Assembly (NCBI GenBank): GCA_030145345.1
Contig: JAQYVT010000024.1
Span: 1 to 33,330, forward strand
DNA from: Desulfobacterales bacterium
GTDB taxonomy: Bacteria; Desulfobacterota; Desulfobacteria; Desulfobacterales; UBA11574
Reading direction: 5' to 3'
DNA: 33,330 nucleotides
The stretch's first letter is position 1. Each line of letters begins with the position of its first letter. The notes under the pieces are model-generated. The model searched no databases and was not told where the DNA came from. It worked only from the letters and a program-made list of their open reading frames with translations. This document shows positions 1 through 33,330 of this stretch, in pieces. The position numbers were made by a program, and so were the translations under genes.

Positions 1-91
1 GGACATCCTCGACTTTCGTTCATTTAGGATAAAAATTATAGAATATCATTTATTTTTTAGCATATAGGCCTTTGTAGGTCAAAACTTCTCA

Positions 92-282
92 GGCTGTTGC
101 TCAAACAATAATCTCTTTGAGCGCTCATTGAAACCTTTTTTATTCAAAAATATTGGCGAAATGAAAGAAGCGCGATTCCGACTGTTTGAGCCCGAAGGGC
201 GAGTTTTGGAATCGCCTGAAGCAAGCCGTAGATGTAACAAAAAACGTTTCCGAGCCGACGAAACGTGATTTGGGCAACAGCC
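92..282. repeat. Inverted-repeat element with internal hairpins (MITE/REP-like)
   Basis: The ends form an imperfect inverted repeat: GGCTGTTGCTCAAA at 92-105 pairs with TTTGGGCAACAGCC at 269-282 (13 of 14 positions). Inside, GCGATTCC (172-179) pairs with GGAATCGC (208-215), and CGTTTC (245-250) pairs with GAAACG (260-265). A 60-codon minus-strand open frame crosses the element, but it has no recognisable domain and is probably a by-product of the repeat. The arrangement resembles a small non-autonomous mobile or REP-type element. No clear target-site duplication was seen. Confidence 0.5.
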
Positions 283-696
283 CGTTCTGAAGTGAAACGC
301 CCGGTCTATTATATCTTGACAAAAGGGTTAATTTTTATTGTATTGATAGAGTATCATTGTTTCAATTTATTAACTTTCATACATGAGGTTGATATCGTTG
401 CTTTGCTCATTTTTTAAATAGAGCACTTACCCTCACAAACTTGTTAAATATTATTAAATCGAGACGTTAAGAACAAGCCCCTTCCCTTCACATTAAATAT
501 AAACAATAGCCTTAAAACCCTTTTTCAAGACTTCGTTCGGAAGGAAACATGAAATATAGAACCAACTCTATTTTAGGTGCTTTTCCGTTTTTTAGCATCT
601 TATTTGGATAATAGCACCGGGTCACGCTCCAGCACAGACTGATGATGATTAAAGGTGAAGACTCCTAATCTTTTTCTAGCGGAAAGGGATTGCGTT
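283..696. other. AT-rich gene-poor spacer before corA
   Basis: No convincing gene lies here. At 549-611 there is a 20-codon hydrophobic frame (begins MKYRTNS, ends ILFG) preceded by a GGAAGGAA ribosome-binding-like site. A single frame change near its end would continue into a segment ending APAQTDDD at about 645, which looks like a signal-peptide junction, so a decayed secreted-protein start is possible. No terminator or strong promoter was recognised. Confidence 0.4.
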
Positions 697-1761
697 ATGC
701 CGAGATTTATTAAAAGACAACTTAAGAAGGCGGGATCATCCCCGGGAACACTGGTTCATGTTGGTGAACAAAAGGTGGATGAAACCCGAATCACTCTCAT
801 TGACTATGATGATGTGCATTTGCAAGAAAGAGTTCTCGACGGCATTGAAGAGGCGTTTCCACTTAAAGATTTGCCCACGGTGACCTGGATCAACATCGAC
901 GGCTTGCATGAAATAGACACCGTCGAAAAAATCGGTCAACATTTTAACCTCCATCCGCTGGTTCTGGAGGACATCTTAAATACCGGCCAGCGACCCAAAA
1001 CCGAGGAATTCGACGACGCTATTTTTGTCGTCTTGAAAATGCTCAATTATGACAAAGACGCTGAAAAAATTCTATCGGAACAGTTCAGCCTGTTTCTGGG
1101 GTCGAATTTTCTGGTTACTTTCCAGGAAATCCAGGGCGATGTTTTCAGGACCGTCAGAGAAAGAATCCGCAAACCCAAAACCCGAATTCGCAAAGCAGGA
1201 TGCGATTACCTGGCCTATGCTCTCATTGATGCCATAGTGGATCACTACTTTGTCATTCTGGAAGCACTGGGCGACAAAATTGAAGATATTGAAACGGAAC
1301 TCCTTGATAATCCCACCCGTGACACTCTGGAAATCATCCACGAGATGAAACGAGAGATGATATATCTGCGCAAGCAAATCTGGCCGATTCGGGAAATCAT
1401 TAACGGCCTGGTCAAAAGTGAATCTTCTCTGATTCAGGAACAGTTGCATGTCTATTTCAGGGATGTCTATGACCATACGATACAGATTATCGACACCATT
1501 GAATCGTACCGGGATATTCTGGCCGGCATGCTGGATATTTATCTTTCCACTTTGAGCAATAAAATGAACGAAGTCATGAAGGTGTTGACGATTATTGCGA
1601 CCATTTTCATTCCCATCACTTTTGTCGCCGGGATTTACGGCATGAACTTTAAGTTTATACCGGAGCTCGAATGGCGGTGGGGGTATTTTATGGTCTGGGC
1701 CATTATTATCGTCGCCGCAGGGATAATGCTCGGATTCTTCAAAAAAAAGCAATGGCTGTGA
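697..1761 (+). CDS. corA: CorA-family magnesium/cobalt channel
   Basis: This is a 354-residue inner-membrane channel of the CorA family, which carries Mg2+ (and often Co2+ or Ni2+) across the membrane as a pentamer. The N-terminal two thirds are a soluble alpha/beta plus long-helix domain. The C-terminus has two membrane segments (about 295-313 and 328-347) with the diagnostic GMN selectivity motif at 315-317 in the context YGMNFKF. The ATG at 697 is preferred because GGAAAGGGA sits seven bases upstream; an in-frame GTG at 655 would add 14 residues and has no comparable ribosome-binding site. The next gene starts about 200 bases downstream, so co-transcription is uncertain. Family assignment is firm; ion preference is not determined by sequence. 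Confidence 0.93.
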   Translation: MPRFIKRQLKKAGSSPGTLVHVGEQKVDETRITLIDYDDVHLQERVLDGIEEAFPLKDLPTVTWINIDGLHEIDTVEKIGQHFNLHPLVLEDILNTGQRPKTEEFDDAIFVVLKMLNYDKDAEKILSEQFSLFLGSNFLVTFQEIQGDVFRTVRERIRKPKTRIRKAGCDYLAYALIDAIVDHYFVILEALGDKIEDIETELLDNPTRDTLEIIHEMKREMIYLRKQIWPIREIINGLVKSESSLIQEQLHVYFRDVYDHTIQIIDTIESYRDILAGMLDIYLSTLSNKMNEVMKVLTIIATIFIPITFVAGIYGMNFKFIPELEWRWGYFMVWAIIIVAAGIMLGFFKKKQWL

Positions 1762-1807
1762 AACCATACAAGACCCTACATGTAATTGATCGATGAACCT
1801 TTTTTAC

Positions 1808-1849
1808 AAAAGGAGGTAATCCATGGCTCTCCGGATAGATCTTCAATGA
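1808..1849 (+). promoter_or_regulatory. Strong Shine-Dalgarno with 8-codon mini-ORF upstream of glgP
   Basis: AAAAGGAGGT at 1808-1817 is a near-perfect ribosome-binding site and is followed five bases later by ATG (1823), giving the frame MALRIDLQ and a TGA stop at 1847-1849. It lies about 120 bases before the phosphorylase start. It could be a leader peptide or the remnant of a lost gene start; no attenuator stem was identified. Confidence 0.35.
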
Positions 1850-1968
1850 CGCCGTTAAGGCCGAGCAATCAAAGGCCACCTTTAAATTCAGACCGTTCAA
1901 ACACTTAACCTCCGATCTATCACCCGAAAACATCATTACTTCCCTTGTTGTGGAAAGGAATTGAACAA

Positions 1969-4122
1969 ATGGACTCTGAAACAGTTGAGTTTCCAAATCT
2001 CCCTGAACGCTTGAGCGGACTTGGGGAACTGGCGGACAATCTCTGGTGGAGCTGGCATCCTGCGGCAAGAATGCTGTTTAAAATGCTTGACCGGCAGGCA
2101 TGGAAAGAGAGCAGACACAACCCCGACAAGATGCTTAAAGAGATGCCGGCTGAAATTTTGGCGTCTGCCGCTGCCAACGACGATTATTTGCGAAATTACG
2201 ATGTGGTGCTCTCTCAGTTTCACAGGTACCTATCGGACACATCGTGCCGATTTTTGAACCATTTCCCGTGTGATCCGGGCACCTTTGCCGTCGCTTATTT
2301 TAGCGCTGAATACGGGCTTCATCGTTCCTTGCCGTTTTACGCCGGCGGTTTGGGATTTTTGGCCGGAGATCACATCAAGGAATGCAGCGATCTGGGTGTC
2401 CCCCTGGTGGCCGTCGGTTTCATGTATCCCCAAGGGTATCTCCATCAACACATTCGCGAAGACGGCTGGCAGGAAAATATTCATGAGCCCATCAACAGGG
2501 ATGCCACACCGATTTCCAGGGTACTCGACGATGAGGGACGGCAGCTTGTGGTTCAAGTTCCCTTCATGGATCCGGCAATCCATGTGGGCGTTTGGAAAGT
2601 AAACGTCGGTCGAATATCCCTGTATCTACTGGATACGGATATCGAGAACAACGATCCGTGGAACCGCGGCATATCGGCCCGTCTGTACATCGGGGACATC
2701 GAGCAACGACTGCGCCAGGAAATTGTTCTCGGAATCGGCGGGGCCGAAGTTTTGGAAATTCTGGGAATCAAACATTACCTGATGCATCTTAACGAAGGGC
2801 ATGCCGCCTTTGCCCTTTTGGAACGCATCCGTGACCGGATGCTGGAGGGCATGCCGTATCCCGAGGCCGCCGAACAGGTGAGAAACACCACCGTTTTTAC
2901 CACGCATACGCCGGTCCCGGCCGGTCATGATGCCATCCCGTTTCACCTGATGGAAAAACATTTTCATGCCTACTGGCCGGCGCTGGGCTTAGATCGCGAC
3001 GCCTTTCTTCAGCTGGGAATCCACCCTGAACAACCCCATACAGGATTTAACCTGACGGCCTTTGCCCTCAGAATGTCCGCCCATCGCAACGGCGTCAGCA
3101 AACGGCATGGAGAAGTTTCCAGACAAATGTGGCAAAGTCTCTGGCCGGAGGCATCTGAGTCAGAGGTTCCTGTGGATCATATCACCAACGGAGTCCATGT
3201 CCCCACATGGGTTGATCCCCGGATGAAACGTCTTTTCGATACCCATTTGGGCCCTGAATGGCTGACCGATCATGACAATCCCCTTGTCTGGGAACTGGTC
3301 GACAAAATCCCGGATGAAGCGCTGTGGAGAACCCATTACTGGTTAAAGATCAAACTCATCGATGCCATAAGGGAGCGATCACGCCGTCGGTGGGCCCGAG
3401 ATCACGTCAGTCCGTCCATCGTGATTGCCGGTGGAACACTGCTCGATCCTTCGGTATTAACCCTGGGCTTTGCACGTCGTTTCGCCACCTACAAACGGGC
3501 TGACCTGCTCTTTAATGATATGGAGCGCCTGAAAAAACTTCTCAACGACCGCTGGCGGCCTATCCAGATTATCTTTGCCGGCAAAGCGCATCCCGCCGAC
3601 GATCCCGGCAAGCAGATCATTCAAAGGGTGTTCAATGCCGCCCGTGACCCGGAAACCGGAGGGCGCATCGCCTTTGTGGAGGACTACGGGGAACAACTGG
3701 CGCAATATATGGTTCACGGCGTGGATGTGTGGCTGAACAATCCGTTGCCGCCCATGGAAGCCAGCGGAACCAGCGGCATGAAAGCCGCCTTGAACGGGGT
3801 GCCCCAGCTCAGTATAATGGACGGCTGGTGGATAGAGGGCTTTAACGGTAAAAACGGCTGGGCATTCAGTCACAAAAACGTCGACGAAAACCGGGATGCC
3901 GCCGATGCCGCCGAACTCTACCGCATCCTTGAAGAAGAAGTGGTTCCAATATATTATAACGTATCGGATGACGGCGTTCCTCTGGACTGGGTAAACGTCA
4001 TGAAAAATTCCATTAAGAGTAATGCAGCAAAATTTTCGGCCCGGCGAATGGTCAAGGAATACATCGAGAAATTTTATGCCAAAGGCCTTGAAAGCGTCTT
4101 ATTGCATCAAAATGAAGGTTAA
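1969..4122 (+). CDS. glgP: Alpha-glucan (glycogen/maltodextrin) phosphorylase, GT35
   Basis: The protein is a 717-residue phosphorylase that releases glucose 1-phosphate from alpha-1,4-glucans. It belongs to the shorter bacterial/archaeal branch of GT35, recognisable by the N-terminal DUF3417 region (LPERLSGLGELADNLWWSW near residues 10-30). The pyridoxal-phosphate lysine is Lys605 within EASGTSGMKAALNG, a hallmark of the family. The ATG at 1969 follows AAAGGAA at a spacing of eight bases; a TTG at 1945 is an in-frame alternative. About 50 bases separate it from gapN, so the two probably form a unit feeding stored glucan into lower glycolysis. Natural substrate length (glycogen or maltodextrin) cannot be told from sequence. 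Confidence 0.93.
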   Translation: MDSETVEFPNLPERLSGLGELADNLWWSWHPAARMLFKMLDRQAWKESRHNPDKMLKEMPAEILASAAANDDYLRNYDVVLSQFHRYLSDTSCRFLNHFPCDPGTFAVAYFSAEYGLHRSLPFYAGGLGFLAGDHIKECSDLGVPLVAVGFMYPQGYLHQHIREDGWQENIHEPINRDATPISRVLDDEGRQLVVQVPFMDPAIHVGVWKVNVGRISLYLLDTDIENNDPWNRGISARLYIGDIEQRLRQEIVLGIGGAEVLEILGIKHYLMHLNEGHAAFALLERIRDRMLEGMPYPEAAEQVRNTTVFTTHTPVPAGHDAIPFHLMEKHFHAYWPALGLDRDAFLQLGIHPEQPHTGFNLTAFALRMSAHRNGVSKRHGEVSRQMWQSLWPEASESEVPVDHITNGVHVPTWVDPRMKRLFDTHLGPEWLTDHDNPLVWELVDKIPDEALWRTHYWLKIKLIDAIRERSRRRWARDHVSPSIVIAGGTLLDPSVLTLGFARRFATYKRADLLFNDMERLKKLLNDRWRPIQIIFAGKAHPADDPGKQIIQRVFNAARDPETGGRIAFVEDYGEQLAQYMVHGVDVWLNNPLPPMEASGTSGMKAALNGVPQLSIMDGWWIEGFNGKNGWAFSHKNVDENRDAADAAELYRILEEEVVPIYYNVSDDGVPLDWVNVMKNSIKSNAAKFSARRMVKEYIEKFYAKGLESVLLHQNEG

Positions 4123-4175
4123 CCCGAATATTTTCACCCTACGGGCTGAGAATTCAGGACACAGGAGTTTGGTCG

Positions 4176-5801
4176 ATGCGCTTGAAAACGAAAATCGATT
4201 CCATATTCCCGGAAGAAAAAAGCATCCCCAAAGATATCATGGCCGGCATACCGGCACCGGTTGATCGATATCTGATCGACGGTGAACTTCGAGGCTGGAA
4301 AGGTCACACGCAGACGGTTTTTTCGCCGGTCTGCCTAAAAACCTCATCCGGACTCGAGCCTAAATGCATCGGCAGTTATCCCCTGCTTACGCAAAAAGAA
4401 GCCCTGAAGAGTCTCGATGCAGCGGCGGGCGCCTATCTTAACGGCAGAGGAACCTGGCCCACAATGTCTGTGGCGGATCGGATTAAATGCATACAAGCCT
4501 TTGCCCATCAGATGGTCGAACAAAAAGACCGGGTGGTCCGGCTTTTAATGTTGGAAATCGGGAAATCTCTTGAAGATTCGATCAAGGAATTCGACCGAAC
4601 CGTCGACTATATCAAAGATACGATTGCGGCTTTAAAAGATCTGGACCGGGTATCATCGCGATTTGTGATCGAACAGGGAATCATCGGACAAATCCGGCGA
4701 GCGCCGCTGGGTGTTGTTCTCTGCATGGGCCCCTTTAACTACCCGCTCAATGAAACCTTTGCCACCCTTATTCCCGCACTGATCATGGGAAACACCGTTA
4801 TTTTAAAACCCCCCAAACACGGCGCCTTGCTGTACGGTCCCCTTCTGGTGCCTTTCCGGAATGCTTTTCCCAAAGGCGTTCTGAATGTTGTTTTCGGGGA
4901 AGGTCGCGAGATCATTCCACCGCTAATGGCTTCCGGCAGCATCAACGTTCTCGCCCTTATCGGTACCAGCAAGACGTCGGACTTTTTGAGAAAAAAACAC
5001 CCCAAACCCCATCGGCTTCGGTGTGTTTTGGGGATGGAAGCCAAAAATGCGGCGATAATTTTACCGGATGCGGATCTGGATCTGACGGTTCGCGAATGTA
5101 TCCTGGGATGCCTGTCTTTCAACGGCCAACGCTGCACGGCCCTGAAGATCTTGTTTGTTCACACTAAAGTTATCAAGCCCTTTTTGGAACGGTTCTCACA
5201 GGCTGTAAGCCGCCTTAAATTCGGCATGCCATGGGAAGGCAACGTATTCATAACACCGCTACCGGAAACCGGGAAACCCGATTATCTGGCTGAACTGGTG
5301 GAAGACGCCCGGCAGTTCGGAGCAAGGATAATTAATGAAAACGGAGGGCGAATCAATCGCAGTTTTTTTTACCCGGCAGTACTTTATCCGGTGAGCCCTA
5401 AGATGAGAGTGTATACCGAAGAACAGTTCGGTCCGGTAATTCCGATACTTTCATTTGATGATATTGAAATTCCCATCGATTATACCGTAGCGTCGAATTA
5501 TGGTCAGCAGTTAAGTATATTCGGGGGCGACCCTGTTGTAATTGCCCGTCTCATTGATCCTTTGGTCAATCAGGTTTGCCGGGTAAACATCAACAGCCAA
5601 TGCCAGCGAGGTCCGGACACGTTTCCGTTTACAGGCAGAAAAGATTCCGCAGAAGGGACCCTTTCCGTTGCAGATGCCCTCCGGGCCTTTTCCATCCGAA
5701 CGCTGGTGGCTGCAAAGGAATTGGATCTAAACCGTAAAATTATAACAACGATCGTTAGAGAACGTCGATCCAACTTTCTTTCCACGGACTTTATTCTATA
5801 A
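4176..5801 (+). CDS. gapN: NADP-dependent non-phosphorylating glyceraldehyde-3-phosphate dehydrogenase (ALDH superfamily)
   Basis: This 541-residue aldehyde dehydrogenase most resembles the GapN type, which oxidises glyceraldehyde 3-phosphate directly to 3-phosphoglycerate with NADP+, bypassing the ATP-yielding step. The general-base Glu288 (GMEAKNA) and catalytic Cys320 (FNGQRCTALK) are present at normal ALDH spacing. The segment INSQCQRGPDTFPFTGRKDS near the C-terminus matches the phosphate-binding end of GapN enzymes. An AGGAG at 4163-4167 supports the ATG at 4176. The gene follows glgP closely and precedes a small exported protein by 16 bases. The N-terminus (about 60 residues before the ALDH core) is longer than in streptococcal GapN. 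Substrate assignment is inference from the conserved C-terminal block; another phosphorylated aldehyde is possible. Confidence 0.8.
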   Translation: MRLKTKIDSIFPEEKSIPKDIMAGIPAPVDRYLIDGELRGWKGHTQTVFSPVCLKTSSGLEPKCIGSYPLLTQKEALKSLDAAAGAYLNGRGTWPTMSVADRIKCIQAFAHQMVEQKDRVVRLLMLEIGKSLEDSIKEFDRTVDYIKDTIAALKDLDRVSSRFVIEQGIIGQIRRAPLGVVLCMGPFNYPLNETFATLIPALIMGNTVILKPPKHGALLYGPLLVPFRNAFPKGVLNVVFGEGREIIPPLMASGSINVLALIGTSKTSDFLRKKHPKPHRLRCVLGMEAKNAAIILPDADLDLTVRECILGCLSFNGQRCTALKILFVHTKVIKPFLERFSQAVSRLKFGMPWEGNVFITPLPETGKPDYLAELVEDARQFGARIINENGGRINRSFFYPAVLYPVSPKMRVYTEEQFGPVIPILSFDDIEIPIDYTVASNYGQQLSIFGGDPVVIARLIDPLVNQVCRVNINSQCQRGPDTFPFTGRKDSAEGTLSVADALRAFSIRTLVAAKELDLNRKIITTIVRERRSNFLSTDFIL

Positions 5802-5817
5802 ACAAGGAGAATCGAAA

Positions 5818-6417
5818 ATGAGAAAGAATTCTGTTTTGATGGCGCATGTAATGATCCTGAGTATAATTTGGGGGGTAACTTCGTATGCCGGGGAACCGCC
5901 AAAACCGTTCGGTCTGACCATCGGAAAAACAACGTATGCACAAACCCTTGAAACGCTTCAACAGCGAAAATGGAACTATCAGGAATACATAAAAAAACAA
6001 CTGAAACTGATCGATAAAAAGGATCCTAGCCGCGGTCAAAACACCTTTTTGTCCGTAACGCCCAAAGATACCGAAGGTGTTAAAAATATAATGATATTTT
6101 TTGATGGCAACTCGGAACTGGAGGCCTTGATTGTTGGTTTGGATCCAAAACTTTTCTATGTAATTTGGGATGAACTGGATAAAAAGTATGATTTTGTGAG
6201 TAAAAACCTCGAGGGGGATTATTTTACATCCGACTATCCCCGGATATTGTGGCAAAAGGAAAGTGTTTACATCGAGCTGCAGAAATTAAGCTCCCATAGG
6301 GTGCGACTGGTTTATGTGGAAAAAATGCTATATGAAAACTTTAAAGACTTTCTCCAGAAAACTTACGAACCGTACCGACGCAAAAAATCAAAAAAAGACT
6401 GGATGGACAATTTATAG
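5818..6417 (+). CDS. Exported hypothetical protein
   Basis: This is a 199-residue protein with a signal peptide (charged MRKN start, hydrophobic stretch to about residue 22, likely cleavage near SYA-GEP). The mature part starts with a PFGLTIGKTTY segment typical of small periplasmic proteins with an alternating alpha/beta fold. It is Lys- and Tyr-rich and ends with a basic tail (RRKKSKKDW). No catalytic motif or cysteine pair is evident. AAGGAGA at 5804-5810 gives a strong start. It sits directly behind gapN (16-base gap), so it may be co-transcribed, but nothing links it functionally to glycolysis. Function unknown. Confidence 0.8.
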   Translation: MRKNSVLMAHVMILSIIWGVTSYAGEPPKPFGLTIGKTTYAQTLETLQQRKWNYQEYIKKQLKLIDKKDPSRGQNTFLSVTPKDTEGVKNIMIFFDGNSELEALIVGLDPKLFYVIWDELDKKYDFVSKNLEGDYFTSDYPRILWQKESVYIELQKLSSHRVRLVYVEKMLYENFKDFLQKTYEPYRRKKSKKDWMDNL

Positions 6418-6498
6418 TCTGGAATCCGATGATGTTTTGAAAATGATCTGCCGACCCTTAACGGAACTTCAGGAACCTTCGGTTGAAAGGAGCTGGGG

Positions 6499-6723
6499 AT
6501 GACACCTAAACGTATTGCGCTGATTATCATTGCTATTTTGTTTGCCGTTTTTATCCTACAAAACGCCCAGGTGGTGGAAGTTCGATTTTTATTCTGGGGC
6601 ACCGAGGCATCCCGGGCCATTGTTTTGCTGGTCACCTTCTTCCTCGGTCTTGCTTCCGGATGGCTGTCCGGCTGGAAACACAAAAAGCCTGCCGGGAATA
6701 AACCCAAACCGAATATGTCATGA
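6499..6723 (+). CDS. LapA-domain (DUF1049) small membrane protein
   Basis: A 74-residue protein with two hydrophobic segments (about 5-22 and 40-60) and a basic C-terminal tail. The motif FILQNAQVVEVRFLFW between the helices is the signature of the LapA/DUF1049 family, whose E. coli member works with LapB in controlling lipopolysaccharide synthesis. No lapB-like TPR gene is adjacent, so that role is only suggested. AAAGGAG at 6486-6492 supports the start. Its stop codon overlaps the start of the downstream UspA gene by four bases, indicating translational coupling. Confidence 0.8.
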   Translation: MTPKRIALIIIAILFAVFILQNAQVVEVRFLFWGTEASRAIVLLVTFFLGLASGWLSGWKHKKPAGNKPKPNMS

Positions 6724-7688
6724 ACCATAACGAAATAAAAACAATGAATAAAATAACGTCCAAAATGGTTGTCGTACCGGTTGACGGCTCTGAGAATGCG
6801 TTAAGAGCTTTGAATTATTTAAGCCTCGTTTTTGGATCGAAATATAATTTAAAAGTCGTATTATTCTACCTGTTGCCGAGCTTGCCACAGATATTGATCG
6901 AGGGAAGCACAACAAGCGATGAGATGGCCCGGAAGTTCACCGAGCTTGAAAAAAAGAACAGTGCCATGGCTCAACGAATTCTATCTGAGGGGAAAAAAAG
7001 GCTGCTTGACAAAGGTTTTAAGAAACAGGCTGTTGAAACGGTGTTTCAAAAGAGAGCGGTCGGCGTTGCACGGGATATTTGCAACGGGTCGGAAAATATG
7101 CGAGCAGATGCCATTATTATTTCCACACGGGGACTCAGCCGACCGAAGGCCTTTTTTATAGGAGAGACCGCGAACAAAGTACTCGAATTCAGCCGGTCTT
7201 GCCCGGTATGGATGGTTAAAGGGGCTGTCAGAAAAAAGAATGTACTCTTGGCCATTGACAACTCCCAAAATGCTATGCGCGCGGCTGATTATGCCGGGTT
7301 CATACTTCCCGGCACCGAGACACATGTAACGATTTTTCATTCAAAACGAGATTTAAAAAGATTCATGCCGAATGGGCTGATAGAAGAATTCCCTGAATTC
7401 CAGAAATTCTGGAAACATAAGGCAGGGGAAGTGGTCGCGCCTTACTTGAAGAGAGCAAAAGAAATACTTATTAAAGCAGGGTTAAAAGAGAATCAGGTGT
7501 CGATCAAATTGGATGACGGAAGCGAAAGCGCTGAAATAGATATTCTCAAAGAAGTTGAAAATAGTGATGCGGGAACAATTATTCTGGGCAAGCGAGGGTG
7601 TTCCGATGAAAAAAAATTTTCCATGGGAACTGTGGCTAAAAAAGTGCTATATCAAGCTTCGGATTTGACAGTTTGTGTCGTTCCTTAA
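6720..7688 (+). CDS. Tandem universal stress protein (two UspA domains)
   Basis: The 322-residue protein contains two UspA folds in series. The first begins at about residue 15 (KMVVVPVDGSENALRAL) and ends near VWMVKG; the second begins KNVLLAIDNSQNAMRA and ends VCVVP. Each ends with a degenerate version of the nucleotide-binding G-x2-G-x9-G-S/T loop (STRGLSRPK, GKRGCSDEKKFSMGT), the second being the better preserved. Double-domain Usp proteins are cytoplasmic and often respond to redox or starvation stress. The ATG at 6720 overlaps the upstream stop (ATGA); a second ATG at 6744 is an alternative. Ligand and partner are unknown. Confidence 0.88.
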   Translation: MNHNEIKTMNKITSKMVVVPVDGSENALRALNYLSLVFGSKYNLKVVLFYLLPSLPQILIEGSTTSDEMARKFTELEKKNSAMAQRILSEGKKRLLDKGFKKQAVETVFQKRAVGVARDICNGSENMRADAIIISTRGLSRPKAFFIGETANKVLEFSRSCPVWMVKGAVRKKNVLLAIDNSQNAMRAADYAGFILPGTETHVTIFHSKRDLKRFMPNGLIEEFPEFQKFWKHKAGEVVAPYLKRAKEILIKAGLKENQVSIKLDDGSESAEIDILKEVENSDAGTIILGKRGCSDEKKFSMGTVAKKVLYQASDLTVCVVP

Positions 7689-7770
7689 AAACTCAAAGCG
7701 GTCATTACAACGGTTCCATCTGTTGGTAGAAGCTGTTTCAACGGGGCCGCAGATATAAGTTCGGACCCTC

Positions 7771-7786
7771 TCCGATTGATGTTTAC
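7771..7786. repeat. 16-base direct repeat, copy 1
   Basis: TCCGATTGATGTTTAC occurs here and again exactly at 9877-9892. Both copies flank the 7871-9908 minus-strand gene pair. The match could be chance or a remnant of a shared repeat. Confidence 0.3.
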
Positions 7787-7870
7787 CCTATAGTTGCATA
7801 AATAACATGGCAAAATGAGTTTAATTTGGATCTGCAACATCTTCGACTTTTGCAACATTAGGGGTTACAT

Positions 7871-8566
7871 TCAACGCAACGGAAATTTCCTAAAAACATT
7901 CTTTACCCCATAGCGGGCCAATTCGTTAACAGACACCCAACGAAGCCCTATTTTACCCTGTTTTAATCCGCCCAATACATCTTCCGACAAGGCCTTTTGA
8001 GTGCCCTCAAAGGCCTTTCGCCACAGCCTTTTACCGCTGGCAACCTCTATCAGATAGACAGCAAAAGCAACGGATGCAGGGCTATCAGATATTTCTTTAG
8101 CGGTCCCTTTTTCCCGAAAACGCCAAATCGAACCCACCACCACAAGATCCGCTTGCAAGTTTTCACCAAATTTTTTTGCCAATTTCCGTGGCGTGTCCAG
8201 CGTTGGGTCTCGGATGACATCCGCGTAAACGGCAGCGGCTTCTTCCATCGAGACCATTTGATCCGGATATCGATTTTTTAGCACATCATTGACCAGCCGG
8301 GTCATGATCCGATCCGCCCCATCCGCCAAATTTGCGGTATCAACATAAAGTTGTGCCAACGGCTGGCTCAGCGGCTTTTCAATCGGTTTTTCCGGTGATT
8401 CCAATTTGCCGACGAGAAAGGGCATGACGGCGATGCGCTTAAACTTGAGTGTGGATAGATCGCCGTTTTCAAACGACGTATGATCGGTATCCGTACTGCC
8501 ATTGATAGAGTTGCCTGGGAGTAGAATCAATACCGCCCACAGCAATAATAGTATTTTCTTTAACAT
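7871..8566 (-). CDS. Exported CsgG/DUF799-like protein of unknown role
   Basis: A 231-residue protein with an N-terminal signal sequence (MLKKILLLLWAVLILLPG) and no lipobox cysteine, so it is probably periplasmic rather than a lipoprotein. The mature part has the pattern KRIAVMPFLVG followed later by ADLVVVGSIWRFREK and VYLIEVASGKRLWRKAF, which is the alternating strand/helix order of the CsgG, LpoB, FlgO and DUF799 group of envelope proteins. These bind outer-membrane or peptidoglycan partners, but no specific member is recognised. It is separated from the exchanger gene by 340 bases that include a dispersed repeat, so it is probably transcribed independently. Fold-level inference only. Confidence 0.65.
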   Translation of the reverse strand: MLKKILLLLWAVLILLPGNSINGSTDTDHTSFENGDLSTLKFKRIAVMPFLVGKLESPEKPIEKPLSQPLAQLYVDTANLADGADRIMTRLVNDVLKNRYPDQMVSMEEAAAVYADVIRDPTLDTPRKLAKKFGENLQADLVVVGSIWRFREKGTAKEISDSPASVAFAVYLIEVASGKRLWRKAFEGTQKALSEDVLGGLKQGKIGLRWVSVNELARYGVKNVFRKFPLR

Positions 8567-8906
8567 GGGTGTTGTCCTCGATGAGTGAAGTTTCCGAAAT
8601 TAAACCTTTTTAGTGTGACTTTAAAGATATTATACCAGATAATTTTGGAATAGGACAGCAAATCCTAAAAATGCACTGAACCCCATATTAAAATATCATT
8701 TGGATATCTATATGTTACATCCTCTTTGTGCCTTACATAGGTTCATATGGCTTTTTTCTATTTAGCCATCGCATTTATATGATTTTACCTCAATAATTTT
8801 TCCCGGCCAACTTCTTTGTACTAGCGTTGCTGAAAATTAAGGGTGTGAAACTTGAATCTATAAATTATCATTTTCAATCTCTTTCTTATTATCCGTCTTT
8901 CGGTTA
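8567..8906. other. Intergenic region with dispersed repeat
   Basis: This AT-rich gap holds no gene. Its recognisable content is one copy of a 35-base repeat at 8677-8711. No clear promoter for the minus-strand gene at 7871-8566 was seen. Confidence 0.5.
8677..8711. repeat. 35-base dispersed direct repeat, copy 1
   Basis: The block beginning TGAACC and containing CATATTAAAATATCATTTGG matches 13853-13887 at 33 of 35 positions in the same orientation. Both copies lie beside the 3' ends of minus-strand genes. It has no coding content. Confidence 0.65.
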
Positions 8907-9908
8907 TCATCGAATGATCTGAAAAGCCAGATATGCGCCATACAACATCAGGGATACAACGCCTTCCCATCGGTCGATGGATCGTTTTTGGCCTGTGAAC
9001 ATAAATGTGAACAGTAACACGCTCGTCAGAATCACCACGCCGATGTCGATGTTGCTTCTGCTGTGAAATGGAATAGGTTTTATGATCGCACTGACGCCTA
9101 AAACAAAAAAAATATTGAAAATGTTCGATCCAACGACGTTGCCTACGGCAATATCAGGTTTTCCTTTATGGGCGGCGACCGCGGAAGTGGCCAGTTCAGG
9201 AAGGGAAGTGCCAACCGCTACAATGGTCAAGCCCACCACGGACTGGCTGATCCCTAATTTAAAAGCCAGGTTCACCGCTCCTTCAACAATCCAGTCGGCG
9301 CCGAGACACAGACCCGCCAGACCTAACACCACCAGTAGAACCGATTTCGCCAATCCATGTTCTTTCGACGGCACGTGGGTCTCGATTCCTTCAATCTCTT
9401 TTGCAATGGAAACTGAATAATAAAGAAATATGATGAAAAAGGATAGAAGAACAAGTCCGTCGATTCGTGTTAAAACGGAAATGCCATTTTTATCAATAAG
9501 TTGATCGTTTGCCATCAGGCCCAATACGATTGCAGCCAAAAGACTGAAAGGAATTTCTTTAAACACCGTACCTTTTGTGACGGATAACGGACAAATGATG
9601 GAAGACACACCAAGAATCAGCAAAATGTTGGCGATATTGCTTCCCAAAATATTTCCAATGGCGATTTCGGAATTACCCTTTAGGCTCGAAATGATATTTA
9701 CAAACAGTTCAGGGGTGGAGGTTCCGAATGCAACGACAGTCAGCCCGATGACCAATTCGGAAACCCTGAATCGTCGGGCGATGGATGATGAGCCATCCAC
9801 CAGAAAATCCGCGCTTTTAATAATGACAGCAAATCCAACAATAAATTTGAAATATGGCAGCATGTGAGTTGAAAGTTCCGATTGATGTTTACATTCTAAA
9901 TATATCAA
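8907..9908 (-). CDS. CaCA-family Na+/Ca2+ exchanger (YrbG-like)
   Basis: The 333-residue membrane protein has about ten hydrophobic segments and the two inverted alpha-repeats that define the cation/calcium antiporter superfamily. The first repeat contains GLTVVAFGTSTPEL then GNILGSNIANILLILG; the second contains GLTIVAVGTSLPEL then GNVVGSNIFNIFFVLG. The Glu of each TPEL/LPEL motif and the Ser/Asn of GSNI form the ion sites in structurally known members. An acidic hydrophilic loop around residues 165-185 separates the halves. The frame opens at 9908, but an internal ATG at 9863 (MLPYFKFIVG) fits family length equally well. Likely role: Ca2+ extrusion driven by Na+ or H+; the coupling ion is not determined. 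Confidence 0.9.
   Translation of the reverse strand: MIYLECKHQSELSTHMLPYFKFIVGFAVIIKSADFLVDGSSSIARRFRVSELVIGLTVVAFGTSTPELFVNIISSLKGNSEIAIGNILGSNIANILLILGVSSIICPLSVTKGTVFKEIPFSLLAAIVLGLMANDQLIDKNGISVLTRIDGLVLLSFFIIFLYYSVSIAKEIEGIETHVPSKEHGLAKSVLLVVLGLAGLCLGADWIVEGAVNLAFKLGISQSVVGLTIVAVGTSLPELATSAVAAHKGKPDIAVGNVVGSNIFNIFFVLGVSAIIKPIPFHSRSNIDIGVVILTSVLLFTFMFTGQKRSIDRWEGVVSLMLYGAYLAFQIIR
9877..9892. repeat. 16-base direct repeat, copy 2
   Basis: TCCGATTGATGTTTAC is identical to 7771-7786. If the exchanger starts at 9863, this copy lies immediately upstream in its leader; with the longer start it is inside the coding region. Confidence 0.3.
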
Positions 9909-10270
9909 GAGATTGTCTGCCCGTAAATACTATTAAAAATGTTTTTTAAATATCGAACAAATATGGCCATTGAGGGCCGTTTACCTATATTTCGGGATAC
10001 CGACAGATGAAACTTGCAATCCCATCCAAGATGACTTAACCTACTATAATTATTTATCGAAAACCTTTTTGATCCTACGCTCCAAGCGGCTCAACCCATT
10101 CAAGTTTCGCCCCCCTAAAAACCATGTCGCGTTAACCGGCGGTGCGGGTATTGAGAAGCGTTCGCGGCATGAATATGGCAACAGGATTTAATTGCGTGTT
10201 GCACCCATTTATTGAAATAACTCGAAAAGATTGACCATCATCATTTATTTTTCACAAGAGGGCTGAAGAT
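9909..10270. other. Divergent intergenic region
   Basis: The gap lies between the minus-strand exchanger and the plus-strand primase-like gene and therefore should hold both promoters. No good -35/-10 pair was recognised. An open frame at 9970-10191 has no ribosome-binding site and unnatural composition and is not called a gene. AAGAGGG at 10256-10262 is the ribosome-binding site for the next gene. Confidence 0.4.
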
Positions 10271-11599
10271 ATGAACGCTCGGGAATATTACCATCGCGTG
10301 ATCGATCGATTAAAAAATTGCTTTCAACTCAGTCATTATGTCGTTGCCACAGGCAACGAACTTGTTGCGGAGGGTTACGACCCTGGGTTTCCGGCAGCAG
10401 CAGAACCGATCCATCGGCTTGAACGCCTTACCCTTCAGAGAGCGCTTCAAGTCCATATTCCTCTTATCGGCGAAAAATCACAATCCGTGCTTATGCCGAT
10501 TGATTTCGAGATCTTTCTGGCAGAAGAAAATCACACCCTTTATGAAGATAAGACCGCCCAGAGAAAATTATTTGATCAGGTTATTCCGGTTCTTCATTTT
10601 CTTGAAGACCTGTTTCGCTCAAGGGGTATGCCCTATCTTCTGGATTATACGCCTTCGGGCGCACATATTTTATTTCAAAATCTTTTAGGATATCGTGCCA
10701 CAGAAGAACTGGGAAAAATCGGTTATCTGGAAGAGGATCTTATTAAGGCATGCAGTTACATCGATCCCAGGGACATCCGACGCAAGTACGGAGTTTCACT
10801 GGATGCTGCCCGTGTTTTTAGCGGGCTCGGAAAACTTGCTGAATATATTGCCCTTCTCACCATGGAAGCTTTTAAGGAAAACGCGTCAGCAGGTCTTTTC
10901 CCGGTTACCATCTCCGATAGTGATGACCGCTGTCTTAATTTTGACAATTCCTGGAGCGAAGGATCTCCTTTTATGCGCTCCATCCGAAGCCCTTTCAGCC
11001 TGCACAAAAAAAATCAAGAAAAATACGGTAAATACCACGAACCTCCACTGGTAGACGTAATCGGAACATACTTTGATGGAAATACTGCAACCGAAGAAAC
11101 GAATGTCGAGGTTATTCTGGACTGTATGTGGGACCTTGAAACGGCAGCGCAGCATGCACAGCGCTTTTCAGGTTTCATTCCCTGTTCCAATGAAACATTG
11201 ATTGATTTTATTCGGGAATATACATCATCCGACCTTTATCTTTTTCACCAAGATTTTGACAGCGAAACGGATATTCCCAAAGGATCTGCTCTTGAATCCG
11301 CCAAAAAGGAGAAAAACATTCCGGACTGGACCAGACAAATCCTTTTCTTTCCAAATCCCTCGGCACTTCAACCCAAAAAAATGATAGGGCTTGTTTTCGA
11401 TTTCCTCATTCACGCTCACTGGAAGCCCAAACACATTGCAAACATTCTTCGGGATATCTATCAAAATCCTTCGTTCAATTGGACACAGGATTTTTTTAAG
11501 TATCCTGCGGAAGAAAAAGCCAATTTCTGGGCAAGGACCTACAGTGCGGTGGCACTCTGGGAAACCGGCAGACTGCATATCGAGTCATACCGAACATAG
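10271..11599 (+). CDS. Putative archaeo-eukaryotic-type primase (AEP) family protein
   Basis: This 442-residue protein is not matched to a named family by eye, yet it shows the ordered motifs of AEP-superfamily primases. Motif I is MPIDFEI (Asp78, Glu80). Motif II is DYTPSGAHILF (Ser129 to His132). Motif III is CLNFD (Asp225), followed by RSIRSPFSLHKK (Arg239, Leu244-His245), which mirrors the LPGSLHGKTGL-type block after the third Asp in archaeal PriS. The C-terminal segment (about 370-435, with HWKPKHIANILRDIY and FWARTYSAVALW) looks like a helical accessory domain. Predicted activity would be nucleotidyl transfer or primer synthesis. It stands alone: no helicase, integrase or plasmid gene is adjacent. 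AAGAGGG at 10256 supports the start. The family call is inference from motif order and spacing. Confidence 0.55.
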   Translation: MNAREYYHRVIDRLKNCFQLSHYVVATGNELVAEGYDPGFPAAAEPIHRLERLTLQRALQVHIPLIGEKSQSVLMPIDFEIFLAEENHTLYEDKTAQRKLFDQVIPVLHFLEDLFRSRGMPYLLDYTPSGAHILFQNLLGYRATEELGKIGYLEEDLIKACSYIDPRDIRRKYGVSLDAARVFSGLGKLAEYIALLTMEAFKENASAGLFPVTISDSDDRCLNFDNSWSEGSPFMRSIRSPFSLHKKNQEKYGKYHEPPLVDVIGTYFDGNTATEETNVEVILDCMWDLETAAQHAQRFSGFIPCSNETLIDFIREYTSSDLYLFHQDFDSETDIPKGSALESAKKEKNIPDWTRQILFFPNPSALQPKKMIGLVFDFLIHAHWKPKHIANILRDIYQNPSFNWTQDFFKYPAEEKANFWARTYSAVALWETGRLHIESYRT

Positions 11600-11648
11600 C
11601 CAATCATATTGAAAAGTGAGATCACATACGAGAAGTATTGCAGAAGCT

Positions 11649-12407
11649 TCACATCATCAATATCATCTGTAACAGTTGTTTCTTCTGGTCTGAGGTCAAA
11701 ACATCTTTAGCATTCAAGATGTAATTCACCCGGTTGTCAATGCGTTTGGCGCCGATATCGGTGATGACCATAATGATATTGTTGACCTTCTCCGGATTCT
11801 GTTCCGTTGCCTTCATTTCGTCCTGCAGGTCTAAAAGCTTGTAGTTCATTTCCAGTTCCAGTTTAAGGTCCCTGATGTCCATGTCCGCCCCGTATTTAAG
11901 GAATTTTTTTATCTGGTCTTTGGTCAGATCGAGCATCAGTGAGGGAAGATCAAGCTTAAGATAGTAGGAAAAATCGTCAGGCGTGTCGATGTCAAAATCG
12001 AGAAGAGCGGAAATCAGCCTCGATTTCTGCTTGTCATTTAAAATATCTTTTGCCTTGAGGATATATTTCACCCGAAGTTTCAGCAAATCGCCGTAAAGGA
12101 CGCTGATATTTTTTACCAGTTCGTTAAAATTTCGAGAACCGGCCCGGGCTTTGAATGGGGTGTCAAACCGGTCTTCCCTTTTCAGCTCCTGTTCTATCAC
12201 CAAGAATTTTTCGTCGATCTTTGAAACAATCTCGAGTTGTTTGGCGTTGAGTTCCTTGATCAGCGAATCCAGCTTGCTGATCTGCTCCTTGGTCAGGTTC
12301 ATGTTGGGAACCGGACCTGTATTCCCCGCCGCCGTTGAGGCTGCGTTAGAAAAAATAAGGATTGCCGCTGCGATAATTGAAACAGATATATTTTGTTTGG
12401 ATATCAT
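11649..12407 (-). CDS. Duplicated LTxxQ (Spy/CpxP-like) periplasmic protein
   Basis: A 252-residue exported protein with a signal sequence (residues 1-27, cleavage near STA-AGN) followed by four LTxxQ-type motifs: LTKEQ at 38-42, LNDKQ at 123-127, LTKDQ at 161-165 and LTSDQ at 237-241. The segments 114-132 and 228-246 (YILKAKDIL / YILNAKDVL) are clearly duplicated, so the protein is two Spy/CpxP-like units in tandem, about twice the usual length. Family members are ATP-independent periplasmic chaperones or metal-stress sensors. The ATG at 12407 is preferred because GGAAGGG lies just upstream; a longer frame to 12467 has no such site. It converges with the primase-like gene (50-base gap). Confidence 0.75.
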   Translation of the reverse strand: MISKQNISVSIIAAAILIFSNAASTAAGNTGPVPNMNLTKEQISKLDSLIKELNAKQLEIVSKIDEKFLVIEQELKREDRFDTPFKARAGSRNFNELVKNISVLYGDLLKLRVKYILKAKDILNDKQKSRLISALLDFDIDTPDDFSYYLKLDLPSLMLDLTKDQIKKFLKYGADMDIRDLKLELEMNYKLLDLQDEMKATEQNPEKVNNIIMVITDIGAKRIDNRVNYILNAKDVLTSDQKKQLLQMILMM

Positions 12408-12880
12408 TTTTCCCTTCCTGGTATGCAAGCTTATTTCATTTCTTTGACATGGATGTTTTCCTCTCAACCAGCCTTTTCATAGTACCTCCTTTAGCGCCTT
12501 ATCGTTATCATTACCACGATATCCGGCCAACGCTTTTCCTTTATTCCAACATTTCATTCTTCCATGTCTGCAATATAAACAAATTGCCATTAAAAGGCAT
12601 GTGACATCAAAATTTATCGAATTCCCGATACGATTGAACACGATGATTATTTTTGTAATTTCAATATTTTTTGCATTTTTAGCATCACTCGCCCTGCTAA
12701 CTCTTGTAATTCAAACCGCCGTTGATTTCAGTATTTAATCATCGCCGGTCCTCTTTTGGGGATTTATTTTTTTGGGGTAATGATTATAGTTAAGCAAACC
12801 GAACGGCCGACATCTATCTGCCTGATGACAGAGACGGCCTCGAATGAGTAAATAACCGAATTCAAAGAGGAGGCAAGGCC
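12408..12880. other. Divergent intergenic region
   Basis: This 470-base gap separates the LTxxQ gene (-) from yitT-like (+). It is AT-rich and contains a TTATTCCAAC...CATTCTTCCAT stretch (12541-12566) similar to one at 28432-28463, and a 31-codon hydrophobic frame at 12643-12738. GAGGAGG just before 12881 is the downstream ribosome-binding site. No promoter is called. Confidence 0.4.
12643..12738 (+). CDS. Possible single-span membrane mini-protein
   Basis: ATG at 12643 opens a 31-codon frame ending at TAA 12736-12738. The product is almost entirely hydrophobic (starts MIIFVISIFFAFLA, ends QTAVDFSI), enough for one membrane helix. There is no ribosome-binding site, and AT-rich DNA yields such frames by chance, so the call is weak. 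A type I toxin-like or regulatory peptide is the only functional class that would fit. Confidence 0.2.
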   Translation: MIIFVISIFFAFLASLALLTLVIQTAVDFSI

Positions 12881-13777
12881 ATGCATCCGAAAGCGCAAAC
12901 CACCCATTTTGACCTCGATAAAATCATTTTAACGTGGAAAACCGTCTTGTTCAATCTGTTTTTGATCACCGCAGGGATCATCATCTTTGTGATAGGGATG
13001 AACAGCATTTTGATTCCCAATAAGCTTTTGGGGGCCGGTGTGTCGGGTGTGGCCATCATCATCCACTATCTGTTCCCTTCAGCGGATGTCGGCATCACCT
13101 ATTTTTTACTTAATATTCCTTTAATGCTCGTTGGCTGGTTCAGCATTAGCAAAAGATTTATGCTGTATACTATTTTTGGGATGGTATTTTTCTCCCTGGC
13201 TGCCATCGTCATTAAAACGCCTCCGGTTCCGCTCAAAGATCCCATTCTGGTCGCTGTATTCAGCGGCGTCGTTTGCGGCGCGGGAGCCGGAATTGTTCTC
13301 CGATCTTTAGGATCTGCGGGCGGCGTGGATATTCTGGCAATATATGGAAATAAGAAATTCGGACTTCGGCCCGGTCTGACCAGTTTCTTCGCAAATGGCG
13401 TGATCATCATTACAGGCGCCTATTTTTTCGGTCTTCAGATTGCGCTTTACAGCCTGATTTATGTGTTCACGAGCAGCAAAACGCTCGATGCGGTCCTTAC
13501 GGGCTTTAACCAGCGGTTGTCCACATTCATCATCTCGGATAAGTATAAGGAAATTGCTGAAGAAATCTTTAAGCAGGTCAACCGGGGCGCAACGTTTCTG
13601 CAAGCTCAGGGCGCATATTCCGGCAGCCCAAGAGAAGTGATCTTCACCATTACCACGCTGACCGAACTCCCCAAGCTAAAAAATGTTATTTTCAGCATCG
13701 ATCCGAAAGCGTTTGTGGTGGTGAACAGCACCCTTGAAGTGATCGGAAAACGGCATGGAACCCGAAAGGTTTATTAG
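12881..13777 (+). CDS. YitT-family membrane protein (DUF161 + DUF2179)
   Basis: The 298-residue protein has five or six membrane segments between about residues 20 and 210, followed by a soluble C-terminal domain (about 215-298: FIISDKYKEIAEEIF to ALEVIGKR-type ending) of the DUF2179 type. The motifs MNSILIPNKLLGAGVSGVAI and LGSAGGVDILA are typical of the YitT/DUF161 family, whose members are inner-membrane proteins of unsettled transport function. The start is supported by AGAGGAGG about eight bases upstream. It stands alone between two minus-strand transcription units. Substrate unknown. Confidence 0.88.
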   Translation: MHPKAQTTHFDLDKIILTWKTVLFNLFLITAGIIIFVIGMNSILIPNKLLGAGVSGVAIIIHYLFPSADVGITYFLLNIPLMLVGWFSISKRFMLYTIFGMVFFSLAAIVIKTPPVPLKDPILVAVFSGVVCGAGAGIVLRSLGSAGGVDILAIYGNKKFGLRPGLTSFFANGVIIITGAYFFGLQIALYSLIYVFTSSKTLDAVLTGFNQRLSTFIISDKYKEIAEEIFKQVNRGATFLQAQGAYSGSPREVIFTITTLTELPKLKNVIFSIDPKAFVVVNSTLEVIGKRHGTRKVY

Positions 13778-13852
13778 GGATCCTGGGGAAACAAAAATTT
13801 TTAAGGTAAAATATTTCATTGGCGTATTTTCGTACGGCACCAAAATACAAAG

Positions 13853-13887
13853 TGAACACCATATTAAAATATCATTTGGATGTCTAT
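13853..13887. repeat. 35-base dispersed direct repeat, copy 2
   Basis: This copy differs from 8677-8711 at two positions. It ends on the last base of the sdhB stop codon region, in the convergent gap between yitT-like and sdhB. It may serve as a 3'-end or REP-type element. Confidence 0.6.
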
Positions 13888-14651
13888 TACATGACGGCAG
13901 AACCCAACCCGGCCTTAAAAAATTCCCGGTTCATACGGGCGATATTGGAGATGGAGATTTCCTTGGGGCATTCTACTTCACATTCTCTTTCGTTGCCACA
14001 GTTGCCGAAGCAGAGTTCGTCCATCTTTCGAACCATGGCCAGGGCCCGCAGGGCCGCTTCCGGTCTACCCTGGGGAAGCAGGGCAAACTGGGAAATCTTT
14101 GCGCCTGTAAAGAGCATGGCCGAAGCATTGGGACATGAAGCAACACAAGCACCACATCCGATACAGGCCGCCGCATCCATGGCTTTTTCCGCAATTTCCT
14201 GGGAAATCGGTATGGCATTGGCATCCGGGGCGCCCCCGGTGTTCACAGAAATATACCCCCCTGCAACGATGATCTGATCAAAGGCGCTGCGATCCACCGC
14301 CAGATCTTTGATGATGGGAAATGCCTTGGCGCGCCAGGGCTCGATGACGATGGTATCGCCACTGGAAAAATGCCGCATATGAAGCTGGCACAGTGTCGTT
14401 CCTTTTTCCGGACCGTGTGCGCGGCCGTTGACCACGGCGCCGCACATTCCGCAGATCCCTTCCCGGCAGTCGTGATCGAATGCAATGGGATCCTTGCCGT
14501 CGAGGGTCAGTTGTTCGTTAACAACATCGATCATTTCCAAAAAAGACATGTCTATTGAAATATTGCTAGCGTGGTAGGTTTCAAAGCCGCCTTTCACGTC
14601 GGCGTTCTTTTGGCGCCAGATTTTTAGCGTTATGTCAATATTTTTTGTCAC
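13887..14651 (-). CDS. sdhB: Fumarate reductase/succinate dehydrogenase iron-sulfur subunit
   Basis: The 254-residue subunit carries electrons between the flavin and the quinone site. All cluster ligands are visible: a plant-type [2Fe-2S] site at Cys62, 67, 70 and 88 (CREGICGMC ... C); a ferredoxin-like site at Cys163, 166, 169 with 228 ([4Fe-4S]); and Cys173, 218 and 224 for the [3Fe-4S] cluster, with Cys214 as an extra nearby thiol. It resembles the epsilon/Wolinella-Bacillus type B subunits in length and in the late [18 protein letters not shown] block. The start overlaps the end of the flavoprotein gene by four bases, so translation is coupled. In sulfate reducers this enzyme works reversibly with menaquinone; direction is inference. 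Confidence 0.93.
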
Positions 14652-16561
14652 TTGTAACTCCTTTGCGTTAATTCGACGTTTTCAAAAACAAGCGGTTCCT
14701 TGTGGAGTTCGGGCGCCGTGTCATCTCCTTTATATTCCCACGCAGCCACATGACAGAAATTCTCATCATCGCGCTTGGCCTCGTTTTCCTCGGTCTGGTA
14801 TGCATCATTAAAATGAGCGCCGCAGGATTCTTTGCGCTCAAAGGCATCGATCACCAACAGTTCGGCAAACTCAAGGAAATCGGCCACCCGGCCGGCACGC
14901 TCCAGACTCTGGTTAAAGTCTTCCGACGAGCCGGGTACAAGGGCATTTTCCCAGAATTCTCCTCGAAGTTCCTGAATAAGCTTCCTGGCCTTCAAAAGGC
15001 CTTCTTCGCTCCTTGACATGCCGCAGTATTCCCAGAGAATGTGACCCAGTTGACGGTGAATATCGTCAACCGTCCGTTTCCCGTTGATGGAAAGAAGTTT
15101 GTTAATTCGTTCGGTGACATAATGGACAGCATCCTTAAACGCAGGATGATCGGTGGTGACTTCCGGCCGGTCCATCCCGACAAGATATCCGCCGATGGTG
15201 TACGGAATCACGAAATAACCGTCTGCCAGTCCCTGCATCAAGGCACTGGCACCCAGACGATTGGCCCCGTGGTCCGAAAAGTTGGCTTCACCCATTACAA
15301 AAAGGCCCGGCAGATTGCTCATCAGGTTGTAATCCACCCAAAGTCCGCCCATGACATAATGAGACGCCGGGTAAATCATCATGGGCGCTTCATACGGATT
15401 CGAAGCGGTGATTTTTTCATACATCTGAAAAAGGTTGCCGTATTTTTGGGCAATGACGTCTTTTCCGTCTCTTTTGATGGCATCCTTAAAATCAAGATAC
15501 ACCGCAAAGCCTGTCTCTCCGACGCCCTTGCCCAAATCGCACTGGGCCTTGGCATTCCGCGACGCCACATCCCGGGGAACCAGGTTCCCGAAACTGGGGT
15601 ATTTGTTTTCAAGGTAATAATCTCTTTCAGATTCGGGGATCTGGTTCGGTGGCCGTTTGTCTCCGGGCGTTTTCGGTACCCAAACACGACCGTCATTTCG
15701 CAAACTTTCACTCATGAGCGTCAGTTTGGATTGGTAGGTGCCATGCACTGGAATGCACGTCGGGTGAATCTGCGTATAACAAGGATTGGCGAAAAAAGCG
15801 CCTTTTTTATAGGCCCTGAAGGTTGCACTGACATTGGATGCCATGGCATTGGTTGAAAGGTAAAACACATTGGCGTATCCGCCGGTGCACATGACCACGG
15901 CATCGGCTGCATGGCTTTCGATTTCACCCGTAATCATATTTCTGACAACGATGCCCCTTGCCTGTCCGTTGATCACCACCAGATCCAGCATTTCCCGGCG
16001 AGGAAACAGGGTGACCAGGCCGGCCGCCACCTGTCGCATCAATGCGCTGTATGCGCCCAATAGAAGCTGCTGCCCGGTCTGGCCTCTGGCGTAAAACGTT
16101 CTGGAAACCTGAGCACCACCAAAGCTTCGATTGGACAAAAGACCGCCGTATTCGCGCGCAAAGGGAATCCCCTGGGCAACACAATGGTCGATAATATGAT
16201 TACTCACCTGAGCCAGGCGATGAACATTGGCTTCTCTGGCCCTGAAATCACCGCCCTTGATGGTGTCGTAAAAAAGGCGCCAGATACTGTCGCCGTCATT
16301 TTGATAGTTTTTGGCGGCGTTGATTCCGCCCTGGGCGGCAATGCTGTGGGCACGCCGCGGGCTGTCCTGAACACAGAAATTTTTTACATAATAGCCGAGT
16401 TCGGCCAAAGAGGCGGCGGCTGAACCACCGGCAAGACCGGTACCCACCACGATGATATTATATTTTCTTTTGTTGGCCGGATTGACGAGTTTAAGCTCAA
16501 ATCGGTGTTTATCCCATTTATCTGAAAGTGGCCCTGAAGGAATTTTTGCGTCAAGCTGCAT
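14648..16561 (-). CDS. sdhA: Fumarate reductase/succinate dehydrogenase flavoprotein subunit
   Basis: A 637-residue flavoprotein that interconverts succinate and fumarate on the cytoplasmic side. The dinucleotide-binding motif [19 protein letters not shown] begins at about residue 36. The FAD is predicted to be linked covalently to His72 in [15 protein letters not shown]. The active-site HxxR-type and substrate-binding segments ([27 protein letters not shown]) are conserved. Length and motif order match the Bacillus SdhA/Wolinella FrdA group rather than the E. coli enzymes. The gene lies ten bases after sdhC and overlaps sdhB, forming a C-A-B operon on the minus strand. Confidence 0.95.
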
Positions 16562-16571
16562 GGTGATCTCC

Positions 16572-17213
16572 TTATACTAATAGCGAAACATAAACCGGAA
16601 TAAAACCAAACCCGATTCCGACAATCAGACTGAATACAAGACTCAGCCCCCTTAAAAAAGGTGTGTATTTCGGATGATTGGCGCCAAGGGTCTGAAATGC
16701 ACTCCAAAATCCATGGCTGACATGAACCGCCGCAATGATCATGGCAAACGTATAAATCAAAACATAGCTGGGCTGTGCAAATGCATTCGATACTATCTGA
16801 AAAATGGTGGTATGGGTTTTATCCACAAAATGAAAATTGAACAGGTGGTAAATAACAAACAACAGAAGAATAACGCCGGTGTACGGCATGGTTGCCGACC
16901 CCAGCGTTCGGCCGCCCGCGCGTTTATTGACGGCATATCGTTCGGGTCTGGCTTTAAAATTCTGATAAAAAAGGAGCAGACCCGAAGAAATATGAATAAC
17001 GGCAAAAATTAAAAGTCCCCATTCCGCCAAGGTAAGGAGGGGCCCTAAAGAATGGAGATGTTCCGCATAGGAATTAAAAACATCTTTACCCATATAAATG
17101 GTCAGGTTGCCGGCAAGATGCAACACTAGAAAAACACAGAAAAAAAGGCCGGTAACCGCCATCATCAGCTTTTTCCCTAGAGAACTCCCGAAGGTATTGG
17201 TGAACCAATTCAT
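16572..17213 (-). CDS. sdhC: Succinate dehydrogenase/fumarate reductase cytochrome b558 subunit
   Basis: This single 213-residue membrane anchor has five predicted helices (about 15-37, 60-83, 109-128, 150-172, 188-212), the pattern of the diheme b558 family. Candidate axial heme ligands are His32, His74, His123 and His164, with His128 and His167 nearby. The diheme type allows electron transfer across the membrane and hence links the reaction to proton potential with low-potential menaquinone. CGGAGG just upstream of the ATG is a strong ribosome-binding site. It is the first gene of the operon; the HD-domain gene ends 120 bases upstream, so a separate promoter probably lies in that AT-rich gap. 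Confidence 0.93.
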
Positions 17214-17333
17214 GTTTTCCTCCGATATGTTGAACGTATTATGGGATTAATAACGGCAGAACTAAACCGTGTTTAACTTCTTTTTTAAGGCATTAAAAAC
17301 TTAAAATCCTCGTTTAAGATTAAACAAAAAAAA

Positions 17334-17903
17334 TTATTCTTTTTCCGCTGGGCTGTCAACATAATTATCGAGCCACCAGGCATCCCATTCCGTTTTCATA
17401 ATACTTTCTGCAAGGTGTTGACCCGTTTTGGTTTCCAAACGCTTCAAAGCATAAGGGAGCCACTTTTTGGGGGGTTCGTAGCCGATATCCGAAAGGGCTT
17501 TTAAATCAAGAATGAGTGCGAGTTGATCTGCATCATGGGCAAGCTTGGACGCCATGGATTCCCGGGCGTTATATTCTGCTAACAGATCGGAAAGTGTCGT
17601 TCCAAACGGTAGTTTCCGGGTTATTTCGTTCATGGCCTTATTTTCATCTGCAATCACATATTTTTTCTGCACATAATTAAGGTCACCCGTTTTTGCCTCT
17701 GGAAGATCATGCACCAGACACATGGCGATCAGCCGGAGTGCATCGACATCCGGTTCCATTTGAGCCATGACAAACGCAATGAATGAAACGCTAAATGAAT
17801 GCTCGGCCACCGATTCCTTGCCGGCACCCAAAAAATGGTAACCAGATCTGGGGATTTTTTTTAAGATGTTTGCTTCAAACAGTAGATTTGCGACATGTTT
17901 CAC
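17334..17903 (-). CDS. HD-domain phosphohydrolase (YfbR/HDDC2-like)
   Basis: A 189-residue cytoplasmic protein of the HD superfamily. The metal site is seen as His35 (VAEHSF), His65-Asp66 (LVHDLPEAKTGD) and Asp124 (LAHDADQL), in the arrangement of YfbR and human HDDC2, which hydrolyse deoxynucleoside 5'-monophosphates. Glu69 in DLPE and the KTGD segment are also typical. The start has CAAAGGAG-like sequence upstream (minus strand). It is on the same strand as sdhCAB but 120 bases away; a link with central metabolism is not implied. Substrate is inferred from family. Confidence 0.88.
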   Translation of the reverse strand: MKHVANLLFEANILKKIPRSGYHFLGAGKESVAEHSFSVSFIAFVMAQMEPDVDALRLIAMCLVHDLPEAKTGDLNYVQKKYVIADENKAMNEITRKLPFGTTLSDLLAEYNARESMASKLAHDADQLALILDLKALSDIGYEPPKKWLPYALKRLETKTGQHLAESIMKTEWDAWWLDNYVDSPAEKE

Positions 17904-18363
17904 AGAAACTCCTTTATCCGTTCAACGGATTTTTCATAAATAGTGCCCATCCATAAACACATTTGAGCACTGAGTAGTTTCCAATTCATAAATGAGATGA
18001 TTTTTGATGCGTTCAGGAGGAAGTCATTACGCCTTCACTTCGGTGTCTCCGTCACTGGTAACCCATTGAAATTAAAAAGCGAATCCGCCAATAACGTTAC
18101 GGAGAAACAACCGTCCCCCGAATAGTTACAATCTTTTTATGGGGTTCGACAGTGAACCGATACCATCGGCACCCAGCTTTTATGTGTATTTGCAGGAGGT
18201 TCCAAAAGCAACATAAAAATGAACGATCGTATGAAGGGCAAGCAATTTTCTTGACACAAAAATCAGGTTCAGATAGTTAAAAAAATTAGGAAATAGCGTT
18301 TCCGAACTTTTGGTGGACAAGATTTTTTTTTAATACAACCGTATGAACAACGGAGCTTTTTTT
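17904..18363. other. Intergenic region before the tol cluster
   Basis: This 460-base divergent gap contains a single arm (GTGCCCATCCATAAA, 17943-17957) resembling the left end of the repeat at 26844-26984 (14 of 15 positions), then a TTCATAAATGAG...GGAGGAAG stretch that looks like decayed repeat sequence, and finally the promoter of the tol operon. No gene was found. Confidence 0.5.
18251..18279 (+). promoter_or_regulatory. Sigma-70-like promoter of the tol operon
   Basis: TTGACA at 18251-18256 and TAGTTA at 18274-18279 are separated by exactly 17 bases. Transcription would start near 18286, leaving a leader of about 75 bases before tolQ. It is the best promoter match noticed in the window. 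Confidence 0.6.
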
Positions 18364-19086
18364 ATGAATTCTACAGATTTAGATATACTCAGTATGATCA
18401 TACATGCCGGCCCAATGGTTAAATTCGTACTGTTGCTTCTGCTATTTTTTTCAGTCACATCTTGGGCAATCATGATAATGAAATATCGCTATATCAAGAC
18501 GGCATTCTCAGAGTCGGCTGAATTTATAGATTATTTCTGGACAAGTAGAAATCTTTCCAATGCTTTTACAAAGGCCAAACAGCTACGCGGCAGCCCCGTT
18601 GCCAGGATTTTTCGCGTGGGATATATAGAACTTAATAAATTGAGTCGGGCCGGCAGTCCAAAAGCATCGGAATCAAAATCTTCATCAGGGGGTGAAAACG
18701 CATCCCTAAGCTCAAGATTCACCGGAATCGACAACGTCAAACGCGCCTTGCGCCGGGCGATTAACAGCGAGACCACCCGCATGACTCGAATGGTCCCTTT
18801 CCTTGCAACAACCGGAAACACAACGCCATTCATCGGTTTGTTCGGGACCGTATGGGGCATCATGAGTTCTTTTCATGGTATCGGCCTTAGAGGTTCAGCG
18901 AGCCTTGCCGTCGTCGCTCCGGGGATTTCAGAAGCACTTGTCGCAACAGCGGCCGGGTTGGCGGCTGCAATCCCGGCGGTTATCGCCTTCAATCATTTTA
19001 TGCAGAAGATAAGAATTCTCGATTCTGAACTACAGAATTTTTCCGCCGATTTTTTGAATATTATCGAACGTGATATAATTACATAA
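18364..19086 (+). CDS. tolQ: Tol-Pal motor protein TolQ
   Basis: TolQ is an inner-membrane proton-channel subunit of the ExbB/MotA type that drives the Tol-Pal system during cell constriction. The 240-residue product has a first membrane helix at about 15-38 and two more in the C-terminal half ([19 protein letters not shown] and [19 protein letters not shown]), which contain the conserved Thr and Gly positions of the family. The ATG at 18364 is chosen because GGAG lies eight bases upstream; the ATG at 18343 lies before that site and would place it inside the gene. Odd feature: the cytoplasmic loop carries a Ser-rich stretch ([20 protein letters not shown]) not usual in TolQ. First gene of the cluster, 13 bases before tolR. 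Confidence 0.9.
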
Positions 19087-19099
19087 GGGAGAAGCTTCC

Positions 19100-19540
19100 A
19101 TGGCACTTGGAACGAACGGCGACCGCCTGATGTCTGATATCAATGTAACACCGTTTGTTGATGTCATGCTCGTTCTTCTGGTTATCTTTATGGTAACTGC
19201 ACCCATGATGATGCAGGGTGTAGATGTTGCGCTGCCTGAAACAACGTCACAGCCACTGGCCGCAAAAAAAGAGAATCTTATCATCACCATCAACAAGAAA
19301 AATGAAATATATATTAATAATTACCAGGTCGCCATCGATTTTCTTCAGGAGAAACTCAAGAAAATTTTAGAAGGCAGAGCAGAGCGGGAAGTGTATCTTC
19401 GGGCAGACCGGGAAATACCCTACGGGTTTGTGGTCCGTGTTATGTCTGAGATAAAAGCGGGAGGGGTCGAAAAACTGGGCATGGTAACGGAACCGATTCA
19501 GCACGATAAAAAAGGCAACAAACAAAAAGCAAAAAGCTGA
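19100..19540 (+). CDS. tolR: Tol-Pal motor protein TolR
   Basis: A 146-residue bitopic protein that pairs with TolQ. It begins with the family signature [20 protein letters not shown]; Asp21 in the single membrane helix (about 19-38) is the conserved proton-path residue. The periplasmic domain (about 60-135) carries the [20 protein letters not shown] segment typical of TolR/ExbD. AAGGGAGAAG upstream supports the ATG. The stop TGA shares one base with the ATG of the next gene (TGATG), indicating coupled translation. The C-terminus is unusually Lys-rich. Confidence 0.93.
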
Positions 19541-20418
19541 TGAATCAAAGGGCACATCCGCATCATTATTTAGACCGAGAAGAGAAAGATGAACGCCGGA
19601 CATTATTTTGGAATTTTACCGCTTCTTGTGTGTGTCATTTGATTGTTTTTGCGGTTCTGATCTTTGCACCCGGCTATGCGAAAGGGAAAAAACCTTCCCT
19701 GTCTGTTATAAATGTCAGCCTTGTAACCCTCCCCGCTCAGGGGAAAATGCCCGCTCCGGGAAAAAAGAACGCTGTAGAATCCAAGAAACCGTCGGTAACG
19801 GAGAAAAAAGCCCCGAAGATTTCCACTAAAACCACGCCTGAAACCGTTAAAAAGCCTTCTGAAGCCATTTCTCTTAATGCCAAGAAAAAGCCTAAAACAT
19901 CCCTTAAAAAGAAGACTTTCAAGACTGAAAAGGTGGTTAAGAGCGCCATCGACCGAATTGAAAAAAAAGTTGACGAATCGAGACCCGATCAGATCAAACA
20001 GGCCATTGCCCGCCTCGAGAAGCAGGTGGAAAAGACCGGACCGAAAGACCTTAAGAAGCAACAGAACAGCAGGGGGGGGGGAATTCCTGGCGGAACCGGA
20101 TCCGGGAGAAAAAAAGCATTGGAACTCATCGATATCTATCGAATCGAAATTGCATATCGGATTCAGAAAAATTGGGCATTTTCCGATCAATTGGCAGGGG
20201 GCCGCACCGATCTTGAAGCCTGGGTCGCAATTAAGGTTATGCGAAACGGGGAAATAAAGGATGTCTGGTTTGATAAAAGGTCGGGAAACAGCTATTTTGA
20301 TGACGCTGCAAAAAATGCGATTATGAAGTCGAATCCACTTCCCCCGCTCCCATCAGCCTATGTACGGCCCTATTGTGAAGCCGGTTTTCACTTTACGCTT
20401 TCGGGAATAAGTAAATAA
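19540..20418 (+). CDS. tolA: TolA/TonB-like envelope-spanning protein
   Basis: The 292-residue protein has one membrane helix (about 24-44), a long Lys/Pro/Ala-rich periplasmic linker (about 55-175) and a TonB_C/TolA-type domain at the end (about 190-290, with KVMRNGEIKDVWFDKRSG and PLPPLPSAY). It would link TolQR to TolB and Pal across the periplasm. Position between tolR and tolB makes the TolA role the best reading, although the C-terminal domain resembles TonB as much as TolA. A run of ten G (20072-20081) encodes Arg178-Gly-Gly-Gly at the linker-domain junction; loss or gain of one G would remove the C-terminal domain, with stops near 20257 or 20213. Confidence 0.85.
   Translation: MNQRAHPHHYLDREEKDERRTLFWNFTASCVCHLIVFAVLIFAPGYAKGKKPSLSVINVSLVTLPAQGKMPAPGKKNAVESKKPSVTEKKAPKISTKTTPETVKKPSEAISLNAKKKPKTSLKKKTFKTEKVVKSAIDRIEKKVDESRPDQIKQAIARLEKQVEKTGPKDLKKQQNSRGGGIPGGTGSGRKKALELIDIYRIEIAYRIQKNWAFSDQLAGGRTDLEAWVAIKVMRNGEIKDVWFDKRSGNSYFDDAAKNAIMKSNPLPPLPSAYVRPYCEAGFHFTLSGISK
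20072..20081 (+). repeat. G10 homopolymer inside tolA
   Basis: Ten consecutive G bases sit in the tolA coding sequence at the linker/C-terminal domain boundary. Such tracts slip during replication and are also error-prone in sequencing. The frame read here is intact and gives a full TonB-like domain. Confidence 0.9.
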
Positions 20419-20458
20419 TACAGATTTTCGTTTCAGATTTAAGGAGTTTGATATTGCT

Positions 20459-21781
20459 ATGAGAAATTGCTGGATTAAAATTTTTGGACTGATTGTAATA
20501 ATGTCTTTTTGGGCGGTACCGGGAGTGGCCCGGGCCGGATACGATTATATTGACATTTCCCATCCTTTTTTAAGAAAAATTCCCATCGCAGTACCATTGT
20601 TCAAGAAAGTTTCTTCGGGTCATGGAACCGACCAATTATCAAAATCAGCGTCTGATCTTCTCGCTGAAACATTGGAGTTTACAGGATATTTTAAATTTCT
20701 TGACCGTGAAGCCTTCCTGGTCAACCCACAGGCGGACGCCGCCTTTGCCAGTGTCAATTTCCATGACTGGACCAGCATCGGCGCAGAGCTTCTGGTAACC
20801 GGCGGTGTTCTGGTCCAGGACAACCTTGTGGAAATAGAGCTCCGACTCTACGATACCTTCAAAGAGCAATTGTTGGTCGGAAAAAGATACAAGGGGCGGC
20901 TTGCGGATGAACGAAAGATAATACGCCGCTTTTGTAGCGAGGTGATATACACCCTGACCGGTGACCGGGGGATTTTTGACACTGAAATCGCATTTGTATC
21001 TACAGGTACGGGCAGCAAGGAAATTTATATCTGTGAATTTGACGGATACAATCCCAGACAGCTTACACACATCAAAAGTATCACCCTCTCGCCGGCCTGG
21101 TCATCGGATGGAAAATGGCTTGCCTATACCTCTTATGCAAAGGGCAAACCCGATCTTTACATTAAAAATTTGAGAGAAAATCGCGGCCATGTCGTTGCGA
21201 AAAAAGGTATCAATACAACACCGGCTTGGTTTCCCAACAAATTCGAACTGGCTGCGACCCTTTCATTTTCTGATGATCCGGAAATTTATCTATTGACCGG
21301 AACCGGGAAAATTATTAAAAGGTTAACCTATAACAAGGGTATTGATGTATCGCCCACCTGGTCTCCGGACGGCAAGTCCGTGGCGTTTGTCTCAAAAAGG
21401 TCTGGAACCCCACAAATTTATGTCAAAGATTTAGATTCCGGCCAGATAAAAAGATTGACGTTTCAGGGACGCTATAATACACAACCCAGCTGGTCTCCCA
21501 AGGGAGATAAAATGGCATATTCAGGGATGGAAAATGGCCATAACAATATCTTCGTGATCGGGTTTGACGGTCAGGGCCCGATTCAATTGACCCACAACGA
21601 AGGTGACAATGAGTCGCCTTCCTGGTCTCCAGACGGAAATCTTATCGTTTTCGCTTCAACACGGGAAGGGCCTTCCAGGATCTATGTCATGACGAGCTAT
21701 GGAACCGACCATAGACGCTTACTCGCGTTGAAAGGCCGGCAGACAGAACCAAAATGGTCACCAAGAATGGTCAACAAATAA
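20459..21781 (+). CDS. tolB: Tol-Pal periplasmic protein TolB
   Basis: This 440-residue exported protein has a signal sequence ending near ARA-GYD (about residue 26), an N-terminal TolB_N domain (about 30-170) and a six-bladed beta-propeller built of PD40 repeats; successive blades show the pattern SPAWSSDGKWLAYTS, SPTWSPDGKSVAFVS, QPSWSPKGDKMAYSG, SPSWSPDGNLIVFAS. TolB binds Pal and TolA and is the periplasmic hub of the system. AAGGAG at 20441-20446 lies 12 bases before the ATG, a slightly long spacing. Gaps of 40 bases to tolA and 28 bases to pal suggest one transcript. Confidence 0.95.
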   Translation: MRNCWIKIFGLIVIMSFWAVPGVARAGYDYIDISHPFLRKIPIAVPLFKKVSSGHGTDQLSKSASDLLAETLEFTGYFKFLDREAFLVNPQADAAFASVNFHDWTSIGAELLVTGGVLVQDNLVEIELRLYDTFKEQLLVGKRYKGRLADERKIIRRFCSEVIYTLTGDRGIFDTEIAFVSTGTGSKEIYICEFDGYNPRQLTHIKSITLSPAWSSDGKWLAYTSYAKGKPDLYIKNLRENRGHVVAKKGINTTPAWFPNKFELAATLSFSDDPEIYLLTGTGKIIKRLTYNKGIDVSPTWSPDGKSVAFVSKRSGTPQIYVKDLDSGQIKRLTFQGRYNTQPSWSPKGDKMAYSGMENGHNNIFVIGFDGQGPIQLTHNEGDNESPSWSPDGNLIVFASTREGPSRIYVMTSYGTDHRRLLALKGRQTEPKWSPRMVNK

Positions 21782-21809
21782 TTTATAAATACATTAAAAG
21801 GAGGAAAAA

Positions 21810-22373
21810 ATGCAAAAAAAGTTGTGGATAATTTTGGCCATGGTATTTGTAGTCCCCGGTTTGCTGTTCACCGCTTCATGTGCAAAGAAGGCTGTCAAAG
21901 AGGACACCTCTTTATCCCAACAGGCCCAAGATGAAGCTGCAAAAGCTGCTGCTGAAAAAGCAAGACAGGAAGAATTGGCCAGACAGCGGGCCATAGAAGA
22001 GGCGAGCCTCAAGGAAGAAGCGATACAAAAGGCGAAAGATAATTTCTTAAATGAAGATGTCGGCTTCGAATTTGACAGCGCTGTTTTGACGCCGGAGGCA
22101 CAAGAAATATTAAAAGTAAAAGCCGAATGGCTCCATAACAATGCTAACGTCAAGTCTACCGTCGAGGGACACTGCGACGAACGTGGCACCCTTGAGTACA
22201 ACCTTGCTCTGGGTGAGAGACGCGCCTCAAGTGCAAAGTCTTTTCTGGTAGACCTTGGTATTCCGGCATCGCGCTTAACCACCATAAGCTATGGTGAAGA
22301 ACGTCCGGTAGACCCCGGCCAGAATGAAGCGGCCTGGGCAAAGAACCGAAGATGCCATTTTACCATTAACTGA
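21810..22373 (+). CDS. pal: Peptidoglycan-associated lipoprotein Pal
   Basis: A 187-residue outer-membrane lipoprotein. The lipobox is LFTASC with lipidated Cys24; an Ala/Glu/Lys-rich coiled linker (about 35-75) follows. The C-terminal OmpA-like domain (about 80-187) has the peptidoglycan-binding pattern [26 protein letters not shown], including the Asp and Arg that contact diaminopimelate. Pal anchors the outer membrane to the wall and is handled by TolB. AAAAGGAGG gives a strong start. Downstream hairpins at 22381-22471 may limit read-through to cpoB. Confidence 0.95.
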
Positions 22374-22380
22374 TAGGACT

Positions 22381-22471
22381 CCCGAATAGCGTCAAAACTC
22401 AATTCGGCGTTATCCGTTATTCGGGCTGGCAACCATAACCGGCAAGCGACGGACGGGCTGTCGCTTGCCGG
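22381..22471 (+). terminator. Two hairpins between pal and cpoB
   Basis: CCCGAATA (22381-22388) pairs with TATTCGGG (22418-22425), and CCGGCAAGCGAC (22439-22450) pairs perfectly with GTCGCTTGCCGG (22460-22471) around a nine-base loop. Neither is followed by a U-run, so they may act as mRNA-stabilising or attenuating structures rather than full terminators. Confidence 0.5.
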
Positions 22472-22513
22472 CGATTTCCATGAAATTGACGTTTTACGGG
22501 TTAAATTCTTACC

Positions 22514-23359
22514 ATGAAAAATACGGTATTAATGGTTCTGACCTGGATGATAGTTTTATCCGGATGCGCGCTTCAGCAGGATGTAATCTCCCTGGACGAT
22601 CGCCTGGCGCAATCGGAACGCCGCTATGCCGAGGCCGAGCAAAAGAACAAAGAACTTGAATCAAAACTATCTGAATACGGCAAATCTCTGGATAAGGATG
22701 ATAAAAATCTTAGAAGTAAAACCGCCAGTCAAAGTGCAATGATTGACAGCCTTAGAGAAGAGATCCGAATTTTAAGTGGGAGACTCGAAGAGACGGAATA
22801 CTTCTTAAAACAGAAAATACAGGCTTTTGAAAAATCGTCAGAGGCCATTGATAAGAGTACAAATTCAAATAAAGACCGTATCGCACGTCTGGAGCAGTAT
22901 TTGAATTTTGAATCAACAGCGTCCGGTCAAAAAAGCATCTCGGATTCAGGCAAGACATCCGAAAAGCAGGTCAAAAACCAACTTTCTGAAGATGGGATAT
23001 ACCAGTCTGCCAAACAGGCGTATGATCAAGGTGACTTTGAAGCCGCCCGAGAAGGATTCAAAAAATTAATAAAACAATATCCGAAGTCAAAAAATGCTGA
23101 CAACGCCCAGTTTTGGATCGGCGAAATATACTACCATGAAAAATGGTATGAAAAAGCGATTTTGGAATACCAGAAGGTTATCGAAAAATATCCAAAAGGG
23201 AATAAGGTTCAGGCATCGCTCTTGAAGCAGGGATTTGCGTTTTTAAACCTCGGAGACACGTCAAATGCGCGTCTGATCTTATCGGAACTTATAAAAAAAT
23301 ATCCGAAGTCGAATGAGGCAAAAATTGCCAAACGCAAATTAAAAGGACTTGCACCTTGA
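22514..23359 (+). CDS. cpoB: Cell division coordinator CpoB/YbgF-like lipoprotein
   Basis: This 281-residue protein ends the tol-pal set as in many proteobacteria. It has a lipobox LSGC (Cys18), unlike E. coli CpoB which is soluble; lipidation of this protein is common in deltaproteobacterial relatives. Residues about 25-120 form a coiled coil (heptads rich in Glu/Lys/Leu), and residues about 155-281 contain TPR-type repeats ending in SKNADNAQFWIGEIYYHEKWY and KYPKSNEAKIAKRKL. CpoB links peptidoglycan synthesis with Tol-driven outer-membrane constriction. There is no clear ribosome-binding site before the ATG, which follows the hairpin region. Confidence 0.88.
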   Translation: MKNTVLMVLTWMIVLSGCALQQDVISLDDRLAQSERRYAEAEQKNKELESKLSEYGKSLDKDDKNLRSKTASQSAMIDSLREEIRILSGRLEETEYFLKQKIQAFEKSSEAIDKSTNSNKDRIARLEQYLNFESTASGQKSISDSGKTSEKQVKNQLSEDGIYQSAKQAYDQGDFEAAREGFKKLIKQYPKSKNADNAQFWIGEIYYHEKWYEKAILEYQKVIEKYPKGNKVQASLLKQGFAFLNLGDTSNARLILSELIKKYPKSNEAKIAKRKLKGLAP

Positions 23360-23450
23360 TACCGGACATCGGATGCAAAATTTTGATCCGGAAAAGCACT
23401 AGTTTTTACGACGCCATACAGAGAATACCGTGTCAAGAAAAGAGCGTGGA

Positions 23451-23948
23451 ATGATAAAGATTATCGGTATCGATCCAGGCCTATCTGCAACGGGTGTTGG
23501 AATTGTCAAGGGAATGGGTCTTAAAATCGACGACTTCTCTTTCGGCACTATTCATACTTCAAAAAACACATCTTTACCCAACCGCCTTGATCAAATCTTT
23601 TCAAATCTTCTCGTTGTTTTGAAAGATGAGAAGCCGGACCTGATGGTCGTGGAAGACGTATTTTCTGTGAAAAATTTTCCAAAGGCCGGCATCACTTTGG
23701 GCAAAGTGTCCGGCGTTGTTCTCCTTGCCGGATGCCGGTTTGATGTACCTGTCACGGAAGTTCCCGTTCGTGAGGCCAAACAGGTATTAACCGGAAATGG
23801 CAATGCAACCAAAATGCAGCTTGAAAAGGCCGTACGAAGTTTATTAAACCTGACGACGCCCATACGGCCTTATCACGCTTCTGATGCCTTGGGATTGGCC
23901 CTCCTTGGTTTGTTCCGCCATAGTGCCAAGTTGGCTCAAATCGCATAA
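23451..23948 (+). CDS. ruvC: Crossover junction endonuclease RuvC
   Basis: The 165-residue RuvC resolves Holliday junctions by paired cuts. Catalytic residues are visible as Asp8 (IIGIDPG), Glu68 (MVVEDVF), His142 and Asp145 (YHASDALGLAL); the His at the third position matches the Thermus-type active site rather than the Asp of E. coli. The ATG at 23451 is preferred with AAAAGAG upstream; a GTG at 23430 would add seven residues. It is followed by ruvA after 19 bases, and the order C-A-B is common among relatives. Confidence 0.95.
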   Translation: MIKIIGIDPGLSATGVGIVKGMGLKIDDFSFGTIHTSKNTSLPNRLDQIFSNLLVVLKDEKPDLMVVEDVFSVKNFPKAGITLGKVSGVVLLAGCRFDVPVTEVPVREAKQVLTGNGNATKMQLEKAVRSLLNLTTPIRPYHASDALGLALLGLFRHSAKLAQIA

Positions 23949-23967
23949 CACATAAAGAAAGGATAAA

Positions 23968-24588
23968 ATGATCGGTTATCTTGAAGGAAAACTTTTGAAA
24001 AAAGAAGATGACCGGATACTTATTCTCGCAAATCAGGTCGGTTACGAGGTCCTGCTCCCCGCATTTGTAATGGAAACCTTTGGCTCAAAAACGGTGGGGG
24101 ACCCGGTTTCCCTTTATATCTATTATCAGCAGACCGAGCGGCAACCTAAGCCGATTCTGATTGGTTTTAATCTTGAGGTTGAAAAAGAATTTTTTCAATA
24201 CTTTATTTCTGTTGAAGCCATCGGAGCCCTCAAGGCGGTTAAAGCCTTGAGTATTCCTGCTCGTGATATTGCAAGAGCCATCGAGTCAAAAGATGTTAAT
24301 ACGCTCAAACAATTAAAAGGTATCGGTGACCGGACGGCCCGTAAAATTGTCGCCACACTCGAAGGCAAGATGGATAAATTTGCGCTGATCCGAAAATCTG
24401 AAAAGATAGAATACCCAGTGGTCGAAGACCTGTCAAAAAAGGTATTGGAGGTACTGATAGGTCAACTCGGGTACAGGACAAAAGAGGCAAAACAGATGAT
24501 TACGGATGCCATGAAGCGTAACACCGACATATCGACGCCTGAAGAGCTCTTTGAAGAAGTCTATCGCGGAGAAAATGCCCGGGGCTGA
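23968..24588 (+). CDS. ruvA: Holliday junction branch-migration protein RuvA
   Basis: RuvA binds the four-way junction as a tetramer and loads RuvB. The 206-residue sequence has the N-terminal OB fold (MIGYLEGKLLKK ... NQVGYEVLLP), the middle helix-hairpin-helix domain with LKQLKGIGDRTARKIVATLEGK (about 112-133), and a C-terminal UBA-like domain (about 155-206) that contacts RuvB. AAAGGA precedes the ATG. The cluster is then interrupted by 233 bases holding a strong G+C-rich hairpin before ruvB. Confidence 0.95.
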   Translation: MIGYLEGKLLKKEDDRILILANQVGYEVLLPAFVMETFGSKTVGDPVSLYIYYQQTERQPKPILIGFNLEVEKEFFQYFISVEAIGALKAVKALSIPARDIARAIESKDVNTLKQLKGIGDRTARKIVATLEGKMDKFALIRKSEKIEYPVVEDLSKKVLEVLIGQLGYRTKEAKQMITDAMKRNTDISTPEELFEEVYRGENARG

Positions 24589-24612
24589 TTTGACAATAAA
24601 GATGCTGATTCT

Positions 24613-24626
24613 AACCCCTCGGGGTT
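24613..24626 (+). terminator. Small GC hairpin after ruvA
   Basis: AACCCCTCGGGGTT can fold into a short stem 25 bases after ruvA stop. There is no U-run, so termination is doubtful. Confidence 0.25.
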
Positions 24627-24710
24627 TCGACATTGTGTTAACTTCGGTTTTGCATCCCTGCTTTTGGCAGTGTTTTAATCCTTGCGAAACGATTCTATTT
24701 TAAAATTGTT

Positions 24711-24725
24711 CCATCATTCCAATTG
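24711..24725. repeat. CCATCATTCCAATTG repeat motif
   Basis: This 15-mer matches the reverse complement of 28359-28373 at 14 of 15 positions. It lies just outside the G+C-rich inverted repeat at 24729-24795, suggesting both belong to a dispersed intergenic repeat. Confidence 0.4.
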
Positions 24726-24728
24726 TAA

Positions 24729-24795
24729 CCTGTCCCCGGAAGCGCCCCCGGCCGCCTCGCCCTGCTCGGCGGGCGGGGGCGCTTCCAGGGACAGG
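24729..24795. repeat. 67-base G+C-rich inverted repeat upstream of ruvB
   Basis: The 22-base arms at 24729-24750 and 24774-24795 match at 21 of 22 positions (CCTGTCCC..GGAAGCGCCCCCG type). The base composition differs sharply from the AT-rich surroundings. It interrupts the ruv cluster and ends 26 bases before the ruvB start. It could be a REP-like element acquired by transposition, a transcription-processing site, or an RNA structure affecting ruvB expression. Confidence 0.7.
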
Positions 24796-24821
24796 CCGAG
24801 CGGAGCGAACCCACTGAGTGA

Positions 24822-25874
24822 ATGTTTAAAATGAATGATCATACACGAATACATTTTTCCGACAAACAGGACATTCTGACAGGATCGTGTCTTGCGGTTG
24901 ACAAAGATCCGGAAATCCTGTCTTTAAGGCCGACACGATTCGCGGATTACATTGGCCAAGCGGAGGTTGTAGAAGCCCTGCAAATAGCGATTGAAGCTGC
25001 AAAACAGCGTGAGGAACCGGTGGATCACATCCTGTTTCATGGGCCGCCCGGCCTTGGGAAAACGACACTTGCACATATTATTACCCATGAAATGGGCGGC
25101 AATCTCACGACGTCTTCCGGACCTTCTTTAGAAAAAGGGGGAGACCTCATCGGTATTCTAACCCATTTAGAAGACAGCGATATCCTCTTCATCGATGAAA
25201 TCCACAGAACCCCGAAGATTGTGGAGGAATTTCTGTATTCTGCCATGGAAGACTTTGCCGTCGATTTTGTGTTTGACAAGGGTATGCATGCCCGAAGTCA
25301 CAAGTATCGGCTGAACCGCTTTACACTTGTCGGCGCCACCACCCGGGTGGGGCTTTTATCAGCGCCCCTGCGTGACCGTTTCGGCATTTTCAGAAGCCTC
25401 GATTTCTACAGTCAAGCGAATCTGGTTCAAATCATCAAACGTTCTGCCGTTCTGCTTAAGGTCACCATCGATGATGAGGGGGCCGCCGAGCTTGCGAAAC
25501 GATCCAGGGGGACACCACGGATTGTCAACAGACTCCTTAAACGTGTAAGGGACTATTCACAGGTGCGTGCAGATGGAATCATTACAAAAAAGACCGTCGA
25601 AGCAGCGCTGTCGTTAGAAGGTGTTGATGAAAAGGGATTGACCGATCTCGACCGCAGATATCTAAAAACAATTATCGAGTTTTATAAGGGCGGTCCGGTG
25701 GGCATTGAAGCCATCGCAGCAACCCTTCAGGAAGAAACCGATACACTGGTCGATGTCATTGAACCCTATCTGTTAAAAATCGGGCTTGTCACACGGACCT
25801 CTTCCGGAAGAAAGGCTTCAGAGGAAGCTTGCAAACATCTCGGCTTGAGCTTTCAGAAAAGAATGTTTCAATAA
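24822..25874 (+). CDS. ruvB: Holliday junction branch-migration ATPase RuvB
   Basis: A 350-residue AAA+ motor that drives branch migration with RuvA. Walker A GPPGLGKT is at 74-81, Walker B/DEIH at 125-128, sensor segment [20 protein letters not shown] follows, and a winged-helix domain closes the protein ([18 protein letters not shown]). The N-terminus (about 30 residues before [12 protein letters not shown]) is longer than the E. coli form by roughly ten residues. The beta-hairpin region that touches RuvA reads [21 protein letters not shown]-like, divergent from the usual RxxxLxLPPFTL pattern. No strong ribosome-binding site precedes ATG 24822; ATG 24831 is an alternative. Confidence 0.95.
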
Positions 25875-26033
25875 TTGGACCCTTAATCCGGACATTTCAC
25901 GATTTGATTCCTTTATTTCCAAGGCCTCAGGGGCGAAGCTGCCGTAACGTGCCGAAAGCCCTCGATAACACAAAAAATGGGCGAATCACACGCGTGAACT
26001 GTTCGGGCGAAAAGGGTTAAAAATTGCTTTATC

Positions 26034-26840
26034 ATGTCGACAATCACATTGCTGACCGATTTTGGTTCCGAGGATGCCTATGTAGGAGTTATGAAGGGGG
26101 TTATCCTTTCTGTCAATCCTTCCGCCAAGATCATCGATATTTCCCACGCCGTCGATCCACAAGACTTGATCGAAGCTGCCTACCTCATTAACTCTTGCTA
26201 CCGATATTTCCCTGAACACACGGTGCACATTGTTGTTGTAGATCCTGGTGTCGGCAGCCATCGCGCCATCGTTGCCCTGGAAATGATGGGCCATGTTTTC
26301 CTTGCTCCGAATAACGGGGTGTTAACCCTTCTTATGGAGGAAGGAGAAATTGACGCGATGGTTCGGGTCGAGAATACGCGCTACTTTTTAAATCCCATAA
26401 GTCAGACCTTCCACGGCAGGGATATTTTTGCTCCGGTGGGTGGCCATATATCCAAGGGAATTGACATAAATAGTTTGGGTTCGCCCTTGGATCCACAGAG
26501 TCTTGTTTCTCTGGATATTCCAAAACCCCATATTTCCAATGGGGATGAACTGATCGGGGCCATTGTCTCCATCGATCGTTTTGGAAACTGTATTTCCAAT
26601 ATTGACGGAGATTGTTTGAAAAAATTTGCTGGAAAAGATGCTGAAAAAGGATTTGAAATCAAGACCGGCAAAAATATAATTACGGGGTTGTCCCAACGGT
26701 ATGGAGATGTAGAACCCGAGTCTCCCCTTGCCATTTTTGGAAGCTTCGGTTATCTTGAACTCGCGATGAATTGCGCCAATGCCAGCCGCCGTCTAAAAAT
26801 TAAAAAAGGAGATGCCATCACGTTGAAGTTAAAAATTTAG
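26034..26840 (+). CDS. S-adenosylmethionine hydroxide adenosyltransferase (DUF62)
   Basis: The 268-residue enzyme belongs to the DUF62 family, which cleaves S-adenosylmethionine with hydroxide to adenosine and methionine. The N-terminal domain starts ITLLTDFGSEDAYVGVMKGV. The catalytic triad of characterised members is matched by Asp70 (VVDPGVG), Arg77 (SHRAIV) and His127 (TFHGRD). The C-terminal beta-barrel domain contains IDRFGNCISNI, a family hallmark. The ATG at 26034 lacks a good ribosome-binding site. The biological reason for hydrolysing SAM is not settled in the family. The gene lies between ruvB and a repeat, apparently by itself. Confidence 0.92.
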   Translation: MSTITLLTDFGSEDAYVGVMKGVILSVNPSAKIIDISHAVDPQDLIEAAYLINSCYRYFPEHTVHIVVVDPGVGSHRAIVALEMMGHVFLAPNNGVLTLLMEEGEIDAMVRVENTRYFLNPISQTFHGRDIFAPVGGHISKGIDINSLGSPLDPQSLVSLDIPKPHISNGDELIGAIVSIDRFGNCISNIDGDCLKKFAGKDAEKGFEIKTGKNIITGLSQRYGDVEPESPLAIFGSFGYLELAMNCANASRRLKIKKGDAITLKLKI

Positions 26841-26843
26841 TTG

Positions 26844-26984
26844 GTGTCCATCCATAAATGAGGATTTTTGTTCAAGATCAAGGCATGCGAAAAAAATAAC
26901 CACAGGCATATGTTTAATATTCCGAGGATTATTTTTTGAACATAACGCAGAGATTGGGCAAAAAGACCATTTAGGGATAGACAC
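26844..26984. repeat. Inverted-repeat element, family 1 copy A
   Basis: The ends GTGTCCATCCATAAATG (26844-26860) and CATTTAGGGATAGACAC (26968-26984) are inverted at 15 of 17 positions. Inside are blocks shared with the element at 28488-28633 in opposite orientation: GTTCAAGATCAAGGC (26870-26884, identical) and AACGCAGAGATTGGGC (26944-26959, 15 of 16). The two elements have unlike ends but a common core. Confidence 0.65.
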
Positions 26985-27079
26985 TAGTTCGCAGGGGTGG
27001 CGCTCAGATTTGGGTCAGGTTGGGTCGATCTGAATGGTCAAAGCCTTAGTAATAGCAAGCTATTTCGAGGATTTTACGA

Positions 27080-27484
27080 ATGACAATCGCCTCAAAATGG
27101 CTTCCGAGCAGGAGATACATCTTGAAAAATAGAACCCAAGATTTTTCCATCGTTAATAAAGAATTGACCGTGGACGGTACCGTTTCCTCCAGGGGGCGGC
27201 TGATCGTCAAGGGCGAGGTGAAAGGTACAATTATTGGAGAAAATGTGATTATCGCCGAAGAGGGTTCTGTTTATGCGGATGCGGAGGTTTTCAGCATGAT
27301 CATCGGCGGGATTTTTGAAGGGGAGATAAAGGCTTCAAAAGAATTGATTATACTTTCAACCGGAAAATGCTCCGGTAAAATTATCTGCAAGAATTTAGTG
27401 GTAGAAGCCGGTGGATTCCTAAACGCCCGGGTAACCTGTCTGGTTGCTGAAGATTCTAATTCAGAAATTGGAGATATTAAATGA
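27080..27484 (+). CDS. Bactofilin family cytoskeletal protein (DUF583)
   Basis: A 134-residue protein made largely of the right-handed beta-helix typical of bactofilins: SIVNKELTVDGTVSSRGRLI is the entry strand, and GEVKGTIIGENVIIAEEG is a typical turn pattern of short hydrophobic repeats. Bactofilins polymerise without nucleotide and position wall enzymes or other partners. Two starts are plausible: ATG 27080 after CGAGGA, or TTG 27122 after AGGAG with seven-base spacing; the latter would begin right before the bactofilin fold. The stop overlaps the next gene by four bases (ATGA), so it is translationally coupled to the SLOG-domain protein. Confidence 0.88.
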   Translation: MTIASKWLPSRRYILKNRTQDFSIVNKELTVDGTVSSRGRLIVKGEVKGTIIGENVIIAEEGSVYADAEVFSMIIGGIFEGEIKASKELIILSTGKCSGKIICKNLVVEAGGFLNARVTCLVAEDSNSEIGDIK

Positions 27485-28305
27485 TAACAAAAATTATTTC
27501 CGGGGGCCAGACCGGCGCCGATCAGGCTGCGCTTGATGTTGCCATAAAGTTGGGAATTCCCCATGGCGGCTGGATACCCAAGGGGCGGATAACAGAAGCT
27601 CGAACTTTAGATGACCGATATAATCTCAAAGAGATGGAAACATCCAACTATAATAAAAGGACCAAACAAAATGTCGTGGATTCTGACGGAACGCTGATTA
27701 TATCCCACGGCAAACTCACCGGCGGATCGGATTATACTCGGGAAATGGCCCTCTTTCATAACCGGCCGTGGCTTCACATTGATTTAAACAAGACCAATTC
27801 CTTTCGAGCCGCTGGAAAGATCAAATCATGGATTGCTGAAAATGACATCGAGGTTTTGAATGTTGCAGGCTCCAGAGCCAGCAAAGATCCGTTGATATAT
27901 CAAGCCACAGCCGATATTCTGGAAACCGTTTTCTACCTGGATCTTATCGATGATACCATACCCGATTCTTTCACCGTTACCCCCCGGCGGCGGGCTGAAA
28001 TGAAAAAAGAAAACCTGCCCCAAACCGTTGGGGAAGCAGCCGACAAACTTCTTTCAAAACTGTCTTTAAGAGATAAAACCATGATCGCAAATATTCCCGA
28101 AGACAATTTGATCGATCTTTATAAGTCGCTCCAGGACAATATTCAAAACGAAGTCCGTTTTTGGCTCAACAATGAATCGCTGTTGGAATCGTGTCGTTCC
28201 CTATCCGGAGATAAAAATTTGAGTGAACATCGTGCGTCTTTAACGATCATTAAAACATTGTGGGACAAGCTGCAAAAAACCAACATATTAAGAATTGTGA
28301 GGTAG
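27481..28305 (+). CDS. Fusion of SLOG-type putative molybdenum carrier domain with DUF6794
   Basis: This 274-residue protein has two parts. Residues 1-155 form a Rossmann-like domain of the cpYpsA/SLOG group, often annotated as putative molybdenum carrier: IISGGQTGADQAALDVA with GGWIPKGR, then SDGTLIISHGKLTGGSDYT and VAGSRAS. Such domains bind nucleotide-like ligands. Residues about 180-274 (LPQTVGEAADKLLSKLS to RFWLNNESLLESC) match the DUF6794 pattern of small immunity-like or regulatory domains. The start overlaps the bactofilin stop. The molybdenum name comes from family annotation only; the SLOG analysis in the literature favours nucleotide sensing. Coupling to a bactofilin is unusual. 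Confidence 0.75.
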   Translation: MITKIISGGQTGADQAALDVAIKLGIPHGGWIPKGRITEARTLDDRYNLKEMETSNYNKRTKQNVVDSDGTLIISHGKLTGGSDYTREMALFHNRPWLHIDLNKTNSFRAAGKIKSWIAENDIEVLNVAGSRASKDPLIYQATADILETVFYLDLIDDTIPDSFTVTPRRRAEMKKENLPQTVGEAADKLLSKLSLRDKTMIANIPEDNLIDLYKSLQDNIQNEVRFWLNNESLLESCRSLSGDKNLSEHRASLTIIKTLWDKLQKTNILRIVR

Positions 28306-28681
28306 TTCTTTTCTCGGATTTCAATAAGAATTAGGGATATAAGTTAAAGGATTCGGCCCAATTGGAATAATGGCGCAATCTAATGATGGGTTTGAGGAAT
28401 TTTTAACAATTTAAATTTATTTTCGCTCTTATTCCCAATATTCCGGCATTCCATTCTTCCATACGGGTGGGACGAACAAAGTTTCATTTGAAGCTATCTC
28501 AAAATAATCTATTGGCCCAATCTCGGCGTTGGAGCCTCGTTTTAAGTCCTCGACATACTTGAGTATGCCTGCGGGTTAAAACTCGGCTCCGCCTTGATCT
28601 TGAACCAAAATCTTGATTTTGAGATGGCTTCAAGAAGAATCGTAAATTCGAAAAGTTGTTGAACGTTAGAGACATTGAATT
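28306..28681. other. Intergenic region filled by repeats
   Basis: No gene. The first part holds a CAATTGGAATAATGG motif (28359-28373) that is the reverse complement of 24711-24725, and a CTTATTCCCAAT...CATTCCATTCTTCCAT stretch. The second part is the family 1 copy B element. A sequence of the same type precedes 12566. Confidence 0.5.
28488..28633. repeat. Inverted-repeat element, family 1 copy B (extended cruciform)
   Basis: TTGAAGCTATCTCAAAAT (28488-28505) and ATTTTGAGATGGCTTCAA (28616-28633) are inverted at 17 of 18 positions. A second stem pairs 28531-28545 with 28576-28590 (13 of 15), and the centre is the palindrome CATACTTGAGTATG (28554-28567). Thus nearly the whole 146 bases can extrude as one hairpin. 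Its core blocks match copy A in reverse orientation. Confidence 0.75.
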
Positions 28682-29134
28682 ATGCTCCACATCGTTTATA
28701 TATGTACTGGGAACATATGCCGTAGCCCGATGGCAGAAGGTTTTATGCGACATAAATGGCGGGAAATGGGCCATAACGACCTGAAGGTTTCATCCATGGG
28801 TATTCACGGATTGAATGATATTCCGGCAACCGAATATGCTCAAAAGGTCTGTAAAGAAAACGGATTTGACATTTCATCTCACAGGGCGCGATCTCTGGTG
28901 GCAGAAGAGTTGCAAAAGGCGGACCTGATTCTATGCATGGAACCGGTTCATAAAAAATTCGTAAACACCTTTTTCCCTTGGCTTCGCAAAAAAGTTTTTC
29001 TTCTGGGCGCCTGGCCGGGGAAGGGAACCCGCAAAAGCACCATTGTTGATCCCATGGGAGGATCATACAAAAAATATCAGCAAATATTCGGCATCATCGA
29101 AACCCATATCCAACGAATTATCCCCCTGCTGTAG
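28682..29134 (+). CDS. Low-molecular-weight protein-tyrosine/arginine phosphatase family
   Basis: A 150-residue cytoplasmic enzyme of the LMW-PTP family. The active-site loop is Cys8-TGNICR-Ser15 (C-x5-R), and the general acid is Asp123 in VDPMGGSYKKY. The intermediate segment ISSHRARSLVAEELQKADLILCME is typical. Bacterial members dephosphorylate tyrosine kinases of polysaccharide export or protein-arginine phosphate; no kinase or capsule gene is visible here. The ATG lacks a strong ribosome-binding site and follows the cruciform repeat by 48 bases, so expression may be affected by that element. Confidence 0.9.
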   Translation: MLHIVYICTGNICRSPMAEGFMRHKWREMGHNDLKVSSMGIHGLNDIPATEYAQKVCKENGFDISSHRARSLVAEELQKADLILCMEPVHKKFVNTFFPWLRKKVFLLGAWPGKGTRKSTIVDPMGGSYKKYQQIFGIIETHIQRIIPLL

Positions 29135-29402
29135 ACAACTCCACCACACCCCTCGGCTGGAACCGGTGATCAATATTCAGCACTGCAGGACTCCGAGAGC
29201 TGAACGCACAGAGAAGTTCCCAAAAATATGTTCCGGTTGAATTGCTTACGGTCACAAAATCAGTAAGCCGCAGGCTGAAACGGAAGGTTATTCTGAGAAA
29301 GGCCAAAGCACACCCGAACCCGGAATTGAACCACGACAAAACCCAGTTTTTTTGGAAACCGAATTGTTAACTCATTTTGAGGTGCAATGGTTTCTCAACC
29401 CA

Positions 29403-29624
29403 TCAACCGATGGCGGATGGCTTGCAGAGATGACCCGCTTCCATGGCTACGCGGCCGCACCCCTCACAGACATATTTCATGGCGCCTAACTTATGTTTGC
29501 ACATATGGCCGGTATTCACACTGGGGGTTCCGCAAAAACTGCAATCGGATTTATCTCCACAGGGATTGCACAAATGTCCAGGTTCGTCAGCTAACGCTCC
29601 ACAATTCTTACAAGTATATGCCAT
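29403..29624 (-). CDS. Small protein with three C-x2-C-x8-H-x-C zinc repeats
   Basis: The 73-residue protein consists of three equal modules: Cys5-Cys8-His17-Cys19, Cys28-Cys31-His40-Cys42 and Cys53-Cys56-His65-Cys67. Each reads C-x2-C-G-x7-H-x-C with Gly before the His (GHLC, GHMC, GHLC). Each module is likely to bind one Zn2+ or Fe ion. There is an extra Cys22. No catalytic residues are seen, and no named family is recognised. GAGGAGG eight bases upstream (minus strand) is a strong ribosome-binding site, which supports a real and well expressed gene. It lies 52 bases after the 29677-29925 gene on the same strand and may share its transcript. Confidence 0.8.
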   Translation of the reverse strand: MAYTCKNCGALADEPGHLCNPCGDKSDCSFCGTPSVNTGHMCKHKLGAMKYVCEGCGRVAMEAGHLCKPSAIG

Positions 29625-29676
29625 GGTTCTCCTCCTCGTTCCATGTAATCATCGATGGTTGTCACCCTATCGGTCA

Positions 29677-29925
29677 CTATAATAATTTTATGTTATCTCT
29701 GAGCTGCGCAATTTCAATTCCCAAACTGACGCATTGCTTGCCTTCCATACACGATTCAGCGTCACCGTCTTCGAGAAACGTTTTTAGCGCGTGATGATCC
29801 TTTTTAAGGTCTACGACCCACGTTTGTTGTTCTTCATCATAATCAACGTTTACGTCGATTCCGCATTCTCCGATATCCGGATATAATTCTATGATTTTTT
29901 TACACAATTCATTTTTATTATACAT
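29677..29925 (-). CDS. Small acidic hypothetical protein
   Basis: An 82-residue protein, acidic, starting MYNKNELCKKIIELYPDIG and containing a YDEEQQTWVVDLKK strand-turn-strand segment and a Cys pair (ESCMEGKQC). The arrangement is typical of small conserved proteins in sulfate reducers, but no family is recognised. AAGGAG lies nine bases upstream, and a promoter-like pair lies at 29977-30004. It is the first gene of a likely two-gene minus-strand unit with the triple zinc-repeat protein. Confidence 0.7.
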   Translation of the reverse strand: MYNKNELCKKIIELYPDIGECGIDVNVDYDEEQQTWVVDLKKDHHALKTFLEDGDAESCMEGKQCVSLGIEIAQLRDNIKLL

Positions 29926-29976
29926 GACTTTACACTCCTTTTTTCGAATGGATCAAAAAATATTATTCATAAATTT

Positions 29977-30004
29977 AAAATAACACAGATTGTAACTAAG
30001 TCAA
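29977..30004 (-). promoter_or_regulatory. Promoter of the 29925-29403 minus-strand unit
   Basis: On the minus strand, TTGACT (30004-29999) and TATTTT (29982-29977) are 16 bases apart. Transcription would begin about 45 bases before the ATG of the 82-residue gene. Confidence 0.45.
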
Positions 30005-30180
30005 ATTTATAACGTTTCACCCAGTTTTTGACGATCAATTAGGGTTTCACAAATTGATATACTTGATCTGGCGCGATCTCGATTTCACAAGACTTTACAA
30101 CGACCATATCGTAGTTATGTTGGTTGGAACGTATGTGTTTTAAATCGTTCCCAGGTGATTTTTTACAAAGGAGGCTTATC

Positions 30181-30663
30181 ATGGAGACAAACGAAACTGG
30201 GATAAAGATCAAAAAGGTCCTGTGGCCAACGGATTTTTCAAGCAGCGCAAAAAAGGCCTTGCCTTATATTACATCCCTGACCCTGCAATACGGTGCGGAA
30301 ATTCACGTGCTTTACGTTATCGAAGACATTGCACATCACGAATCATGGTACGGAGAATTTGACAGAACCCACATCGACAAACTGATGCAATGGTCGAACA
30401 AATCGGCCGAAAAACGTCTCGATCAGATTTGCGGAAAGTATCTGGAAGGGTGTCCATTGTACATAAAGCATATTGCCGTCGGCGATCCGGCCCAAGAAAT
30501 TTTGAAGCTTATCGATAACGAAAAGATTGACTGGGTCGTTATGGCAAGCCATGGGGAAAAGGGACATTTTCGCTTTGGAAGTGTCGCTGAAAAGGTGTTG
30601 AAAAATTCCTCGGTACCCGTAACTACGATTCCCGTAGCCGTAGAGAAGACCAGCGATTCCTAG
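30181..30663 (+). CDS. Universal stress protein UspA family
   Basis: A 160-residue single-domain UspA: KKVLWPTDFSSSAKKALPY at the start, and the nucleotide-binding loop ASHGEKGHFRFGSVAEKVL near residue 130-150, ending SSVPVTTIPV. The G-x2-G-x9-G-S pattern is intact, so ATP binding is likely. The ATG at 30181 follows AAAGGAGG (30167-30174); an upstream in-frame ATG at 30124 has no comparable site and would place the Shine-Dalgarno inside the gene. The gene converges with the ferritin-like gene, 50 bases apart. Confidence 0.9.
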   Translation: METNETGIKIKKVLWPTDFSSSAKKALPYITSLTLQYGAEIHVLYVIEDIAHHESWYGEFDRTHIDKLMQWSNKSAEKRLDQICGKYLEGCPLYIKHIAVGDPAQEILKLIDNEKIDWVVMASHGEKGHFRFGSVAEKVLKNSSVPVTTIPVAVEKTSDS

Positions 30664-30713
30664 ACGTCCAGGTGTCTGTTTGTTTTGTTCTTATTTTGAA
30701 GACAGGGTTCAGA

Positions 30714-31217
30714 TTAAAAGGGCCAAAATTGATTGTCGAACCAAATTTTTTCCCGCAAGGCTTTGTCGATATCCAGAAGCAGGCCGAGATGCTCGCGTTC
30801 CCAGCGCGCAAGCCATTCATATAAGGCTTTGGCTTCGGGGTCCGATGTGGTTTCAGCACTTTCCGAGTAAAGTTTGACGGCCTGTTCTTCCATCGATATC
30901 GCTGCAGATATGGCGGCGGCTTCAAAACCGGCGGCGGAGATTTTCTCCTTAATTTCACGGGTTAAAACATTGGATGCCACACGGCTGCTGTCTGAATCAT
31001 TGTAATTACCAGGAATGAATTTTTTTTCTTTGCCATATGCCTTGAACTGTTCAGACAGCAACTCTATATGATTCTGTTCTTCGGCCGCCATGGTGTCAAA
31101 AACATCCCGCACACCTTTGTTTTCGGTTTTTTCTGCAACCTTCCGATAAAAGGCCTTGCCTCTTTTTTCGAGCAAAATCGCTTGCTTCAATATATCAAGG
31201 CTCGTATTTTGTTTCAC
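30714..31217 (-). CDS. Ferritin-like diiron protein (rubrerythrin/ YciE-type)
   Basis: The 167-residue four-helix protein shows diiron ligands in ferritin order: Glu17; Glu47 and His50 (EEQNH); Glu110 (MEEQAVKLY); Glu140 and His143 (EREH). It lacks the C-terminal rubredoxin domain of classical rubrerythrin, placing it among short ferritin-like peroxide- or iron-handling proteins. The start is GTG at 31217, backed by AAAAGGAG seven bases upstream. A perfect eight-base dyad lies at 31302-31330, about 85 bases upstream, and might be an operator. Role in oxidative stress is inferred from family and neighbours (UspA, thiol-rich proteins). Confidence 0.85.
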   Translation of the reverse strand: MKQNTSLDILKQAILLEKRGKAFYRKVAEKTENKGVRDVFDTMAAEEQNHIELLSEQFKAYGKEKKFIPGNYNDSDSSRVASNVLTREIKEKISAAGFEAAAISAAISMEEQAVKLYSESAETTSDPEAKALYEWLARWEREHLGLLLDIDKALREKIWFDNQFWPF

Positions 31218-31301
31218 GGAATACTCCTTTTAACGTTTGTTAATGTAAGACCCTAAATGAACGCAAACAAACCGGTAAGATTTTCCGTTAAAATATATTC
31301 T

Positions 31302-31330
31302 TTTGAGAATGAATTGATCATGTTCTCAAA
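31302..31330. promoter_or_regulatory. Dyad symmetry between ferritin-like and Cys-rich genes
   Basis: TTTGAGAA (31302-31309) and TTCTCAAA (31323-31330) form perfect inverted arms with a 13-base spacer. The site starts three bases after the stop codon of the 31333-31596 gene and lies upstream of the ferritin-like gene on the same strand. It may be a terminator stem or a repressor operator, for example for a Fur-type regulator, but it is not a standard Fur box. Confidence 0.4.
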
Positions 31331-31332
31331 TA

Positions 31333-31596
31333 TCAGCATTTGAACGGATAAAAGTGGTGAAAACAGTAGCCTTCAGGGTCCCCATATTGTAGTTCCGTAT
31401 CGATCATACACACGCCTATGGTCTGTTTGGAAACTTCTTCGTAATCCGGTCGTTCTTGTTCCTCATTTTTGCATGCCATACATATTGCCTGATGATCATA
31501 AACGGAGAGAATTCTCAGATCCTTTGGATCTAATTTATGCTCACACCGGTAACAATGCGTGGCACAAGACAGTTTTTCAGCCCAATCGTCTTTCAT
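31333..31596 (-). CDS. Small Cys-rich hypothetical protein
   Basis: An 87-residue protein with Cys11, Cys15, Cys18, Cys39 and Cys42, of which Cys15-x2-Cys18 and Cys39-x2-Cys42 look like a four-Cys metal site (zinc or iron). The C-terminus is aromatic and also has Cys78 and terminal Cys87 (GYCFHHFYPFKC). No family is recognised. AAGGGGGGA upstream gives a strong start. It lies on the same strand between PaaI and the ferritin-like gene; separate transcription units are suggested by the dyad at 31302-31330. Confidence 0.75.
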   Translation of the reverse strand: MKDDWAEKLSCATHCYRCEHKLDPKDLRILSVYDHQAICMACKNEEQERPDYEEVSKQTIGVCMIDTELQYGDPEGYCFHHFYPFKC

Positions 31597-31680
31597 TTTA
31601 CGTCCCCCCTTTTGATTGCAGAAAAATTATCCGGCCGATTCGTTTCCAACCCGTCGATCTATAACGATACCCGGGCTGCT

Positions 31681-32187
31681 TCAGTCAATGGGTTCAGAAC
31701 CCAGCCTATCTTGAAAGGCAATATTTTTGATTTTTTTGTCTTTGGCCATTTTAAAGGTTGAAGTGAACGCCAGCACGGATCTTTCCGCTTCATTATAAAC
31801 GGTGGCCTGACCGTGTAATATTCTTTCTTTTTGATTCGTAACCCTTGCTCGGGCAGTCACAATGCCTTGTTGGACCGGATAGAGAAACTTCGTTTCCAAA
31901 GAAACCGTGGCAAAATGAGTCTGAGGATCGATGATGCTCTTGATGGCCATGACAACCGCGGTATCCGCTAAACTCACCAAAGCGCCGCCGTGCATTAGCC
32001 CGCCGCCTTGCGCAAAATCGACAAAAAAAGGCATGGTCAATGTTGCCCGTCCCGCGTTGGCCTCGACGATTTTCATATTTAGCAGTCTCTCGAACGGTGC
32101 ACAACTAATCCAGCTTTCCATTTCAAATTTGTGCGGCCCGGTCCAATGTTCCGTATTTTCCATTTCGTGTTTTATCTTATTGTCCAA
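31681..32187 (-). CDS. PaaI-family hotdog acyl-CoA thioesterase
   Basis: The 168-residue protein carries the 4HBT/PaaI hotdog fold: helix and turn motif FAQGGGLMHGGALVSLADTA, with HGG at the start of the central helix, followed by strands SLETKFLYPV and GIVTARARVTN. PaaI thioesterases hydrolyse aromatic or medium-chain acyl-CoA and keep free CoA available. The start is TTG at 32187, supported by AAGGA seven bases upstream; no ATG fits the frame before residue 9. The N-terminal 25 residues are longer than usual. Substrate unknown. Confidence 0.85.
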   Translation of the reverse strand: MDNKIKHEMENTEHWTGPHKFEMESWISCAPFERLLNMKIVEANAGRATLTMPFFVDFAQGGGLMHGGALVSLADTAVVMAIKSIIDPQTHFATVSLETKFLYPVQQGIVTARARVTNQKERILHGQATVYNEAERSVLAFTSTFKMAKDKKIKNIAFQDRLGSEPID

Positions 32188-32423
32188 AACATCATCCTTG
32201 TTATCGGGTATGTTTTTTACTACGCCGTCCGCTTGGGGGGTAAGGCGGAGATCCTGTCTCTACGGGGCGGCGGGAAGCTTCATTGCGGAAACGCACTATT
32301 TGTATTTTAGTCCATGGATCTTATGCCGTCTAACGTTTTCAAATGGCCGGGTTCTAGCTTGGATGCCATTTTAGATCCTTTGTTGTTTGCCGGGGAATCG
32401 TGGTCGAGACGCACCGTCCGTCA

Positions 32424-32759
32424 TTATTTCTTTCTTCTTGTTACCCCAATCTTTAATGTCACCTGCTTCCCGTTTTGCCAGGGCCAAAACATCGCAATAA
32501 CCATAATATCATCGTAATCTTTTTGAAACAATGTCTGATTTTTAAAGATGCCTCCAAACTCATCTGCAACCTTTGCATGATTTTTTGACGGCTCCAAATC
32601 GGATGGCTTTACGGCAGGCCCTAAAAAATCTTCTAAAATTTTACTGCAATGATCCAACTGTTCAGAAAAAATAACAATCTCAGCATACCCATCGTTGATG
32701 CATCGTTTTTCAAAAATCTCTAAATTTCCGAATTTCTCAGTAATCTTTTGTATTTTCAT
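32424..32759 (-). CDS. Conserved-looking hypothetical protein
   Basis: A 111-residue soluble protein starting MKIQKITEKFGNLEIFEKR, with a middle Cys/Asp segment (QLDHCSKILEDFLGPAVKPS) and a strand-rich end (IMVIAMFWPWQNGKQVTLKI). Codon use is consistent with a real gene, and the alpha/beta alternation is natural, but no family or active site is recognised. No strong ribosome-binding site precedes the ATG. A further open frame on the same strand (32737-32976) overlaps its start and is not called. Confidence 0.55.
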   Translation of the reverse strand: MKIQKITEKFGNLEIFEKRCINDGYAEIVIFSEQLDHCSKILEDFLGPAVKPSDLEPSKNHAKVADEFGGIFKNQTLFQKDYDDIMVIAMFWPWQNGKQVTLKIGVTRRKK

Positions 32760-33125
32760 ATTTTTTCACATTCGGCAAACACTGTCGGATGAATCGTATT
32801 GAAGACGACGTCCCGTCGAGAAAAATATCCACAACCGGACCCCGGAAGATCCTAGGTTTAAAAAATGCTGATGGTGCTGTTTCCCAACGGAATGCACCCA
32901 CCCATCGCAAAGCGCTTTTCAGCCAAAGACCCAAAAATAACTTGCTGGAAAGCTTTGAAATGGCTTCTACCAACATATATACGGATTGTAAACCCTATAC
33001 TGCATCAACAGCATGGGAAAATGGATTTAAAAAAAACAAACAGGGGCTTCTGTTAGGAAGCCCCTGTATAATATTCTATCCGGTGGTTATGTCTTGCGAC
33101 TAAACATTAGAACCTTTTCAAATGA
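32760..33125. other. Gap containing the terminator of the edge gene
   Basis: Two overlapping open frames on opposite strands (32789-33103 plus, 32737-32976 minus) lack ribosome-binding sites and family features. The definite structure is the hairpin at 33041-33066. The rest has no recognised function. Confidence 0.45.
33030..33066 (-). terminator. Rho-independent terminator of the edge gene
   Basis: CAGGGGCTTC (33041-33050) pairs perfectly with GAAGCCCCTG (33057-33066). Read on the minus strand, the stem is followed by TTTGTTTTTTTTAA, a good U-run. It lies 60 bases after the stop codon at 33126. Confidence 0.9.
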
Positions 33126-33330
33126 TTAAGCTTCCTGATACTTAGCCTCCATCTCCCGGCGATCGTCCATATCCATGAGAACCCTGTCCCTAGCCTTGTC
33201 GATACCCAGTTCTTTGCGTTTTTTGTCGATATGGGCGATCATCTTATGGGCGTGTTTGATGGGATCAGGCTCACAGTCCCACATGCCCCCGTATATTTTC
33301 TCGAATTCTTTGTACAGGTAATCCCTGAAC
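33126..33330 (-). CDS. C-terminal part of a probable carbon monoxide dehydrogenase catalytic subunit
   Basis: The frame enters from the right edge and ends at TAA 33126-33128, giving 68 visible residues. It begins FRDYLYKEFEKIYGGMWDCE, continues with PDPIKHAHKMIAHIDKKRKE and ends KYQEA. The E-x-D-P followed by an amphipathic helix and HIDKKRKELGI is the way bacterial Ni-CODH (CooS/AcsA) subunits end, and such a gene suits the Wood-Ljungdahl pathway of autotrophic or complete-oxidising sulfate reducers. The catalytic part is outside the window, so other proteins with a similar tail cannot be excluded. A clear terminator follows at 33066-33030. Confidence 0.5.
   Translation of the reverse strand, partial: FRDYLYKEFEKIYGGMWDCEPDPIKHAHKMIAHIDKKRKELGIDKARDRVLMDMDDRREMEAKYQEA

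Follow-up and report, generated by a model that had tools for sequence, protein, structure and literature searches.

The window, a stretch of 33,330 nt, carries a gene whose 442-residue product we consider likely to be a chromosomal primase-polymerase of the AEP superfamily with a fused PriL/PriCT-like domain, acting in DNA repair (gap filling, perhaps repriming). The assignment of an AEP fold and active site is well supported by homologues and by the predicted structure, and we infer that the protein has primase or polymerase activity. The superfamily is a known one; the family is unnamed in the libraries searched. No paper describing it was found in a search of literature available without subscription. 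Few bacterial AEPs have a chromosomal repair job (LigD polymerase, Prim-PolC), most others being mobile-element replicases. If our reading is true, it adds a chromosomal AEP family in which predicted PriS-like and PriL-like parts are joined and of which a sister branch is operonic with an endonuclease IV-like enzyme. The gene and its features are as follows.

10115..11664, + strand: segment common to the window and its nearest homologue locus (L001), 94% nt identity, with different neighbours on both sides
10256..10262, + strand: likely ribosome-binding site AAGAGGG, read from the sequence about 8 nt 5' of the ATG
10271..11599, + strand: AEP-family primase-polymerase gene of clade A, 442 aa (ORF with ATG start; AlphaFold model; dN/dS)
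10502..10510, + strand: motif I, D78-F79-E80 (DxE), predicted metal ligands; D78 and E80 invariant (38/38); on strand 73-82
10655..10666, + strand: motif II, S129-G130-A131-H132 (small-x-His), predicted nucleotide binding; G130 in 38/38; H132 on strand 131-135
10943..10945, + strand: motif III, D225, predicted metal ligand; 38/38; at the end of strand 221-225
10976..11011, + strand: block after motif III, R236-x-I-R239-x-P-F-S-x-x-x-K247; R236, R239, P241, F242 and K247 in 38/38
11168..11596, + strand: C-terminal all-helical domain, residues 300-442, PriCT-1/PriL-CTD-like (domain model; weak VIA-align matches; 2vtb match)

A previous reading of the sequence alone (the sequence-only reading) had located D78, E80, S129-G130-A131-H132, D225 and R239-SPFSLHK-K247, and all are where it put them. 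Taken alone, the letters of motifs I-III exceed chance only slightly: shuffling the protein 2000 times produced a comparable pattern 176 times (8.8%), and such a string is also found in 4 of 72 unrelated ORFs of about the same length. They are lifted above chance because they are conserved in homologues. The alignment comprises 38 sequences (25 rows from clade A, to which the window protein belongs, and 13 from clade B) with identities down to about 24%, and D78, E80, G130, D225, R236, R239, P241, F242, and K247 are invariant throughout. H132 is kept in 34 of the 38, Asn being found in its place only in four near-identical loci of a single bacterial family (f28, loci L071-L074). AEP motif I (hhhDhD/E) corresponds to D78-x-E80 in every sequence, with Pro at position 76 in clade A; motif II (small-x-His) is matched by G130-x-H132 and motif III (hD/E) by F224-D225. 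The DxE, GxH, and hD letters agree with the AEP motif definitions in the literature (PMC5862659; PMC4538821). The "SLH" block which had been noted after motif III is present in the window, but H245 is confined to clade A and is Tyr in clade B, so that the form universal to the family reads R-x-P-F-[S/T]-x-x-x-K. Residues R236-K247 probably provide triphosphate or template contacts. In 11 closely related homologue pairs, dN/dS is 0.06-0.17, and the protein is therefore under purifying selection.

An AlphaFold2 model was obtained from 24 aligned clade A proteins (pLDDT 78, pTM 0.86). Its best match in VIA-align is Prim-PolC (6sa0) with Z 12.5 over 248 residues at 3.9 A, followed by methanogen NHEJ polymerase (Z 11.1), LigD polymerase (Z 10.7-11.0), CRISPR-associated Prim-Pol (CAPP; Z 9.4-10.0), and PriS (Z 7.8-9.6), while the first row that is not an AEP has Z 4.2. 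With Foldseek against the PDB, the first six rows are all AEPs, at E-values which are not significant (best 0.13). In the model, motifs I, II, and III coincide with core strands 73-82, 131-135, and 221-225 or with their ends. Comparison of the clade B profile with LigD polymerase by hhalign aligned motif II only (TG-QGHHFVWRV / TGSKGYHLVAPL; E 0.0087, probability 4.6%). The divergent bacterial AEP proposed from the sequence alone is supported by the VIA-align fold match together with the invariant catalytic residues. A refuting test had been set beforehand, namely a missing RRM-like AEP core or a lack of residue conservation; the core is present in the model, the residues are conserved, and as far as this test could be taken the proposal was not refuted.

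Searches of Pfam, NCBIfam, PHROGs, PADLOC, and PDB sequences gave no significant match, and none was obtained to any known AEP family among the libraries searched. The window protein has no Pfam match to PriS (PF01896), and no PriL gene was found in its own genome. In the search with the LigD polymerase model (TIGR02778), the window protein is not listed at E <= 10; no member of set A2 has a Pfam match to PriCT-1 or PriCT-2; mobile-element primase families were not matched in Pfam or PHROGs; and a profile comparison with PolpTN2 gave no match. Matches to NrdI (E 0.2) and b10 (E 1.3) were rejected as chance.

A scan of GTDB contigs retrieved 27 loci. Nearly all come from Desulfobacterota-type genomes and are 64-96% identical; a single Lentisphaerae locus has 50% identity. 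A second and distant set, with members in Desulfobacterota and in the phylum to which the Lentisphaerae genome belongs, was reached by profile searches. One further match, in genome G038 (L037), was rejected, being partial (E 7e-4) and lost with the profile. In a maximum-likelihood tree, the split between clade A (25 rows, the window protein among them) and clade B (13 rows) has full support; the tree is unrooted and does not imply descent of one clade from the other. Clade B is 24-33% identical to clade A, and a profile-profile comparison joins the two over 358 columns (E 1.6e-28). Two branches are supported within clade B: one comprises nine members that have a TIM-barrel gene downstream, the other the four f28 members, in which a TIM barrel is located upstream. 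The distribution of clade A is patchy, with 3 of 395 in the phylum sample. Genomes usually carry a single copy; the only one with two is the Lentisphaerae genome, where two convergent clade A genes (L105, 8148-11156) are found, the second being a divergent paralogue. Three clade A copies (L024, L025, L027) are frameshifted or partial, which suggests repeated gene loss.

The genomic context of clade B hints at a role in repair of the chromosome. In all nine loci of its main branch, a gene for a PF01261-type TIM barrel follows directly downstream on the same strand, and in several of them the AEP and TIM-barrel genes overlap by 4 nt. Positions were placed by alignment to the solved endonuclease 4 chain 5zhz, and nine of endonuclease IV type (H, H, E, D, H, H, D, H, E in order), which are the zinc ligands in E. 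coli Nfo, are invariant in all nine partners. The PF01261 fold and the nine ligands are common to the clade B partner and to endonuclease IV (Nfo) or MJ1311-type TIM barrels, and the partner appears to be an endonuclease IV-like enzyme; a nine-ligand pattern is not equivalent to a proven endonuclease, and the closest PDB sequences (MJ1311, TTHB071) are uncharacterised. The f28 loci have a different PF01261 protein, located upstream, and the one tested (L072) fails the nine-ligand pattern. One clade B locus (L076 in genome G195, 2584-7225) is near two genes which, as read from the sequence, resemble those for the nuclease subunits SbcD and SbcC.

The window gene has no such adjoining gene. Two TIM-barrel candidates for a partner in trans were considered in its own genome. 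C124, which gave the best full-length match to the TIM barrel of clade B, does not conform to the nine-ligand pattern; the other (C79) has all nine ligands and is weak at 27% identity and without linkage. The gene for the latter (L108, 1219-2043) lies beside a topoisomerase-like gene.

Residues 300-442 are all helical in the model, and this domain reached pLDDT 84.5 when modelled alone. The top two rows of its VIA-align search are the helix bundle of the pRN1 primase (Z 5.0 and 4.7), with unrelated rows at 4.3; this bundle is PriCT-1, which is related to PriL (PMC5862659). In the whole model, residues 323-432 match residues 339-445 of cryptochrome 2vtb (Z 4.0, photolyase patch), and the C-terminal domain of yeast PriL superposes on 373-457 of the same entry (PMC2852410). 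Each of these matches is weak alone. Clade B proteins have an extra C-terminal tail beyond clade A, and in 12 of the 13 cysteines are kept at PPC, FNC, and GxC, with a fourth in the vicinity, whereas the three aligned cysteines are missing in the remaining clade B protein (L102) and in all 25 clade A proteins. A shared metal cluster would produce such joint presence and absence; from the cysteine spacing in yeast PriL, this would presumably be a PriL-type [4Fe-4S] cluster. The suggestion that the C-terminal segment is PriCT-like thus gains modest support from the pRN1 and 2vtb matches and from the clade B cysteines, but not from Pfam, where PriCT is not matched. It also raises the question how a PriL-type domain works when the iron-sulfur cysteines are missing, which bears on the role of the Fe-S cluster in primases.

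In the mechanism that we propose, the N-terminal AEP core (about residues 60-290) would carry out two-metal nucleotidyl transfer by D78, E80, and D225, with H132, R239, and K247 holding the incoming nucleotide. The C-terminal helical domain (300-442) would hold the template and the initiating nucleotide, so that one chain may do the work of PriS plus PriL. The job would be short DNA synthesis in chromosome repair, to fill the small gaps left by base excision or by end cleaning; repriming past lesions may be a further task. A repair role is favoured because the sister clade B is operonic with an endonuclease IV-like enzyme, and this partner lends indirect support to the repair function suggested from the sequence alone. 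A chromosomal repair primase-polymerase is favoured, too, because Prim-PolC, the closest fold, is a gap filler, because endonuclease IV as a bait pulls LigC, and because LigD polymerase is absent. Mycobacterial Prim-PolC fills short gaps in base excision repair (PMC7442782), and endonuclease IV as bait co-purified LigC, while Prim-PolC itself bound LigC1 only, in vitro (PMC5663958). Of the 60 genomes that were searched for the TIGR02778 LigD polymerase, 59 do not have it, and it is not present in the own genome.

The transfer of this function from clade B to the stand-alone clade A is an assumption: clade A is without a partner gene and is scattered over many unrelated neighbourhoods, and a repair role for it is deduced from a sister clade with 24-33% identity. 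Also against the preferred reading are the missing sequence match to known AEP families, the Foldseek E-values, the weak match of the C-terminal domain, the upstream TIM barrel of f28, which fails the nine ligands, and the Asn which replaces the motif II His in the same loci. As a tentative scenario, in which we place rather less confidence than in the repair primase-polymerase itself, the unnamed family fuses a PriS-like core and a PriL-like domain, clade B having a four-Cys Fe-S cluster and forming a cleave-and-refill pair with its endonuclease IV-type partner, and clade A being a stand-alone repair polymerase without cluster or partner. The question then arises whether a base-excision repair module of two proteins was put together in bacteria separately from LigD and LigC.

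Prim-PolC (LigC-associated; 6sa0, 5op0) is, like the window protein, a stand-alone bacterial AEP polymerase with motifs I-III; however, the two are 13% identical in the structural alignment, the C-terminal helical domain of the window protein is longer, and no ligase was recognised adjoining it. With LigD polymerase (TIGR02778) it shares the AEP core (Z about 11) and the profile alignment at motif II, but it is devoid of a ligase or nuclease domain and is found in genomes lacking LigD polymerase. The combination of a PriS-like core and a PriL/PriCT-like domain in one chain resembles PriS/PriL and the fused PolpTN2; the cysteine spacing of clade B is PriL-like, whereas the clade A domain is without these cysteines. 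PrimPol-PV1 proteins with PriCT-1 or PriCT-2 are also bacterial and also consist of an AEP core and a helical C-terminal domain, but their genes are mobile, often with helicases, while the window family is chromosomal and a mobile context was not found.

The strongest alternative is a PrimPol-like repriming or translesion primase that starts DNA ahead of stalled forks and has little tie to excision-repair gaps. For initiation, AEPs rely on a fused PriCT/PriL-like domain (PMC5862659), and the window protein is stand-alone, as is human PrimPol. We nevertheless regard this as unlikely, given that the best fold match is the gap-filling Prim-PolC, that an endonuclease IV-like gene accompanies clade B, and that clade A is without the Fe-S-type cysteines present in 12/13 clade B members.

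The neighbourhood of the gene bears on a mobile origin. The sequence-only reading had offered a domesticated mobile-element replicase as one option, and a single-gene mobile element, as in the PrimPol-PV1 families, would be a variant of it. Most bacterial PrimPol-PV1 AEPs sit on mobile elements (PMC5862659), clade A is patchy, and the sequence that L001 (96% identity) has in common with the window reaches no further than 156 nt upstream and 65 nt downstream of the gene, the flanking genes being different. Against this, neighbours in the window were matched by a Pfam scan to ordinary functions (Na/Ca exchanger, YitT, universal stress protein, and an iron-sulfur (Fer2/Fer4) protein), the adjacent scanned genes being a transporter or unmatched proteins. 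Neither helicase nor integrase was recognised among the scanned neighbours, as had been observed before, nor was a Rep. No ligase was matched by Pfam among them either, some of these neighbours being without any match. No relative was found in IMG/VR viral contigs or in phage or plasmid collections, no terminal repeats surround the gene, one copy per genome is the rule, and matches to PriCT or mobile-element primases are missing in Pfam and PHROGs. We therefore consider a mobile-element replicase, domesticated or not, to be quite improbable. Least probable of all is an AEP-fold protein without polymerase activity that acts in DNA binding or nucleotide sensing, which the extreme divergence from known AEPs and the Asn for the motif II His in L071-L074 would suit, but which is at odds with purifying selection and with the invariance of all three metal-ligand positions across 38 sequences.

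Across the 27 loci, clade A has no general conserved neighbour beyond close relatives, and no Rfam RNA was found. In an empty-site comparison within the genus, the match of genome G396 to the left flank ends at window position 8624, near a contig end, and that to the right flank starts at 12815, which does not fix the boundaries of an insertion. Several repeats were observed in the window. A sequence between two ORFs (28333-28631) has copies with 76-79% identity on another contig of the genome (L060), in L001, and in a sister genome (L058), and looks like a dispersed repeat family. An intergenic stretch of 110 nt (8758-8867) has copies with 80% identity in a genome from the same genus (L048, partly L051). 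Finally, a 35-nt sequence occurs twice in the window as a direct copy (8677-8711 and 13853-13887; 94% identity).
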